NCBI GenBank assembly: GCA_026986775.1
Contig: JALSNX010000001.1
Location: 1 to 64,000, forward strand
Source: Caldifarciminota bacterium
GTDB lineage: Bacteria; Hydrothermota; Hydrothermia; UBA1063; CAJXJZ01
Direction: 5' to 3'
Length of the DNA stretch: 64,000 nucleotides
Below are positions 1-64,000 of this stretch, in pieces. The position numbers and the translations under genes were made by a program. The first letter of the stretch is position 1. The number at the start of each line of letters is the position of its first letter. The notes under the pieces are model-generated. The model was not told the origin of the DNA. It saw only the letters and a program-made list of their open reading frames with translations, and ran no database searches.

Positions 1-1
1 T

Positions 2-47
2 TACCCTCCTTCTTCCTTTTGTTGCCTTTATTAGAAGAAGGAGGGTA
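2..47. terminator. Inverted repeat, probable terminator
   Basis: A perfect 13-bp stem (TACCCTCCTTCTT, 2-14, with its complement at 35-47) encloses a 20-base loop and is followed by an A/T-rich stretch. It probably ends a gene lying left of the window. The loop is long and the T tract is broken, so efficiency is uncertain. Confidence 0.5.
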
Positions 48-61
48 CTATATTTTACTCG

Positions 62-120
62 TTTCGTGTAGTTTTTATCATGAGCCAATGATATACCTTT
101 CGTGTAGATTTTTAATGAGG
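62..120. repeat. Imperfect direct repeat upstream of wHTH gene
   Basis: The ten-mer TTTCGTGTAG occurs at 62-71 and 98-107. Each copy is followed by a T-rich stretch and ATGAG, so the repeat unit is about 23 bp with a 36-bp period. Both copies lie just upstream of the consensus promoter at 132-160. Tandem operator half-sites for an activator, or for the wHTH protein itself, are the simplest reading. Two copies with a gap of about 13 bp do not make a CRISPR array. Confidence 0.5.
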
Positions 121-131
121 CAACTCGCAAT

Positions 132-160
132 TTGACAGAACTGCTCTTGTTGTTTATAAT
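132..160 (+). promoter_or_regulatory. Consensus sigma70-type promoter
   Basis: TTGACA (132-137), a 17-bp spacer and TATAAT (155-160) match the housekeeping consensus exactly. It would start transcription near 167, giving a 33-nt leader before the ATG at 200 with a strong AAGGAGG ribosome site. Confidence 0.85.
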
Positions 161-199
161 AAGAATAAAACAATAACCGTTAAAAACAAGGAGGTTGTT

Positions 200-430
200 A
201 TGCCGTGCAGGAAAAAGAAAGATGAAGGACTTGATGATGTGCAAAAGGCTATACTCAATGCTCTGAAAGACTTTAAAGAACCAGCAGGCTGCAAGGAAAT
301 CGCTGAAAAGGCCGGCCTTCCTACACCAAAGGTTACGGGTAAACTGAGAGGCTTAAAAAATAGAGGACTTGTAGAAAGTCCCGTAAAAGGTAAGTATGTA
401 ATTACCGAGGAAGGCAAAAAGGCTCTTTAA
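200..430 (+). CDS. Small winged-helix DNA-binding protein
   Basis: This 76-residue protein is basic at its N terminus, then shows a helix-turn-helix pattern (DVQKAILNALKDF, EIAEKAGLPTPKVTGKLRGL) and a wing-like end (GLVESPVKGKYVITEEGKKAL). This is the usual layout of MarR/DprA-type winged helices, and nothing else is attached. The start is fixed by AAGGAGG nine bases upstream. A consensus promoter and two direct repeats precede it, which could be autoregulatory sites. It stands alone and is convergent with the HD-GYP gene. Residue C3 and the basic patch are not diagnostic. The regulated genes are unknown. Confidence 0.75.
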   Translation: MPCRKKKDEGLDDVQKAILNALKDFKEPAGCKEIAEKAGLPTPKVTGKLRGLKNRGLVESPVKGKYVITEEGKKAL

Positions 431-436
431 AATCAT

Positions 437-457
437 GAGTGGGGCAATGCCCCACTC
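437..457. terminator. Bidirectional terminator hairpin
   Basis: GAGTGGGGC and its complement flank a 3-base loop, directly between the convergent wHTH (ends 430) and HD-GYP (ends 459) genes. The flanking T-runs are short on both strands. The position supports a shared terminator. Confidence 0.6.
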
Positions 458-458
458 A

Positions 459-1973
459 CTACCCTTTTATTGCTATCTTCAAAGCCTCCACCACTTTTGA
501 GTCAAATTTTATACCTTTCTGTTTTTCCAGTTCTCTTATTGCTTCCTCTGGAGAAAGGGGTTTCTGATACTTTCTTGTAAGGGTTGTTGCAGCTGCAAAA
601 TCATCCACAATGCCTATAATCTGTGAAATTATGTGAGGATTCTTTATACCATAGGGATATCCACTTCCATCTATTCTTTCATGATGTTCCTCTACATATC
701 TGGCAAACTCAGGCATTCCCATTTTCTTCATTATAATTGCACCATAGGCTGGATGGTATCTCATACTCTCCCACTCAAGATCAACGGGTTTTGTCGGTTT
801 ATTCAAAATATACCAGGGTATATAAAGTTTTCCTGTATCATGCAGAAGTCCTGCGAGATAAATCTTGCCCAGATTTATTTCCTCGCCTCCTAATATGTTA
901 TAAGCTTCTGCCACCTTCTTTGAATACTCGGCAACAGTTTTTGAGTGGTCCTCGCCAAGGTACCAGTCTTTTGAAAGCAGAGTGGACAGAAGATAAAGAA
1001 GTAACTCTTTACCCTCCTGTGAGAAGATATTTATATACGGTGTATCCATGGCAAGGACAAGAACAATGGTATCAATTATTTCCTTCTGTCTCATTTCATC
1101 CTGAAGCAAAATAGCTTCTTTCAATGCCCTTTTGAAATAGTTTACTGCTCCCTTTGTGTCCTGCCTTCTCCATGAAAAAAGCGCCCATGTTCTGTAAAGC
1201 ACAGGAAGCATGTGCCTTTTGGTCTTATCGTGCATAATTTTGTTGTCAATGTCCATGAGCAGTTTCGCAGCTTCCTGAATATTACCTGTGGCAAGATTGA
1301 ACTCTATTTCGTTTACAGCGAGAAACAGGCGATCCTTTTCTATTTTTTTCAATTCTTCAAGATGTGACCTTATTCGGGCTATATGGTCCTTATTTTCCCC
1401 CTCTTTGAAAAGTGAACGCAGGAGCGTATCTATCATATTTGACAGGAGTATCAGCTTAAAGTCATCATATTTTATAAGGTCGTACCTGTTAAATTCTTTC
1501 TCCTTGACCTGTCCAAAAAGATTTAATGCATGGGAATACGTATCATAGGCTTTTTCATACTCAAATAAATGAAAGTGCTGGGTGAAACCAGCGAGGTAGT
1601 AAAAGAGAGGGCCTAACGTTGTATTCTCATACAAAAGAGCATTTGCTTTTAATTCCTCATAAACAGGAGGAAGGTAAAGCGTTGTAAGTAGAGTTTCATA
1701 ATAACGATAGAGGTTTTTAAGGTATTCTTTCTCCCTGCCTGTTTCTTTATACGTTCTTGCCTGTTCCCTGTAAACTATAGCAGCTTCAACTGATAGTCCC
1801 ACTCTCAAGAGTTCTCTCACGTATTTCTGGTGATTTTTAAGTGGTGTTGTCATTATTTTAAGCTGAGCAATAAAGTCATCTGTGTTTCTGGCAAACCTCA
1901 AAAGTTCCTCATTTGTGAGGGATAATAAATCCTCTGTTTTCTGAAGTTCTTTTAAATACTTTTCCATCTCCAT
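459..1973 (-). CDS. HD-GYP domain protein with TPR-like N terminus
   Basis: The protein has 504 residues. The C-terminal third carries HD-GYP signatures: LLHDTGK with the HD pair at residues 378-379, and HHERIDGSGYP starting at 430. This family hydrolyses cyclic di-nucleotides, usually c-di-GMP. The first 330 or so residues are helical and look like TPR repeats; no receiver or membrane segment is visible, so it is probably cytoplasmic and regulated by protein contact. It follows the GH57 gene with a 4-nt gap, so the two are co-transcribed. The functional link to the amylase is unclear. Phosphodiesterase activity is inferred from the motifs. Confidence 0.85.
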   Translation of the reverse strand: MEMEKYLKELQKTEDLLSLTNEELLRFARNTDDFIAQLKIMTTPLKNHQKYVRELLRVGLSVEAAIVYREQARTYKETGREKEYLKNLYRYYETLLTTLYLPPVYEELKANALLYENTTLGPLFYYLAGFTQHFHLFEYEKAYDTYSHALNLFGQVKEKEFNRYDLIKYDDFKLILLSNMIDTLLRSLFKEGENKDHIARIRSHLEELKKIEKDRLFLAVNEIEFNLATGNIQEAAKLLMDIDNKIMHDKTKRHMLPVLYRTWALFSWRRQDTKGAVNYFKRALKEAILLQDEMRQKEIIDTIVLVLAMDTPYINIFSQEGKELLLYLLSTLLSKDWYLGEDHSKTVAEYSKKVAEAYNILGGEEINLGKIYLAGLLHDTGKLYIPWYILNKPTKPVDLEWESMRYHPAYGAIIMKKMGMPEFARYVEEHHERIDGSGYPYGIKNPHIISQIIGIVDDFAAATTLTRKYQKPLSPEEAIRELEKQKGIKFDSKVVEALKIAIKG

Positions 1974-1977
1974 TTTA

Positions 1978-4900
1978 TCACCTGTGTATCCAGAATGCCC
2001 TTATTTCTGGGGTTTTACCCTCTCTCCAGACAGAGAGGTATGCTTTCTGTTTTCCTGATGGGTCAAGAATGTCCAAAACTGGCGGTGCGTTCTTTCCTCC
2101 TCCACCGATTTCCCACTCTCCACCTCTTTTTGTGACCTTCCTTATACCGTTTTTACCATAACCATCATAGGAGAGGACCAGAACATACCCTCCCTCAATT
2201 TCACCGACAACACTTTCAGGAAAAGCTACTAAAATTGCATTGTCTTTCTTATCCACAGAAACATCCACATCCTGTATTTTTCTGCCATTTTCATCATATA
2301 TTCCTGTATGTTCGGGCCACCCACAGACCAGCACAGCGTACTTATAAGGTCTGTCAAATACCACATTGATGTTATCATAAAACGGTTTCTTACTTCCCTC
2401 TCTTGACATGATATAAAAGTGAATAAAGGGGAAGGAAAAGCCATAGGGAGCTGCCCACGGGTTACCCAGTTTCGCAAACCTGAATTTCAGAATGTATCTT
2501 CCTTTGGGATCTTTATAAACCTCCATCCCAAGTAGGTCAAAAACACCTTTTTCAAATACACCGTTTTGTGGGTAGGAGTAATTACCATCTCCATAATCAT
2601 CACCCTTTCTGTCCTTTTCCTTAAAATACAGTTCTGCACCTATAAGAGAAACTGCATTTTTGGCCATTATACCACCTCCAGAAGAGGCACCAGTATAGGA
2701 AGTATTCAGTATTGTAGAATCCAGAAATGCAGGATAGGGTTTACCCAATATTTGATACACGTTTTTGAGCGTTCTTCTGAACATCACATCTGTCCATCTA
2801 TCACCACCGGGTGCATTCTGATCATTACCAAAAAACCAGAACCAGTCAGAACCCTCAGCAGAAGCAAGTTCCATAAATGCCCTATCAAGCACAACTTTTT
2901 CATACTTTCCACTTGCTTTCTGCTTTTCAAACCACTTCCTTACCCTGCCGAGATAATCCCACGCGAGGTTTTCTTCGGGCTCCCCTATCCAGGTTGAAAA
3001 ATCGGCATTTATCCATGAGCCTGCAAAGAGATGATTAATATGTCTCTTTGGTGGATACTTTTCAAGGAAATCATACACGGTGGTTGTAATAAGCCAGTCA
3101 GAACTGTCAAGTTGCGAATAAAGTGCATGGAAAAAATCCTTCGCATCGCGCTTATACCATTCCCATGCATTCTCCCCATCAAGAATTACTGTCACAAGAT
3201 GAGGCTGTGGGTCATCTGCAAACTTTTTATGTATCTCGTAAAGGGTTTTTATAAAATCGTTTGCTGCAGCCACACCGGATAAAGACCTGTACCTGAAGCC
3301 TATTCTGTCTGAAAGATCGGTATCCCTGAAAACCATATAGACGGTCTTATCCTTTTTCCCCACCACATAGGGCCTGTACATGTCATCAGCCTGTAAAAGC
3401 CCCTTATTTAAACTCCTTGAAAGAACACCCACATCAGATGCCATCCACTTAAAACCTGCATCATGTACAAGCGGGACAATTGCCTCTGCCACTGAACCTT
3501 CAGCAGGCCACATACCATAAGGTTTCCTGCCAAAGATGCTCTCATATTTCATAACTGCCTTCTTAAGATGCCACATGGCATCAGATGGCCATGAAAACCT
3601 CGGAGGAAGTGGAGTATTGGGCATTGCCTCTTTTGCAAGGTCTGTATCGTAAATAAGCGGCAAAATTGGATGATAATAGGGTGTGGTTATAACTTCAATT
3701 TGGCCCATATCCTGAAGTTTTTTGTGCTCAGGTATAATAGCCTTTAATATCTCAAACTCAATGTCCATCACCTCTTTCTTCTGTTTCTCCGTAAAATTCC
3801 TTCCCTGCTCAATGTATTTTTTCACCGAAACCGTCTTGCCCGTTGGTAAAGTGACTTCGCCTTCTTGAAAATCGGGGTCAAACCACGCAAGATTAAACCA
3901 CATCTGAAGATCTCTATAGTCCTGTGTGGTATACCTTTTCATGGTCTTTTCAAAATTTATACTGCCATCTGGGTTCATTACTCTCTTTAGCCTGAGTTCC
4001 CTGTATCTTGGCCATATATCAATCATGTTGTCCCAGTTGGCAGAGAAGAAACTGGAAAGTAGATGTTTTTTATCTTCAACTGTAAGACTGTCGGCATTTT
4101 TCAATGTCATCCTGACCTCAACATCAGGTGATTTACCCTCTTCATACATTTTTATTTCGTTTTCAAGTTGCATTAGCAAAACAGGAGTTAGATTGATGGT
4201 AACATGCACATTGGGATAGTTTTCAAGAATATGCGCCATATCAAAATAGTCTTTAATTCCGTGTAGCCTTACCCATGGTGCAAAGTATTCACCTGTTTTG
4301 AGGTCCTGATAGTATCTCGGCTGATGTTGGTGCCACACTATGGCAAGATAAAGAGGAGTGCCGAGTTTTTTCAATTTTCCCATTACAGGCTCATTTTCAT
4401 AGGCCTTCGCCGGGGTTTCATATAAAACTTTTCCATCATCTGTCAATTTAAAAGAGGAATTAAAACCACCATACCCATCGTCCACCTTTGCAGGATTTAA
4501 TGGGTCAGGAACCCATTTTGTGCCATCAACCACAAATTTGTACTGATAATAACCAGGAGCCAGTTTAATTTTTACCTTCCAGATTCCATTTTCTTTTTTC
4601 ATGGGCTGGCTTTTTGAATCCCAGTTATTGAAAGTGCCTGCAATATAAACGCTCTTTGCATTATCATCAGCAAAGGTAAACACCACACCGTCTTTATCAA
4701 AATAGGGTGCACGCGCACCTTTAGCACCAACAATCAAAACAGAATTAAATCCACCGTATCCATCTGGCTCTTTTAAGGGATTGTCTTTATCATCTTTCCA
4801 TTCACTTCCATTTATAACAAACTTGTAGAGGTATTTACCGGGTTTAAGTTCCTTTTTGAACATCCATGTAGTATCATCAACTTTCTTCATTGCCCACTGT

Positions 4901-5034
4901 GGATTGTTGGGACTCCAGTTATTGAAACTACCCGCTACGTAAACACTCTGTGCACCGGAAGTGTGAAAGACAAAGGTGACACTATCATCCTTTACCTGCG
5001 CAAGGGATATAAGTAGCAACAGGACTTTTAACAT
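1978..5034 (-). CDS. Secreted GH57 family glycosidase with two CBM48-like domains
   Basis: This 1018-residue protein begins with a short hydrophobic signal (LKVLLLLISLAQ). Two consecutive CBM48/AMPK-type starch-binding modules follow (about 17-100 and 110-200), each with a SVYVAGSFNNW-like strand. The GH57 catalytic domain has HQHQP at 235-239, the nucleophile motif GMWPAEGSV (Glu512) and the acid motif ILDGENAWEW (Asp619). The last 230 residues form a beta-rich module like those at the C terminus of glucodextranases and amylopullulanases. It probably degrades alpha-glucans outside the cytoplasm. A TATAAT (complement of 5058-5063) lies upstream with a poor -35. Exact specificity (amylase or pullulanase) cannot be set from sequence. 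Confidence 0.9.
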   Translation of the reverse strand: MLKVLLLLISLAQVKDDSVTFVFHTSGAQSVYVAGSFNNWSPNNPQWAMKKVDDTTWMFKKELKPGKYLYKFVINGSEWKDDKDNPLKEPDGYGGFNSVLIVGAKGARAPYFDKDGVVFTFADDNAKSVYIAGTFNNWDSKSQPMKKENGIWKVKIKLAPGYYQYKFVVDGTKWVPDPLNPAKVDDGYGGFNSSFKLTDDGKVLYETPAKAYENEPVMGKLKKLGTPLYLAIVWHQHQPRYYQDLKTGEYFAPWVRLHGIKDYFDMAHILENYPNVHVTINLTPVLLMQLENEIKMYEEGKSPDVEVRMTLKNADSLTVEDKKHLLSSFFSANWDNMIDIWPRYRELRLKRVMNPDGSINFEKTMKRYTTQDYRDLQMWFNLAWFDPDFQEGEVTLPTGKTVSVKKYIEQGRNFTEKQKKEVMDIEFEILKAIIPEHKKLQDMGQIEVITTPYYHPILPLIYDTDLAKEAMPNTPLPPRFSWPSDAMWHLKKAVMKYESIFGRKPYGMWPAEGSVAEAIVPLVHDAGFKWMASDVGVLSRSLNKGLLQADDMYRPYVVGKKDKTVYMVFRDTDLSDRIGFRYRSLSGVAAANDFIKTLYEIHKKFADDPQPHLVTVILDGENAWEWYKRDAKDFFHALYSQLDSSDWLITTTVYDFLEKYPPKRHINHLFAGSWINADFSTWIGEPEENLAWDYLGRVRKWFEKQKASGKYEKVVLDRAFMELASAEGSDWFWFFGNDQNAPGGDRWTDVMFRRTLKNVYQILGKPYPAFLDSTILNTSYTGASSGGGIMAKNAVSLIGAELYFKEKDRKGDDYGDGNYSYPQNGVFEKGVFDLLGMEVYKDPKGRYILKFRFAKLGNPWAAPYGFSFPFIHFYIMSREGSKKPFYDNINVVFDRPYKYAVLVCGWPEHTGIYDENGRKIQDVDVSVDKKDNAILVAFPESVVGEIEGGYVLVLSYDGYGKNGIRKVTKRGGEWEIGGGGKNAPPVLDILDPSGKQKAYLSVWREGKTPEIRAFWIHR

Positions 5035-5057
5035 ACAATACCCTCCATTTAAACTTT

Positions 5058-5134
5058 ATTATAACCGAGAGACGGCGTATAGGGAACAACAATTACTCCA
5101 CCTATTTGTCATACTTTATGTGGTGGCTTATAAT
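5058..5134. promoter_or_regulatory. Divergent promoter region
   Basis: On the plus strand TTGTCA (5106-5111), 17 bp and TATAAT (5129-5134) drive the membrane-protein gene. On the minus strand a TATAAT (5063-5058) lies ahead of the GH57 gene with a poor -35. The ORF track starts the plus ORF at TTG 5106, which is the -35 box itself, so the true start must be downstream. Confidence 0.7.
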
Positions 5135-5153
5135 TAAATATAAACAGGGAAAA

Positions 5154-5576
5154 ATGATGACAACAGTTGGTATTATAATTATTTTCCTTCTTGCCGGGGC
5201 ACTATCTTACGGGTTTTACTGGGGTTACAAAAAAAATCTGTCTATAATGAAAGAGACTGCAAAGTTGCTGGAAGAATACTTCACTCCTACAAGGAAGTAT
5301 TATACATGGATAGGTGGGGTTGTAGGTTTTGAAGCCCAGTATTTCTTACTTGATGGAAGGAAAATTCACGTAAAACTCATTCTCGTTCCGAGGCACGCAA
5401 TCCTGTATTATCCCATTTCCCTTCTCCTTAAAAGGAGGGACAAACTTTTTTTCAGGGGCAAACTGGACCTTTCAGACATTGATGAGAAACATATAATCAA
5501 GCGACTTGCAAATGGTGAGGTTGTGGTAGAAATGAATCCCAACCCCAAAGACATTAAGAAGATAAAATTGCTGTGA
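5154..5576 (+). CDS. Small membrane-anchored protein of unknown function
   Basis: I choose ATG 5154 (140 residues) because the longer ORF start overlaps the promoter. The protein opens with one hydrophobic helix (VGIIIIFLLAGALSYGFYWGY), then a basic mixed alpha/beta domain with a second mildly hydrophobic stretch (HAILYYPISLLL). I do not recognise the family. It overlaps the lytic transglycosylase gene by four bases (GTGA), suggesting co-translation and possibly an envelope role. Confidence 0.65.
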   Translation: MMTTVGIIIIFLLAGALSYGFYWGYKKNLSIMKETAKLLEEYFTPTRKYYTWIGGVVGFEAQYFLLDGRKIHVKLILVPRHAILYYPISLLLKRRDKLFFRGKLDLSDIDEKHIIKRLANGEVVVEMNPNPKDIKKIKLL

Positions 5577-7564
5577 AGTTACTGGCTATAATTCTTCTCT
5601 ACACTAATTTTGAGGGTCTGTTTAAAAGCTGTGAGTTTGATAGTATATTAAATCTCAAACCGAAAACTGTTTATGACTCTGTTATTTATCTTCGGTCTGC
5701 TGTACTACTGGAAAGATGGGATGTGATTGCGCCAATTTTAGAAAAAACTGACCCGGACTCAGCAAATCCCTCATATCTGCCTTATATTCTTCAGTATCTC
5801 ATCAACAGTCCCTATGATGGGCGGGGTAGTGACTTTTTTAAAAGGGCACTCAGTTTATACAGCGGTGTGGAAGATTATATAACCTACATGCTGGGGCTTT
5901 ACTATCTTGAAAACAACCGGATAGACAGTGCAACCTCGCTTCTTTTTAAACTGAAGGTTCAAAACAGGTATCTATTTTATAAACTTGCGAGGGAGATTAC
6001 CTCACGACTTATCCAGTATAGAGAATTCAATAAATTCATGGTACTCAGAAAAAAGCTGGGTCTAAATGGGAAATACTTTCAATATGCTTATATTCTTTCA
6101 CTTAAAGGTACACAAAAACCATACAGACCCCTACTTTATAGATTTCTGAAAAAAAATCCCAAATCTCCCTACAGTGTTGCTCTGATTAAGTATCTTGATA
6201 AATACACTCCTGAATTTATTCCCGCACTATACTATGCCAGAAAATACAGAAGGGTAGTCAGGGTCTATGAAAAATACCACCCCGAAAACGACCTTCTTTT
6301 AAGGCTTTACCTCAAAAGCCTCTATAAAACAAGAAACTACAAAAAATTTACAAAAACACTCAAGAAAAAGTACAAAAGATTGCAGGATAGTGACGATTCA
6401 GAACTATTTCTCATGGCAGGTATAGCGTATTTGCGCATGGGGAAGAAAAACAGGGCTCTGAGTATGTTTCTTCAGGGGTCCAGAAACGATGATATAAGAA
6501 ATATCACTGAATTCTTTTACACACTGTTTAAAAATCCAGAACTTGACAAAAAATGGAGAAAAACCCTTCTCGCCTACAAAGACAACTTTGACGGGTTTCT
6601 CCTTAACTTTTACTCAGGTCTATACTTCCTTGTTAAAGGAGATTCAACCAATGCCCGGCATTTCCTTCTGAATGCGCTGTCTATGTCTGAAAATCCTGCA
6701 GACAGAATTAAAGCCACATATTACCTTGCCAGAATGGATGACACCATACAAATAGTAGACAGTCTCTATTTAACATATTACAATGTCAGAAGTGGTGCAC
6801 TTAAAATAGACAGAACTCGCAACTTAATTCTCCTCTTTAACAACTACTACGCTGACTATCCTCTCCATCAGAACTCCGAACTATTCAGATGGAAAGTGTT
6901 GTTCATGCTGGGAGGCTACAGGCTCGTAAGAAGAGAGGTGGGAAAGAATCCCAGAGCAATGATACTTGCTGCCAGAATGGCTGAAAAAGAAGGGCTTATA
7001 GGGGAGAACGTCTTTTATGCGGTAAATCTTCTTCCATATGTGAGAGCCATATCCAATTCTGCAGGTTTGCCACTTGATTTTCTTAAAATGTATTTTCCTC
7101 TAAAATATCTCCCCAAAATAGAAAGATACTCATCACTATTTGGATTTGACCCTCTCCTTTTTATGTCACTCACAAGGGAGGAGAGCTGGTTCAACAATAA
7201 AGCCATAAGTCCTGCAGGGGCAATAGGCCTCTGTCAGCTTATGCCATATACTGCAAAGAAATTAGCAGGTGATAGCATTGATATAAGTACAACTTCTCTT
7301 TTCAATCCGGATATCAACATAAGGCTTGGAAGTTATTACTTTAGTGCACTGATGGACACCCTTGGTAGCGTTCCCCTTGCCCTTGCAGGTTACAATGCAG
7401 GCCCCCACAGAGCAAAAAGATGGATGAAAAACCTGGATGAAATTGAAGACCTTGACATTTTTGTAGAATTTATTCCTATTACAGAAACACGGGGATATAT
7501 AAAGCGGATACTGAGGACGAGAAGAATTTACGGTAAAATGATTGGTATGGGGGTAAAACCATGA
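5573..7564 (+). CDS. Soluble lytic murein transglycosylase (Slt70-like)
   Basis: 663 residues with a GTG start overlapping the previous stop. After a short hydrophobic N terminus come about 450 residues of helical superhelix (TPR-like repeats), as in Slt70. The C-terminal SLT domain shows SLTREESWFN with the catalytic Glu at 537, AGAIGLCQLMPYTA, and LALAGYNAGPHRAKRW. These are the standard GH23 motifs. The enzyme cleaves peptidoglycan, releasing 1,6-anhydro-muropeptides in the periplasm. It overlaps the NfeD gene by four bases, so the three genes form one operon. Confidence 0.92.
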   Translation: MKLLAIILLYTNFEGLFKSCEFDSILNLKPKTVYDSVIYLRSAVLLERWDVIAPILEKTDPDSANPSYLPYILQYLINSPYDGRGSDFFKRALSLYSGVEDYITYMLGLYYLENNRIDSATSLLFKLKVQNRYLFYKLAREITSRLIQYREFNKFMVLRKKLGLNGKYFQYAYILSLKGTQKPYRPLLYRFLKKNPKSPYSVALIKYLDKYTPEFIPALYYARKYRRVVRVYEKYHPENDLLLRLYLKSLYKTRNYKKFTKTLKKKYKRLQDSDDSELFLMAGIAYLRMGKKNRALSMFLQGSRNDDIRNITEFFYTLFKNPELDKKWRKTLLAYKDNFDGFLLNFYSGLYFLVKGDSTNARHFLLNALSMSENPADRIKATYYLARMDDTIQIVDSLYLTYYNVRSGALKIDRTRNLILLFNNYYADYPLHQNSELFRWKVLFMLGGYRLVRREVGKNPRAMILAARMAEKEGLIGENVFYAVNLLPYVRAISNSAGLPLDFLKMYFPLKYLPKIERYSSLFGFDPLLFMSLTREESWFNNKAISPAGAIGLCQLMPYTAKKLAGDSIDISTTSLFNPDINIRLGSYYFSALMDTLGSVPLALAGYNAGPHRAKRWMKNLDEIEDLDIFVEFIPITETRGYIKRILRTRRIYGKMIGMGVKP

Positions 7565-8799
7565 ATATTTCAACCATTCTCTTTGGTTTCGTATATGTAC
7601 TAAATGCCAGTGGTGCCATCACACCACCTATGGCAGAGTATATAACCCGTGGCATTACTCAGGCTGAAAGGAATAATGCTGAACTTGTATTGATAAAACT
7701 GGATACTCCCGGCGGGCTTGACGAATCCATGCGGGAGATTGTCAAAAAGGAACTTGACAGCAAGGTTCCAGTATGTGTATATGTTCATCCCAAAGGCGCA
7801 AGGGCTGCATCAGCAGGGGCCTTTATTTTTCTTGCAGCCCACATTACGGCCATGAGTCCCGGAACCAGCGTAGGAGCGGCACATCCGGTAACAGTAGAGG
7901 GCAAGATGGACTCTGTAATGAGTGAAAAAATGGTAAACTATGCTTCAAGCTATATAAAGTCCATTGCGAGGACACGAGGACGTAATGCTGAGATAGCCGC
8001 TTTAATGGTTGAACATTCTCTGAGTCTCTCTGCAATTGAGGCAAAAAACAAAGGTCTTGCAGATTATCTTGCACCATCCGTTGACTCTCTTATAAGCCTT
8101 CTTGATGGTAAAACAGTAAATCTAAATGGCAAAGAAATAACCTTAAACCTGAAAAACTCACAAATTAAAGAGATTTCTATGTCCTTAAGGGAAAAGCTTC
8201 TTTTAATACTCACTTCACCCAACATTGCCTATATTCTCATGATGATAGGAATCTACGGACTTTTGTTTGAGCTTTCCCATCCAGGTGCTATACTTCCAGG
8301 AGTGGTTGGAGCAATCTCTCTCATACTTGCTTTTTATTCTTTTCAGACAATACCTGTAAATTATGCGGGAATAATTCTAATAGTGCTCGGTATTCTATTT
8401 TTCATTCTTGACATTAAAATACCCTCTCATGGACTTTTGTCCCTTTCAGGCATAGTATCTATTGGTCTTGGCTCATTTCTCATGTTCAAAGGTAATGCTC
8501 CATTTTTTACGGTTTCGGTGTGGAGTATCCTGAGCGTCCTTGTTTTCACACTCATATTCTTCCTGTGGATTATTGCAAAAGTGCTGGAAAGTTTTATGAA
8601 AAAACCAGTAACCGGGAAAGAAGGACTCATTGGACTTACGGGTATTGTAAAGGAGGACGTAGACGAAAATCACGGTATGGTTCTTGTGCACGGAGAACTC
8701 TGGCAGGCAAGGAGTAAAACCCCCATAAAAAAGGGCGAGAAAATTAAAGTAATAAAGGTGGATGGATTTACTCTAACAGTTAAAAAAGTAAAGAATTAA
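7561..8799 (+). CDS. NfeD family membrane serine protease
   Basis: 412 residues. The N-terminal ClpP-like domain has DTPGGLDESMREI and the nucleophile motif AASAGAF (Ser84). Several membrane helices follow (about 215-340), then a C-terminal NfeD OB-fold (GLTGIVKEDV to KVDGFTLTVKKV). This is the long NfeD1/STOPP form that usually works beside a stomatin-like protein, but no stomatin gene is seen here. It probably cleaves membrane-associated substrates. The gene overlaps the transglycosylase by four bases and ends five bases from a convergent porin-like gene. Confidence 0.9.
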   Translation: MNISTILFGFVYVLNASGAITPPMAEYITRGITQAERNNAELVLIKLDTPGGLDESMREIVKKELDSKVPVCVYVHPKGARAASAGAFIFLAAHITAMSPGTSVGAAHPVTVEGKMDSVMSEKMVNYASSYIKSIARTRGRNAEIAALMVEHSLSLSAIEAKNKGLADYLAPSVDSLISLLDGKTVNLNGKEITLNLKNSQIKEISMSLREKLLLILTSPNIAYILMMIGIYGLLFELSHPGAILPGVVGAISLILAFYSFQTIPVNYAGIILIVLGILFFILDIKIPSHGLLSLSGIVSIGLGSFLMFKGNAPFFTVSVWSILSVLVFTLIFFLWIIAKVLESFMKKPVTGKEGLIGLTGIVKEDVDENHGMVLVHGELWQARSKTPIKKGEKIKVIKVDGFTLTVKKVKN

Positions 8800-8803
8800 C
8801 TTT

Positions 8804-9697
8804 TTACCACTTACACTGTAACTGCAAAATAATATCCTTTGTATTATCCCCTGAAAGTCCTTTTATATAATTAACATACAGCTTGAAATGGCTGAACTCC
8901 TTAACGAGCCCCGCCCAGATCCTTCGCTCTGGTAAATCATTTGAGTCCACATCAACATACAGATCCTCAAACCTCAAAAGAGACTTAAGACCTTTTAAAA
9001 TATACACTCCAGCCTGCACATAGTAACCCAGGTCATTTCTCTTTATTGTAGAAGAGTCAGACATCACGAATAGAGGCTCTACCGTAAATATTAATCTTTT
9101 GGGCCTTAGGTCCAGATATAATCCTGCCAGTTTTTCTCGTTTTGATGTTTCCTTTCTTTCATAAGTATATAAACCCGCCTTAATCCAGTTCCTTCTGTAT
9201 CCCAATTTAAACAGCATATCCTTCATACCATCAACATCTTTGTAGCTATTTTGGGGACCATTAAAAACTCCAGATTTTACATACACGCAATCTCTAAAAA
9301 AATACGAAGCCTCAATACCAACCTGCCTCCACATACCGTATTTTTTCGCAATTAAGGGATAATCCACAAAGTCAAGGGCAGTGGAACTATGGGGCATGTA
9401 AAAAGTAAAATCTGGAAGGAATCTTCCAATCTTAATCATAAAGTTCCGGCTCTTATAGTTCATATATGCATCTAAGAGTGTCGGATTTTTAAGAAAATCC
9501 ATCTGCATTTTAAACTCAAGTGACTTACCTTCTTTCACTTTGAAAATAAGACGGGTTCTCCTTAAAGAGAGGGTATTATCATCCCGGTCTCTGTATCTGT
9601 AATACACCTGTGTAAATCCATGAACATTTAGCTTTCTGCCATCCACATTATACAGCTCAAATGATATTATTGATAAGAGCAACACAAATGCCTGCAT
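8804..9697 (-). CDS. Outer-membrane porin-like protein (OprP type)
   Basis: I start at ATG 9697 (297 residues, MQAFVLLLSIIS) because a clear GGAGG lies just upstream and a signal peptide follows; the ORF track start adds 14 non-signal residues. The mature part is alternating beta-strand with many aromatic residues and resembles phosphate-selective porins O and P (KIGRFLPDFTFYMPHSS, DAYMNYK), though it is shorter than the roughly 400 residues typical. It ends with W, common for outer-membrane barrels. It may be a general porin. The substrate is unknown. Confidence 0.7.
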   Translation of the reverse strand: MQAFVLLLSIISFELYNVDGRKLNVHGFTQVYYRYRDRDDNTLSLRRTRLIFKVKEGKSLEFKMQMDFLKNPTLLDAYMNYKSRNFMIKIGRFLPDFTFYMPHSSTALDFVDYPLIAKKYGMWRQVGIEASYFFRDCVYVKSGVFNGPQNSYKDVDGMKDMLFKLGYRRNWIKAGLYTYERKETSKREKLAGLYLDLRPKRLIFTVEPLFVMSDSSTIKRNDLGYYVQAGVYILKGLKSLLRFEDLYVDVDSNDLPERRIWAGLVKEFSHFKLYVNYIKGLSGDNTKDIILQLQCKW

Positions 9698-9776
9698 CTT
9701 TGCCTCCGTTTTTATAAAATTATATCGTATTATGCACATATTCTCAACTATAATTAAAAAGGATTCTGCACTGAAA

Positions 9777-10799
9777 TTACACGCTGAAAGGAATCGGAAT
9801 AAACGTTATAAAGAATATAAAAATACTCAAAAAACCAAGGAATTTTCCCTTAGAACTGAGAGGAGCCACGTGGTTAAGAATAGGTGGGTGATAAAGTCCC
9901 AGTAGTAAAAGCATAAAGTTCCAGAACCACCACCCTGGCCAGAAAAAGCCAAGCACGAGTAATACCATAAACACAATTCTGGAAATAACCCGGTGAAACT
10001 CACCAAACAAAGCAAAAGATACATGTCCGCCATCAAGCTGTCCTACAGGCAGAAGATTCAAAGACGTAACAAACATTCCAATCCAGCCAGCAAAAGCGAC
10101 AGGATGAAGCATAATATCGTATCCCTTACCCACTGTGCCATGAACTATATGGGTAAGAATATTAAAAACAAGGGGAGTACCTAATTTTAAGTGTCCTGCA
10201 GTACTTGATACAGGCACAATTTTTGATAGTGAAATACCGATTATACTTACAGGCAGTGCAACAAAAAAGCCCACTATAGGCCCCATACTCCCTATTTCCA
10301 TGAGAGCATCCTTATGGGTAATTGGAGATTTAACTTTTATAAAGGCTCCCATGGTGCCAATAAGAGGATGAGGAACTGGCAGGAAATATGGCAACGTGGC
10401 TTTAATTCCGTATCTTTTTGATGCAAGATAATGCCCCATTTCATGAAGTCCAAGAATTAACATAAGGGACAGAGAAAAGGGCAATCCTTTTAGTAAATCT
10501 ACAGGGTTTTTAAAGGGGTCAACCCCTGCATGTAGCGCACCCGCATAAAGTGTGGTAATGAAAGTAAGAAAAACCAAAAGAAAATGAACCCATATCTTCT
10601 TTTTCTGGGGTGGAATATGTAGTAAAGTCACTCTGTAGGCATCCACAACCCTGTCAATAGCAGCATATACATCCATTCTGGCAAGTTCATCCTGCATCTT
10701 TCTGGATAGTTCCTCCGCATCCCCTCTAAAGTATCCTATATAGGATGAATCTGTATAGGAAATCACGTTAAAATATCTGTCAATTATCGCCTCTACCAT
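9777..10799 (-). CDS. Site-2 protease family (M50) membrane metallopeptidase
   Basis: Taking ATG 10799, with GGAGG and AAAGG upstream, gives 340 residues. The zinc motif HEMGH sits at 119-123 and the third ligand motif at NLLPVGQLDGGH. At least six hydrophobic helices are visible. The first 75 residues are a small soluble domain. It resembles the EGY1/FtsH-independent S2P group rather than RseP, because no PDZ domain is present. It overlaps the amidohydrolase gene by 20 bases. The substrate is unknown. Confidence 0.85.
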   Translation of the reverse strand: MVEAIIDRYFNVISYTDSSYIGYFRGDAEELSRKMQDELARMDVYAAIDRVVDAYRVTLLHIPPQKKKIWVHFLLVFLTFITTLYAGALHAGVDPFKNPVDLLKGLPFSLSLMLILGLHEMGHYLASKRYGIKATLPYFLPVPHPLIGTMGAFIKVKSPITHKDALMEIGSMGPIVGFFVALPVSIIGISLSKIVPVSSTAGHLKLGTPLVFNILTHIVHGTVGKGYDIMLHPVAFAGWIGMFVTSLNLLPVGQLDGGHVSFALFGEFHRVISRIVFMVLLVLGFFWPGWWFWNFMLLLLGLYHPPILNHVAPLSSKGKFLGFLSIFIFFITFIPIPFSV

Positions 10800-12147
10800 A
10801 TACCTTTTTGCCCTCCACAAAAACAGTCTTTATATTACCATCAATATCAAGAACCACAAAATCTCCATAAAAACCTTTTCTCATTTTTCCTGTGTTTATC
10901 TTTAGCATGTCTGAACCTTTCTCTGTATAATACATTATAGATTCCTTAAACGTAAGTCTCTCCTCTTTTACCGGGTGATTCACTGCACCCTTTAATCCAT
11001 AAGCAGGCCCTTCTGGCATGGAATCTGAACCAAAAGCAAACATAATACCCATATTCCGCATACTCTTATATGGATGCATTAAAGAGAATGCGTTATCATA
11101 AAGAGATTCTTTATACATCTTCCACCATCTTTTTACAAAGTTTGGCTGCATTGAGATATGAACACCCTTTTTTTTCGCAATTTTTAAGGCTTCTTTATGT
11201 GGAAACTCAAAATGCTCTATCCGGTGGGCAAAATCCGGAAAATCCGGTATTACTTCAAGGGCAGTGTCAATCGCCCTTGTCCCTATGGCATGCATAAGTA
11301 CTTTAAAGCCATTTTTTTCATACTTTTTTATCTTTTCTCTGAGTATCGTTATATCATAAAAGGTTGCTTTTGCCTCTGAATCTCTATACGGTTTGTAGAA
11401 CGACGCCGTTCTACCACCAACTGAACCATCAAGAAATAACTTTATTCCCTCCACCTTTACTCTACCCTTCTTCCATCCTGTATTAAGTCCCCTCTCCAAG
11501 ACTAAAGAGAATGCATCTTCATAAAAGGCAACGGCAACCTTAATCTTTAACTTTCCCTTCCTGTCAAGATTTAAATAGGCATCAAATACATTTATATCCT
11601 TGGCAAAATCCAGAACTCCTGTAATGCCTTTTTTCAGGTATTTTTCCTGGGCTATCAGTATGCCCTTTTCAATTCTATCAACATCGGGTTTAAGTATTTC
11701 ATACAGTCTCAAAGGAAGATATTCCATTGCTATTCCCCGCTCAACATCCAGTGTATTATCTGGAATAATACCCTCAAAATAACGAATTGCAGGTGTGTTG
11801 AGTATCGCTATATGTCCGCACACCCTTCTAAGAAGTATGGGAGTGATTTTAGAAATCCTATCAAGGTCATCTTTTACTATGGACTTTTCATCAGTAAACA
11901 GGGTTTCATCATAATCAACAAAAATATTCAGTTCACCCGTCACAACCATAGATGCCACATACTCAAGTAATTCTTTTTTGCTCTTAAATCCCGAAAGGGA
12001 AGGATACTGCATGAAAAAGCCATGCTCTGCCATATGTGAATGGGTATCCACAAAGCCTGGAACTATGGACTGATTCTCTCCAAATACAGGCTCAATGTCC
12101 TCTTCAAAGCGGGAATCTTTTATAGATGAAATAAATCTGTCAATCAT
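10780..12147 (-). CDS. Amidohydrolase, YtcJ-like family
   Basis: 455 residues. Metal-dependent hydrolase features include VDTHSHM (HxH), VLMHAIGTRAIDTALE, RIEHFEFP, and the late metal motif FAFGSDSMPEGP. The segment KLFLDGSVGGRTASFY is typical of the Amidohydrolase_3/YtcJ group. The N-terminal composite beta domain is short, and the C terminus closes with VVLDIDGNIKTVFVEGKKVY, the usual returning strand. The reaction is probably amide or imine hydrolysis on an unknown substrate. It overlaps the M23 gene by eight bases and sits in a minus-strand run with the M50 protease. Confidence 0.82.
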   Translation of the reverse strand: MIDRFISSIKDSRFEEDIEPVFGENQSIVPGFVDTHSHMAEHGFFMQYPSLSGFKSKKELLEYVASMVVTGELNIFVDYDETLFTDEKSIVKDDLDRISKITPILLRRVCGHIAILNTPAIRYFEGIIPDNTLDVERGIAMEYLPLRLYEILKPDVDRIEKGILIAQEKYLKKGITGVLDFAKDINVFDAYLNLDRKGKLKIKVAVAFYEDAFSLVLERGLNTGWKKGRVKVEGIKLFLDGSVGGRTASFYKPYRDSEAKATFYDITILREKIKKYEKNGFKVLMHAIGTRAIDTALEVIPDFPDFAHRIEHFEFPHKEALKIAKKKGVHISMQPNFVKRWWKMYKESLYDNAFSLMHPYKSMRNMGIMFAFGSDSMPEGPAYGLKGAVNHPVKEERLTFKESIMYYTEKGSDMLKINTGKMRKGFYGDFVVLDIDGNIKTVFVEGKKVYGRGDN

Positions 12148-12952
12148 TCAAAAAATAAATAGGGTTGAGATAGCCATTTCTATTTCGCACCTCATAGTGC
12201 AGGTGCGGTCCTGTGGTATAGCCGGTTAATCCTACCTCACCAATGACCTCTCCACGCCTTACTTTTTTTCCTGGATACACTCTTATATTTTGAAGATGGC
12301 CATAAAAAGTTTTGTACTCATTACCATGCTTTATAATAACAACCTCTCCAAACCTCATGTCATGATAAACACTATCAACAACACCATAGGCAGTGGCTCT
12401 TACCACCGTTCCAACCTTTGCCCCTATATCCACCCCCCTATGAATGGGACCATAACCCCGCGTAATTATACCTTCAACGGGCATACCCTTTGGAGTTATA
12501 GAATCTTCTCTCAATACATAAAGCAAAAGGTCAGCCATACCGGGCGAAAAGCCGTATGTGTTTTCCTTTCGGTCTTCATATTGCGACTTTATATGCTCAT
12601 CAGATACGTTGCTGGAGGCTCCGGTATCAGAAAAAGGACGGATTTCAGGAGCCTTCTCATATCCAAGCATCGCATAGAGTTTTTTGCGGAGAAGTTCAAG
12701 TTTTTCCACCTTCTTCTCAAGTTCAACGATGTGCATATTCTGGGCTTTTAACCTTCTATTTTCCGCTTCAAGACGTTTTACCTTAAGGGCAGTAAGATAT
12801 ACCCTTCCATAAAAAATGATACCTGCTATTATGGATGCGAATAAAAGTATCAAAAAGTAAAGGGTGAGTTTAACAACCCACCCTTTTATCCTGTATCTTC
12901 TTATCTCTCCTGCATCAGAAGAGGTAATTATAACATCATATTCTTTCTTCAT
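12140..12952 (-). CDS. Membrane-anchored M23 (LytM) peptidase
   Basis: 270 residues: a short cytoplasmic tail, one membrane helix (about 27-50), a coiled coil (LKVKRLEAENRRLKAQN), then an M23 domain. Zinc motifs are HRGVD and GPHLHYEV, with FYGHL between them. All expected ligands are present, so it is likely an active peptidoglycan endopeptidase acting in the periplasm. It shares one base with the thioredoxin reductase gene upstream and overlaps the amidohydrolase downstream. Confidence 0.9.
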   Translation of the reverse strand: MKKEYDVIITSSDAGEIRRYRIKGWVVKLTLYFLILLFASIIAGIIFYGRVYLTALKVKRLEAENRRLKAQNMHIVELEKKVEKLELLRKKLYAMLGYEKAPEIRPFSDTGASSNVSDEHIKSQYEDRKENTYGFSPGMADLLLYVLREDSITPKGMPVEGIITRGYGPIHRGVDIGAKVGTVVRATAYGVVDSVYHDMRFGEVVIIKHGNEYKTFYGHLQNIRVYPGKKVRRGEVIGEVGLTGYTTGPHLHYEVRNRNGYLNPIYFLND

Positions 12953-13905
12953 CAGCCCTTGAGTTTCAAATCCTCATAAGCAGAAAGGGCAGCAATGGCG
13001 CCCTGAGCAGCAGCCACTATAACCTGAGCCACACCCCCTGTAATATCTCCTGCTGCATACACTCTCTGTACGTTTGTTCTCTGCGTATTGTCAGTTTCTA
13101 TGTATCCCCTCTCCGTGAGTTTAACACCAATCTCTTTTGCCAGTTCTGACTGCGGTAAGAGTCCAACATATATAAATACGCCATCTGTTTCAATGATTTT
13201 TTCTTCCTGCGTCTTTCTGTCTATATACTTTACCCCTTTAACTTTCTCATCACCAAATATCTCTGTAACCTGTGCATTGGTAATGTACTTTATACCACTT
13301 TTTTCAATCTTTTCTCTGTATGCCGCCTCACACATCCATCTGGGCATGAATTCAAGCACCGTAACATCAGCATTTATGTCTTTAAGGAAAAGGGCTGCTA
13401 TGGCACCTGAATTTCCACCACCAATCACAATAACTCTTCTATCCTTAAAGAAATAGCCGTCACAGGTCACACAGTAAGAAAGCCCCTTACCATAGTATTC
13501 CTTTTCACCTTTGACATTCAGATGTTTATGAGTTGTTCCCGTTGCAAAAATGATGGCAGAAGCCTCAATCTCTCCCTTTTCTGTGTCAAGCAGGAAAAGC
13601 CCCTTATCCTTTGTAATCTTTTTAATAGGATTCATATCAAGTATCTCGGCATACTCTTTTGCATGCTCTTTCATCTTCTGCATGAGTTCTTCGCCCTTGA
13701 TACCTTTAAATGGTGGGTAGTTTTCTATATATGGTGCCTCCGCTGCAAGTCCACCAATAACGTTTTTATCTATAACAATGGGCTTAAGACCCGACCTTCT
13801 GGCATAAATGGCAGCTGTGAGCCCCGCCGGACCCGCACCAATAATGGCAACATCACAGGACCTTTTCTCCTTAGCCTCTCCAAATGAAGATAAAATAAGT
13901 TCCAT
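12952..13905 (-). CDS. trxB: Thioredoxin reductase-like flavoprotein
   Basis: 317 residues. FAD-binding GAGPAGLTAAIYARRSG is near the N terminus, the redox pair is in SYCVTCDGYFF, the NAD(P) motif is VIVIGGGNSG, and the C-terminal FAD motif is YAAGDITGG. This is the low-molecular-weight thioredoxin reductase layout. The extra N-terminal dozen residues (MELILSSFGEAKEKR) are unusual. No thioredoxin gene is adjacent. It is preceded by AAAGGAGG and heads the minus-strand run down to the M50 gene. Confidence 0.88.
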   Translation of the reverse strand: MELILSSFGEAKEKRSCDVAIIGAGPAGLTAAIYARRSGLKPIVIDKNVIGGLAAEAPYIENYPPFKGIKGEELMQKMKEHAKEYAEILDMNPIKKITKDKGLFLLDTEKGEIEASAIIFATGTTHKHLNVKGEKEYYGKGLSYCVTCDGYFFKDRRVIVIGGGNSGAIAALFLKDINADVTVLEFMPRWMCEAAYREKIEKSGIKYITNAQVTEIFGDEKVKGVKYIDRKTQEEKIIETDGVFIYVGLLPQSELAKEIGVKLTERGYIETDNTQRTNVQRVYAAGDITGGVAQVIVAAAQGAIAALSAYEDLKLKG

Positions 13906-13980
13906 ATCTTTCCTCCTTTTAGTAAGTTATATTATTCTAATCTTTTTTGCAGGTATATCAAAAACCATTATATTTAGCGG

Positions 13981-14829
13981 TTATTCGCTTCTTGCGAGCC
14001 ACACGCCAGTAAGAACGAACAAAAGACCCAGAAGTGTGGCAGGATATATCTTCTCTTTTAAAACCACTGCAATGATTAAAAGAGATAGTGGAGGGGCAAG
14101 ATATATTAAAGATGCAATACTATGGACATTCTTTGCAATCTGAAGCGATGATAACCACACAAGAAAAGTTATCCCCATTTCAAATGTTCCGATATATAAG
14201 GAACCTATAAGTCCCCTTGTACCGGGCCACCTTATTCCCTGAATAAACAAAACAAAGAGCAGAAATGGGAGTGCAAATAAAAAACCCTGAAATAGCTTAT
14301 CTTCTGCATTTACTTTTATTTTCCTGTTTATATGCCAGTACACCGCCCATACCACAGTAGAGAGAAGAGCAAAAATCACACCCTTTAGATCACTTACAGC
14401 AAGCGCTCTATAGTCTCCCTTTGTTGCAACAAGGACCACCCCCAGAAAACCAAGTAAAATACCTGTAATGCTTCGCAATATCAATTTTTCTTTACCGAAA
14501 AGGACGGAAATAAGAACTAAAACTAAAGGCCAGAGGTAATTTATGCAGAGGGCCTGCTGGGCAAGAAGTCTATTATAGGCTTCAAAAAGGAGAATGTAAT
14601 ACAGAAAAGGATTTAAAATACCAAGAAAAATTGCTTTTTTGTTCCACTCTATCTTTCTTTTTTTAAAGAAAATGATGAAACCAGTTATTATAACCGTTGT
14701 AATTACAGCATAAAAGAGCATTTCATAAGGAGTTACATACCTTAAGGTCAGTTTAAATGCTGTTGCCACTGTACTCCAGAAAAATACAGCAATAAGAGAA
14801 AGTATATATGCCTTTGTTGAATTACGCAT
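13981..14829 (-). CDS. EamA/DMT family transporter
   Basis: 282 residues with about ten hydrophobic helices arranged as two EamA repeats (FFWSTVATAFKLTLRYVTPYE in the first; VVWAVYWHINRK in the second). These proteins export small metabolites across the inner membrane. The substrate cannot be inferred. It is monocistronic, between trxB and a divergent lipoprotein gene. Confidence 0.85.
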   Translation of the reverse strand: MRNSTKAYILSLIAVFFWSTVATAFKLTLRYVTPYEMLFYAVITTVIITGFIIFFKKRKIEWNKKAIFLGILNPFLYYILLFEAYNRLLAQQALCINYLWPLVLVLISVLFGKEKLILRSITGILLGFLGVVLVATKGDYRALAVSDLKGVIFALLSTVVWAVYWHINRKIKVNAEDKLFQGFLFALPFLLFVLFIQGIRWPGTRGLIGSLYIGTFEMGITFLVWLSSLQIAKNVHSIASLIYLAPPLSLLIIAVVLKEKIYPATLLGLLFVLTGVWLARSE

Positions 14830-14864
14830 ATATAAATTTTAAAGTGGATACCGTGTAATTACAC

Positions 14865-14893
14865 TTGACCGTCCACTTTCCAAATTGTAATAT
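14865..14893 (+). promoter_or_regulatory. Promoter for the lipoprotein pair
   Basis: TTGACC (14865-14870), a 17-bp spacer and TAATAT (14888-14893). The -10 is weaker than the -35. It is followed by an AGGAGGGAG ribosome site and the ATG at 14920. Confidence 0.6.
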
Positions 14894-14919
14894 TATGTTT
14901 ACCAAACAGGAGGGAGTTA

Positions 14920-15243
14920 ATGAAAAAACTCTTAGTACCGGCTTTTGGAGCTATGCTTCTTGTGATAGGTGCTTGCCAGATGCCCAATGTAAGCCAGATG
15001 AGCGCAAGAATAAATGAGAAACTGGCAAAAATAGAGGTTATGAATGAGAAAATAGACGACCTTGAATCCAAAATTGAAAAGATGCAGGAACAGATAGATG
15101 ACCTTGAAGAAAAAGTTGTAATTCTTGAAACAAAACTTGAGCAAAAACAGGGAGGGACTTCCCAGAGGTCTTATAAAAGAAGTGGTGGAACTTCTAACTC
15201 TGGAAGTCCTTACAAATCAAAAACAAAGAAGAAAATAAGATAA
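14920..15243 (+). CDS. Small coiled-coil lipoprotein
   Basis: 107 residues. The lipobox VIGAC places the lipidated Cys at residue 19. A heptad-rich segment (about 28-85, KIDDLESKIEKMQEQIDDLEEKV) forms a clear coiled coil, and the tail is Ser/Gly/Lys-rich (KSKTKKKIR). The design resembles Lpp-type or trimeric envelope spacers. The basic tail might contact peptidoglycan, but this is inference. It is co-transcribed with the next lipoprotein 16 bases downstream. Confidence 0.75.
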   Translation: MKKLLVPAFGAMLLVIGACQMPNVSQMSARINEKLAKIEVMNEKIDDLESKIEKMQEQIDDLEEKVVILETKLEQKQGGTSQRSYKRSGGTSNSGSPYKSKTKKKIR

Positions 15244-15259
15244 AAACAGGAGGTACAAC

Positions 15260-16006
15260 ATGAAGAAGGGAACTATAACTGCCCTGACTGTAATAATAAC
15301 AGGTGCAGTGCTCACACTGACAGGCTGTCCTGCAACCACAGTTGATACCCCATCAGTCTCATGGTCAGTAACACAGGACCAGGGTGGGATTACCTTTACA
15401 TGGGATGCCATTCAGGATGCAGATGGATACATAGTAAAATACAACGGTAAAGCAGATACCATTGAAGCCACAAGTTACACCCTCACAGAACCTGCAGCAG
15501 AGGTTGAGATAGTGGCCTATGCAGGTGATGAGGAATCAAATCCATGGGTTGGCAATTTCGCAGCAGTGGAAACCCAGAACCTTGACTGGTATACAAGAGC
15601 AGACACAGACCCCACACATCCAAGTGGTATTGGTTTCAAAAATGATGGCTCCGTGGTAACAATTTCCTATGCACAGGGTGACCACAATGCCATAGATTTC
15701 GTGGCTGACCAGGACAACTCCATCACAGCCATAGAGGCACTTGACGCCGATGTCAACAAGCAAAACGGAGTGGCCTATTCTGCTACATTTGACTATGCAA
15801 ACATGGATATTGCACCTACTACAGGCTATACTACTTACGAAGCAGTGGTACAGAATGGTACATTTGCATTGCTCAAGGACCTTGATGGTCAGAGAAACGA
15901 CAATGACATCTATGCAAAACTCATTGTTAAAGGTATTGATGGCACCAGATGGACAATTGACATAACGGTCCAGCCCATTGGTGGCTTAAGATGGCTCGTA
16001 AAGTAA
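15260..16006 (+). CDS. Lipoprotein with an FN3-like domain
   Basis: 248 residues with lipobox LTGC (Cys at about 23) and an SD AGGAGGT. Residues 30-100 form a fibronectin III-like beta sandwich (SVSWSVTQDQGGITFTWDAIQDADGYIVKYNG). The acidic second half is beta-rich and not recognised. It is exported and anchored, probably on the outer membrane. The gene ends directly before a strong terminator, so its operon has two genes. Its codons favour common forms and suggest high expression. Confidence 0.72.
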   Translation: MKKGTITALTVIITGAVLTLTGCPATTVDTPSVSWSVTQDQGGITFTWDAIQDADGYIVKYNGKADTIEATSYTLTEPAAEVEIVAYAGDEESNPWVGNFAAVETQNLDWYTRADTDPTHPSGIGFKNDGSVVTISYAQGDHNAIDFVADQDNSITAIEALDADVNKQNGVAYSATFDYANMDIAPTTGYTTYEAVVQNGTFALLKDLDGQRNDNDIYAKLIVKGIDGTRWTIDITVQPIGGLRWLVK

Positions 16007-16033
16007 CAATATAAAATCTGCAAAATAGGCACG

Positions 16034-16056
16034 GGGCGGCTCTGCCGCCCTTTTTT
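16034..16056 (+). terminator. Strong rho-independent terminator
   Basis: GGGCGGC, a TCT loop, GCCGCCC and six Ts form a textbook intrinsic terminator 28 bases after the lipoprotein stop. Confidence 0.92.
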
Positions 16057-16063
16057 ATAAAAA

Positions 16064-16720
16064 ATGAGCGAAAGAAGTAAAGTAGTAATCAGAGGCTTTG
16101 AAGCAAAATACTACGATGAACTTTTAAACGTTCTGAGTCTCTGGCAGTATCCCCGTTTTATAAAGCATATAATAAACAGGGAGACTAATGTTAATAAAGG
16201 TGATAAAGTAGCAGAATTAGGAGTCGGGAATGGAAGAAACGCCATACTCTTTGCCAACATAGTGCAGGACACAGGTAAAGTTGTGGGATTTGATATATCA
16301 GAAGACATGATAGAGAAGGCAAGGAAAAAGACAAAAAACTTTTCTAATATAGAAATCGTGCACCACAGTATACTTGAACCATATCCCGAAAAATACCGTA
16401 ACTTTTTTGATATTGCCTTTATATCTTTTGTTTTTCACGGCCTTGAAGACTATGAGAAGGATAGCATGCTTGAAAATCTGAAAATGATATTAAAACCTGC
16501 TGGTCGTTTCTATATACTTGACTACAATCAGGTGGATATAGAAAAAACACCGTTTTATTACAGATACTTTATTAAAAAACTTGAATGCCCGCTGGCACTT
16601 GAGTTTTTGAGTTATCCACTGGATGAAAACCTAAAAAAACACGGTTTTGTTTTGACAAAAAGATATCTGCACTTTAAAAATCTTCTGTCTTACTCTGAAT
16701 TTGTGCTTGAAAAGCCGTGA
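16064..16720 (+). CDS. Class I SAM-dependent methyltransferase
   Basis: 218 residues. Motif I is VAELGVGNGRNAILFA, the acidic loop is VVGFDISEDMIEKA, and motif IV-like DIAFISFVFHGLEDY follows. The target is unknown; UbiE/arsenite-type enzymes look similar. The start codon lies only eight bases after the terminator T-run and has no ribosome site, so translation may depend on readthrough or a very short leader. No better in-frame start exists before motif I. It overlaps the next gene by four bases. Confidence 0.8.
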   Translation: MSERSKVVIRGFEAKYYDELLNVLSLWQYPRFIKHIINRETNVNKGDKVAELGVGNGRNAILFANIVQDTGKVVGFDISEDMIEKARKKTKNFSNIEIVHHSILEPYPEKYRNFFDIAFISFVFHGLEDYEKDSMLENLKMILKPAGRFYILDYNQVDIEKTPFYYRYFIKKLECPLALEFLSYPLDENLKKHGFVLTKRYLHFKNLLSYSEFVLEKP

Positions 16721-17379
16721 GACTCAATAAGTTTGTAAGAGACGCACTCGGTATTTCAAGAAGAAGGGCAGACGCTCTTATTAAAGACGGTAAAATCACG
16801 GTAAACGGTAAAATCGTAAGAGAGCCTTTTTACGACACAGATGAAAACGATGTGGTAAAATACCAGGGTAGAACGCTTAAAATGGATGCGGAAAATGAGG
16901 TATATATTTATTACAAACCACGTGGGGTTGTCTCAACACTTTATGACCCTCATGCAGAGAAAACCATTTTCTCTGAACTTAACCTGAAAAAGGGCTTCAA
17001 GTTCGCAGGAAGACTTGACAAGGATTCAGAGGGGCTCATGGTTATTACAAACGATGGCAACCTGATACATAGGCTCACCCATCCATCTTATGAAACTAAA
17101 AAGGGGTATCTTGTATGGACAAAACGACCCATTACTGTGAAAGAGATAAAGTCCATGACAGAGGGCATTGAAGATAAGGGTGAATTTTTAAAGGTGGACT
17201 ATATTGAAAAAAGAGGCGAAAAACTGTATCTATTTGTGCTTCATGAGGGGAAAAAGAGGGAGATACGAAGACTCGTAAAGCGTTTTAATAATGAGGTTCT
17301 CCGCTTAAAGAGAATATTCATGGGAGAATTTTCACTGCCTCAAGATATGAAACCGGGTGAGTTAAGAAAAATACCTTAA
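16717..17379 (+). CDS. rRNA pseudouridine synthase, RsuA/RluB/E/F family
   Basis: 220 residues, GTG start overlapping the methyltransferase stop. An S4 RNA-binding domain (MRLNKFVRDALGISRRRADALIKDGKI) is followed by the synthase domain with GRLDKDSEGL, where Asp101 is catalytic. KKREIRRLVKRFN matches the conserved late motif. It isomerises a uridine in ribosomal RNA; 16S (RsuA) or 23S (RluB) specificity cannot be separated here. Confidence 0.92.
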   Translation: MRLNKFVRDALGISRRRADALIKDGKITVNGKIVREPFYDTDENDVVKYQGRTLKMDAENEVYIYYKPRGVVSTLYDPHAEKTIFSELNLKKGFKFAGRLDKDSEGLMVITNDGNLIHRLTHPSYETKKGYLVWTKRPITVKEIKSMTEGIEDKGEFLKVDYIEKRGEKLYLFVLHEGKKREIRRLVKRFNNEVLRLKRIFMGEFSLPQDMKPGELRKIP

Positions 17380-17442
17380 TTCACCTTGTTCTTTGCAAGA
17401 CATGCTTCGTATTTTATCCTTATAATAAACGGAGGTTTTATT

Positions 17443-19377
17443 ATGAAAAAATTCCTTTATGTATTTTTCCTGCCCATCCTTCTTGTGGCAGCCCAGAGAA
17501 AAGTCCTTGTAGAGGTTTATACTGCCACATGGTGTTCTTACTGTCCATATTCATCCTATGGTCTTGATACTCTTGAAATGAACTATGGAGATTCCATCGT
17601 TGTAATAAAATACCATCCTTCTTCATCTGACCCATTCTACACTACATTTGCTGTGGAAAGAGCAGACTACTATCCTGACCTTTCTGGCTACCCAACAGCA
17701 TACTTTGACGGCATTGACAGGGTTGAAGGTGGCTGGAATGGCGTATATTCAGCCTACAGGAACGTTTTTTTATCAAGAATAGACAGCGCATCACCTATTA
17801 ACATTCAGTTGAATATTGACTATAACAGCAGGACAAGGACTGGAAGATGTTTTGTTAATTTAACATCTGAAACAAAACTGCCCGACAGCACATATCTGAG
17901 ATACGCCATAGTTGAGGATTCAATTTTTTACAACTGGCAAAACAGGAATGTTTTGAGATATGTATTAAGGAGAATGATTCCAGATGCACGCGGTAGGGCA
18001 ATATCTTTGGGTAGTGGAGAAAGCATGACCGATACAGTAAACTTCAGCCTTGATAATGAATGGATAGAACCTTATGTTTATTTTATTGCCTTTGTTCAAA
18101 ACGATTCATCAAGAGAAGTCATACAGGCAAGTATGATAAGAATACCTGTTGATTACGGAAAATTGGTCTTACTTGGACACAGATATACAGATTCCATTGG
18201 AAACAACAATAGAAGACTTGAACCTGAGGATTCTGCCATTTTCTACTTTACCATCACGGATGTAAAACCTTATAACACCGCAAAATGGGTGAACATAAGT
18301 ATATCAACCGATGACCCTTTCATTGACATAGAAACACCATCCATGTATTTAGATTCAATAACCGTTCAGGATACAGTAACCATCTCCACAAAAGTAAGAT
18401 GCACAGGAGGAAACACACGCTTTGTGAACCTGTTTTTTGAAATGACCTCTGACAGTGGTAAATTCTATTCCATGGATACCATTTCTGTAAAAGTGGGTTT
18501 TGACAGTCTCCTCGTATGGGATGGAAGTATTAATAAAACATTGCGAGATTATGTTCTGCCCTATCTTGATGAACTGGGTGTGCACTATGATTTCCAGTCC
18601 CAGATAGATAGCGGCAGACCATACATTATGGATGCTTACAAATACCTCATGTATTATTCAGGAAACAATACCCCGGATTCTCCAACCATTGCCCTTCTGG
18701 AAGAATTTCTTGATAGTGGAGTGAATGCCTTTATAACAGGACAGAATATAGCAAGCACACAGGACAGCATTTTTCTTACCAATTACCTTCGGGTAAGGTT
18801 TCTCTACGATACCACATTGGACCTTCTGGTGGTGGGAACAGGAAACATCTTTTACCCACAGGATACTGTTTTCCTTACAAGCGGTGGAAGTGCCATGAAT
18901 CAGTACTCAAAGGATGTTATAGAGCCTTTAAGTGATGCTATTCCTCTATTTTACTACAGAAAATACAACCAGCCTGACTCAGATACTGTTGCAGCAGTGG
19001 CCTATGATGATGGAACTAAACGGGTTGTTTTCTTTGCTTTTGGGTATGAAGGTATGGGTACCGTAAAAATGGGTAAAAAGGAGGCTTTAAGAAGGGTGCT
19101 CAATTATCTTGGGTACTCTATAAGTGAGGTAAAAGAAAAGACTGTAAATAAACGCCCTTCGTATGGTAGAACTATCGTTGCAAGAAGTCTATCCTTACCT
19201 ATTCCGTTAACTGAAGGGAGTACTGTTAGCGTCTATTCAAAGGATGGTAGTTTGAAATTTAAAAAGACAATATACAGGGGCATTCTTGATTTGCCAGAAG
19301 ACCTTGCAAACGGTGTTTACTTTATAAAAGTAAAAGGCAAAGAGGAGAAGATCTTAAAATTGCTTCTTCTAAGATGA
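17443..19377 (+). CDS. Secreted thioredoxin-like protein with T9SS sorting tail
   Basis: I start at ATG 17443 (644 residues, MKKFLYVFFLPILLVAA) because ACGGAGG precedes it and a signal peptide follows. The N-terminal 100 residues are Omp28/thioredoxin-like with TATWCSYCPYSS (CxxC) and the cis-Pro loop region YPTAYFDG. The middle is beta-rich. The last 75 residues (TVSVYSKDGSLKFKKT, LPEDLANGVYFIKVKG) fit a type A T9SS C-terminal sorting domain. It is probably displayed on or released from the cell surface. It overlaps AddA by four bases, which may simply reflect genome compaction. Confidence 0.8.
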   Translation: MKKFLYVFFLPILLVAAQRKVLVEVYTATWCSYCPYSSYGLDTLEMNYGDSIVVIKYHPSSSDPFYTTFAVERADYYPDLSGYPTAYFDGIDRVEGGWNGVYSAYRNVFLSRIDSASPINIQLNIDYNSRTRTGRCFVNLTSETKLPDSTYLRYAIVEDSIFYNWQNRNVLRYVLRRMIPDARGRAISLGSGESMTDTVNFSLDNEWIEPYVYFIAFVQNDSSREVIQASMIRIPVDYGKLVLLGHRYTDSIGNNNRRLEPEDSAIFYFTITDVKPYNTAKWVNISISTDDPFIDIETPSMYLDSITVQDTVTISTKVRCTGGNTRFVNLFFEMTSDSGKFYSMDTISVKVGFDSLLVWDGSINKTLRDYVLPYLDELGVHYDFQSQIDSGRPYIMDAYKYLMYYSGNNTPDSPTIALLEEFLDSGVNAFITGQNIASTQDSIFLTNYLRVRFLYDTTLDLLVVGTGNIFYPQDTVFLTSGGSAMNQYSKDVIEPLSDAIPLFYYRKYNQPDSDTVAAVAYDDGTKRVVFFAFGYEGMGTVKMGKKEALRRVLNYLGYSISEVKEKTVNKRPSYGRTIVARSLSLPIPLTEGSTVSVYSKDGSLKFKKTIYRGILDLPEDLANGVYFIKVKGKEEKILKLLLLR

Positions 19378-22361
19378 CGGAACTTTTAAGGGATAAGGAA
19401 CTTAAATTTCCCCACATAATGCTGGTTGAGGCATCGGCTGGCTCCGGTAAAACCTATCTACTTTCACTGAGATTTGTGCAGTTTCTTTTAAGCGATATTA
19501 TTTCCCATAATAGACTGGATAACATCCTCGCCGTTACCTTCACCAACAATGCTGCCTATGAAATGAAGACAAGAATACTTCTGTGGCTTAAAAAAATTGC
19601 TCTTTCACAACTTTCTGAGGAAGAGGAAAACACCCTGAAATCCATTGTCAGTTCTTCAAGAAATATACAGGAAAAGGCCACACATCTTATTGAGGAAATA
19701 CTTGACAATTACCATGCATTCAGCGTATCCACCATTGACTCTTTTATGGTAAAACTCGCAAGGGCATCTGCCATTGAACTTGGACTTTCCCCTGAACTTG
19801 ATATCCTTATGTCAAAAAACGAACTAATTGATGAGGCTGTTTATATTTACATAAGCAAATTGAACAGAAAAGAGATAGAAAACCTGCTTGATATAGAAAG
19901 GGAATACAACAAACAAAAGATTGATTTTCATCTTGTGGAAACCCTCAAGAAATTGGTTAATGAAATCATGCTGGCAGAGGAATATACCAGCATGCCTTCT
20001 GTGGATGGGCTAAAGAAACTCCCTGAAATAGAAAAGGAAATAAAAGAACTTATGAATGAACTTGAAAACCTCTATGAGAGTGCAAGAGCACAGTACCCAA
20101 AGTTGAAAAAATACGACTTTGATAAGATACTGAACGCATATAAAAACTATGACATTCAAAAATTAAGCCTTAACAATAAAAATACATCACGCGACATTGA
20201 TTCAAAAATCACAGAAAAACTCGCTCAACTGGCCGAGAAGTTAAAGATTAAAAAAGCCCTCATACACATGATTATTGCCCGAAAGATAAAAGAGATAGTT
20301 GAAAGGAGGCTTCACACCTTCGGTAAAATACATATAGGAGAAATAACTGAAAAACTACACGCCTTTTTGCGCGAGGAAAATATACCCGGCATTTACTTTT
20401 CCCTCGGTAACAGGTTATACCACTTCATGATTGATGAGTTTCAGGACACAAACCCTGTGCAGTGGGATAATCTCAAGGTTCTTATACACGAAGGCCTTTC
20501 AAAGGGAGGCTCTCTATTCATAGTTGGAGACATAAAACAGGCTATCTATGGGTTTCGGGGTTCTGATTACAGGGTGATGAAACAACTTGTAGACGATTTC
20601 AAACAGCATAAGTCCTTTGAATTTCCAGAAGTCCCTCACGACAATATATACCTCGTTAATCTTGAAAACAACTACAGGTCTAAATCTCAAATTGTTGAAT
20701 ACGTTGACAGCGTATTTAAAGAAGAACTCCTGCAAAAAGTAAACGAAACTGGTGACCCTTCTGGATTTCTGACATACAGACAGAAGGCCATTGAAAAAAA
20801 CAGAAACTCAGGCTACATAAAGACAATCCATGCACTGGAAGATGAACAAAAAAAGATTGTAATGGAAATAATCAAAGATGTAATTGCACGAAACTACAAA
20901 TACGGTGATATAGCCATATTGACAGAAAGTAACGAAAAGGTTATTGAAATTTCAGGATGGCTTACTGAAGAGGGTATTCCTGTTGTTTCAGAAAGTGGTA
21001 CTGATATTAGAAGAAGAAGGGTGATAAAAGAGATTGAATTCTTCCTCAAATTTCTTGACTCTCCGATAGATGACTTTGCTTTTGCTTTATTTTTAAACGG
21101 GTGTATTGCAAAAAAAGTTATGGGAGATAACACAGAAATTCTCAAATCCCACTCACAGAAAAAAGATGCCCCACCACTCTACACATACTTCAAAGACCAC
21201 AATCCTCTCTGGTGGAGCAGGTTCATAGAGCCTCTATTTAAAGAGGTTGGTTATCTATCAACCTACGATATTCTCCTGAGGATTCTTGAGAAATTCAGAA
21301 TTCTGGAGAACTTCCCGGAAGAAACACAGGCAGTTCTAAAACTCCTTGATATTGCCCTGTATCTTGAGGAAAAGGGTAAGGGAAGTCTAAAACACCTCAT
21401 AGAAGCACTTGAAAATGAGAACGATTCAGAGCTATTTAAAATGGACACCTCCTCTGCAAAAGGCGGCGTGCATGTAATGACCATACACAAGGCAAAGGGT
21501 CTTGAATTTAATGTTGTAATTAATCTCATAACAAAGCAAATAAGGTTTAATGCAGACAGCCCTCTTCCCCATGTCACTGAAGAAGGTGTTGTTTTTATGA
21601 AAATAACAAAGGATGACTCGGGTACATCCACCATACTTAACAGGACCTATGGAAGGGAAAAACTGCGATACACAGTTGAAGGTCTGAACAGGCAGTATGT
21701 GGCGATGACACGGGCAAAAGAGGAACTTTATAACATTGTGAAAATCGGTAGCAAAGAGCAACCTGTTCTGAATATAGAGGAAAGGGAAAAAGGTATCAAA
21801 AGCCAGAAGGAAATACAAAAGAAACCTTCATCCTGCGTGGAGTTTATAAATGTTCTGGACCTGTCATTTAATATACCTGACAACGAAGAAGAGTTTATCT
21901 TAACGAGTAAACAGATTGAAGAAACAAAGAGGGGGGATTTTTACCATGCTGTTATGAGCGAGATAATCACAATATCTGACTTAAAAAACCTTAATGCAGT
22001 AATCAATAAATACAGAATACTTTTTGATTTTGAAGAGTATGGAATAGAAGAAAAGATAAAAAATGCGGTAAATCATCCTGTAATTTCAGAATACTTTATG
22101 CCTCGTGAAAAACGGGATATAAAAACGGAAATAGCCTTCATTGATGAAGAAGGTAGAATACTCCGAATGGACAGGGTAATTATTGACCCCGATAAAATAA
22201 CGGTAATTGATTATAAAACAGGATACTCTGAAAACACAGAAAAATACGAAAAACAAATAAAAGAGTATATGAAAATACTGAAAAGCATCTTTATTGGACG
22301 AAAGATTAAGGGAATAGTATTTAACATGGACACAGGAGAATACAATGAATACGAAATCTAA
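19374..22361 (+). CDS. addA: AddA-like UvrD helicase/nuclease
   Basis: 995 residues. Helicase motifs: ASAGSGKTYLL (Walker A), AVTFTNNAAYEMKTR (Ia), IDEFQDTN (II), VGDIKQAIYGFRGSD (III), NYRSKSQIVEYV, HKAKGLEFNVVI (V) and YVAMTRAKEELY (VI). The C terminus carries a PD-(D/E)XK nuclease (RMDRVIIDPDKITVIDYKTG). With the next gene it forms an AddAB-type complex that resects double-strand breaks for RecA loading. It is shorter than Bacillus AddA (about 1230). It overlaps addB by 17 bases. No Chi site can be proposed. Confidence 0.88.
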   Translation: MTELLRDKELKFPHIMLVEASAGSGKTYLLSLRFVQFLLSDIISHNRLDNILAVTFTNNAAYEMKTRILLWLKKIALSQLSEEEENTLKSIVSSSRNIQEKATHLIEEILDNYHAFSVSTIDSFMVKLARASAIELGLSPELDILMSKNELIDEAVYIYISKLNRKEIENLLDIEREYNKQKIDFHLVETLKKLVNEIMLAEEYTSMPSVDGLKKLPEIEKEIKELMNELENLYESARAQYPKLKKYDFDKILNAYKNYDIQKLSLNNKNTSRDIDSKITEKLAQLAEKLKIKKALIHMIIARKIKEIVERRLHTFGKIHIGEITEKLHAFLREENIPGIYFSLGNRLYHFMIDEFQDTNPVQWDNLKVLIHEGLSKGGSLFIVGDIKQAIYGFRGSDYRVMKQLVDDFKQHKSFEFPEVPHDNIYLVNLENNYRSKSQIVEYVDSVFKEELLQKVNETGDPSGFLTYRQKAIEKNRNSGYIKTIHALEDEQKKIVMEIIKDVIARNYKYGDIAILTESNEKVIEISGWLTEEGIPVVSESGTDIRRRRVIKEIEFFLKFLDSPIDDFAFALFLNGCIAKKVMGDNTEILKSHSQKKDAPPLYTYFKDHNPLWWSRFIEPLFKEVGYLSTYDILLRILEKFRILENFPEETQAVLKLLDIALYLEEKGKGSLKHLIEALENENDSELFKMDTSSAKGGVHVMTIHKAKGLEFNVVINLITKQIRFNADSPLPHVTEEGVVFMKITKDDSGTSTILNRTYGREKLRYTVEGLNRQYVAMTRAKEELYNIVKIGSKEQPVLNIEEREKGIKSQKEIQKKPSSCVEFINVLDLSFNIPDNEEEFILTSKQIEETKRGDFYHAVMSEIITISDLKNLNAVINKYRILFDFEEYGIEEKIKNAVNHPVISEYFMPREKRDIKTEIAFIDEEGRILRMDRVIIDPDKITVIDYKTGYSENTEKYEKQIKEYMKILKSIFIGRKIKGIVFNMDTGEYNEYEI

Positions 22362-25140
22362 GGCAATACTTTTTTCTGCTGGTTATCCTTTTATTGATGA
22401 GGTTGCCCGTATTATCATGGAACAGGATACACCAGAACAATTTAAGGTCATAATGCCCTCACGAAGAAGCCTGCTTTTCCTTTCAAAAAAACTCTCAGAA
22501 AAAACAGGAAAACCCATAATAGCCCCGCAGATGTTCTCAATAGAAGACTTTATCAACTTCATGTATGAAAAACACGTTCTGCCCGCTCTGCCACTCCTTT
22601 CACCCACAGACGCGGTATACTTCATAGACGAGGCGAATAAACATACAAACCTCATAAAAACAAAAGAACTGGATACAATCCTTCCATGGGCATTCAAACT
22701 ATACTCTGATTTTGAAGAACTCTATATTGAAGGAATTTCAGTTGAAAAACTCAGGGAAATAGATACACTTATCCACGAAGAGTCTCTTCCCGAGTATGTT
22801 CAGGACAAGATTTCCACTATGTCCACGCTTTATAAAGAGTTTTATAACCAGTTGAAAAACAGATTCTCTACGAGAGCAATAAGATATGTTAAAGTTTCAG
22901 AACTGAACACGGATGTTTTTAAAGGCCCCTATATCCTTTCAGGATTCTTCGCCCTTACACGGGCAGAAAAAAGGATTTTTGAAAAAATCCTTAAATCTAC
23001 TGATTCATATTTTATTGCCATCTGGGATAGAAAAATAGAGGAATTTCTCAGAGAAATTGACATTCCCGTGATAAAAAAGACAGAAGAGGTCAAATCACCA
23101 GAATACCACATAATAAAAACCGCCTCACTGCACGGTGAAGTCTTTGCTCTAAAATCCATACTGAAAGAGAAAAACGCATACACGATAGAAAACGTTGTGG
23201 TTTTACCTGATGAATCCCATCTTTTTGCCATTGTAAACAATATAGACGCACCTTTAAAAAACATCTCAGCAGGCTACCCCTTAATAAGAACTCCATTTTT
23301 TTCTCTTCTTTCATTCATAGAGGAACTTATAACAGGTAAAGAGGATGAAAAATACCTGAAAACATCCTATTTAAACGTTATACTGCATCCGTATATAAAA
23401 AACACAAGATTTAAAAGAGAAACAATTGTTACAAGAATTCTCATGCACACTATTGAAAAGTTTTTAAGAGACTATCCGGTAAGTTTTATTTCTCTCAGTG
23501 ATATTGAAAACAAAAATGTAATGGATATTGCCCTAAAGAACATAGAAAGACAGATGCCAGATGTTACGTATGAGGATGTTCTCAATCATATAAAACAGAT
23601 CCACGACATAACCATTCGTTCCTTTGAAAACATTTCAACCATAGGCGAATTTATAGAAAAGGTTATATCTCTTGCTGACTTTGTATCCTCAAGAACAACT
23701 GCCACACTCCACCCATACGGAAGTCCATTTATTGAGGCCACACTCAATGCACTATTAGAAATAAAGAACTCACTTTTAAGGGAAAAATCCCTTTCTGCCA
23801 CTGGCAACTACTTCAACCTGCTCAGAAACTACATCAAATCATGCAAGGTTCCTTTTAAAGGCACTCCTTTAAGAGGACTTCAGATTCTGGGTACCCTTGA
23901 GACAAGAAACCTCCACTTTAAGCAAGTGTTCTATCTTGATGTTAATGAAGGGATAATTCCAGATGTTAAGAAAGAAGATACCATACTTTCTGATACATTA
24001 AGAGAGTATCTGGGACTATCCACAGCAGGGGACAGAGAAAACATAACACGTTATTATTTCTTTAATCTTATAAGAGGAGCAGATGAGGTCTATCTTTTTT
24101 ATACAGAGAATAAAAACGAGCCATCAAGATACATAGAAATGTTAAAGTGGGAAAAAGAGAAAGAGAAAAAGGAAATCGGAGCCATCAAAGAAAAAACTAT
24201 ATCTTTCAACATTACCTTTTCCCATACCGAACCTGTAGCAATAGACAAAACAAGCGATATAATGGAAAAACTCCAGGATTTTACATTTTCCCCAACACAG
24301 ATTGATACCTACCTCTCATGCCCCTTAAAATTTTACTATAAAAACTTTCTATTTCCTCCTGAATCACGAGAAGTAGAACGCACAAAAACCAGACTGGATA
24401 TTGGAAATATTGTTCACAAAGCACTTGAACGGTATTTTAAGAAATGGATTGGCAGAGAACTTATAATAGAGGATATAGAAAAGGAAAAAGAGGAGTTATA
24501 CACCATTGTTGATATGTATTTCGGAGACATAACTGGTAATGAGCTTTTCATACAATCTGAGCAGGTAAAATATGCCTTGGGACACCTTTTAAAGATACAC
24601 GAAAAGGAATTTAAAGGAATAAAAATACTTGGCCTTGAAAGAAAGTTTCAAACCACCATTAAAATAGACAATAAGAAAGAGGTTAAAATCAAGGGAAAAA
24701 TTGACAGAATACATGAACATAATGGCAGAATATACATCATAGACTACAAAACAGGCGGACTTTACGCACCTCAGGTAAAAAAACTGCCGTCTTTTGATAA
24801 CAGAGATGACTGGCCTTCTATAATAGGGTCCTTTCAGTTGCCATTATACATAATACTATACCACAATACCACTAAAACACCCTATGAAAAGATAGAAGCA
24901 CAACTGTGGAGCATAAAGCATATAAATTCATCAAACTTCCTAAAATCCTTCACAATGGATTTTTTAGAAAAACAGAAAGCCTATGAAGATGCACTAAAAA
25001 CAATAATATCCGAGATACTTGACCCTGATATACCCTTTAAACCAGTTGACAGGGAAAAAGCAAACAATATATGCACAAACTGTCCATATAGAGCAATTTG
25101 TGACAGACTATGGACGCAGAGGTACAACAGAAAGAGTTAA
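22345..25140 (+). CDS. addB: AddB-like nuclease with Fe-S cluster
   Basis: 931 residues. The N-terminal helicase-like half lacks a Walker A motif, as expected for AddB. The C-terminal nuclease has FSPTQIDTYLSCPLKFYY, KIDRIHEHNGRIYIIDYKTGG (catalytic Asp and Lys) and the closing cysteines in ICTNCPYRAICDR. The four cysteines (one before the nuclease, three after) make the 4Fe-4S staple known from AddB and RecB-like families. It ends tail-to-tail against the ChrA-like gene with a four-base overlap. Confidence 0.87.
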   Translation: MNTKSKAILFSAGYPFIDEVARIIMEQDTPEQFKVIMPSRRSLLFLSKKLSEKTGKPIIAPQMFSIEDFINFMYEKHVLPALPLLSPTDAVYFIDEANKHTNLIKTKELDTILPWAFKLYSDFEELYIEGISVEKLREIDTLIHEESLPEYVQDKISTMSTLYKEFYNQLKNRFSTRAIRYVKVSELNTDVFKGPYILSGFFALTRAEKRIFEKILKSTDSYFIAIWDRKIEEFLREIDIPVIKKTEEVKSPEYHIIKTASLHGEVFALKSILKEKNAYTIENVVVLPDESHLFAIVNNIDAPLKNISAGYPLIRTPFFSLLSFIEELITGKEDEKYLKTSYLNVILHPYIKNTRFKRETIVTRILMHTIEKFLRDYPVSFISLSDIENKNVMDIALKNIERQMPDVTYEDVLNHIKQIHDITIRSFENISTIGEFIEKVISLADFVSSRTTATLHPYGSPFIEATLNALLEIKNSLLREKSLSATGNYFNLLRNYIKSCKVPFKGTPLRGLQILGTLETRNLHFKQVFYLDVNEGIIPDVKKEDTILSDTLREYLGLSTAGDRENITRYYFFNLIRGADEVYLFYTENKNEPSRYIEMLKWEKEKEKKEIGAIKEKTISFNITFSHTEPVAIDKTSDIMEKLQDFTFSPTQIDTYLSCPLKFYYKNFLFPPESREVERTKTRLDIGNIVHKALERYFKKWIGRELIIEDIEKEKEELYTIVDMYFGDITGNELFIQSEQVKYALGHLLKIHEKEFKGIKILGLERKFQTTIKIDNKKEVKIKGKIDRIHEHNGRIYIIDYKTGGLYAPQVKKLPSFDNRDDWPSIIGSFQLPLYIILYHNTTKTPYEKIEAQLWSIKHINSSNFLKSFTMDFLEKQKAYEDALKTIISEILDPDIPFKPVDREKANNICTNCPYRAICDRLWTQRYNRKS

Positions 25141-25703
25141 CCTAAGAATCCAAGAAACCCGGCAAATACGCCGATAACCCCAGAAAGTATGAGGGATAAC
25201 ATTGGATGCCACTTAAAAACAAATACAGTTATCAGAACAAACCCCGTAATTCCCAGAAGGACAATTTTAGGAAGTGTGGAATGTAGATTCAACATACTAC
25301 CCCTGAAGACAGAATAAAGAGCCACAAGCAAAAGACCCAGAACTGCGCCCTTAAGGCCCAAAAGGAGGTATCTTACAACCTTTGCATTTATATACTCTCT
25401 CAAGGCAAGAGAAATAAGGAGTATAATTAAAAAGGGCGGTGTTACCACTCCCATGGTTGCAGCCATTGCTCCAAAGACACCCGCCATCTTAAATCCAATA
25501 TAGGTTGCCGCATTAACAGCAACAGGTCCTGGTGTGGAACCTGCAATTGCCACAAGGTCATTGAATTCAAGGGGTGTCAACCAGTGTGAGTTGTTAACTA
25601 CTTCACGTTCAATAATCGGCAGTATTGCCCATCCTCCCCCAAACCCCACAATACCGATTTTGAAAAACTTGAAGAAAAGTTCAAAAAGAATGGCAAAATT
25701 CAT
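25137..25703 (-). CDS. ChrA family transporter, half-length
   Basis: The product is a single ChrA repeat of 188 residues if started at ATG 25703 (MNFAILFELFFKFF); the ORF track uses a TTG at 25754 overlapping the MFS stop, giving 205. Diagnostic motifs are GFGGGWAILPIIEREVV and AGSTPGPVAVNAATYIGFK. Short ChrA proteins usually work as pairs from two genes, but only one is visible here. Chromate or another oxyanion is the family substrate. Confidence 0.82.
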   Translation of the reverse strand: MNFAILFELFFKFFKIGIVGFGGGWAILPIIEREVVNNSHWLTPLEFNDLVAIAGSTPGPVAVNAATYIGFKMAGVFGAMAATMGVVTPPFLIILLISLALREYINAKVVRYLLLGLKGAVLGLLLVALYSVFRGSMLNLHSTLPKIVLLGITGFVLITVFVFKWHPMLSLILSGVIGVFAGFLGFLG

Positions 25704-25750
25704 TTGAATATTATAAATCTTCTGATGTGCACGGAGAAATATCTTATAAT

Positions 25751-27007
25751 TCAAATTTCTTCAGGTTTTCTCACACAAATTACCCTGTTCAATAACAGAA
25801 TAAACACACCCGATAGCAAAAACGCCGTGTGAATACCCATTTTATCAGAAACAAAACCAAAAAGAGGAGCAAATACAGCCATAAAAACGGCCCTTATTTC
25901 ACTGTCAAGAGATAAAACCGTGGCCCTTTCCTCTTTTTTCATCACATCTCCCAGCACATCCACTACAAGGGGCCTCCTTGCATCCTTCATAAGGTAGAGA
26001 ATAAAGTACAATAAAATTACAAGAAAAAGAAGTCTGGACTTTATAATGAAGAACAGGAGAATGAACAATACCCCCATTAAATCAAAGAGTATATTCAAGA
26101 GTTTATAAGACTCGGCGTATTTGAGGAGCCTGTAAACATTCCTTGAAACAGAGGAACTTGCTATGTAAAAAAGCCCATACACCACACCGAGGACTATCTT
26201 AACATTGCTTTCCGTATTTAGAGACGATATTACAACTACCCCGCCAGCCATGATGATGTTCTTCAAAACAGGTTGAATATAATCCTTTATTGTCTTGAAA
26301 ATACCATCGTACAGGGAAGAACTAAAAAGCACCTTCACAACATAAACATTCCTAAATATGGACTTTAGTTTGAACACCATTGAACTTATAAATACCTTTA
26401 AGGAGAAACGTGTGTGAGTTTTTTCGTCAATATCATCCGGATATGTAGTTATAAGGATGAAATCAAGAATATACGGGATTATGGTGATAATAAAAATCCA
26501 CTTCATGGCAGGTATGTTCAAAACAAATACTATGGACAAAAACGATGAAATAGCCGAACCGAGAAGGGAAAAAGACCTTGTCCGACCGTACACAAAGGCT
26601 TTTTGAGAAAACCACCCCTTCTTTTCAAGATATGCATAAATAAGCGCCTTGTGAGTGCCTGAACGGAAAGCCTCCCCCACTCCGTAAAACACCATACCAA
26701 GCGAGGCAAAAATAAGGTTCTTCGTGAAGAAGAAAACAATAAAGGACACTATATATGAGGAGAAACACAGATAAAGGGCCTTCTTTTTCCCGTAATTGTC
26801 CGCAAAAACACCGGTTGGCACCTCAAGAATGTAAACGGTTATTTCCCTTATGGCAAACAGAATCCCTATGTCAAAGAGAGAAAATCCGAGGGATAAAAAG
26901 AAGATGTAAAGATACGGCTCAAAGAACCTGAGGTTTTTAAAGAGTCCGTAAAATGAGAACTTCCATATCTGTTTATCTTTTCTGATTATATCATGTAATT
27001 CCGTCAT
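25751..27007 (-). CDS. MFS transporter
   Basis: 418 residues with about twelve hydrophobic helices and an MFS loop 2-3 motif (VPTGVFADNYGKKKALYL). The substrate is unknown. It overlaps the DUF190 gene upstream by four bases, so it may be co-transcribed with the fluoride genes. Confidence 0.85.
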   Translation of the reverse strand: MTELHDIIRKDKQIWKFSFYGLFKNLRFFEPYLYIFFLSLGFSLFDIGILFAIREITVYILEVPTGVFADNYGKKKALYLCFSSYIVSFIVFFFTKNLIFASLGMVFYGVGEAFRSGTHKALIYAYLEKKGWFSQKAFVYGRTRSFSLLGSAISSFLSIVFVLNIPAMKWIFIITIIPYILDFILITTYPDDIDEKTHTRFSLKVFISSMVFKLKSIFRNVYVVKVLFSSSLYDGIFKTIKDYIQPVLKNIIMAGGVVVISSLNTESNVKIVLGVVYGLFYIASSSVSRNVYRLLKYAESYKLLNILFDLMGVLFILLFFIIKSRLLFLVILLYFILYLMKDARRPLVVDVLGDVMKKEERATVLSLDSEIRAVFMAVFAPLFGFVSDKMGIHTAFLLSGVFILLLNRVICVRKPEEI

Positions 27008-27345
27008 TTTTTGTTTTTGGGACAGTACCTTATCACCCTCACATTTTCAAGGGTAATAAGACCATCCTGCACAACCTCATCAAGGTAAGGCAGAAACTCC
27101 CTTATCTTCTCCTCTGCATCCACAATTTCAATTATCATGGGCAGGTCGTCAGAAATCCTTAAGAGTTTTGCCGTATGCAGGTGGCTTTTTGCTCCAAAGC
27201 CCATAATTCCTCTGATTACTGTGGCACCTGCCAGTTTCCTTTTTTTCGCTTCCATAACAATATGTTCATACAGTGGCTTTCCCCTGTAAGTATCGTCTTC
27301 CCCGATAAAAATCCTGAGAAGAAGCCCATTTTCAGGTATACCCAT
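27004..27345 (-). CDS. DUF190 family protein (CrcB partner)
   Basis: 113 residues with the DUF190 pattern: LLRIFIGEDDTYRGKPLYE, GATVIRGIMGFGAKSHLHT and IVDAEEKIREFLPYLDE. These PII-like proteins commonly sit beside crcB genes and are thought to modulate the channel; the mechanism is not settled. It starts two bases after the CrcB stop. Confidence 0.88.
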   Translation of the reverse strand: MGIPENGLLLRIFIGEDDTYRGKPLYEHIVMEAKKRKLAGATVIRGIMGFGAKSHLHTAKLLRISDDLPMIIEIVDAEEKIREFLPYLDEVVQDGLITLENVRVIRYCPKNKK

Positions 27346-27347
27346 AT

Positions 27348-27749
27348 TTACCTCCCATGTAAAAGATGAAATACCTTAAAAAACACCCTTGTGGTAAAAA
27401 ATCCTAAAAATACAGCAAGAATACCCGCAAAATTCGTTATGATGAAATTCCAGAGTCCTAACAAAACCTCCCTGTCCCTTACAAGATTAACGGTCTCAAG
27501 TGCAAAGGTTGAAAAAGTGGTAAATGCCCCCAATATACCTATAAAGACAAAAAACCTTATATCGGAAGAGATTTCAATCCTTTCAGAAAGGGCAAACAAA
27601 ACACCTATTATATATGCTCCGGTAAGGTTTACAAGGAGGGTACCATAAGGAAACACAGGGTCAAGAAACTTGTATGGAATACCGGAAAGGACATACCTTG
27701 CCACTGCCCCAATAGCACCACCTATCGCTATAAGAAGTATCTTCTGCAT
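27348..27749 (-). CDS. crcB: Fluoride channel CrcB/Fluc
   Basis: 133 residues, four membrane helices. Family motifs: GGAIGAVARYVLSG, YGTLLVNLTGAYIIG (the N that lines the pore) and GILGAFTTFSTFALE (the phenylalanine-box TTFSTF). It exports fluoride as a dual-topology dimer. I looked for a crcB-motif riboswitch in the 78 bases upstream and saw none. Confidence 0.92.
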   Translation of the reverse strand: MQKILLIAIGGAIGAVARYVLSGIPYKFLDPVFPYGTLLVNLTGAYIIGVLFALSERIEISSDIRFFVFIGILGAFTTFSTFALETVNLVRDREVLLGLWNFIITNFAGILAVFLGFFTTRVFFKVFHLLHGR

Positions 27750-27827
27750 CTTTCCCCTTTTTTAAGTTTGTTAATTTTAAAGGGATAAAGGTAAAAAGAG
27801 AAACACAGGAGACGCTATCCTCTTTCC

Positions 27828-30677
27828 TCATCTATTCTTTATCATAAACAATTTTATAAAAGCTGGAAGTATAAATATTGTGTAAATAGTTGAAAAGGTT
27901 ATACCTCCTATAATCGCATGCGCGAATTTATACCATATTTCCTGGGGTTTATAGATTATCCAGAAAGGCGATGCTGTGGCAATAGTGGTAATACTCGTGT
28001 ATAGTATTGATCTGAATCTTGAAAGAGCAGCCATTTCAACTTCTTTATTTATTAAAAATTTCTTCACAAGAAAAATAGAATCATTTACCCCTATACCAAT
28101 AGTAACAAGTAAAGCAAGAATAGCATTTACATCAAAGGTTACTCTGTATATGTTAAAGAAAGAAAAAATCCCCAGAATAGTTACAGGTATAACGAAAATA
28201 ACCATCAACGAAGATACTATTTCATTAAACATAGATACAATGACCAATGTTATAAGCACACAGGTTACAATTACGCCGATTTTAAACTTTACTGTTTTGT
28301 TCACATGGCCAATAATAGGAGTAGAATCATAGTAAAATCCAGCAGGAAGAGGGTGCTCCTTCTCAAACCTTTCCAAAAAATCTTTAAGGGAATCAGATGG
28401 CCCCTGATAGGAAAAACCCAGAAGCATTTTGAAATACCTGTCTTTTCTTTCAATGGCACGTTTTTTGAATTCCTTATAAAATGGCATATTACGGTCTTTA
28501 AGAGTATAATACCCGACTTCGGGATTTTTAAAAATTACCGGCTCTTTCTGTCCGTAATTTATAATACTATTGAGCATAATTTTTCTATACCTTAAAAATC
28601 TATTTTTGGATGTAAGCCCCATTGGTGTGTAAAAAACAGGTATTTCCCCTCCATAATGAAAATCATAGATGGTAAGAGGGAAATATTCTCCTTTTTTTAA
28701 CTCCCGTGCAAGATACTTTACTTCCTTCTGAAGTTTTCTATAATTATATCCATAAAGTGTTAGAGCCAGCATAAATGGTCTTACACTTCCTTCCTGTATT
28801 ACAAAATCCCATGGAGCACCCCCATGCACTACTATATTTACACCTTTAAAATTAGAAAGCACACTCTCAAGGTAGGCTCTCAGATTACTACTCATACTTT
28901 CTATGACAGCATCTCTATTCATATAGATTTCCACAAGACTCCCATTTTCCGTGACATTCATGAGGTAATGTAATTTACAATTTACACAGGTATTTTTTTT
29001 GAACTCTTCTATCGCCCGAATAAGTGGAAATATTACATTTTTATACATTATTTTTGTTTCAACCTGGCCTTCCTCAGGTGTTATGTTGATGGTAATGGCA
29101 GCCCTTTTATCTTCTTTTAAAACAAGAATATCTTCCCTATTAAGTTTTCTATACAAAAATGGTATCATGGATATTGAAATGATATAAATACCGATAGGTA
29201 TGTGTGGCTTTTTGAGTATATACCTCAGTAAAAGCCTGTAAAACATCAATAAATGACCTTTCAATTTTCCTGATACCTCTCTCGCACTGCTTATTCTAAT
29301 AAAATAAAGTGGCAACACAAGGTAGGTCATAAACAAGGACATAATCAGCGCTAAAGAGAAAGATAGCATAAAATATCTGTACTTCAACCTTATATCAACA
29401 CTTGCATACAGAAATGGAATAAAGGCTAAAAGTGAAGTTAGAATGGACACCAGAAGGGGTCCAAATATATTAGATGATGATTCCAGAATGGCTCTTATTC
29501 TTTTTGTTTTCAAAATATTCTGAGAAAATTCTTCAAAAAACACAAGTGCACTGTCAACAAAAAGACCGAGACCAAAGACAAGACCAGAAATGGTAATAAC
29601 ATTAACCTGCATAGCCATTAAAAAGAAAAGGGATATTGTACACAGTAAAGAAAGAAGCGCAACAGAAATAATAAAAACACTCTCTTTCATACTGCCTTCA
29701 AAGGCAAAAAGCACCAGCATGAGAAAAAAGATTCCAACAACAAAAGAAAAAAGGATTTTTGTATATTCATGTTTTATCCTTTTCCCAACATCATATATGA
29801 CTACTGCTCTATTTGATGTCTTTTTCTCATAATCAGAAATCACTCTTCTTACCCTGCGAGAGACCGTTATTTTGTTTACATCACTGCGAAACCTTATTTT
29901 AAAGAGTACTGCAGGTCTGCCATCCACAATATACATTACATTTTTATATCCAGAACTGATTTTAAAGAGGTCCTTCAAGGCCACCCCTTTATAAAAAATG
30001 GAGTATAAACTCACAGGTCTTACACCTATCTGTAAAATTTCTCCACCATTGTGTATACTAAGCCTTTCACCATAAGCCTCAAGTTCCTTTGATATTGCAT
30101 TCAAATTTAAAGAAAGGTCACGCAGTTTGAAAAAACATGGAGTTAATGTGGTAAATTTATTTAAATAACCGAGAATCTCAACATCTCTTACTCCATCTAT
30201 AGTTCTCAATGTGTTTAATAAAATGTCTGCTTCATTCTTCCTGATATTTTCCATGTAAAATTCAAAATCGCGCCTTCTAACAGTTCCCTTTGTGTTGATA
30301 AATGGACCTGCGAAAAAATCAGGTAGTTCTGCATACTTAAGTGCATCAATGACCTTTACAGCAAACCTATCTGCTCTTTCGTCCTGCTTCAGGGTTACAT
30401 CAATTTTCAGCATATGTTCTGTTGTAACAGATTTTACAGATTTCACGCCTTTCATGGACCAGATGAAACCTTCAACATAAGGAGTGTACTTTTGTGCAAT
30501 ATACGATGGGTCCTGTTCTGTGTAAAAATACTCTATCTTAACATGCGGATACATAATCTCCGGATACAATCCCACAGGAATATGAAAAATCCCGTATATA
30601 GCAACAGAAATCATTATTAAAAGAAGACTTATTACCCTTATACCGTGTCTTAAAGAAAATTTAACGATGCTTCTCAT
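27828..30677 (-). CDS. RND permease, second of a pair
   Basis: 949 residues with RND/HAE-like architecture: an N-terminal helix, a large periplasmic loop, helices 2-6 (about 305-470), a second loop and a second helix block (about 815-945). The helix-4 region VFGLGLFVDSALVFFEEF keeps one of the two proton-relay Asp residues. It overlaps its partner by 17 bases and is the last gene of the ten-gene RiPP operon. With the 891-residue partner it probably forms a mixed trimer like MdtBC. It is shorter than AcrB (1049), mostly in the periplasmic loops. Confidence 0.85.
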   Translation of the reverse strand: MRSIVKFSLRHGIRVISLLLIMISVAIYGIFHIPVGLYPEIMYPHVKIEYFYTEQDPSYIAQKYTPYVEGFIWSMKGVKSVKSVTTEHMLKIDVTLKQDERADRFAVKVIDALKYAELPDFFAGPFINTKGTVRRRDFEFYMENIRKNEADILLNTLRTIDGVRDVEILGYLNKFTTLTPCFFKLRDLSLNLNAISKELEAYGERLSIHNGGEILQIGVRPVSLYSIFYKGVALKDLFKISSGYKNVMYIVDGRPAVLFKIRFRSDVNKITVSRRVRRVISDYEKKTSNRAVVIYDVGKRIKHEYTKILFSFVVGIFFLMLVLFAFEGSMKESVFIISVALLSLLCTISLFFLMAMQVNVITISGLVFGLGLFVDSALVFFEEFSQNILKTKRIRAILESSSNIFGPLLVSILTSLLAFIPFLYASVDIRLKYRYFMLSFSLALIMSLFMTYLVLPLYFIRISSAREVSGKLKGHLLMFYRLLLRYILKKPHIPIGIYIISISMIPFLYRKLNREDILVLKEDKRAAITINITPEEGQVETKIMYKNVIFPLIRAIEEFKKNTCVNCKLHYLMNVTENGSLVEIYMNRDAVIESMSSNLRAYLESVLSNFKGVNIVVHGGAPWDFVIQEGSVRPFMLALTLYGYNYRKLQKEVKYLARELKKGEYFPLTIYDFHYGGEIPVFYTPMGLTSKNRFLRYRKIMLNSIINYGQKEPVIFKNPEVGYYTLKDRNMPFYKEFKKRAIERKDRYFKMLLGFSYQGPSDSLKDFLERFEKEHPLPAGFYYDSTPIIGHVNKTVKFKIGVIVTCVLITLVIVSMFNEIVSSLMVIFVIPVTILGIFSFFNIYRVTFDVNAILALLVTIGIGVNDSIFLVKKFLINKEVEMAALSRFRSILYTSITTIATASPFWIIYKPQEIWYKFAHAIIGGITFSTIYTIFILPAFIKLFMIKNR

Positions 30678-33336
30678 AAATACGCTTGAATATAGTATAA
30701 ATTTCAGGAATGATGGTCATTGAAGTAAAAGTGGAGAATAAAAGTCCAAGAATCAGGACAATGGCAAGACCATGCTGTAATCTGGCTCCTGCAGAATTAG
30801 ACAGTAAAAGCGGCAAAAGCCCCATTACCGTAGTAACTGTTGTAATCAGTATGGACCTTGTTCTTTTCTCTATGGCCTTATATATTGTAATTTCTCCTGT
30901 TAAAGGAATCGCTCTATTTATAAAGTCAAGAAGCACTATGGCATCATTTACGGAAATCCCCGAAAGGATTATTACACCTATTCCTGTGATTATATCAATG
31001 TCTTTATTAAATAAGGTGAAAACAATAGAGACAAAGAACAGGGATAATGGGACCTGCCACACAGCAACCTTTGCTATCTTCACAGACTCAAATACAGCAA
31101 CAATAGAAAAGAAAACGAGTAATACAGCAAATAAAAGAGCATGAAAAACGGTTTTTATGGTCTTTTTCTTTTCATATTCGGGCACATTGGAACCGGGCCA
31201 TATAGACCCTATAACTGGTTTATATTCTAAAGTGTCAATTGTTGCAATTTTTCCAAGACTGATGCCCATCCCATTTTTAACTGTAACCGGTAAAGACAAG
31301 AGTTCATCAAGTTGACGGAGGTTTACTCCAACAATACTTACCTTTACAGTGTCAATTATGCCAAGAGGTGTCCTGGATAATAATGACCTCAAATTACCAA
31401 TAATTTTCCACATGTCCAGATTATAAGCCCTCACTTTTTCGGGCAGAATGGAGACCCGGACAGTCTTCAAAGTTCTATTTTCATTTAATATAATTTTTTC
31501 TCCTTTAAGAGCCACAAGTGGATTTTTAAGGTCACTTATGGAAACGACCACATCAGGAAAACTTTTTAAAACAGTTGTCTTAAACTTTTCATAATCCTCA
31601 ATTCCATAAACATAAACCGTCCATTTTTTAAATCCATTATCTTCTTTTACAACCACACCATCATAGGTATCAAGGATTCTGGCTATTGTGCGGTCAATGT
31701 CTTCTGTCCTGAGATTAGAAAAATCTATTATCTTTAACCTCACGTTTTCACTTTCAGTATGTGGAAACATTCTGAATCTCAATTGTGTAAGTGAATATAT
31801 GCCAATAGCAATATACACAACAAGCCCGATTATTGTAATTGGTCTATTCTTATGCACAAGAGAAAACATACGTCCAAAGAAAAGCGCACTTAATTTAACG
31901 GATTTTTTTTCCACAGGTTTTATGTTAAATACGTAAGACAACATGGGCACCAGAGAAATGCTGATAAAAAGCGAAATAAGCGTGCTTACGATAACAACAA
32001 AAGCAAAGGGCATAAACAGCCTTCCTGCAATACCATAAATAAAGACAACAGGGATAAATACAACACAGTTTGTGAGCATGGAGGATACCACCGCACTCCT
32101 TACGCTACGGGTCCCAATTATCACTGCCGTTCTTCTATTTTTATACTGTGAAGAAGCATCCATAATACTCTCCATCACAATGACAGAGGCATCTATAAGC
32201 ATTCCGCTACTCATAATAAGAGCGCCAAGAGTAACAATATTTATAGAATATCCTGCAAGGTATATAAAGATGAAAGAAAAAAGAAGTGACAATGGCACAC
32301 TCATACCTATAACAATCCCTATTTTAAGGTCACCCAAAAATAAATACGAACTTAAAATAGAGAAGAGAACGCTGTATAAAAGCACAAAAAACAATGATTT
32401 TATTGTGTTTTTCAGGAACAAGGAGTTATCAAAGAGTATTTTATGTTTTACATTCAGATTTTCCAAAATACGGCGTATCTTTTTTGAAGCCCTTATGGGA
32501 GAGCCAGAAGAGGCAGGGTAAATAAAAACCGCAATATATTTTTTGTTATGATATATTACCTCCTCTCCTGGCTGTGATTCCCTTAAATTAAAATACTCTT
32601 TCAATGCTCTTTTATTTAAAGGAAGTAATAAAATGTCGTTAAAATTGCTAAGAGGTGGTTTTATTAAAAATGGATACTTAAAAGACCCATATTTCAGTGT
32701 TAAACTCAGCGGGTTTTTAAGTATGTTAAATTCGTGAACCAATCTATCTATAACCCTGCTATCTGTTATATAGGCCCATTTCTTTTTATATACAAGTTCA
32801 TATTCCGGATTATTGGCCCCAACAATTTGTATTCTTCCAACACCTTCTATACTTCCAAACTTAAAGACAAGGTCTTCTTTTACAAAATTCTTAAGAGATT
32901 CTGGAAATAAAATACCCATAAATGCCCTCTGTGAATTTGCTGTGCTCCTTATTTTTACATTTTCCACCATAAGAGAAAGGTATCTGTCCTTAGCCTCCTG
33001 TGCATTTATAGCTTCTTTGATTTTTAAATAGGCTACATCCATATCTGTATTCCATTTAAAGTGAAGCATAAATTGACAGTAGTCTGAACTCACTATTTTT
33101 CTAATATAGAGCAGTCCATCCAGGCTCTGGAAACCCTCAAGAAACCTATCAGCCACTTTTTCATTTATAAAGTCAACCGTATTGGGCTTTGTTTTTATCA
33201 GTATTTCATAGGAAGGATATGTAAAACCAGGAAAGAAACTAATCGGAAGGTAAAAAATGGAAACAATGGAAAGCAGAACAAGCATTAAAATAACGGATAC
33301 TACGGAAATTCTGTGTTCTAATATGTATCTGAGCAT
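30661..33336 (-). CDS. RND permease, first of a pair
   Basis: 891 residues. Two membrane blocks and two periplasmic loops as in HAE-type RND pumps. Helix 4 reads LIMSSGMLIDASVIVMES, again with a single Asp where AcrB has two. The late motif GVIILSGISVNDAIVLLDF matches helix 10. Pairing with an adaptor and a TolC-like gene in the same operon indicates a full envelope-spanning pump. It overlaps the adaptor gene by 19 bases. In this context its cargo may be the matured peptide, which is inference. Confidence 0.85.
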   Translation of the reverse strand: MLRYILEHRISVVSVILMLVLLSIVSIFYLPISFFPGFTYPSYEILIKTKPNTVDFINEKVADRFLEGFQSLDGLLYIRKIVSSDYCQFMLHFKWNTDMDVAYLKIKEAINAQEAKDRYLSLMVENVKIRSTANSQRAFMGILFPESLKNFVKEDLVFKFGSIEGVGRIQIVGANNPEYELVYKKKWAYITDSRVIDRLVHEFNILKNPLSLTLKYGSFKYPFLIKPPLSNFNDILLLPLNKRALKEYFNLRESQPGEEVIYHNKKYIAVFIYPASSGSPIRASKKIRRILENLNVKHKILFDNSLFLKNTIKSLFFVLLYSVLFSILSSYLFLGDLKIGIVIGMSVPLSLLFSFIFIYLAGYSINIVTLGALIMSSGMLIDASVIVMESIMDASSQYKNRRTAVIIGTRSVRSAVVSSMLTNCVVFIPVVFIYGIAGRLFMPFAFVVIVSTLISLFISISLVPMLSYVFNIKPVEKKSVKLSALFFGRMFSLVHKNRPITIIGLVVYIAIGIYSLTQLRFRMFPHTESENVRLKIIDFSNLRTEDIDRTIARILDTYDGVVVKEDNGFKKWTVYVYGIEDYEKFKTTVLKSFPDVVVSISDLKNPLVALKGEKIILNENRTLKTVRVSILPEKVRAYNLDMWKIIGNLRSLLSRTPLGIIDTVKVSIVGVNLRQLDELLSLPVTVKNGMGISLGKIATIDTLEYKPVIGSIWPGSNVPEYEKKKTIKTVFHALLFAVLLVFFSIVAVFESVKIAKVAVWQVPLSLFFVSIVFTLFNKDIDIITGIGVIILSGISVNDAIVLLDFINRAIPLTGEITIYKAIEKRTRSILITTVTTVMGLLPLLLSNSAGARLQHGLAIVLILGLLFSTFTSMTIIPEIYTIFKRIYEKHR

Positions 33337-34280
33337 ATTATTTTCTCACAACTTCCATTGTGTGAAGCAAAGGACACACCTTCTACAAGAATAGTGTCAT
33401 TTTCATTTAATCCATTCTTGATAAGGCTATAGTCTTCTCCGATAAAGGCAGGTTCTATGTATCTCCAGATAAGCGTGTTACCTGAAAGTTTGAAAACAAC
33501 ATATCTATCTTTATACTTTTTCAGGGATTTTGTGGGCACCTTTATACCGTATCCCTTCAAGACTATAAATTTTACTTTTACAAAATCCCCAATCTTGAAA
33601 ATACCATCTTTATCCGGAATTTTCACCACAGTATAGATTTCATTGTTTTCTTTGTCAAACTTAAAACCATCAATAAAACCTACCTCTTTTATGGTATCAA
33701 GTGTAACTTCCACCTTTTCTCCCCTGTAATAATTACGACTATATGCAGGAACCTCTACTTTCAAAATGTCAGATTCATACAAAGTAAAAACTTTATCCCC
33801 TTTATTAACATAATCACCACTTTTATATAAAGTCTCAACAAAGCCATCAAAAGGGGATTTGAAATTTGTGAGTTTCAACTTATTCTCTATCTTCTTTAAT
33901 TTTGCGAGGAGGTCATAGTATTCAGGCTTATAGATACCCCTGTCTAAAAATGGTTTTAAAGAAGCCAACTTTGCTTTAACAAAATTAAATTCATAGTAAA
34001 GTGCACTATCTCTTATATTTATGACCACATCTCCCTTCTTAACAACCCCATCGGCCATGTATTCTATCTTTCCACTCACAGGAGAGTGGTAATCAATCTT
34101 TCTATAAGGTTTCACAACTCCATAATACACGGGGCCCGTAAATACTGAATCACTATGAACCACAATAACATGACAGGTTAAACCCTTCCTCTTTTCAACA
34201 ACTTCTCTTTTGGTTTGAGATTTTTTGCAACCGAACATCAATATCACTGAAGCAAGACATAAAACCCCTATATTTTTCAT
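33318..34280 (-). CDS. Periplasmic adaptor (HlyD/MFP) lipoprotein
   Basis: 320 residues with lipobox LMFGC (Cys at 18), so it is anchored by lipid. The lipoyl half-motifs IDYHSPVSGKIEYMADGVVKKGDVV and FKSPFDGFVETLYKSGDYVNKGDKVF bracket a short helical hairpin. A beta-barrel and membrane-proximal domain follow. This is the adaptor linking an inner-membrane pump to a TolC-like duct. The hairpin is short, as in RND adaptors. It overlaps the TolC-like gene by four bases. Confidence 0.87.
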   Translation of the reverse strand: MKNIGVLCLASVILMFGCKKSQTKREVVEKRKGLTCHVIVVHSDSVFTGPVYYGVVKPYRKIDYHSPVSGKIEYMADGVVKKGDVVINIRDSALYYEFNFVKAKLASLKPFLDRGIYKPEYYDLLAKLKKIENKLKLTNFKSPFDGFVETLYKSGDYVNKGDKVFTLYESDILKVEVPAYSRNYYRGEKVEVTLDTIKEVGFIDGFKFDKENNEIYTVVKIPDKDGIFKIGDFVKVKFIVLKGYGIKVPTKSLKKYKDRYVVFKLSGNTLIWRYIEPAFIGEDYSLIKNGLNENDTILVEGVSFASHNGSCEKIICSDTY

Positions 34281-35602
34281 GGAAATTCACTCCGTATTTT
34301 TTCAACTTTAAGGTATAGATCAAAAAGTTTCAAGGTAAAATCGTTATACATTTCAATATATTTTCTGATATTATTATAATTCCCAATTTCCCCGTTCCCT
34401 GTTAATATAAAAATAACCTTTTCTAATTCATAAATGGTTTCTCTATATTTTTTCAACTCATTTTTATAATTTTTGAGCAAATGGTTTCTTTTTTTATTGC
34501 GCAATAAAAGGTCTTTGCGAGCATTCAGCATCTTCAGTGAAAGTTCCTCTTCTGCCAGTTTTTCGCAACGCATACTGCCATACGGCAAAAAACTTAAAGT
34601 GACCCCTATATTAACGACAGAGGGAAAAAGATTCCTGTATTCCCCTTTACCTGTCATTACCCTCTCTCCGCCTATTTCAAACTCAAAAAGGGCACCGGGG
34701 CCTTTCTCAGAACAATCCATCAGGGTTCTGTAGTATTCAAGTAAAATTCTTAGCGAATCACTGATAAATTCTATATCTTTTTTATAAACTTTTGTCCATT
34801 TTAAAGAGTCTTCATAAGACACAGATAAAAAATCTTCTCTTATATCAAAAGTGTCTTTTATATCCAGCATGTCTTTGATGGTCTTATAACTTAAACTGTA
34901 ATTAAGGCTATCTTCAGCAAGTTCGTTTAAAACGGATAAATACAGTATTCTTGTATCAAAATATTTATCAGGCCCAATCAACTTCTTTTTCCATCCATCC
35001 TGGATAATACTGTAAATTTCAGTTATGCGGTTCATCAATCTGCTTGTGCGCTTGAGTTTCTCCCGATAAAGAAGATAGGAAAGCACATTCTTTTTAAACT
35101 CATAAAGATGTTCTTTTTTCTTTTTTAATAAAGTCCAGTAAGCATGCATTTTTTTAACATTATCAGCAAGAAATGAAATTTTATTTTTATCCGGTTTGAA
35201 AAATGCCTTTTTAATACCAATTCCTGCATAGAGGTTCCTCTGATGGGCAGGCAGGTAAACATTTGAGTTATATTGATTATCATAGCCCTCAACACGGGCA
35301 TTTAAATCGAACAAAGAAAAGAAGTGGTTCATGCTTAAATTAAACCCATACCTTGTATTACTGTTTTCAAGCAGAATAGGCATACTGTAGCCCGGAAAAA
35401 AGGTTATGTTTTTTGAATAATTTTTGACCGGTAAGTAAACATTAAAGTGTATTTCTGGATTTTCTTCGAATGTCATTTTCCTGAGAGCAATCTCTTTCTT
35501 AAACGTGTTCTTAAGTTTGTTTTCAAACATACTTATAAGTTGTTCATAAGAAAAGTGCTGAATATATGTGCCAAATATCAAAAGAAAAATAACTTTACTC
35601 AT
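34277..35602 (-). CDS. TolC-like outer-membrane efflux protein
   Basis: 441 residues with an N-terminal signal (SKVIFLLIFGTYIQHFS), beta-rich segments with aromatic residues, and long helices around 150-260 and 350-440 (KLAEEELSLKMLNARKDLLLRNKKRN). This matches OMF/TolC topology. Sequence similarity looks weak, so the call relies on architecture and on the adaptor and RND genes downstream. Overlaps of four bases on both sides tie it to the operon. Confidence 0.72.
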   Translation of the reverse strand: MSKVIFLLIFGTYIQHFSYEQLISMFENKLKNTFKKEIALRKMTFEENPEIHFNVYLPVKNYSKNITFFPGYSMPILLENSNTRYGFNLSMNHFFSLFDLNARVEGYDNQYNSNVYLPAHQRNLYAGIGIKKAFFKPDKNKISFLADNVKKMHAYWTLLKKKKEHLYEFKKNVLSYLLYREKLKRTSRLMNRITEIYSIIQDGWKKKLIGPDKYFDTRILYLSVLNELAEDSLNYSLSYKTIKDMLDIKDTFDIREDFLSVSYEDSLKWTKVYKKDIEFISDSLRILLEYYRTLMDCSEKGPGALFEFEIGGERVMTGKGEYRNLFPSVVNIGVTLSFLPYGSMRCEKLAEEELSLKMLNARKDLLLRNKKRNHLLKNYKNELKKYRETIYELEKVIFILTGNGEIGNYNNIRKYIEMYNDFTLKLFDLYLKVEKIRSEFP

Positions 35603-37314
35603 TTTATAAGCTGTAATTCACAGAGTTTTTTATAAAAAACACTTTCATTGATCAGTGTCTCATGTCTGCCTTCGGCAATAATCCGGCCACTGTCAAGCAC
35701 AAAAATTTTATCCAATCTTGCAACAGTGGATATTCTGTGGGCTATAACAATAAGTGTTTTGTCCTTTACCAGTTCCATTGTAGCATCAAATATTTCCTTC
35801 TCAGTAATCGCGTCTATCTGTCCAAGTGCTTCATCAAAAATAAATATTTCTCCACCTTTTAAAAAAGCACGGGCAATGGAAAGCCTCTGTCTCTCCCCAC
35901 CTGATAATAAAAATTTAGCATCAGTAATTTCTGTGTAAATGCCCGAAGGTAAAAGACTTATATATTTGTAAAGTCCTGCTTTATTCAGTGCCTCTTCTAT
36001 TTCTTCATCAGTAGCATCTGGTTTAACAAGCACCATATTATCTCTTATTGTGCCGGGAAATATAAAATCCTCCTGTGGTATATAGGTTATAAAATCTCTG
36101 AGTTTTTTCAGGCTCACTTCCTTCAGTTCTCTATCCCCAAGGTATATATAGCCAGAATAATTCCTGTAAAATCCCAGAAGTATTTTTATAAGTGTAGATT
36201 TGCCCGCCCCACTTTTTCCAACTATACCTATCCTGGAACCAGCTTTAATGCACATATTTATTCCCTTTAAGACCATATTATTATCAGTATATCCAAATTC
36301 AAGGTTCACTATATTTATCTCAGAAGATGAAATTTCTCCTCCTTTACCAATATCTTCTGTCTTTAGATTTAAAATTTCTTTTATCCTGTTAAAAGCCGGA
36401 CGGGCTGTTTTTATGCTGACAAGCCCTGATACTATGACTGAAATACTTTGTGTTATCATTGAACTTAAATAAAGCAAAGCGAACATGGTTCCAACTGAAA
36501 TTGTATTGTAAGTAACATGAAGGTATCCCGCTCTCAAAAGCAACACAACGGTCATAAAAAGAGCGAGAATCACATTGAGATTATTGATAACAGACCTGAA
36601 GATACCCATCTTAATCTGTATTTTTATTGCACCATTTAAAATCTTTTTGAACATATCACTCAAATGAGTCTGCATATTATAAGCCCTGACAATGGGTAAA
36701 TTAAAAAGGGGCTCAAGCAGAGCTCCCATCACCTCAGATAATTTCCTGCGAAGAGTAAAGTTAAATTGTTCAACTATTCCTCCCCCGTAAAAAGATATAA
36801 GAATCATAATAATCACAAAAATTGCCGTGAAAACTACCGACATACTATCAAATCTCCCTATAATATACGTGGCTCCCAGAAGTATTACGAAATGTTTAAA
36901 TATATCCAGCAAACTATCCGGCAGAATTGAGGATATAGAGGGAATATCATGCGTTATTCTGCTAACATAATCGCCCAGTCGTCTTTTTGAATAGTCAAGT
37001 AGATTTATATTTAAAATCTTCTGAAAAAGTGAAATCTGCATATCTTTTATAAGATTCCTGCGATAAAAATTAATGAGAAAAGAGGAAAATACGGAAAATA
37101 TTCTGACAATCAAATTTAACAGAAGGAAAATTACAATAAAATGCAAAAAAATAGAGAAGTTCCTGTCAATATTAAGGCTCTCTATAGCCTTTTTTATAAT
37201 CAAACTTGAATACACATGGATTATACTGCTTACAAGTGAAATCAAGAATGCTATGGAGAATATGTGAAAATATCTTCGTGAATGTTTACCTATATATTGC
37301 AACATTGCCTTCAT
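35599..37314 (-). CDS. ABC exporter, fused permease/ATPase
   Basis: From ATG 37314 (MKAMLQYIGKHS) the product is 571 residues. The ORF track uses TTG 37347 inside precursor 2, which I reject. Six membrane helices are followed by an ATPase with IVGKSGAGKSTLIKILLGF (Walker A), LLSGGERQRLSIARAFL (signature), IFIFDEALGQID (Walker B) and VIAHRIST (H-loop). No C39 peptidase is present, so leader removal must be done elsewhere or not at all. It starts seven bases after the precursor 2 stop, which suggests it exports that peptide. Confidence 0.88.
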   Translation of the reverse strand: MKAMLQYIGKHSRRYFHIFSIAFLISLVSSIIHVYSSLIIKKAIESLNIDRNFSIFLHFIVIFLLLNLIVRIFSVFSSFLINFYRRNLIKDMQISLFQKILNINLLDYSKRRLGDYVSRITHDIPSISSILPDSLLDIFKHFVILLGATYIIGRFDSMSVVFTAIFVIIMILISFYGGGIVEQFNFTLRRKLSEVMGALLEPLFNLPIVRAYNMQTHLSDMFKKILNGAIKIQIKMGIFRSVINNLNVILALFMTVVLLLRAGYLHVTYNTISVGTMFALLYLSSMITQSISVIVSGLVSIKTARPAFNRIKEILNLKTEDIGKGGEISSSEINIVNLEFGYTDNNMVLKGINMCIKAGSRIGIVGKSGAGKSTLIKILLGFYRNYSGYIYLGDRELKEVSLKKLRDFITYIPQEDFIFPGTIRDNMVLVKPDATDEEIEEALNKAGLYKYISLLPSGIYTEITDAKFLLSGGERQRLSIARAFLKGGEIFIFDEALGQIDAITEKEIFDATMELVKDKTLIVIAHRISTVARLDKIFVLDSGRIIAEGRHETLINESVFYKKLCELQLIK

Positions 37315-37321
37315 ATTGGCC

Positions 37322-37483
37322 TCATTCCACTTTACAATCAATAGCAACCATTACACCATCCATATATCCTGCAAGTAGAGACTCTGTGATTCGACAACCA
37401 TAGGATGTAGTGCAATCGCAGATGGTCTTCTCCTCCCCACCACCCTCTATAGGAGTTATTAAAACTATCATATTGCTTTCCAT
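37322..37483 (-). CDS. Second Cys-rich RiPP precursor candidate (not in ORF track)
   Basis: 53 codons from ATG 37483 (an ATG at 37471 is possible); an AGGGAG lies eight bases upstream. The peptide begins hydrophobic (MIVLITPIE), then has GGGEEK, then the core TICDCTTSYGC and later LLAGYMDG, ending IDCKVE. It shares CxC-x(4-5)-C-x(8)-GYxxG with the precursor at 40747. The distance from the third aligned Cys to the GY is identical in the two. It overlaps the propeller-like gene by 16 bases and precedes the ABC exporter by seven. Homology to precursor 1, position and the ribosome site make it a real gene rather than chance; length alone would not. Confidence 0.78.
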   Translation of the reverse strand: MESNMIVLITPIEGGGEEKTICDCTTSYGCRITESLLAGYMDGVMVAIDCKVE

Positions 37484-38310
37484 ATCTCTATCTCCCTTTT
37501 TGCATTCCTGAAATTAAACCTTACAAAGTAAAGGGATTTTCCTTTTATCATCACAGGATAAACGGGTGTATCAAATTTAAATACTTTATCTATACCCATT
37601 ATCCTACCATTTTTAGTTTTTAAAAGAAAAATCGCGGTTTCTGGTGTCTTTTGATCTGATGGTTTGTTTGACACAGACCTGTAATAAAATCCCCAGGCAA
37701 CCATATTGGTATTTTCACCTCTAAAAGAGGAAATGCCCACTATTCCTCCCTTCAGAAACTTTCCTCTACCCGATTCAGCTATACCATAAGAGGGTAAATA
37801 CCTTTTCAGGGAATCCAATAATATTGTCCTTCTCTTTCTTGATAAAATATCATAATAAAGCGCCCTGAAATGAGAAGGTGAAATAAGATAAAACCCTATG
37901 TAAGAAGGCGTTATACTCAGATAATCTCCTTTAAAATATAAGGTATCAATTTTTTGAGATAAAAGCCATAGTAAATAGACTGTATCCCGAGTTAAGAAAG
38001 CGACCCAATTACCACCTGCAGTAACATCAAGAATATGGCGTTTATCAAGTAACCGGTTATTATTGAGATAAACACCATCATGTCTTAAATAAAAATAAAA
38101 AGTATCAATCACGAAAAATAGTCCGCGCATTTTTATGGGTTTCACAGTATCAACAATCACAGAGTCGCTTTCATATTCAATCTTAAGAACATAGTCTGAT
38201 GTAATAAAATAAGAATTGTCATTTGCAAAATACCACCTTTTGACGGTATTAAACATCCCAATATCCAGTTTTACATTGAATGTAAGTAATGTAAATAAAA
38301 GCATTTTCAT
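37468..38310 (-). CDS. Exported beta-propeller-like protein B
   Basis: 280 residues with a short N-terminal hydrophobic signal (MLLFTLLTFNV). The remainder consists of repeated strands with aspartates and aromatics (FVIDTFYFYLRHDGVYL, NWVAFLTRDTVYLLW, YLSITPSYIGFYLI), consistent with a small propeller. It has no enzyme motif. It lies two bases after protein A and overlaps precursor 2, so it belongs to the RiPP operon. It may bind, process or provide immunity to the peptide in the periplasm. These roles are guesses. Confidence 0.6.
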   Translation of the reverse strand: MKMLLFTLLTFNVKLDIGMFNTVKRWYFANDNSYFITSDYVLKIEYESDSVIVDTVKPIKMRGLFFVIDTFYFYLRHDGVYLNNNRLLDKRHILDVTAGGNWVAFLTRDTVYLLWLLSQKIDTLYFKGDYLSITPSYIGFYLISPSHFRALYYDILSRKRRTILLDSLKRYLPSYGIAESGRGKFLKGGIVGISSFRGENTNMVAWGFYYRSVSNKPSDQKTPETAIFLLKTKNGRIMGIDKVFKFDTPVYPVMIKGKSLYFVRFNFRNAKREIEIWKAI

Positions 38311-38312
38311 AT

Positions 38313-39221
38313 CTACTTTATCCCAAGATCAAAAGGAGATATTTTTACCAATTCATGACCTTCATTCGTGATATAAAACATGTTTTCATCTGGCTCATAT
38401 TTCAGCAATCTGGCAGAGCGCGGGAATCTTATAACTTTTTTAATTTTCAAACTATTCCTATCCACTAAAACCAATACGTTCTTTTCTTCCTTTTTAAGGT
38501 CTCTTCTCTGAAGAATATAATAGTTTTTATATGTTAAAATTCCGGCATATGATGATACAGGATAGAAAGCTATGCTTCTGCCCCTTTCTTTTCTCATAAC
38601 CTCTGCTCTTAAGTCCCTTGCTTTTTTTATGTGAAAAAGAGACAAAAATTTCCCATTTTTAAGAGAAAAGGTCAAAAGAATCATTTTTCTTGCTTCAAAA
38701 AATATCGCTGTATCATTATGAGATGTTGCAATCCACATATCAGAAGGTGAAAAATCTTTGTATTCAACTTCTTTTCTCGTAATCTTCTTATCATTGAGTG
38801 ATATGTGAACTATATATCCCTGACCCAAAAGTAAAAGATATCCATTTTCTCCACTCATGGTATAAGGTGATTCCTTTAAAAGAAACTGGCCAAGATACTT
38901 ACCCATGAAGTTGTAATAGTTGATTTTCTTTGCAATTTTTTCATATATATATATTATCGTGTCGCTGCAAACGAGGGAATTGGTTCCAAAAAATGAGATT
39001 TCCTCAGGTGCATTCCCCAGTGGTATGTAACCGGAATCCACATCGGAAGTTGCCATATTGTATCTATATAGTATTGCGTTTTTAGAGCCAACTGGCATTG
39101 AAAGAAAGACAATACTTTTATTACATGATGCTGTGTAAGAATAAGTGGGTAATGAATATCCAACTTTTACCTCTCCCTTAAGAGAAATAATCAGAAGAAT
39201 AAAGACAAAAGACTTAACCAT
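38313..39221 (-). CDS. Exported beta-propeller-like protein A
   Basis: I start at ATG 39221 (302 residues, MVKSFVFILLIISLKG) because AAAGGAGG precedes it and a signal peptide results; the track adds 13 residues. The body has repeated four-strand units, such as SIVFLSMPVGSKNAILYRYN and LLKYEPDENMFYITNEG, like NHL/6-bladed propellers. It overlaps the radical SAM gene by eight bases. No catalytic motif is visible. It resembles protein B in style but not closely in sequence. Confidence 0.65.
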   Translation of the reverse strand: MVKSFVFILLIISLKGEVKVGYSLPTYSYTASCNKSIVFLSMPVGSKNAILYRYNMATSDVDSGYIPLGNAPEEISFFGTNSLVCSDTIIYIYEKIAKKINYYNFMGKYLGQFLLKESPYTMSGENGYLLLLGQGYIVHISLNDKKITRKEVEYKDFSPSDMWIATSHNDTAIFFEARKMILLTFSLKNGKFLSLFHIKKARDLRAEVMRKERGRSIAFYPVSSYAGILTYKNYYILQRRDLKKEEKNVLVLVDRNSLKIKKVIRFPRSARLLKYEPDENMFYITNEGHELVKISPFDLGIK

Positions 39222-40689
39222 CCTGCCTGCCTCCTTTTCCTGCAATATAGGATAAATCAAAGAATCCGGGATTAATTTCCTTCACTTTTGCGTAAACACC
39301 AAGCAGTTTTTCCCAGTATTTCATCTTTGATTTACAGGTTCTTCTAAATAAATCTTCCCGTAATTTTTCATTTCTATATATATGAGCATAACATATATTA
39401 CAAAGCCTTGCTATTGGACAGTCAAGACAATTTTTATTACGCAGGCTTTCTACTTCTTGAACTATTTCATTAATTCTGTCAAAATTAAATCCGTTAAATA
39501 TATCTCCTATTTTTAAGTGGTAATGAACTTTCTCACACGGGTATATACTTCCATCAGGTGCTATAAATGTCCTGTCATGTCCAGGGATACAGAAACCCCC
39601 TATCAGAAATTCCTCTGAGAGTCTGCCCTTTGGACTATTGTGGTAAATAAAAAGGTCTTTGTATAAGAATTGATACAGAAAATCATCAACGATACCATCT
39701 GGAATATCCTCTTTAAGTGTTTTATTTACAAGTTCTTCAATCTGTCTATCAAATTCCTCAATTTCCTCCTTCGTGAAATTTTTATAAAAATCAGTATCAT
39801 ATGGGTCAACCAGAGAAACAAAAACAGGAGCGTGTGTTTTGCATTCCCACAAGTTAATAAAACGAGAGATTGATTTTAAATCAAATGGAGGCGCAAGTGT
39901 TATAATATATCCCACCTTTCTTTCAAAATAGTCTGGAAATTCTTCCTTGAATTTGCATAAATTTCTTTTTATTAACTGGAATGTGGGCTTCTGAGCTCTT
40001 GTGACCCTGTATCTGTCGTGTATTGATTGAGGGCCATCTATGCTAACATTTAAACTGAAATTATGCTCTTTAAGAAATCTACGAATTTTACCATTTGCAA
40101 GTAATGTGCCATTGGTAGTAAGAGAGAATCTAATGGGTTTATCCCTGAAAAGGTTTTCGGCCAAGTTGACCGCATACCTTATATTGTCAAAAGCAAGCAA
40201 AGGCTCTCCTCCATAAAATCCAAGAGAGACACGTTCGCTGAGTCCTGAATGGGATTTAAAAAACAAAAGAGCCTTTTCTATAATCTTTTTGTCCATATAA
40301 ACACCAGTATTCACCCTTTCCCCTTCATAAATCCCGGAAAACTTACAGTATTTACAGGCGAGGTTACAATCCCATGTTATATCCAGAATCATATGAGAGA
40401 GTTTATTTTCCAGATGCTCTCTGATTTCTGTAGGGGAATGGGGAAATGCTGCTCTTTTAAAATAAGGTCTTTTTAGACTGAAGAGTCCAATTTTTCTGTT
40501 ATACTCATCTATTTCCTTTAATGCAAGTTTAATCTTTTCCACAGGATAACTGGATGTCAATTCTTTTATAATGTCATCATCACTTTTACCCTGTATACGA
40601 TAATGCAATATGTCCCTTACTACCTCTGGGACTTTTACTATCATATTTGTCAGGGGAGAATATATATAATCACCTTCCAGAAATAGCAT
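39214..40689 (-). CDS. Radical SAM/SPASM peptide maturase with N-terminal RRE-like domain
   Basis: Start ATG 40689 (491 residues) is chosen because GGAGGTGG sits five bases before it; the track start is in the upstream hairpin. Residues 1-70 (YIYSPLTNMIVKVPEVVRD, KSDDDIIKELTSSYPVEKI) resemble a PqqD-type RiPP recognition element. The radical SAM site is WDCNLACKYC (CxxxCxxC). A full SPASM region follows: C-x12-G-x4-C in CIPGHDRTFIAPDGSIYPC, then CLDCPIARLCNIC and a final TCKSKMKYW. Such enzymes install thioether or C-C crosslinks on Cys-containing precursors and bind two auxiliary 4Fe-4S clusters. The neighbouring Cys-rich peptides are the expected substrates. Confidence 0.92.
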   Translation of the reverse strand: MLFLEGDYIYSPLTNMIVKVPEVVRDILHYRIQGKSDDDIIKELTSSYPVEKIKLALKEIDEYNRKIGLFSLKRPYFKRAAFPHSPTEIREHLENKLSHMILDITWDCNLACKYCKFSGIYEGERVNTGVYMDKKIIEKALLFFKSHSGLSERVSLGFYGGEPLLAFDNIRYAVNLAENLFRDKPIRFSLTTNGTLLANGKIRRFLKEHNFSLNVSIDGPQSIHDRYRVTRAQKPTFQLIKRNLCKFKEEFPDYFERKVGYIITLAPPFDLKSISRFINLWECKTHAPVFVSLVDPYDTDFYKNFTKEEIEEFDRQIEELVNKTLKEDIPDGIVDDFLYQFLYKDLFIYHNSPKGRLSEEFLIGGFCIPGHDRTFIAPDGSIYPCEKVHYHLKIGDIFNGFNFDRINEIVQEVESLRNKNCLDCPIARLCNICYAHIYRNEKLREDLFRRTCKSKMKYWEKLLGVYAKVKEINPGFFDLSYIAGKGGRQDG

Positions 40690-40703
40690 ATCCACCTCCA
40701 TGC

Positions 40704-40740
40704 AAAGCACATGGGGTTCCAAAGGAACCCCATGTGCTTT
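40704..40740. terminator. 17-bp perfect hairpin between precursor and maturase
   Basis: AAAGCACATGGGGTTCC and its exact complement surround a three-base loop. It starts seven bases after the precursor stop and ends just before the maturase ribosome site. No T-run follows on the minus strand, so it should act as a partial terminator or as a 3' stabiliser that lets precursor mRNA outnumber maturase mRNA. Confidence 0.8.
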
Positions 40741-40746
40741 CAATTT

Positions 40747-40893
40747 TTATCTATCCAATGTTCCATCTGCCAGGCCATTAGCATATCCCATCATATAGTC
40801 CCAGTCAGTTTGACAGTTGGGAGAGTAGCATGCGCATACACATGCTTTTGGTGGGATATCACTGGTGAGCATATTTGTTATTATGTTTATCAT
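40747..40893 (-). CDS. Cys-rich RiPP precursor peptide (not in ORF track)
   Basis: 48 residues from ATG 40893, preceded by AAAAAGGAGGTG. The N-terminal 16 residues (MINIITNMLTSDIPPK) look like a leader. The core has four cysteines in ACVCACYSPNC, then TDWDYMMGYANGLADG. It is the first gene after a strong promoter, immediately before the radical SAM maturase. There is no GG cleavage motif. The second precursor at 37322 shares the CxC...C...GYxxG pattern. The modification is predicted to be Cys-derived thioethers, as in sactipeptides or ranthipeptides; that is family-based inference. Confidence 0.85.
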   Translation of the reverse strand: MINIITNMLTSDIPPKACVCACYSPNCQTDWDYMMGYANGLADGTLDR

Positions 40894-40917
40894 AGCACAC
40901 CTCCTTTTTATTTTTTG

Positions 40918-40935
40918 CATCACCTCGAGGTGATG
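40918..40935. promoter_or_regulatory. Perfect 18-bp palindrome at the RiPP transcription start
   Basis: CATCACCTCGAGGTGATG is fully self-complementary and begins five bases after the -10 on the minus strand, so it spans or follows +1. It could be an operator or a 5' mRNA hairpin. The 48.3 kb promoter has CACCCCGGGGTG in the matching place. Confidence 0.75.
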
Positions 40936-40940
40936 TTGAT

Positions 40941-40971
40941 ATTATACAGGGGGGGGGGGATGTTTTGTCAA
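40941..40971 (-). promoter_or_regulatory. RiPP operon promoter with C11 spacer tract
   Basis: On the minus strand TTGACA (40971-40966) and TATAAT (40946-40941) are separated by 19 bp containing eleven consecutive Cs (G run at 40949-40959). Both hexamers are perfect. The 19-bp spacer is longer than optimal. The ten-gene operon from 40893 to 27828 has no other obvious strong promoter. Confidence 0.82.
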
Positions 40972-41183
40972 GAAGTAGTATTAATTTAAACATTAGCTAA
41001 AGTTTAAAATGCTTGTGTTACATGCTCGCTTGATTGCTTAATCATAAAAATTATTTACCTATCTAATGCTATTTCCTTTGACTTATCCGATTACAATCCA
41101 CTACCACCGTAATATAAGAAAACTCTTAAAGAACCAAAATAATCAAGAAATTAACGCTGTTCATAAGCGCATTATTCAGGATC
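40972..41183. promoter_or_regulatory. Upstream region of the RiPP promoter
   Basis: This gap between the -35 box and the acyl-CoA synthetase stop holds a TGATTGCTTAATCA dyad (41031-41044). Its counterpart TGATTAAGTTATCA occurs upstream of the 48.3 kb promoter at a similar distance. A T/A-rich segment next to the -35 is also shared. I see no convincing gene here; the 41066 and 40711 plus-strand ORFs are shadows. Confidence 0.55.
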
Positions 41184-42863
41184 CTACCCTGTATAAAGAT
41201 ACCTTTTTATTTTATTTGTCGGGGTTTTTTCAAAGGGTTCGGGGTGTTCATAGAGTTCGTAAATCTGCGAATATCTCGGAAGACGCTCGTTTGTTTTCTC
41301 TCTTATGTCTCTCAGTATCTCTTTTACTATTCTCTCACGGTTTTCCTCTGAATGCCCCTCAAGTTTATCTTTTAAAAGGTCATAGTTTAAATAAACTTTT
41401 CCAACAATCTTACCGTCCTTTTCATAAACTATGGACTCAAGAACATACACATGCATGTTTAACTTCTCTTCTATTATCTCGGGGAATATATTTTCACCAC
41501 TCGGACCGAGTATCATGTTCTTTGAACGCCCTTTTATGTAAATAAAATTATCCTCATCAACATAACCAAGGTCACCTGTCTTAAACCAGCCGTCTTCACT
41601 CAAAACTTCACGGGTGAGTTCCATGTTTTTATAATACCCTTTCATTACATTGGGGCCTCTCACATATATCTCTCCAATACCTGTTTCAGGTTCAGGGTCT
41701 TTGATTTTCACCTCAACCCATTCTACAATCCTGCCGCTTGCCCTTTTCTTTGTCTCTTTAACAAGAGAGCCACTTATTAAGGGCGCTGTCTCTGTAAGGC
41801 CGTAACCTGTTGCATAGGGGAATTTGATTTTATAATAGAAATCCTCAATATCCTCTGAAAAGGGGGCACCCCCAAGTGTCATTGCCCGAAGCTCCCCACC
41901 AAAGAAATCAATAAGGTTTTTCCTTATCTTGTTTAAAATAACTTTTCTTAAAGGAGACTTCAATAAAATCTTCATCTTTTTTGTCTCAAGCAGGGGCTGG
42001 ATTTTCATCTTGTAAATCTTTTCAAGTATCATGGGAACAGATGCAATTACCGTTGGTTTTACGGATTCTGCCGCCTTCTGTATGAGCCTCGGAACCGGTT
42101 TTTTACCTAAATATGTTATATGTGCTCCCACCGAAAGGGGATACAAAAGCCCGAGAGTAAACTCGTAGGCATGGGCAAGTGGCAGGATGGATAAAAGCCT
42201 GTCGTTCTGGTTCATATCAAAGATTTTTGCAACCTGAATAACATTGGTTACGATGTTTTTGTGGGTTAGCATGACACCTTTTGAATTTCCCGTTGTGCCC
42301 GATGTATAAATGATTGCCGCAAGGTCATCTTCCTCCACGCATTTACCGTAAAGTCCGACTTTTTCGGCAAGGTCGTATATGGCTTCCTTTGCCTTATCGT
42401 AGAGTTTGAATATGGGGCTTACTTCAAGTTCCGAGTCATCGGGTTCAAAATTATCAAGGGTAATAATAAATCTGACATTTCCGAAATCATAGCCCGAAAG
42501 TCGCATAAGTTGTGCCCGTGTTGCAAAAAGCCCTATGGATTCCGAATGTTTCAAGATGTTTGACACATCTTCGGGGTGAAAATCCGCAAGTATAGGGACT
42601 ATAACACCGCCCAAAAACACTGTGGAGAGATATGCAATAACCCAGTTTGGCGAGTTTTCACCTATCAATGCTATTTTGTCGCCTTTAACAACACCTTTTT
42701 CCCTCAAAATGCCACTTATTTCTGTAATCCGCCTGTGAAGTTCCCTGTACGTAATGGTTTCACCACCGAAAATGGACAGAGCGTTTCTGTCGGGATGGAG
42801 TTTAACTGTTGTTTCTATGAGTTTCGGGACAACCCTTTTGTCTATTCTTTTCCACGCATCCAT
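41184..42863 (-). CDS. Long-chain acyl-CoA synthetase-like AMP-forming ligase
   Basis: From ATG 42863 (MDAWKRIDKRVV) the protein has 559 residues; the track adds 23 N-terminal residues without a ribosome site. The P-loop is IIYTSGTTGNSKGVMLTHKN, A5-like ATGYGLTETAPLISG, and A7-like GWFKTGDLGYVDEDNFIYIKGRSKNMI. The C-terminal domain ends PTNKIKRYLY with the catalytic Lys. It activates fatty acids to acyl-CoA in the cytoplasm or at the membrane. It is monocistronic and divergent from the T9SS cargo gene. Confidence 0.88.
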   Translation of the reverse strand: MDAWKRIDKRVVPKLIETTVKLHPDRNALSIFGGETITYRELHRRITEISGILREKGVVKGDKIALIGENSPNWVIAYLSTVFLGGVIVPILADFHPEDVSNILKHSESIGLFATRAQLMRLSGYDFGNVRFIITLDNFEPDDSELEVSPIFKLYDKAKEAIYDLAEKVGLYGKCVEEDDLAAIIYTSGTTGNSKGVMLTHKNIVTNVIQVAKIFDMNQNDRLLSILPLAHAYEFTLGLLYPLSVGAHITYLGKKPVPRLIQKAAESVKPTVIASVPMILEKIYKMKIQPLLETKKMKILLKSPLRKVILNKIRKNLIDFFGGELRAMTLGGAPFSEDIEDFYYKIKFPYATGYGLTETAPLISGSLVKETKKRASGRIVEWVEVKIKDPEPETGIGEIYVRGPNVMKGYYKNMELTREVLSEDGWFKTGDLGYVDEDNFIYIKGRSKNMILGPSGENIFPEIIEEKLNMHVYVLESIVYEKDGKIVGKVYLNYDLLKDKLEGHSEENRERIVKEILRDIREKTNERLPRYSQIYELYEHPEPFEKTPTNKIKRYLYTG

Positions 42864-42922
42864 CTTTAGAATTTTAAAGTGAATAATCTGTTTTTCAAAT
42901 AAATGAAACTTTGAGATTAAAT

Positions 42923-42951
42923 TTGACAGCATTTTATATTTATACTATAAT
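42923..42951 (+). promoter_or_regulatory. Consensus promoter for T9SS cargo gene
   Basis: TTGACA (42923-42928), 17 bp, TATAAT (42946-42951): an exact match to the housekeeping consensus. Transcription from about 42958 gives an 80-nt leader with AGGAGG before ATG 43037. Confidence 0.85.
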
Positions 42952-43036
42952 TAATCAACAGTGTGTAACCTTTTAGATGGTGCAAATTTTGCCGGTATTG
43001 TTGGAATGCTTTTCAGGAAATAGCAGGAGGTTTAAC

Positions 43037-44563
43037 ATGGTAAACCTGAAAAAATTAAGAAACATGGTGTATTCAGTATGTTCCGTCTCAATAATGTTTT
43101 CATTTAATGTAGTTCTATTAGCCAGAACAAATACAATCTATGCTCCTCATACCAATGTTATGGACATCAATCTTCTTGATGGTAATGAGTTTAATATGTA
43201 TATCTCTAACTATGGGAAATTTGGACAATCACCAGAGGGAGGAGCCGGAGCATGGTGGCCATCCAATAGAAGTTCGGAAACATATATATTTGGAGCAGGA
43301 CCGTGGATAGGAGCCATAACAAAGGATGGAGACACAGTTGTTACCTTATTCTATAACCCTAATTCAGGTCAATCTGAGGGTGTACCAGCGCACATAGCAG
43401 ATTCAGATGACCTTTATAACTACAGCGCAGCACTCAGAGACCCCTACGATAGAGTCCATATATATGGAAAAACCACAGACCAGTATGAGTGGCCTCTTAA
43501 GACATCCAGTGGTGAGGACAGTGTTGTTTCCGACATGGATTCTTATGAGGCGTTTATGGACATAGCCCCAGAATATCAGGACTCCACCTCTAAACCCCTT
43601 GGACTTTATGTTGTAGAGCAAACCTATCAATGGGCAGTACCGTATCTTGATAACATACTTTTCAATATTTACGAGATTGAAAATATCAGTAGTGATACAC
43701 TTTTTGATGTTTACGCCGGGATAACATATGATTTTGATGTGGGTAATGAATCCGCTCAGAATGCCAACGACCTTGTAAGGTTTTACAGAAGTTATACATT
43801 TGCAGATGATACAGCCCCAACACTTTTAAACCTTGCATATCAGTATCAGACAGAACCGGAACCTGGATGGGTCGGCGTTGATGGGAATGGATTACCCGGG
43901 GTTATAGGAAGTGTATTTCTTGACTCTCCCCTTGCAACAGATACGGTAATTGTGTGGGACACCATAGGAACTCACGTGGGGCCCGATACAATCTATCCCG
44001 GAGAGCCACTTGGTATGACAGCATTTAAAATTTTCACCGTACAGATAGATCCGTGGACTGATCCCGAAAGATACTCTTTGATGGCAGGATATGATCCTCC
44101 AAGTGCAGGCGGTGCGTACAATCCTTACATGGATGATTGGTATGGACCCGGAGATAAGAGATTTATTCAGGTATCAGGTCCATTTACAATGGCTCCAGGA
44201 CAGAAAATAAGACTTGTATCTGCTATTGTAATGGCTGAAGATACACTTAATATACTCTATGAAGCAAAGAAGGCTTATATATTGTACGAAAACAATTTTT
44301 CTGATGTCTCCGAGAAAAACCATAATCGTGCAGATTGTCCAGAACTTAGAGTTATATTGACCACAAATGGAGTGTTGTTCACAGCCAATTCAAACACAGC
44401 AAAACCGATAATGGTGTCAATTTACGATGCCTGTGGCAGATTGGTAAAAGAGGCTAAAATAAAACGCAAATACTACTTTAAGCCTGAAAAAAGCGGGGTT
44501 TACTTTTACATGGTGAGAAACACCGCAATTAAGGAGCATGGTCAATTTATAGTGATACATTAG
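43037..44563 (+). CDS. Secreted protein with T9SS type A sorting domain
   Basis: Start ATG 43037 (508 residues) follows GCAGGAGG; the earlier track start at 42977 has none. The signal is VCSVSIMFSFNVVLLA. The body is rich in Gly, Asp and aromatics (GGAGAWWPSNRSS, IFGAGPWIGAI) with no recognised enzyme motif. The last 75 residues (PIMVSIYDACGRLVKEA, YFKPEKSGVYFYMVR) fit a T9SS C-terminal domain. It is probably a surface protein. PorX is encoded two genes downstream. Confidence 0.75.
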   Translation: MVNLKKLRNMVYSVCSVSIMFSFNVVLLARTNTIYAPHTNVMDINLLDGNEFNMYISNYGKFGQSPEGGAGAWWPSNRSSETYIFGAGPWIGAITKDGDTVVTLFYNPNSGQSEGVPAHIADSDDLYNYSAALRDPYDRVHIYGKTTDQYEWPLKTSSGEDSVVSDMDSYEAFMDIAPEYQDSTSKPLGLYVVEQTYQWAVPYLDNILFNIYEIENISSDTLFDVYAGITYDFDVGNESAQNANDLVRFYRSYTFADDTAPTLLNLAYQYQTEPEPGWVGVDGNGLPGVIGSVFLDSPLATDTVIVWDTIGTHVGPDTIYPGEPLGMTAFKIFTVQIDPWTDPERYSLMAGYDPPSAGGAYNPYMDDWYGPGDKRFIQVSGPFTMAPGQKIRLVSAIVMAEDTLNILYEAKKAYILYENNFSDVSEKNHNRADCPELRVILTTNGVLFTANSNTAKPIMVSIYDACGRLVKEAKIKRKYYFKPEKSGVYFYMVRNTAIKEHGQFIVIH

Positions 44564-44616
44564 TAATATGGGCCAGCTGTTTTTTTGCACATTAAAATAT
44601 ATCGTGCCACTTTTCC

Positions 44617-44645
44617 TTGACAATTCAGGGATAAGGCTTTATTAT
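44617..44645 (+). promoter_or_regulatory. Promoter giving a near-leaderless mRNA
   Basis: TTGACA (44617-44622), 17 bp and TATTAT (44640-44645). The ATG at 44653 lies seven bases after the -10, where transcription should begin, and there is no ribosome site between them. The transcript is therefore probably leaderless. A TATAAT three bases further right would give a 20-bp spacer and is less likely. Confidence 0.6.
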
Positions 44646-44652
44646 AATCATT

Positions 44653-45216
44653 ATGAAAGGCATTATAAAATTTCTGGGGCTTTTATTAGTTGCTACAATT
44701 GCTTATGGTGGTATAGTCATAAACGAAATAAATTTCTATCCGGAGACATGGGTTGAACTTTATAACTCTTCTCCTTATGATGTATCCCTTAATGGATACT
44801 ACCTTGTAACTCCTGATGGGGAATATCCCCTTGACAATGTAACCATCAAAGCCAACTCCTATGTAATTTTATCTAAAGAACGCCTTTTTTCGGATAAGGA
44901 CTTTCAAATCAATGTAGAGCTATCAAATTCCGGTGGTTTTATTGTTATACTGAAGAACAACAGTATCATTGATTTTGTGAACTGGGGGATGCTTGCTGAG
45001 GAATGGAGAAATTCATACCCTTATCTCTGGGACAATGCACCACTTGCCAATATTAACCTGTCAAGAGAACCTGATGGCACTGATACAGATTCCCCTTCAG
45101 ATTTTAAAAGCACTGAGACGCCCACACCCCTTTCACCCAATGCTCCTATGGGGCTTGACCCTATTTCATGGAGCAGAATAAAAGCTCTCTTCCGTGACGC
45201 ACATAAAAGAATGTAA
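44653..45216 (+). CDS. Lamin-tail-domain (LTD) exported protein
   Basis: 187 residues, signal peptide IIKFLGLLLVATIAYG, then an LTD fold: IVINEINFYPETWVELYNSSPYDVSLNGYYL and SYVILSKE, GGFIVILKNN, DFVNWG. Such domains occur on secreted, often cell-surface, proteins. A Pro/Thr-rich tail leads to a C terminus (RIKALFRDAHKRM) that is not a typical T9SS domain. The stop overlaps the PorX start by one base. Confidence 0.75.
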   Translation: MKGIIKFLGLLLVATIAYGGIVINEINFYPETWVELYNSSPYDVSLNGYYLVTPDGEYPLDNVTIKANSYVILSKERLFSDKDFQINVELSNSGGFIVILKNNSIIDFVNWGMLAEEWRNSYPYLWDNAPLANINLSREPDGTDTDSPSDFKSTETPTPLSPNAPMGLDPISWSRIKALFRDAHKRM

Positions 45217-46658
45217 TGCGTATCCTCTGGGTTGACGACGAGATAGAGACTTTAAAGCCTCATAAAATATTCCTTGAAAGACAGGGGTGTTCTGTTGATA
45301 CCTCTGACCACCCGGAAGAGGCACTTTCTCTTTTGAAAAACAACAAATACGACCTCGTGCTTGTGGACTATAGAATGCCCTCCTTAAATGGCAACGAATT
45401 TGTTCGGATGGCAAAGAAAATAGCACCAAACATTCGCTATGTTCTGGTTACAATGGTTCAGGATACTGATATAATGGAAGAGGCTATCTCTGAGGATGTT
45501 TTTGATTACATCGTAAAGCCAGTGAAACCAACCCAGATACTTGCAGTGATAAAAAGGCTTGAGAAGGATGAAATTTACAGAGCACAAAAGGGTAAAGAAC
45601 TCACAAGGCTCTATCAAAAACTCTCTGAGATTCCACGCGATCAGGAAGGATGGCTGAAAATAGCGGACCTTATAAGCACAAAAGACCCACAGGACGAATT
45701 CCTTGCAGGAGAGATGGAAGAACTTAACAATGAATTTGCAGAGTGGATAGAAAGAAACTATGTAGAGCTACTTAACTCAAATATTACCCGCTCCGACAAT
45801 GTTTTCAAAAAACATGTAATTCCCCTTATTAAAAAAGGTGAAAAAGTAGCTTTCTTTGTACTTGACTGTGTCAAACTTTCACAATTTGTTTCCCTCGTAA
45901 AGGAACTGCCGTCACATGTAAGGCCTGAATTAAATCTTTACTACTCAATACTGCCCACATCCACCATATATGCAAGAAACAGCATTTTTGCCGGAAGACT
46001 GCCTGCTGAAATTCAGAAACTCCATCCTGAATGGTTGAAAAACAACCTTCATGAAAAAGAACTTTTAAAGGAACAACTTTCAAGGGAACATCTTCCTACC
46101 AATTTCAGCTTCTACAGGTTAAACGCACCGGAAGATACTCAAAATATTAAACCGGGTCCATTTCTTATAGCAGGCACAATCAATTTTACCGACCTTATTG
46201 CACACATAAGAGGCAGGGTTGAGCCACTAAAACAGATTGCTAAAACAGAGCAGGAATTCAAAGATATGATTCATTTTCTTATTAAGAAAAGCGGCTTTTT
46301 ACAGAAAATTTCCGAACTTGTGCAGGAAGGATATACAGTATTTCTCACATCTGACCATGGCTGGGTGCAGGCAGATAAACCATCAATTGTTCACGGCGGT
46401 AATGAATTAACTGAGTCTTTGAGATTCAAATTTGGTATATCTTTAAGGGTGGAAAATCCTCGTCATGCAGTAATCTTTGAAAGGCCACGTGAGATAGGAC
46501 TTCCAAAGGGAATGGGAAGACTTGCACTCTGCAGGGACTACTACTTCTTCGTATATCCTTCAGACCCTCATAGATTTGCAAAGCGATATAGAGGGGAGAT
46601 AATGCACGGTGGTGTAACAATTGACGAGATGATAATCCCCATTATAAAGATATATTAA
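45216..46658 (+). CDS. porX: PorX-like response regulator with PglZ domain
   Basis: 480 residues. The receiver domain (1-120) has WVDDE, the phospho-acceptor in LVLVDYRMP, and YIVKPVKP. Residues about 200-480 are a PglZ/alkaline-phosphatase-like domain, with VLDCVKLSQF and FLTSDHGWVQADKPSIVHGG as metal-site motifs. This two-domain order is that of PorX, which controls and contacts the type 9 secretion system in Bacteroidota and hydrolyses oligonucleotides. No PorY kinase is nearby. It supports a T9SS in this organism along with two cargo proteins in the window. Confidence 0.88.
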   Translation: MRILWVDDEIETLKPHKIFLERQGCSVDTSDHPEEALSLLKNNKYDLVLVDYRMPSLNGNEFVRMAKKIAPNIRYVLVTMVQDTDIMEEAISEDVFDYIVKPVKPTQILAVIKRLEKDEIYRAQKGKELTRLYQKLSEIPRDQEGWLKIADLISTKDPQDEFLAGEMEELNNEFAEWIERNYVELLNSNITRSDNVFKKHVIPLIKKGEKVAFFVLDCVKLSQFVSLVKELPSHVRPELNLYYSILPTSTIYARNSIFAGRLPAEIQKLHPEWLKNNLHEKELLKEQLSREHLPTNFSFYRLNAPEDTQNIKPGPFLIAGTINFTDLIAHIRGRVEPLKQIAKTEQEFKDMIHFLIKKSGFLQKISELVQEGYTVFLTSDHGWVQADKPSIVHGGNELTESLRFKFGISLRVENPRHAVIFERPREIGLPKGMGRLALCRDYYFFVYPSDPHRFAKRYRGEIMHGGVTIDEMIIPIIKIY

Positions 46659-47293
46659 TCAAGTTCTGCCATACTCACAGCATAAATATCAATCCTTTCA
46701 GCACCCTTTTCGTATAGCATCCTTGCAAGTTCAACAGTGGTTGCACCGGTGGTAATAACATCGTCTATAATGGCCAATTTTTTACCTTTCAGAGAACCAC
46801 TTACCTTAAAAGCACCCTTTATATTTAAAATCCTCTCCTTTCGTGAGAGTTTTGTCTGAGACCGTGTATTTTTAACCCTCTTTACTTTTCTGAAAATGGG
46901 AATACCCGTCAGTTTTGAGACCTCTTTTGCTATCTCCTCAGCCTGATTAAAGCCCCGCCTCCACTTTCTCAAAAAATGAAGTGGCACAGGCAAAAGAAAA
47001 TCATACTCATATTCTTTTATCAGGGCAGCAAGATGGTCAGCAAAAAACGGCACAGCAAAAAAGATACCTCTGTATTTTATGTCCTCTATCATCTCTTTAA
47101 TAGTACCCTTGTAAATAAAAGGTGCCTGAATTACAATCTGGGGATTTTTTATAAAAAGTCTTCTCTCATTTTTGTATATAGAGTTAAACTTTTCCATACA
47201 ATCGGAACATACCGCCTTATCCGAAAGATTATCACACACATAGCATGTGGATGGTAAAAACGTGTTCACAATATTCTTAACAAGGTCAGGCAT
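46655..47293 (-). CDS. ComF-like phosphoribosyltransferase
   Basis: 212 residues. The N terminus has a zinc ribbon (CYVCDN, AVCSDC); the C-terminal PRTase motif is LAIIDDVITTGATTVELAR. ComFC-type proteins take part in DNA uptake and related processes. GFNQAEEIAKEVSKLTG is a conserved segment. It overlaps Lgt by eight bases and converges with porX. Confidence 0.85.
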   Translation of the reverse strand: MPDLVKNIVNTFLPSTCYVCDNLSDKAVCSDCMEKFNSIYKNERRLFIKNPQIVIQAPFIYKGTIKEMIEDIKYRGIFFAVPFFADHLAALIKEYEYDFLLPVPLHFLRKWRRGFNQAEEIAKEVSKLTGIPIFRKVKRVKNTRSQTKLSRKERILNIKGAFKVSGSLKGKKLAIIDDVITTGATTVELARMLYEKGAERIDIYAVSMAELD

Positions 47294-48062
47294 TTTGCTT
47301 CTTTGAATTTCTGTAAAGGTAAAACATAATAAAAAGAGCAGCGAGCATGAGGCCTATGGAAATCCACTGATTCACATCAAAGGGGCCATAGTATTTGTAT
47401 GTTTCATAGTACCTGTAATAGTCCACTATGAACCTGACAAATGGCCCTAAGATCATGTACAAAAGAAACACAAAACCATCAAAGGGCTTTTTCTTCTGAA
47501 CAGCGAGGAGAATAAAGAATACGATAAGGTTACCAAAGGACTCGTATAGCTGCGTGGGATGTATGGGGATATTGCCGAAAACCGCAAATGCCTCGGAGCC
47601 CGGCTTAAAAACCGTGCAGAAAGGGCCATGACAGGCGTGACCAAAACAGCAACCATTAAAGAAGCACCCCCATCTTCCAATAAACATGCCAATGGCAAAG
47701 CCCGGTGCAGCCCAGTCTCCAAACTTCCACACCGGTATTTTATGCTTTTTCAGGTAATAAATGGCAGCAGGAATACCGAACACAACACCGCCGAAAAACA
47801 CCAATCCACCGTGCCATATGGCGAACATCTCACCTAAATTGTTCTTAAACTCATGGAAATTGTAAAGAATATAAAATACCCTTGCACCTATAATTGAGGC
47901 TACGATAACCCAGAAACCAAGGTCATAAATCAAATCCCTTTTTATGCCGTGTTTTTTTGCCTGTTGATAGGTAATCTCCATACCAGCTAAAAAACCCAGT
48001 AAAACAAGAACACCCCATGTTCTTACCTCAAGGCCTCCGATTCTAAATAATACTGGATGCAT
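47286..48062 (-). CDS. lgt: Prolipoprotein diacylglyceryl transferase
   Basis: 258 residues, about seven membrane helices. Family motifs GRWGCFFNGCCFG and HPTQLYES are present, along with LGFLAGMEITYQQA. It adds diacylglycerol to lipobox cysteines, which fits the lipoproteins in this window. An AAAAAGGAG ribosome site precedes the ATG at 48062. Confidence 0.93.
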   Translation of the reverse strand: MHPVLFRIGGLEVRTWGVLVLLGFLAGMEITYQQAKKHGIKRDLIYDLGFWVIVASIIGARVFYILYNFHEFKNNLGEMFAIWHGGLVFFGGVVFGIPAAIYYLKKHKIPVWKFGDWAAPGFAIGMFIGRWGCFFNGCCFGHACHGPFCTVFKPGSEAFAVFGNIPIHPTQLYESFGNLIVFFILLAVQKKKPFDGFVFLLYMILGPFVRFIVDYYRYYETYKYYGPFDVNQWISIGLMLAALFIMFYLYRNSKKQNA

Positions 48063-48294
48063 ATTCTTACTCCTTTTTAGCTTATATATTATGTTTCAGC
48101 CCACACGGTTTTACAAACATTATTATATAAAGTGTCTAAAGTTCACGGTGTTTTATATCTTTCGTATTTCAGCGAATTTCATCCGGGACATCAACGAAAG
48201 GTTCATAAAACTTCAAGTCAATTTATGATTAAGTTATCAAACAAAAATTTCAACGAATTTATGACTTTATATCTATTTTAAATTAAACAACTTC
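48063..48294. promoter_or_regulatory. Intergenic region upstream of the 48.3 kb cassette
   Basis: The 307-base gap between lgt and the next gene has no ORF of note. It holds two copies of TTTCRRCGAATTT (near 48167 and 48248) and a related ATCAACGAAA between them. The dyad TGATTAAGTTATCA (48226-48239) matches the box upstream of the RiPP promoter. These may be regulator sites. Lgt must also be transcribed from here. Confidence 0.5.
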
Positions 48295-48323
48295 TTGACA
48301 AAACATCCCCCCCCCTGTATAAT
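48295..48323 (+). promoter_or_regulatory. Second poly-C spacer promoter (C9)
   Basis: TTGACA (48295-48300), a 17-bp spacer with nine Cs (48307-48315), and TATAAT (48318-48323). The sequence from CTTCTTGACA through the -10 and the AAAAAGGAGGTGT ribosome site is nearly identical to the RiPP promoter on the opposite strand. Confidence 0.85.
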
Positions 48324-48331
48324 ACCTATAC

Positions 48332-48343
48332 CACCCCGGGGTG
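48332..48343. promoter_or_regulatory. Palindrome CACCCCGGGGTG at transcription start
   Basis: A perfect 12-bp palindrome begins eight bases after the -10. Its counterpart at 40918-40935 contains CACCTCGAGGTG. The two differ at two symmetric positions that keep the pairing. Confidence 0.7.
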
Positions 48344-48370
48344 AAACGGAAAACAAAAAGGAGGTGTATC

Positions 48371-49225
48371 ATGCTAAAAAACAGGACTGATCATATCATC
48401 ATTGGTGCTTGTGGGCATGCTTGCATGTAATCACATTAAGTCTTTAAGTACTGATTATGCTGAGAGTGATACTGTATATTTCAGGGTTGGTCTCCCTTTT
48501 ATACACGGGTCAACAAGAGAAATGACTCATTATTTTCCATTTGGCGAACAAAATTTTGAAAATTTAGACACATTAAAAATCCATATAGAAGACATCAACG
48601 TTTTGAATAACAGGGTCAAGACACTAAAATCAGGTGAAATGTGCATACAATTGATTTTGAAGTAAATTCTAAAATTGTTCATGTGGTTTATACCAAACAA
48701 ACTTTTGGCGACACTGTATGCGCTGAAATGAGATATATGGACTCTCTGCAGAATCTGGATTGGAACATATCCGTTTATGTTTGGTATGAGAAAGGTCTTC
48801 CCCATGAGAAGGGCATAATAATTCTAAATGGTCAAAAAGCAACAGAGTTACATTTTGAAGCCAATATGATCGATACACAAAATATGATACTCAAATACCA
48901 ATTTCCTTATTACAATTATACAGCTCTTGACACTATAGAAATCTTCAATGTTCAGAATCCACAAATAACTGAGAGATTGTATGAGTTTTGCAGTTCTCAC
49001 AGTGAATCTATTAATTATTTGAAAAAAGTAGATCCTTATGTAATAGATTATGTGGTCAATGACATGATTAAAAATGCCTCAAGCTCAAAAAGAATTAGTT
49101 CTAAATGGTTAAGCTGGGCTGGTGGCGTAATCACCGGTATCGCAACGGGGTATATAGTAGGTCCAGTGGCAGGTACAATCGCAGGCGCAGTTTATGGGGC
49201 AATAAACACATATGTGAATCAATAA
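48371..49225 (+). pseudogene. Frameshifted lipoprotein gene with glycine-zipper C terminus
   Basis: The ATG at 48371 has an ideal ribosome site, but its frame stops after 19 codons. Removing one A from the AAAAAA run at 48376-48381 gives M-L-K-T-G-L-I-I-S-S-L then VLVGMLAC, a clean lipoprotein signal leading into the 48402 ORF. A second shift near 48636 then joins the 48641 ORF; one extra base gives KSGENVHTIDFEV. The restored product has about 284 residues. Its end (GGVITGIATGYIVGPVAG) is a Gly-zipper membrane segment like those in pore-forming peptides. It may be a decaying gene, assembly error, or slippage-controlled. No family is recognised. Confidence 0.65.
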
Positions 49226-49244
49226 ATAAAAATAAGGAGGAGAT

Positions 49245-49748
49245 ATGGTAAACACAGCAATTATGCTGTTATCCATTCCACTAATTAGTGGTGGAATTTA
49301 TATAACTTACAGGAAACTAAACAAATTTGAGAATATTCTGAACCTGATTGGAAGTGTGCTGGGCGGCACACTGCTCGTCCTTTTTGCATTCTGGAGTTTG
49401 CATATAAAGGACCTTCAGAACAGGGCGTTGATTGTGTCTTTTGTAATGTTCCTCAGCAGTATGTGGGCTCTGGGTGTAATATCTCAGCTGACAGAGAAAA
49501 AATTGAAATTACAAGCAGTAGAGGTAATTCTTTCGGTTGCTTATATCCCAGCATTTCTAATAATTGATAGCACGTGGATGTCAATGCTTGGAAGCGCCCT
49601 TTCAGTGAGTATATTCCTTTTTTTCGCTGGGGTTATGGATATTCTCCAACCTGCTTTTAAATCAAAAAACATGGGGATTTTGAAGGGAGTTTTCTGGATA
49701 TGGTTTTTCATTCTCGGGATAATATTTACTCAGGCTCTTAAGCCTTAG
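49245..49748 (+). CDS. Integral membrane protein of unknown function
   Basis: 167 residues with about five hydrophobic helices and almost no soluble loops (MLLSIPLISGGIYITY, LNLIGSVLGGTLLVLFAF, and others). SD AAGGAGGAG precedes the ATG. It lies 19 bases after the frameshifted lipoprotein gene. An immunity or transport accessory role is possible given the neighbouring ABC exporter, but nothing in the sequence proves it. Confidence 0.65.
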   Translation: MVNTAIMLLSIPLISGGIYITYRKLNKFENILNLIGSVLGGTLLVLFAFWSLHIKDLQNRALIVSFVMFLSSMWALGVISQLTEKKLKLQAVEVILSVAYIPAFLIIDSTWMSMLGSALSVSIFLFFAGVMDILQPAFKSKNMGILKGVFWIWFFILGIIFTQALKP

Positions 49749-49772
49749 CGAATTTCCATACCATAAAATCAT

Positions 49773-49809
49773 AAGGAGTTTTTTCCATCTTTCATGGAAA
49801 AAACTCCTT
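49773..49809. terminator. 16-bp hairpin between membrane protein and ABC exporter
   Basis: AAGGAGTTTTTTCCAT, a five-base loop and the exact complement. The U tract after it is weak, so partial readthrough is likely. A TATAAT at 49861-49866 with a TTTTCA -35 may restart transcription for the ABC gene. Confidence 0.65.
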
Positions 49810-49892
49810 CTATTTGGTAATTAAATAGCAATTAAATTTTTCATTGCAAAGGGGCACCCTTATAATTTTAGAACAAAAATAAAGGAGGTGAT

Positions 49893-51554
49893 GTGGTGGA
49901 AAAAAACAATGAAAATTTTCTAAAAGTATTCTACAAAAAGTATATCCTTACTAAAAAACATTTGATTTTGTTATTATCAATTTTAGTGTTTTCCCTTATT
50001 TCTTCAATACTACAGATTCTAATCCCCTATTTTTTAAAAGGGATTATGGATTTTGCAATCGCTGGAAAAAAGAATTTAATGTATAATGCCATCTGGTTAT
50101 TTGGAATAGCCTGGATTTTGGCAGTGATTTCGGCTTATATATATGGTTATTGTATGGAAATAATTAAAGTTGATATAAAAGGAGTTTTAAGAAAAAATCT
50201 TTTAAGAAAATTACATACATTGCTGTATTCGGAGGTGAATAAACACACACAGGGTGCCTATTTACAGATAATACTTGATGATGTAGACAAAATAGACCCT
50301 CTTATTATAGATTCATATCTAAACTTGGGAACCATGGGATTCATGGCACTTGGTGCATTGATATTAATGATTAAGATGTCATGGATTCTGACAATCGTGA
50401 GCGTGCTTCCAGTGCCATTGTATATGGTGTTAATGGTAATATACCAAAAGAAAGCAATCTCACTTACCCAAAAAAGGCAGAGAGACTATCAAAATGTAAT
50501 TGCATTTATTGACGAAAGTATAGGAAATACATATATAGTTAGAAATTTTGGGATATTGCACCAGATACTTGACTTATTCACAACTTTTTATAATAAATAT
50601 GTAAAAAGTTACATGGACCTTTTCAGGGTTAACTTCTTTTATAGTTCGGTTTTAAACACCTTTCTTTCAATAGGTGTGCAATTTTTTATCATTTTATTTG
50701 GAGCAATCCTGATTCTAAAAGGTAAACTGACGGCAGGAATTGTTTTGAGTTTTATGATATATGTTGAGTATGTAAGACAACCTCTGGATTATATTTTAAG
50801 ATTCTCAACCCAGGTAGAGCCCGCAAAAGTATCCCTTAAAAGGATATTTCAAATTCTAAATAGAGAAAGCGTTTATGAACCCAAAACACACTCACTATCT
50901 TATTTAAAACGTCTTCCATCCGATGTTCCCGCTGTAGAAATTAAGAATCTTTACTTTTCTTATGAAAATCATCCGGTGATAAATAATTTAAGCCTTACGC
51001 TGAAGCAGGGGAAATGGCTTTGTATTATCGGCGAAAGTGGAAGGGGTAAGAGCACTCTCTTAAATATTCTCTTAAAGCACTACAGTGTACCTGACGGGAA
51101 AGTTTTCCTATTGGGAGAAGATATAAATAAAATGGAAGTAAATGATATTCTGAGTTTAATAACATTGATTGAGCAGGAACCCCAATTTTTTAGCAGTATG
51201 AGCATTTATGAAAACCTCACTTTGGGACAGGATATACCATGGGAAAAAGTGGAAGAAATAGCCGCAAAAATAGGACTAAAAAATCTGCTAAATAAAATTT
51301 CCAAAAATAGAAAAATATTACTCAAAAATTCGGGTCTATCCGGCGGCGAAAAAAAACGACTCTCCCTTTTACGGGGTATGCTGCGTAATACCCCTATCGT
51401 TATTATAGATGAGCCAACAGCCTTTCTGGATAAAGACAATGCTATTAGAATTATGTCAAAATTAAAGGAATTCTTGAAAGGTAAAACAGTGATTATAACA
51501 ACCCACGATGAGAAAATTCTGAAATTGTGTGACGAAAAAATCTTTATTGAATAG
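49893..51554 (+). CDS. ABC exporter, fused permease/ATPase
   Basis: 553 residues, GTG start after AAAGGAGGTGAT (the out-of-frame ATG at 49891 gives only a few codons). Six helices precede an ATPase with IIGESGRGKSTLLNIL, the signature SGLSGGEKKRLSLLRG, IVIIDEPTAFLD and TTHDEK. No peptidase domain. It is diverged from the exporter at 35599 but has the same layout. It is the transport part of the 48.3 kb cassette. Substrate unknown. Confidence 0.87.
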   Translation: MVEKNNENFLKVFYKKYILTKKHLILLLSILVFSLISSILQILIPYFLKGIMDFAIAGKKNLMYNAIWLFGIAWILAVISAYIYGYCMEIIKVDIKGVLRKNLLRKLHTLLYSEVNKHTQGAYLQIILDDVDKIDPLIIDSYLNLGTMGFMALGALILMIKMSWILTIVSVLPVPLYMVLMVIYQKKAISLTQKRQRDYQNVIAFIDESIGNTYIVRNFGILHQILDLFTTFYNKYVKSYMDLFRVNFFYSSVLNTFLSIGVQFFIILFGAILILKGKLTAGIVLSFMIYVEYVRQPLDYILRFSTQVEPAKVSLKRIFQILNRESVYEPKTHSLSYLKRLPSDVPAVEIKNLYFSYENHPVINNLSLTLKQGKWLCIIGESGRGKSTLLNILLKHYSVPDGKVFLLGEDINKMEVNDILSLITLIEQEPQFFSSMSIYENLTLGQDIPWEKVEEIAAKIGLKNLLNKISKNRKILLKNSGLSGGEKKRLSLLRGMLRNTPIVIIDEPTAFLDKDNAIRIMSKLKEFLKGKTVIITTHDEKILKLCDEKIFIE

Positions 51555-51572
51555 TAAAAACAGGAGGTGATA

Positions 51573-53519
51573 ATGTTTGTCACTATTATTGTATCCATGC
51601 TGCTTCAACCTGCGAAGATAAAATCTCCTGCTGATATATACATGGTAAAAAATCAAGTAAAACTTGTTGAAATAATGCCGGATACTTCATCTTCACCAAA
51701 GGATTCAACTCTTGTATCGGCAGGCTATACAAAAAAAGAACTTGTGTTTTATTTTAAGAACTATCAGAAGGGCGCTCTCAGTGCTACCATAAAAAAGCGC
51801 GATGCAGAGGAAATCAGTCAGGGAGAAGATGCGGTGTTTATCATACTTGCACCAAATGGTAAAGGTAGAAACGCATATTATATTGTAGTTAATCCTCTGG
51901 GCACTGTATATGACAAAATGCTTACCCAACAGGGAATTGTTGAATGGGATGGAGATATACGAACAAAGGCAAATAAAACCGCCTATGGATGGGAATGCAC
52001 TGTGGAAATTCCCTTTTCAAGTATTACATACTCAGAAGATTCCTGGGGTATCCAGATACTGAGAAATATTATATCTAATTCCGAACTCCAGGCACTTTAC
52101 ATGTCAAATAATGTAGGCTCTTTATACGACCTTGCTGATTTTAAAATAGACTTTAATTACATTGAAAAACGCACAAATGTTGCGCTTTTTATGATACCTT
52201 CCATTAGAGTTGAAAGGATATATGACAGCGCCCGGACACACTGGGATAATAAGGTGAAATTAGGTGGGACCATGAGATTTAAAAAAGGGAACAATACGGT
52301 AATGGATATCACAGGACTTCCCGATTACTCGGAGCTTCCTCTTGACTTTAAAAGGTTTTCCCTGGGCAGATTGCCCATTTCCTACCCTGAAAAGAGGCCG
52401 TTTTTTATAGAGGGAAGGGGATATTATAAATTGCCCAAACTTCTTGTAAGGACAAGGAACATAGAAAACATTGAATACGGTGGAAAATTCTACACAGCAG
52501 GGAAATCCAGCGATTTTGTAATGTATTATCTAAAAGACACTATTCTGAACGACATAATATTCAGCAGGTTTAAGTATCATCTTTCCGATGTATCGGAGTT
52601 GGGGGCCTTCAGTATGCTTAACAGGTTGAATTATAATGTAGTTTCATTTGATGCCTCACACACTATCAAAAAATACGGTATTGACCTTTCTGCACAATGG
52701 GCATCTATTCTGAATACTGATGCACAACTTAAATACTTCAAAATAAACAAAAATGCAAACACCGGTATTTCAGGGTCTTTTTCCTACACTGATATTGACA
52801 CGGGCTTTATATCTCCTCTAAATACCGTTGAATACAATTTTGAGGGCATCAGGAAGTTCGCCTTGAATGCACAGTTCCTTAAATACTTTAAATTGAAAGA
52901 GAGGAATATTATTTTCAATGTTTCTGGATATACAAATCACTTAATCAATAAATTTGACAGGTCCATCATTCACAGGGTTTACAGCGGAAATATGACGACC
53001 TACTTGCTGCCTTACGGTGTCGCTTTACTCCTTGAGGAGGGAGAGTTAAATTATCTTTCTTTGCCAGACAGGTCTTACAGACTGGCCGGTGGAGGATTAA
53101 TTTACTATCTCTCTTCATGGAAACAGGCACGTCTTACAGTATTATATGGCAATTATCTCGGTGGACATCTCTTCAATCCAGAGTTTACTGCAAACATCTC
53201 CCCATTTGGTTTTAATACTGGAATGGATGTTTTCTTTGTAAAAAGCCCCTTTGACAGCCTTTATACGATTAATTTTTACGGAGAACACCCTACACCTTTA
53301 AAACACTTTTTGATAAAGCCCTCTCTTATTTATACCAACAATTTACTTTTAGGTCAGAAAGATATTGACATGAATATTGTTCTTCTGTATGAACCTGATT
53401 ATCTTAAGGGCATCTACCTTGCATATCAAAGAACCATGAGAAAAACCGGAAATTCTTCATGGTCATTATCTTCTGGAAAAATCATCTTTAAAATTAAATG
53501 GGGACTAAAGATTCTGTGA
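51573..53519 (+). CDS. DUF5916-like outer-membrane protein with CBM9-like N terminus
   Basis: I choose ATG 51573 (648 residues), with AGGAGGTGAT upstream; the track start GTG 51567 lies within that ribosome site. The N-terminal 170 residues resemble CBM9-type domains (TAYGWECTVEIPFSSITYSEDSWGIQILRN). The rest is amphipathic beta-strand (RPFFIEGRGYYKL, YGGKFYTAG), the layout of the DUF5916 family of predicted outer-membrane barrels. It closes the cassette and may be an outer-membrane exit or receptor. This is inference. Confidence 0.72.
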   Translation: MFVTIIVSMLLQPAKIKSPADIYMVKNQVKLVEIMPDTSSSPKDSTLVSAGYTKKELVFYFKNYQKGALSATIKKRDAEEISQGEDAVFIILAPNGKGRNAYYIVVNPLGTVYDKMLTQQGIVEWDGDIRTKANKTAYGWECTVEIPFSSITYSEDSWGIQILRNIISNSELQALYMSNNVGSLYDLADFKIDFNYIEKRTNVALFMIPSIRVERIYDSARTHWDNKVKLGGTMRFKKGNNTVMDITGLPDYSELPLDFKRFSLGRLPISYPEKRPFFIEGRGYYKLPKLLVRTRNIENIEYGGKFYTAGKSSDFVMYYLKDTILNDIIFSRFKYHLSDVSELGAFSMLNRLNYNVVSFDASHTIKKYGIDLSAQWASILNTDAQLKYFKINKNANTGISGSFSYTDIDTGFISPLNTVEYNFEGIRKFALNAQFLKYFKLKERNIIFNVSGYTNHLINKFDRSIIHRVYSGNMTTYLLPYGVALLLEEGELNYLSLPDRSYRLAGGGLIYYLSSWKQARLTVLYGNYLGGHLFNPEFTANISPFGFNTGMDVFFVKSPFDSLYTINFYGEHPTPLKHFLIKPSLIYTNNLLLGQKDIDMNIVLLYEPDYLKGIYLAYQRTMRKTGNSSWSLSSGKIIFKIKWGLKIL

Positions 53520-53540
53520 AAATTCAAAATTTATCATATA

Positions 53541-53569
53541 AAAAAGGGCAGGTTTTACCTGCCCTTTTT
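53541..53569. terminator. Strong bidirectional terminator
   Basis: AAAAAGGGCAGGT, TTT loop, ACCTGCCCTTTTT: a 13-bp stem with A and T tracts on both sides, between the convergent DUF5916-like and PPDK genes. Confidence 0.93.
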
Positions 53570-53587
53570 GTTTAAGGTATTTGCCTC

Positions 53588-56266
53588 TTACCTTCTTTTC
53601 CTCTTTCTTCTTTCTTCAATCACTGCCTGTGCTGCGGCAACACGGGCAATGGGCACACGGAACGGAGAACAGGAGACATAATCCATACCTATTCTGTGGC
53701 AGAATTTAACAGATGAAGGCTCTCCTCCATGCTCTCCACATATTCCAACCTTTAAATCGGGTCTTGTGCTTCTTCCCTTTCTGACTCCGATTTCAACAAG
53801 CTGTCCAACTCCACTCTGGTCCAGAACTGCAAATGGATCATCCTTCAAAAGTCCTTTTTCTATATATTCAGGCACGAATCTACCAACATCGTCTCTTGAA
53901 AATCCAAATGTTGTCTGCGTGAGGTCATTTGTTCCGAAGGAGAAAAATTCCGCTGTTTTTGCTATTTCATCTGCTGTAAGGGCTGCTCTTGGAAGTTCTA
54001 TCATGGTTCCAACCATGTATTCAATTTCCTCACCTTTTTCTTCCATAACCTTCTTTGCCACCCTATCTATGAGCTCCTTCATTAGATCAAGTTCTGCTTT
54101 CAATGATACTATGGGAACCATTATCTCAGGTTTTACCTTCACCCCTTCTTTTTTCGCCTCAATGGCAGCCTCTATTATGGCTCTCACCTGCATTTCCGCT
54201 ATCTCTGGATATGTTATGGCAAGACGACAACCTCTGTGCCCCAGCATGGGGTTTGCCTCTCTTAATGCCTCCGCCTTTTCCTTTATTTCCTCTACAGGAA
54301 CTCCTGTTCTTTCAGAAAGTTCCTTAATCTGTTCCTCTGTCTTGGGAACAAACTCATGAAGCGGTGGGTCAAGGAGTCTTATGGTTACAGGGAAACCATC
54401 CATTGCCTTAAATAGTTCTTTAAAGTCCTCTCTCTGCATGGGCAGAAGTTTGGAAAGTGCTTTTTCTCTTTCTTCCTTTGTTTTGGCAAGTATCATCTCC
54501 TGCATGGCATATATTCTCTCACCCATAAAGAACATGTGCTCTGTTCTTGCAAGCCCAATACCCTCCGCGCCAAACTTCCTCGCTCTTCTTGCGTCTTCAG
54601 GTGTCTCAGCATTTGCTCTCACACCCATCCATCTTATTTCATCCGCCCATTTGAGGAACTTATCAAACTCTTCAAAGATTTCAGGGTCTATGGTATCCAC
54701 CTTACCAAGCATAACCTCACCGGTAAGTCCGTCAATACTGATATAATCACCCTTCTTCACAGTGACACCACTTACTCTGAATTCCTGTTTTTCATAGTCA
54801 ACCTCAATATCCTCTGCAGCGACCACAGCTGGAATACCCATTCCTCTTGCCACCACTGCAGCATGAGAGGTCATACCTCCACGAGATGTAAGTATTCCCT
54901 TACTTCTGGCCATACCTTTAATATCATCAGGTGATGTCTCGTCTCTCACAAGGATAACAGCCTCTCCTCTATCGCCAAGTTCTGCTGCCTCATCTGAATC
55001 AAATATGACCTTACCATAGGCTGCTCCCGGTGATGCTCCAAGTCCCTTTGCTATAACGTTCTTTTCCGCTTTGGGGTCAAACATGGGATGTAAAAGTTCA
55101 TCAATCCTTGATGCCTCAACCCTCATCAGTGCCTCTTCTTTTGAAATAAGCCCTTCATCGGCCATATCAACTGCTATTTTAACTGCTGCACGTGCGGTTC
55201 TCTTACCGTTTCTCGTCTGAAGGAGATAGAGTTTATTTCTTTCAATGGTAAACTCTATGTCCTGCATATCCCGATAGTGCTTTTCCAGTTTCTTTGCAAT
55301 ATCGTAAAGTTCTTTGTAGACCTCAGGCATCGTCTCTTCAAGTGTAGGTAGATCTCTGTTCTTTTCCTGTTTTGAATATTCATTTAAGGCATGTGGGGTT
55401 CTTATACCTGCAACCACATCCTCACCCTGTGCATTGGGGAGAAACTCACCATAAAACTTATTCTCACCTGTCATGGGATTTCTTGAGAAAGCAACGCCTG
55501 TGCCAGAATCTTCACCCATATTTCCAAATACCATTGTTACGACATTAACAGCAGTCCCCCAGTCATCGGGTATTCTGTTTATCTTCCTGTACTCAATGGC
55601 TCTATCGCTGTTCCATGAATTGAAAACAGCTATAATGGCATCCCAGAGCTGCTTCCACGGGTCCTGAGGAAACTCTTCACCTGTATGTTCCTTATAAATG
55701 GCCTTGTATTCTTTGATAACCTCATTTAAGTGTTCGGGCTGAAGTTCACTGTCAAGGTTTACTCCAGCATTCTTTTTGATTGTTTCAAGAATTCTCTCAA
55801 AATGTCTGTGCTCTATCCCTTTCGCTGTTTCACTGAACATCTGAATAAATCTTCTATAGGCATCAAGTGCAAACCTCTCATTATTCGTCTGTTTTGCCAG
55901 TCCTTTTACTGATTCATCAGTAAGCCCCAGATTTAAAATGGTGTCCATCATACCGGGCATTGACACTCTCGCACCTGAGCGCACGGAGACTAATAGAGGA
56001 TTGGTATTATCACCAAATTTTTTACCGGTAAGTTCTTCAAGCCTCTTTATGTTCCTGTTTACCTCATCCTCAAGGCCCTCTGGAATACTCTGTGTCTTAA
56101 AATAGTACACACATGCCTCTGTTGATATGGTGAATCCCGGTGGTACCGGTACTCCCAATCTCGTCATCTCGTGGAGGTTTGCACCTTTTCCACCAAGAAG
56201 ATTGCGCATCTCTTTTGAACCTTCGGCAGTGCCTCCACCGAAAAAGTACACGAATTTTTTCGCCAT
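53588..56266 (-). CDS. ppdK: Pyruvate, phosphate dikinase
   Basis: 892 residues. The N-terminal ATP-grasp domain has LLGGKGANLHEMTRLGVPVPPGFT; the phosphohistidine loop is GGMTSHAAVVARGMG; the C-terminal PEP/pyruvate domain has HRGCRLAITYPEIA, FSFGTNDLTQTTFGFSRDD and GICGEHGG (catalytic Cys). It interconverts pyruvate + ATP + Pi with PEP + AMP + PPi. Length is standard. It is monocistronic; a TATAAT (56298-56293) with TTGTTA upstream is a plausible promoter, and GGAGGAG precedes the ATG. Confidence 0.96.
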   Translation of the reverse strand: MAKKFVYFFGGGTAEGSKEMRNLLGGKGANLHEMTRLGVPVPPGFTISTEACVYYFKTQSIPEGLEDEVNRNIKRLEELTGKKFGDNTNPLLVSVRSGARVSMPGMMDTILNLGLTDESVKGLAKQTNNERFALDAYRRFIQMFSETAKGIEHRHFERILETIKKNAGVNLDSELQPEHLNEVIKEYKAIYKEHTGEEFPQDPWKQLWDAIIAVFNSWNSDRAIEYRKINRIPDDWGTAVNVVTMVFGNMGEDSGTGVAFSRNPMTGENKFYGEFLPNAQGEDVVAGIRTPHALNEYSKQEKNRDLPTLEETMPEVYKELYDIAKKLEKHYRDMQDIEFTIERNKLYLLQTRNGKRTARAAVKIAVDMADEGLISKEEALMRVEASRIDELLHPMFDPKAEKNVIAKGLGASPGAAYGKVIFDSDEAAELGDRGEAVILVRDETSPDDIKGMARSKGILTSRGGMTSHAAVVARGMGIPAVVAAEDIEVDYEKQEFRVSGVTVKKGDYISIDGLTGEVMLGKVDTIDPEIFEEFDKFLKWADEIRWMGVRANAETPEDARRARKFGAEGIGLARTEHMFFMGERIYAMQEMILAKTKEEREKALSKLLPMQREDFKELFKAMDGFPVTIRLLDPPLHEFVPKTEEQIKELSERTGVPVEEIKEKAEALREANPMLGHRGCRLAITYPEIAEMQVRAIIEAAIEAKKEGVKVKPEIMVPIVSLKAELDLMKELIDRVAKKVMEEKGEEIEYMVGTMIELPRAALTADEIAKTAEFFSFGTNDLTQTTFGFSRDDVGRFVPEYIEKGLLKDDPFAVLDQSGVGQLVEIGVRKGRSTRPDLKVGICGEHGGEPSSVKFCHRIGMDYVSCSPFRVPIARVAAAQAVIEERRKRKRR

Positions 56267-56520
56267 TTTACTCCTCCTTTTGGCTTTGTACTATTATAAA
56301 GTCTTTAAATTGTATAACAAAAAGCAGAATTGCTTTGCGTTTTAACAAGGTATGTCCATAACATCATATCCCTAAAATATGCATTTTTGTTTAACTTGGC
56401 ACTAAAGTAAATTCTAAAAATTGGCGTAATCACAAAGAATAGGGAATAAAACGGCCTTAGATTTCTTTAAATTCCCCGAATTATGCATTAAAATTTATTA
56501 CAAACAAAGGAGTTAGAGAG

Positions 56521-57180
56521 ATGAAGAAGCTTTTTTTGTTTCTACCACTTATTCTGCTAATAAATGGGTGTTTTTTTGGAACATTCCAGACGGCGCGTCC
56601 CATAGCGGCAGGAAGTGTTGACTCGGGCTGGTTTGTAAATTTTCCCCTGTACACAAATAAAAATGTAAGAGAATCTCAAAAATCATCCGGAACTGCATTT
56701 ACAATACCCAATTTTGGAGGTCATATTTCATATGGAGCATCCAATTTTGCTGAATTTGGTCTCTATGGTTCACTTGGAGAGGGCATTGGCCCATTTGGCA
56801 AATTTCTCCTTCTATCTGAATACTCTTACCCTGTATCATTTGGAGTTCTGGCAGGCTTTGCTTATCATCCATTTGCCCAGGGAATATCCTGGAAACTTGA
56901 CCTTATTTTATCTCATTCCCTATCCCCATATGCTTCCCTCTATGGCGGATTCCATTACGGTTATCAGCCTGACTATCGCACCAGTTTGCCAGCTGACACG
57001 GATATATGGCAGATAAGCAATTTCGCGGATTTTCAGGAGATTTTTGTGGGAATTGAACTTGCAAGAAAAACACAGGTCAGAAAAAGTCTGAAGAGAATGC
57101 CCTATTCACTTACAATGGAATTTGGTATTCCCCTTGTATCACAACCAGCCATATTTGTGGGATTTCAATTTAAAATATGA
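56521..57180 (+). CDS. Putative outer-membrane beta lipoprotein
   Basis: 219 residues with signal KKLFLFLPLILLINGC (lipobox INGC, Cys at 17). The mature part is Gly- and aromatic-rich with alternating strands (GGHISYGASNFAEFGLYGSLG) and ends FVGFQFKI, typical of a small outer-membrane barrel. No family recognised. It overlaps the next gene by four bases. The 250 bases upstream hold no other gene. Confidence 0.65.
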   Translation: MKKLFLFLPLILLINGCFFGTFQTARPIAAGSVDSGWFVNFPLYTNKNVRESQKSSGTAFTIPNFGGHISYGASNFAEFGLYGSLGEGIGPFGKFLLLSEYSYPVSFGVLAGFAYHPFAQGISWKLDLILSHSLSPYASLYGGFHYGYQPDYRTSLPADTDIWQISNFADFQEIFVGIELARKTQVRKSLKRMPYSLTMEFGIPLVSQPAIFVGFQFKI

Positions 57181-58217
57181 CAGAGGAAGAATTAGTAGAA
57201 CTGCTTGAGAAAGGGGAAATTATTGCCTTTCCTACAGATACTGTATACGGACTTATTGCTCTGCCAGATGAAGAAAACGTGGAAAAAATTTATGCGTTAA
57301 AAGAAAGAGACAGGTCCAGACCCGTAGGGCTTTTCCTGCCTGATAAAAAATCCCTTGATAACATTGTTTCAATTGATACAGAGGAGATTGAAAAACTCAC
57401 GTCCTTCTGGCCCGGTGCACTTACGCTGGTCTTGCCTGTTATAAACTCATTCTTTCCGTATCTTCAAAAAAACGGTAAGATAGGCTTTCGCATTCCGGAC
57501 TCACCTTTATTAATAAAGATTCTAAATAAAACCGGCCCCCTTATTCAGACAAGCGCGAATATATCGGGAAAGCCAACACCCATTACTTTTAATGAAATCA
57601 AACAAATTTTTGATGGGCATGTGGTTGTTGTGGAAGGAATGGCCGGAAATCTCTCCTCAACTGTACTTGAGTACAGAGATGGCACATGGGTTGTTCTGAG
57701 GAAGGGTAGCATTCCCGTGGTAAAGATTAAAAAAGAAACAGGCGTTCCAGTTGCCATACGTGATGAGTTAAACATACTTTTTCTGTGCACCGGTAATATA
57801 GAAAGAAGCCCCATGGCAGAAGCCATTGCACGGTCAATTTTCAAAGACCTGCCTGTTAACGTTCGTTCAAGGGGAACATTTTTAGGAGGAGCGCCATACA
57901 GCAATATAGCCCAGAAAGCAGTTGAAAAACTTGGCTACGAAAGAATAGAAGGTATATCAAAAACCGTTTCCACAGAAGACCTCAAATGGGCTGACCTTGT
58001 GCTTGTTATGGAGAAGAAACACCTTGAATTTATAGAAGAAAACTTTCCTGAATTTAAAGACCGGGCCTTTCTTCTTTCAGATGACGATGTGCCCGACCCT
58101 GTTGGGCTCGGCGAAAAAACCCATGAACTTGTAGCAAGAATAATAGAACAGGCCATAAAAACAAGGTGGTTGGAGTTTATTAAAACATTTTTTAATCAAC
58201 AGAGGGGGAAAGCATGA
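57177..58217 (+). CDS. Fusion: TsaC/Sua5-type synthase + LMW protein phosphatase
   Basis: 346 residues. Residues 1-185 are YrdC/Sua5-like (IAFPTDTVYGLIALPDEEN, KIYALKERDRSRPVGLF, ISGKPTP), making threonylcarbamoyl-AMP for tRNA t6A. Residues 195-346 are a low-molecular-weight phosphatase with FLCTGNIERSPMAEAI (C-x5-R) and the acid loop DVPDPVG. In Bacillus, the separate genes ywlC (Sua5) and ywlE (arginine phosphatase) are near neighbours, so the fusion keeps an ancient pairing. Both active sites look intact. Confidence 0.88.
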   Translation: MTEEELVELLEKGEIIAFPTDTVYGLIALPDEENVEKIYALKERDRSRPVGLFLPDKKSLDNIVSIDTEEIEKLTSFWPGALTLVLPVINSFFPYLQKNGKIGFRIPDSPLLIKILNKTGPLIQTSANISGKPTPITFNEIKQIFDGHVVVVEGMAGNLSSTVLEYRDGTWVVLRKGSIPVVKIKKETGVPVAIRDELNILFLCTGNIERSPMAEAIARSIFKDLPVNVRSRGTFLGGAPYSNIAQKAVEKLGYERIEGISKTVSTEDLKWADLVLVMEKKHLEFIEENFPEFKDRAFLLSDDDVPDPVGLGEKTHELVARIIEQAIKTRWLEFIKTFFNQQRGKA

Positions 58218-59284
58218 ATTATATTATACTTGTAATCAACCCGGGTTCAACATCTACAAAAATAGCCCTGTTTGAGGATGGAAAACTTTTAAAAAAGGAA
58301 ACAATCAAACACCCCATAGATGAAATAAAACACTTTGACAGAATAATAGACCAGCTGGAATTCCGTGTAAACGTGATAGAGAACTGGTTAAAAGAAAATA
58401 ACATTGACCTTAAGAAAATAGACGCTGTTGTTGGAAGAGGTGGACTTTTGAAACCTATTCCCGGAGGAACCTACGAGGTAAATGAAAAAATGATTGAAGA
58501 CCTGAAAAAAGGTATTCAGGGAGAGCATGCTTCAAATTTAGGTGGTATAATAGCATATAGAATAGCACATCCTCTTGGCATCCCTGCGTTCATTGTGGAC
58601 CCTGTTGTTGTTGATGAAATGGACGAGATAGCAAAGGTCACAGGCCTTCCAGAAATAAAAAGACGGTCTATTTTTCATGCACTGAATCAGAAACAGGTGG
58701 CAAGAAAAGCAGCAAAGGACCTCGGGAAGACTTACGAAGAGGTAAATCTAATAGTGGTACACCTCGGAGGTGGAGTATCAATTGGAATGCACAAAAAAGG
58801 TAAGGTTGTGGATGTTAACAACGCATTAAATGGTGATGGACCATTTGCCCCTGAAAGAGCAGGCTCACTTCCTGTATGGGATACCATAAATCTTGCAATG
58901 AGCGGCAAATACACCCTCTCAGAGTGGAAGAAAAAACTGGCTGGGAAGGGTGGTATAGTGGCACATCTTGGCACCAATGACATGAGAGAAGTTGAAGAGC
59001 GTGTGAAAAATGGAGATAAACAGGCAGAGTTTATATACAGGGCAATGGCCTATAACATTGCAAAGTGGATAGGAATGATAGCAACAGTTACAGGTGGAGA
59101 CATTGACGCTATAGTGATAACCGGAGGTCTTGCTTATGACGATATGTTTGTATCGTGGATTAAAGAACGGGTGTCTTTTATTGCAAAAATACTGGTCTAT
59201 CCCGGAGAAGACGAGATGCAGGCACTTATGGAGGGTGCTTTAAGGGTTTTAAAGGGTGAAGAAAAAGCAAAAATTTATGAGTAA
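58214..59284 (+). CDS. buk: Butyrate kinase
   Basis: 356 residues, the normal length. ASKHA kinase motifs: ILVINPGSTSTKIALFEDG, VGRGGLLKPIPGGTY, HLGGGVSIGMHKKG, ALNGDGPFAPERAG and VITGGLAYDD. It converts butyryl-phosphate + ADP to butyrate + ATP; branched-chain substrates are also common. SD GAGGGGG, overlap of four bases with the fusion gene, and ptb follows 15 bases later. Confidence 0.92.
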   Translation: MNYIILVINPGSTSTKIALFEDGKLLKKETIKHPIDEIKHFDRIIDQLEFRVNVIENWLKENNIDLKKIDAVVGRGGLLKPIPGGTYEVNEKMIEDLKKGIQGEHASNLGGIIAYRIAHPLGIPAFIVDPVVVDEMDEIAKVTGLPEIKRRSIFHALNQKQVARKAAKDLGKTYEEVNLIVVHLGGGVSIGMHKKGKVVDVNNALNGDGPFAPERAGSLPVWDTINLAMSGKYTLSEWKKKLAGKGGIVAHLGTNDMREVEERVKNGDKQAEFIYRAMAYNIAKWIGMIATVTGGDIDAIVITGGLAYDDMFVSWIKERVSFIAKILVYPGEDEMQALMEGALRVLKGEEKAKIYE

Positions 59285-59299
59285 AGGAGGTTTTTTCAA

Positions 59300-60205
59300 A
59301 TGATTAAAAGACTCAATGAAATGCTGGATGTGATAAGGGGTAGAGAGAAGAAGAGGCTTGTTGTGGCCGCAGGAGAAGACCCTCATACCATAGAGGCAGT
59401 GGCGAGAGCGCATAAGGAAGGTATCGTGGATGTAACCCTCGTGGGAAACCCGGAAAAAATAAAAGAGGTGGCAGAGTCCCATAATGTTGATGTCAGTGCT
59501 TTTGAGATTGTGGAAGAAAAAGACCCAAAGAAGGCCGCTCGTGTGGCGGTGCGCCTCATAAAAGAGGGAAAAGGTGATGTTCTTATGAAGGGACTTGTTG
59601 ATACTGCCACCTATATGAGAGCAATTCTTAACAAACAGGAAGGTCTTTTAAAGGAAAAGAAAGTCCTCTCCCATGTAACTGTAGTTGAATTTCCCATGCA
59701 CCACAAGTTGCTTATTGTATCCGATGTTGCGGTTATCATACAGCCAACACTTGAACAGAAAATAGAGATGGTCAAATATTCTGTGGAAATAGCAAAAGCA
59801 CTAGGCATAGAAACCCCGAAGGTGGCAATAATCAGTGCAGTTGAAAAGGTAAACCCTAAAATGCCATCCACCATTGATGCTGCACTTTTAAAGGTTATGG
59901 GAGAGCGTGGTCAGATTAAAGGAGCTATTATAGATGGCCCACTGGCACTTGATATTGCCGTATCAAAAGAATGTCTTGATATAAAGGGACTCAAAAGTCC
60001 ACTTGAGGGAGACGCAGACATTCTTATTTTCCCCAACATTGAAACTGGTAATGTGTTCTTCAAAACAGCGACGCAACTTGCAGGCGGAAGAATTGCAGCA
60101 GTGGTCACAGGTACAGACGTACCATGTGTTCTTACCTCCAGAGCAGACGATGAGGATTCAAAATTCTACTCAATAGCCCTTGCGGCACTTGTCGCGGGAA
60201 AATAG
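59300..60205 (+). CDS. ptb: Phosphate butyryltransferase
   Basis: 301 residues with the phosphotransacylase fold: GDVLMKGLVDTATYMRAIL, LSHVTVVEFP, VNPKMPSTIDAALL, GPLALDIAVS and FPNIETGNVFFK. It makes acyl-phosphate from butyryl-CoA and Pi. Standard length; AAAGGAGG precedes it. With buk and ackA it forms an energy-conserving branch. It might also handle acetyl-CoA here, since no pta is nearby. Confidence 0.9.
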   Translation: MIKRLNEMLDVIRGREKKRLVVAAGEDPHTIEAVARAHKEGIVDVTLVGNPEKIKEVAESHNVDVSAFEIVEEKDPKKAARVAVRLIKEGKGDVLMKGLVDTATYMRAILNKQEGLLKEKKVLSHVTVVEFPMHHKLLIVSDVAVIIQPTLEQKIEMVKYSVEIAKALGIETPKVAIISAVEKVNPKMPSTIDAALLKVMGERGQIKGAIIDGPLALDIAVSKECLDIKGLKSPLEGDADILIFPNIETGNVFFKTATQLAGGRIAAVVTGTDVPCVLTSRADDEDSKFYSIALAALVAGK

Positions 60206-60208
60206 AAA

Positions 60209-61516
60209 ATGAAGATACTCACCCTTAATTGTGGCAGTTCGTCGGTAAAGTATCAGGTTTACGACTGGGAACAAAAAATCCCGCTGGCACAGGGCGTAGT
60301 TGAGAGGGTTACAATAGGAGATTCCTTTATAAAGCATACACCCTTCGGTAAAGACCCGGTAAAGATTTCACACGAATGTCCTGATCATCAGGAAGCTATA
60401 AAATTGGTAATGGACACACTCACACATCCTGAATACGGCGTATTAAAAGACCTATCAGAAATAGATGCAGTTGGACACAGGGTTGTTCACGGAGGTGAGG
60501 AATTTACAAAGTCTATCCTCATAAAGGACGAGGTAATCAAAACCTTTGAAGAACTATCGTCACTTGCACCTTTGCACAACCCGGCGAATGTTAAAGGCAT
60601 AAAGGCCGCCATGGCACTGTTGCCTGACGTTCCCCATGTGGCTGTAATGGATACCGCCTTTCATCAAACCATGCCAGAATATGCCTATCTATACGCTGCT
60701 CCCAGAAGATGGTATGAAGCATACGGTGTAAGGAGATATGGTTTTCACGGCACATCACACCTTTATGTTTCCAGAAGAGCAGCGGTTCTTCTTGGCAAAA
60801 AACCACACGAGGTAAATCTCATAACCTGCCACATAGGTAACGGTGCCAGCATGACCGCAATCAGAAATGGTAAATCCGTTGACCACTCAATGGGATTTAC
60901 GCCGCTTGAAGGACTTATCATGGGTACACGCTCAGGAGACCTTGACCCTGCTATAATCACCTATATCATGGAAAAAGAGCACATAAGTGCGGAAGAGGTG
61001 CTTTACATACTGAACAAGAAAAGTGGAATTCTCGGTATTACTGAAAAATACGCAGACAGAAGGGACGTTGAGATTGCCGCAGAAAAGGGAGACAAACTGG
61101 CCAAACTTGCCATTGAAATGGAAGCATATCGTATCAAAAAATACATAGGTGCTTACTATGCTGTGCTGGGCAAAGTGGACGCAATAGTTTTCACTGCAGG
61201 GGTGGGTGAAAGAAGTCCCATTATCAGAGAGAAGGCTCTATCAGGACTTGAGAATATGGGAATATACCTTGATAAAGAACGCAATAAAAACGCAATGAGC
61301 AGGAACAGGGAATTTACCATATCAACTGACGACTCTCCTGTCAAAGTTTTTGTCATTCCCACTGACGAGGAAATAGTATTTACAGAAGACGTGGTTGCCA
61401 TAGTGGAAGGAAGATACGATATACCAGAAAGATACACGTATAGCTTTGAATCACCGAAGTATGTAAATAAATTAAGGGAACTTGCCTATAAAAAAGAAAA
61501 GGAGAAGGGGCATTGA
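60209..61516 (+). CDS. ackA: Acetate kinase
   Basis: 435 residues, slightly longer than the usual 400. Motifs: ILTLNCGSSSVKYQVYDW, GHRVVHGGEEFTKS, MDTAFHQTMPEYAYLY, RYGFHGTSHLYVS, HIGNGASMTAIRNGKSVDHSMGF and FTAGVGERSP. It makes ATP from acetyl-phosphate. It starts three bases after the ptb stop. A terminator-like hairpin covers its end. Confidence 0.95.
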   Translation: MKILTLNCGSSSVKYQVYDWEQKIPLAQGVVERVTIGDSFIKHTPFGKDPVKISHECPDHQEAIKLVMDTLTHPEYGVLKDLSEIDAVGHRVVHGGEEFTKSILIKDEVIKTFEELSSLAPLHNPANVKGIKAAMALLPDVPHVAVMDTAFHQTMPEYAYLYAAPRRWYEAYGVRRYGFHGTSHLYVSRRAAVLLGKKPHEVNLITCHIGNGASMTAIRNGKSVDHSMGFTPLEGLIMGTRSGDLDPAIITYIMEKEHISAEEVLYILNKKSGILGITEKYADRRDVEIAAEKGDKLAKLAIEMEAYRIKKYIGAYYAVLGKVDAIVFTAGVGERSPIIREKALSGLENMGIYLDKERNKNAMSRNREFTISTDDSPVKVFVIPTDEEIVFTEDVVAIVEGRYDIPERYTYSFESPKYVNKLRELAYKKEKEKGH

Positions 61517-61535
61517 GCCTCCTCTCCTTTTTCCT
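61501..61535 (+). terminator. Attenuator-like hairpin at the ackA stop
   Basis: GGAGAAGGGGC, loop ATTGA and GCCTCCTCTCC pair with a single mismatch and one G-U, followed by a T-rich tract. It lies over the ackA stop and the start of the next ORF, so it may reduce transcription into the downstream genes. Confidence 0.6.
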
Positions 61536-62238
61536 TTTTTTATCTTTACTACCTGCACCATTCTCCTCTGGCGAAAGACTCATCTTTGATGTGTCCTATG
61601 GTTTTTTGAAACTAGGGACACTAACCATGGAAGTATTACGAACCGACACGCTAAGAGGGAAAAACGTATACGTTTTCAGAATGACCGCAAAAAGCGAAGG
61701 TGCAGGTGCCCTGTTTACAGTCTCCGATACAATTTACTCATATGTTGACACAGACAGCATGTACACTTTAAGATACGAAAAAAAACTTAAAGAAGGTCAT
61801 TTCAATGACTCCCTTGTTATTGACTACTATCCTGACAGCGGATTTGCTACCTACTCACGTGGCAGAAGTAAAAGAGAGACACTATTAAAAGGGGCCATTG
61901 ACCCATTGGGTCTCTACTACCTAATAAGGAGACTTAAAATAAAAGATAAGGATACCATAAACATCCCCTATCATGTTGACCGAAGGAACAAAATAGTGCA
62001 TGTATTCGTTAAGGGTATACGCTCATGCCGGGACAGGGGAATAAAGAAAAAATGCTATTTCTTAGAACCAGACCTCAAAGGAGGTATTATAAAGGGAGGA
62101 GGAAAGGCAGAAATACTGATAACCGCAGACAGCCTGAGACTTCCTGTTTTAATGAAGAGCAGGCTGTATTTTGGGTCTTTGAAAGTCAAACTCAGAGAAT
62201 ACAGAGTGACAGATACGCCTGAAGATGCTGAAAAATAA
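61513..62238 (+). CDS. DUF3108 family exported protein
   Basis: 241 residues with a TTG start overlapping ackA (no better start with a signal). The signal is LLSFFLFLSLLPAPFSSG. The pattern ERLIFDVSYGFLKLGTLTMEVL and YSYVDTDSMYTLRYEKKLKEG matches DUF3108, a periplasmic lipocalin-like fold of unknown role. It overlaps the next gene by 14 bases. Confidence 0.75.
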   Translation: MSLLSFFLFLSLLPAPFSSGERLIFDVSYGFLKLGTLTMEVLRTDTLRGKNVYVFRMTAKSEGAGALFTVSDTIYSYVDTDSMYTLRYEKKLKEGHFNDSLVIDYYPDSGFATYSRGRSKRETLLKGAIDPLGLYYLIRRLKIKDKDTINIPYHVDRRNKIVHVFVKGIRSCRDRGIKKKCYFLEPDLKGGIIKGGGKAEILITADSLRLPVLMKSRLYFGSLKVKLREYRVTDTPEDAEK

Positions 62239-62971
62239 CAGGAAAAAATTCCACTTTATAGACTACATATTTCTGGTACTTGTTTTTCTGGCTTTACTGG
62301 CACTCTCCTTTTTTCTATGGGCTCAACTTATTCCATACTGGACGATGCGAATTACAACAAAAGCCTTTGATATAACTACCTACGAGGGTCATTTAAACGA
62401 GACTCCTTCAAAAAAGTTCTTGAGGGTTGAGTTAATAACAGACTTTGATAAACTCTCAGGAAGTAAACTGGCTTTTGACAGAATACTGACTCTCACCATC
62501 AAAGAAAAACCAGATATTCTTATTTTCCTTGGAAAAACAGGTGAAAACGGCCGTTCTCAGAAGAAAATCCTCAGCATGTTCTATCTTCTTCCAGGATTTC
62601 AGGTAAATCCTGAAAGGATATTCGTTATACCGGACAGGGCTTTTTACGAATATCTAATAGGTAATACAAAGACGTTGCTTTATTACGTGGACTTCTTTAA
62701 ATCTCTGAATGCTGAGGTTGAATTTGAGGGAATAGGATACGTGGCAGACTCAGTAAAGTTTATCATGGCTTCAAGCAGAGACAGAATTGAGTTTTTAGAA
62801 GGTGTTAAAAGAGGAACGCTTATTTTCCTTTCAGATGACCCTGAAGATAAAATATACCATGTAATTCCCGAGGTATTTATAACTTATAAAGCATCAAAAG
62901 AGATAAAAAAACACCTCCCACCAAACCTTATTATAACAAAAAAGGGTGTTACTTTTTTAAACCTCTATTGA
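62225..62971 (+). CDS. Membrane-anchored protein resembling a degenerate metallophosphoesterase
   Basis: 248 residues, one N-terminal membrane helix (DYIFLVLVFLALLALSFFLW). The segment VELITDFDKLSGSKLAFDRIL...EKPDILIFLGKTG follows the outline of YkuE-type phosphoesterases (ISDLHLG, KPDLVLLTGD) but lacks the metal-binding His and final Asp. The expected GNHD is replaced near FVIPDRAF. It is therefore probably inactive as a hydrolase, if the relationship holds. It ends convergent with the MlaF-like gene. Confidence 0.5.
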   Translation: MLKNNRKKFHFIDYIFLVLVFLALLALSFFLWAQLIPYWTMRITTKAFDITTYEGHLNETPSKKFLRVELITDFDKLSGSKLAFDRILTLTIKEKPDILIFLGKTGENGRSQKKILSMFYLLPGFQVNPERIFVIPDRAFYEYLIGNTKTLLYYVDFFKSLNAEVEFEGIGYVADSVKFIMASSRDRIEFLEGVKRGTLIFLSDDPEDKIYHVIPEVFITYKASKEIKKHLPPNLIITKKGVTFLNLY

Positions 62972-63699
62972 CCAAGAAGGCCACCAGATTCAAGGAACTC
63001 CCTCAGCTCTGGACTTTTAGCCTCAAAGTACCTTTTACTTTCTATAACCTCAATTATAACACCATTGTTCAAAAGGGCTATTTTGTCGGATGTGTAAAGT
63101 GCCCCACGTATATCGTGGGTCACAAGTACACCTGTAATACCTTCCATCTTATTGAGTTTTTTTATCAACTTGTTTATTTTCCATGCCGTAAGAACATCAA
63201 GACCGGTTGTGGGTTCATCATAGAGAAGATATTTTGGCCTTGAAACAATGGCTCTGGCAAGGCCCACACGTTTTTTCATTCCACCTGATAATTCTGCGGG
63301 ATAAAGGTTTTCTATACCCTCAAGATCAACAAGATAAAGTGCCTCTTCTACCCTGCTTTTTATTTCATTCTCTGAGAAACCACGCTCTCTCAATGGCAAT
63401 GCTATGTTTTCGTACACTGTCATGGAATCAAACAGTGCTGCGCCCTGAAACACATAACTGAAATTTTTTCTCAGGCGATAAAGATCACGCTTTGATAATT
63501 TTGTAACATCAACCCCATCAACGATAACACTTCCCTTATCGGGCTTTAAAAGACCAATAACATGTTTTAAAAACACAGATTTACCTTCACCGCTTTTACC
63601 GAGTATTGCAATATCCTCACCATCTTTAATGGTAAGATTAACTCCCTTTAAAACTTCCTTATCACCAAAACTTTTATAAAGGTCAATAATCTCAATCAT
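62965..63699 (-). CDS. MlaF-type ABC ATPase
   Basis: 244 residues. Walker A ILGKSGEGKSVFLKHVIG, the signature ELSGGMKKRVGLARAI and Walker B YLLYDEPTTGLD match MlaF/Ttg2A. With the overlapping MlaE-like permease it forms an inner-membrane phospholipid transporter that keeps outer-membrane asymmetry. The direction of lipid flow is debated in the family. It overlaps the permease by four bases. Confidence 0.9.
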   Translation of the reverse strand: MIEIIDLYKSFGDKEVLKGVNLTIKDGEDIAILGKSGEGKSVFLKHVIGLLKPDKGSVIVDGVDVTKLSKRDLYRLRKNFSYVFQGAALFDSMTVYENIALPLRERGFSENEIKSRVEEALYLVDLEGIENLYPAELSGGMKKRVGLARAIVSRPKYLLYDEPTTGLDVLTAWKINKLIKKLNKMEGITGVLVTHDIRGALYTSDKIALLNNGVIIEVIESKRYFEAKSPELREFLESGGLLGQ

Positions 63700-64000
63700 C
63701 CGTAAAGAATCACCCCAAGTATGTAATCAGCCATTAAAACAAACAGTGAAGAATACATAACTGCCTGTGTGGTAGCAATTCCTACACCCTTCGCACCCTC
63801 TTTAGCATAATACCCAAAGGAACTTGAGATAAAGGCTATCAAAAAGCCAAAAACAACGCTTTTCAAAAGACCTCCAAAGAGGTCAATGGGATAAAAATAG
63901 GTTCTTATACCTGAAAAGAATGTAGAAAACGGAATATCAAGGTAAACTGCAGATACAACAGCAGAACCAGCAATAGCCACAAAATCAGCAAGTACCACTA
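63696..64000 (-). CDS. MlaE-type permease, C-terminal part (cut by window edge)
   Basis: About 100 residues of the C-terminal half: ADFVAIAGSAVVSAVYLDI, DLFGGLLKSVVFGFLIAFISS and GVGIATTQAVMYSSLFVLMADY, all typical of MlaE. The start lies beyond the window. Partner of the MlaF-like ATPase downstream. Confidence 0.88.
   Translation of the reverse strand, partial: VVLADFVAIAGSAVVSAVYLDIPFSTFFSGIRTYFYPIDLFGGLLKSVVFGFLIAFISSSFGYYAKEGAKGVGIATTQAVMYSSLFVLMADYILGVILYG

Follow-up and report, generated by a model that had tools for sequence, protein, structure and literature searches.

The slippage of homopolymers in promoter spacers is known mainly as a source of variation in the surface antigens of animal pathogens. 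For instance, the porA promoter of Neisseria meningitidis contains a homopolymer in its spacing whose length sets transcription. In Bordetella, the fim2, fim3 and fimX promoters require the activator BvgA. A variable poly-C tract has also been reported for opc of N. meningitidis (PMC3960869), and long cytosine tracts, polymorphic among strains, are present in the promoters of several fim paralogues of Bordetella, where one extra base in fimX was accompanied by a 3.8-fold lower transcript level (PMC1891110) and an Agg- mutant carried a deletion of one C in the fim3 promoter (PMC10172299). Additionally, nadA of N. meningitidis is described as combining the repressor NadR with changes in repeat length (PMC2791445). 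A non-exhaustive search of the open-access literature revealed no clear precedent for phase-variable promoters of bacteriocins or RiPPs.

The stretch of 64,000 nucleotides analysed here (the window) contains two promoters with poly-C spacers, which a sequence-only reading had compared with those of porA and opc. The comparison is apt, and the fim2, fim3 and fimX promoters can be added as a further precedent. As in opc and porA, where the length of a promoter-region homopolymer sets transcription, analogous tracts are found in the set described below. By contrast, the Neisseria cases are single surface-protein genes of a pathogen, whereas around 17 loci, mostly RiPP operons, are involved here in an uncultured phylum, and their promoters combine strong consensus boxes with a common downstream dyad. 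The fim promoters differ in their dependence on BvgA; the promoters described here have consensus -35 boxes and serve RiPP and secreted-protein operons. With nadA, the set shares the pairing of a length-variable element with a repressor (here, a tract and a putative operator), although the nadA repeats shift the spacing of distal promoter elements and not the -35/-10 gap, and the dyad is located here at the transcript start. In our opinion, the best reading of these promoters is a known mechanism transferred to a new setting and an unusual class of targets. We propose that they form a multi-locus regulon of slipped-strand, spacer-type phase variation for RiPPs and secreted proteins, a reading to which we assign a probability of roughly 0.74.

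Two poly-C promoters in the window

It had been claimed from the sequence that two perfect pairs of -35 and -10 boxes were separated by C11 and C9 tracts, giving spacers of 19 and 17 bp, and a base-by-base check bore this out to the base (Table 1). The promoter of the RiPP operon, on the minus strand, reads TTGACA-AAACAT-C11-TG-TATAAT (19 bp), and that of the cassette, on the plus strand, reads TTGACA-AAACAT-C9-TG-TATAAT (17 bp); from box to box, both are identical except for the length of the tract. As would be expected of slipped-strand, spacer-type phase-variation promoters, the homopolymer lies between the -35 and -10 boxes, and the tracts are both located in promoters and longer than chance would produce. 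In fact, no other homopolymer in the window (38% GC), whatever the base, is as long, A/T runs reaching at most 8, and the two tracts are its sole C/G runs of at least 8, with six overlapping matches against 1.5 expected, a number reached in none of 100 shuffles.

Behind the C11 promoter, the 48-aa precursor is followed by the maturase and, farther along, by an ABC exporter. The best NCBIfam match of this maturase is TIGR04068 (Cys-rich peptide maturase), under its equivalog cut-off. Downstream of the C9 promoter comes a cassette of lipoprotein and membrane-protein genes, followed by genes for an ABC exporter and for a DUF5916-like protein. The C-terminal part of the first cassette product is homologous to an intact 276-aa lipoprotein that lies behind a C10 promoter elsewhere in the genome, at C4:187799 (labels of this kind give contig and position, not C-tract length). 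No RNA family was found in an Rfam search of the window.

Table 1. Coordinates of the two poly-C promoters of the window, their dyads and the genes behind them.
Feature	Position	Strand	Basis
Radical SAM/SPASM RiPP maturase	39214..40743	-	Pfam PF04055, PF13186; TIGR04085 over cut-off
48-aa RiPP precursor MINIITNMLTSDIPPKACVCACYSPNCQTDWDYMMGYANGLADGTLDR after ribosome site AAAAAGGAGGTG	40747..40893	-	ORF list (the ORF there begins at an upstream GTG)
18-bp perfect dyad CATCACCTCGAGGTGATG right after the -10 box; probable operator at transcript start	40918..40935	-	
-10 box TATAAT, RiPP operon promoter	40941..40946	-	Sequence check
C11 tract in RiPP operon spacer (total 19 bp)	40949..40959	-	
-35 box TTGACA, RiPP operon promoter	40966..40971	-	Sequence check; TTGACA/TATAAT at 17 bp is the ordinary promoter type of the genus
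-35 box TTGACA, cassette promoter	48295..48300	+	Sequence check
C9 tract in cassette spacer (total 17 bp)	48307..48315	+	
-10 box TATAAT, cassette promoter	48318..48323	+	Sequence check
12-bp perfect dyad CACCCCGGGGTG, probable operator	48332..48343	+	
First cassette gene, lipoprotein-like, two frame changes (near start; near 48640)	48371..49225	+	
167-aa multi-pass membrane protein, cassette gene 2	49245..49748	+	ORF; no Pfam match
ABC exporter, membrane and ATPase domains	49893..51554	+	PF00664, PF00005
DUF5916-like protein, probably outer membrane	51567..53519	+	PF19313 just under cut-off

Distribution of the promoters and their operons

The genome that contains the window (G000, of candidate division WOR-3; 2.18 Mb in 30 contigs) was compared with three sister genomes of the same genus (G001-G003), each species being represented by one genome. 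A search for TTGACA-N-polyC-N-TATAAT in G000 produced 14 exact sites, against none for the reversed-pattern control. Once near-exact sites are added (C1:201270, whose -10 box reads TATACT; C2:27651, whose tract is interrupted; and C27:8, truncated by a contig end), the set comprises about 17 promoters with spacer tracts of C7-C12, the lengths of the C9 to C12 tracts being provisional and possibly off by about one base. Every C tract of at least 9 in this genome lies inside such a promoter, and the six C8 runs outside promoters appear to be coding sequence. The promoters are also present in G001-G003 and, among 147 genomes of the phylum, they occur in all four of the genus versus 3 of the 143 others. 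Poly-C spacer promoters are a real, strongly non-random and genus-wide feature. Outside the genus, two genomes of another family (f28; G075 and G105) contain paralogous poly-C promoters with unequal tracts upstream of secreted-protein genes. In a separate scan of public genome contigs, five of the seven matches were sister WOR-3 genomes, the other two being a Microgenomates MAG and a Eubacteriales MAG; the viral contigs scanned gave no match.

RiPP operons predominate behind these promoters. Nine of the 11 TIGR04085 SPASM radical-SAM maturases of G000 are directly behind a C-rich spacer promoter, although in one of the nine (C18:18601) the tract is interrupted, CCCCCTACCC, and should therefore slip little, which counts against a slippage reading. 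A tenth maturase, at C9:120089, has the promoter TTGA-T19-GATT-TATAAT, other A/T runs reaching at most 8 in 243 kb of the genome, so that C4:4014 is the only one of the 11 with neither a C-rich nor a T19 spacer. In the sister genomes, the maturases with an examinable upstream region are mostly behind similar spacers. In G000, the one class III lanthionine synthetase that exceeds the cut-off (contig C2) also has a poly-C spacer, and short Cys-containing precursor ORFs are found downstream of many of the promoters. The set further includes promoters upstream of cassettes that pair a lipoprotein with a small membrane protein, of protease genes (one C25, with a sorting tail; one matrixin-like) and of genes for additional exported proteins. 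The peptides made by the RiPP operons are probably antimicrobial.

Alternatively, the tracts could be neutral, or their lengths could derive from assembly errors, as homopolymers are error-prone. We consider this very improbable: tracts also occur in sister MAGs that were assembled independently, which bears on their existence and not on their exact length, and neutral tracts would not be enriched in spacers and at RiPP operons. Additionally, ORFs of at least 150 aa cover 94% of the window, which speaks against frequent indel errors.

Spacer lengths and related loci

In three genomes of the genus, 78 of 120 ordinary TTGACA/TATAAT promoters, without poly-C, have a spacer of 17 bp. By contrast, the spacers of poly-C promoters extend from 14 to 21 bp and only 6 of 23 measure 17 bp (P=9e-4), or 4 of 21 when near-identical copies are excluded (P=2e-4). 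In the sister species, none of the 8 poly-C promoters has a 17-bp spacer, versus 42 of 66 ordinary ones. For G000 by itself the contrast is suggestive but not significant (P=0.08), and it becomes significant once the sister species are pooled. The lengths of tract and flanks compensate each other weakly (r=-0.24). A dispersion over 14-21 bp is what would be expected if tract length drifted freely.

These data also bear on the proposal that the tract is a fixed functional element, that is, a binding site or DNA structure for the regulator of the regulon, instead of a slippage device. The C is nearly always on the non-template strand, a TTGACAAAACAT flank is recurrent, one promoter is C-rich without a pure homopolymer and a regulon-like dyad is common to the set. 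However, both tract and flanks vary in length, with no constant spacing, several members of the set are devoid of the dyad, and T19 replaces C in one RiPP promoter, from which it can be argued that length, and not C itself, is what matters. Consequently, we regard a fixed element as unlikely, if the least unlikely of the alternatives.

Tract length also differs among related loci, both across four species and between paralogues in one genome. For instance, loci encoding ...SCSCGGICI.../...CSCGGVCI... precursors have C11 and an 18-bp spacer in G000 (C18:57239) versus C8 and 14 bp in G002 (C297), and a further related locus in G001 (C57) has C7 and 15 bp. Similarly, SLHKD(N/G)CC precursor loci have C8/16 bp in G000 (C22:86075) versus C10/19 bp in G003 (C4), and the promoters of two maturases that are 49% identical have C11/19 bp in G000 (C27:153064) versus C9/16 bp in G003 (C61). 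Within G000, the paralogues C8:505 and C27:8 carry C8 and C11, respectively, in promoters that otherwise match; an assembly overlap was considered for this pair and rejected, as their downstream genes are different. A recent duplication of 8.26 kb on contig C4 of the same genome (99.7% identical, without gaps) has C8 in both copies, which indicates that tracts of 8 bases are at least not ultra-fast.

It could also be that the promoters are homologous modules acting mainly as recombination anchors for the exchange of RiPP and lipoprotein cassettes, the tracts being by-products. In fact, 100-300 bp around the promoters are common to loci with different genes (73-98%), a 92% identity between G002 and G003 over 186 bp stops at the promoter and is followed by different downstream genes, and three of the about 17 sites of G000 are less than 600 bp from a contig end. 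Such a role would nevertheless leave unexplained the homopolymeric nature of the spacer, the T19 case and the unrelated poly-C promoters of family f28, and we find it hard to credit as the main function, more so than a fixed element.

Proposed switching and the downstream dyad

In the mechanism that we favor, slipped-strand phase variation, a homopolymer (C7-C12, in one case T19) occupies most of the gap between the consensus -35 and -10 boxes, and mispairing during replication would add or remove single bases. The spacer would thereby be shifted through and off the 17-bp optimum, which may alter expression, and each downstream operon could be switched or tuned heritably and independently of the others. 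As homopolymer runs easily gain or lose a base, cells probably switch their peptide operons at random, presumably as bet-hedging over the peptides, immunity functions and exported proteins that a cell makes. Phase variation had already been suggested as a possibility for the two window promoters, and the genome- and genus-wide set, the dispersed spacers, the differences between related loci, the concentration at RiPP operons and the T19 case now speak for it; this evidence comes from comparisons of loci and species. A stronger proposition, on which our judgement is evenly balanced, is that the whole RiPP arsenal is phase-variable, with a homopolymer-spaced promoter for each operon, C and T interchangeable, one common operator, and clonal populations containing many combinations of weapons and immunity. 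If phase variation does operate here, stochastic switching would also govern bacterial competition in free-living, uncultured bacteria, RiPP clusters that look silent in single genomes would be explained, and tract length in metagenome reads would become a testable marker of weapon expression in natural populations.

A further element is observed downstream of the -10 box. In about 11 members of the set, a dyad with the core CACC-N4-GGTG is located at a fixed distance of 8 nt past the TATAAT box, and a search of G000 for TATAAT-N-CACC-N-GGTG returned 15 matches, 10 to 11 of which belong to the set (depending on whether C18:18601 is counted). Its center is self-complementary (TCGA, CCGG, TGCA, ACATGT, GCGC) in all variants except CTGG. 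When the RNA of four leaders was folded, the dyad formed no hairpin in two, including the perfect dyad of the window cassette. Control by a hairpin in the 5' UTR, for which a stable structure would be expected in every member, was consequently rejected. A DNA operator fits better than an RNA hairpin, because the center is self-complementary and the leaders fold inconsistently. To judge from its sequence, the dyad looks like a common DNA operator that would constitute a second layer of control, with a repressor-type protein possibly binding over the transcript start. A promoter of the MerR type, with a 19-bp spacer, was also considered and rejected, as the homopolymer spacers measure 14-21 bp and the dyad is downstream of the -10 box.

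The sequence-only reading had additionally concluded that, in this genome, the cassette would be on and the RiPP operon weak. This call appears shaky, because it derives from spacer length alone and the first gene of the cassette has two frameshifts, and the common dyad points to an additional level of control. This gene is one of two decayed loci behind poly-C promoters, the other being the maturase at C27:153064, which has three TAA stops and a promoter with a 19-bp spacer.

Homopolymer-spacer promoters

Over 163 bp, the two poly-C promoters in the window are inverted copies of each other with 75% identity. They enclose 7.3 kb, and inversion between them would exchange the promoters of the RiPP operon and the cassette. 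Elsewhere in the genome, the RiPP operon at L165, which contains a precursor-like ORF, MKYIYRPKHIDYNKRAILPICGCFLTRCDEIS, has a promoter of the same homopolymer-spacer type with T replacing C (TTGA-T19-GATT-TATAAT).

Coordinates of features in the window and elsewhere in the same genome (G000)
Feature	Position	Strand	Context
Inverted repeat arms	window 40886-41048; 48222-48378		poly-C promoters
T19 run	G000:C9:121462-121480		L165 RiPP operon
Second precursor-like ORF, MESNMIVLITPIEGGGEEKTICDCTTSYGCRITESLLAGYMDGVMVAIDCKVE	window 37320-37490	-	between ABC exporter and RiPP maturase
Lipoprotein genes	window 48371-49225; G000:C4:187799 locus		followed by small multi-pass membrane protein
DUF5916-like genes	window 51567-53519; L090:10342-12378		beside RiPP ABC exporters

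Precursors and RiPP operon copies

The GYMDG motif of the second precursor-like ORF is similar to GYANG of the first window precursor. The operon at L098 (G000:C27, about 151.7-153.1 kb), under a C11 promoter with a 19-bp spacer, is decayed, with three in-frame TAA stops in its maturase gene. Another RiPP operon is duplicated at G000:C4:172-197 kb (L090 and L091; 8.26 kb, 99.7% identical, without gaps).

Neighbouring genes

The lipoprotein of these two loci has a glycine-rich C-terminal segment, WAGGVITGIATGYIVGPVAGTIAGAVYGAINTYVNQ, and could form a toxin/immunity or self-protection pair with the membrane protein. The DUF5916-like protein that repeatedly adjoins RiPP exporters is probably located in the outer membrane, where it could be the exit for RiPP peptides; similar genes occur at L093, L097, L098 and L106.
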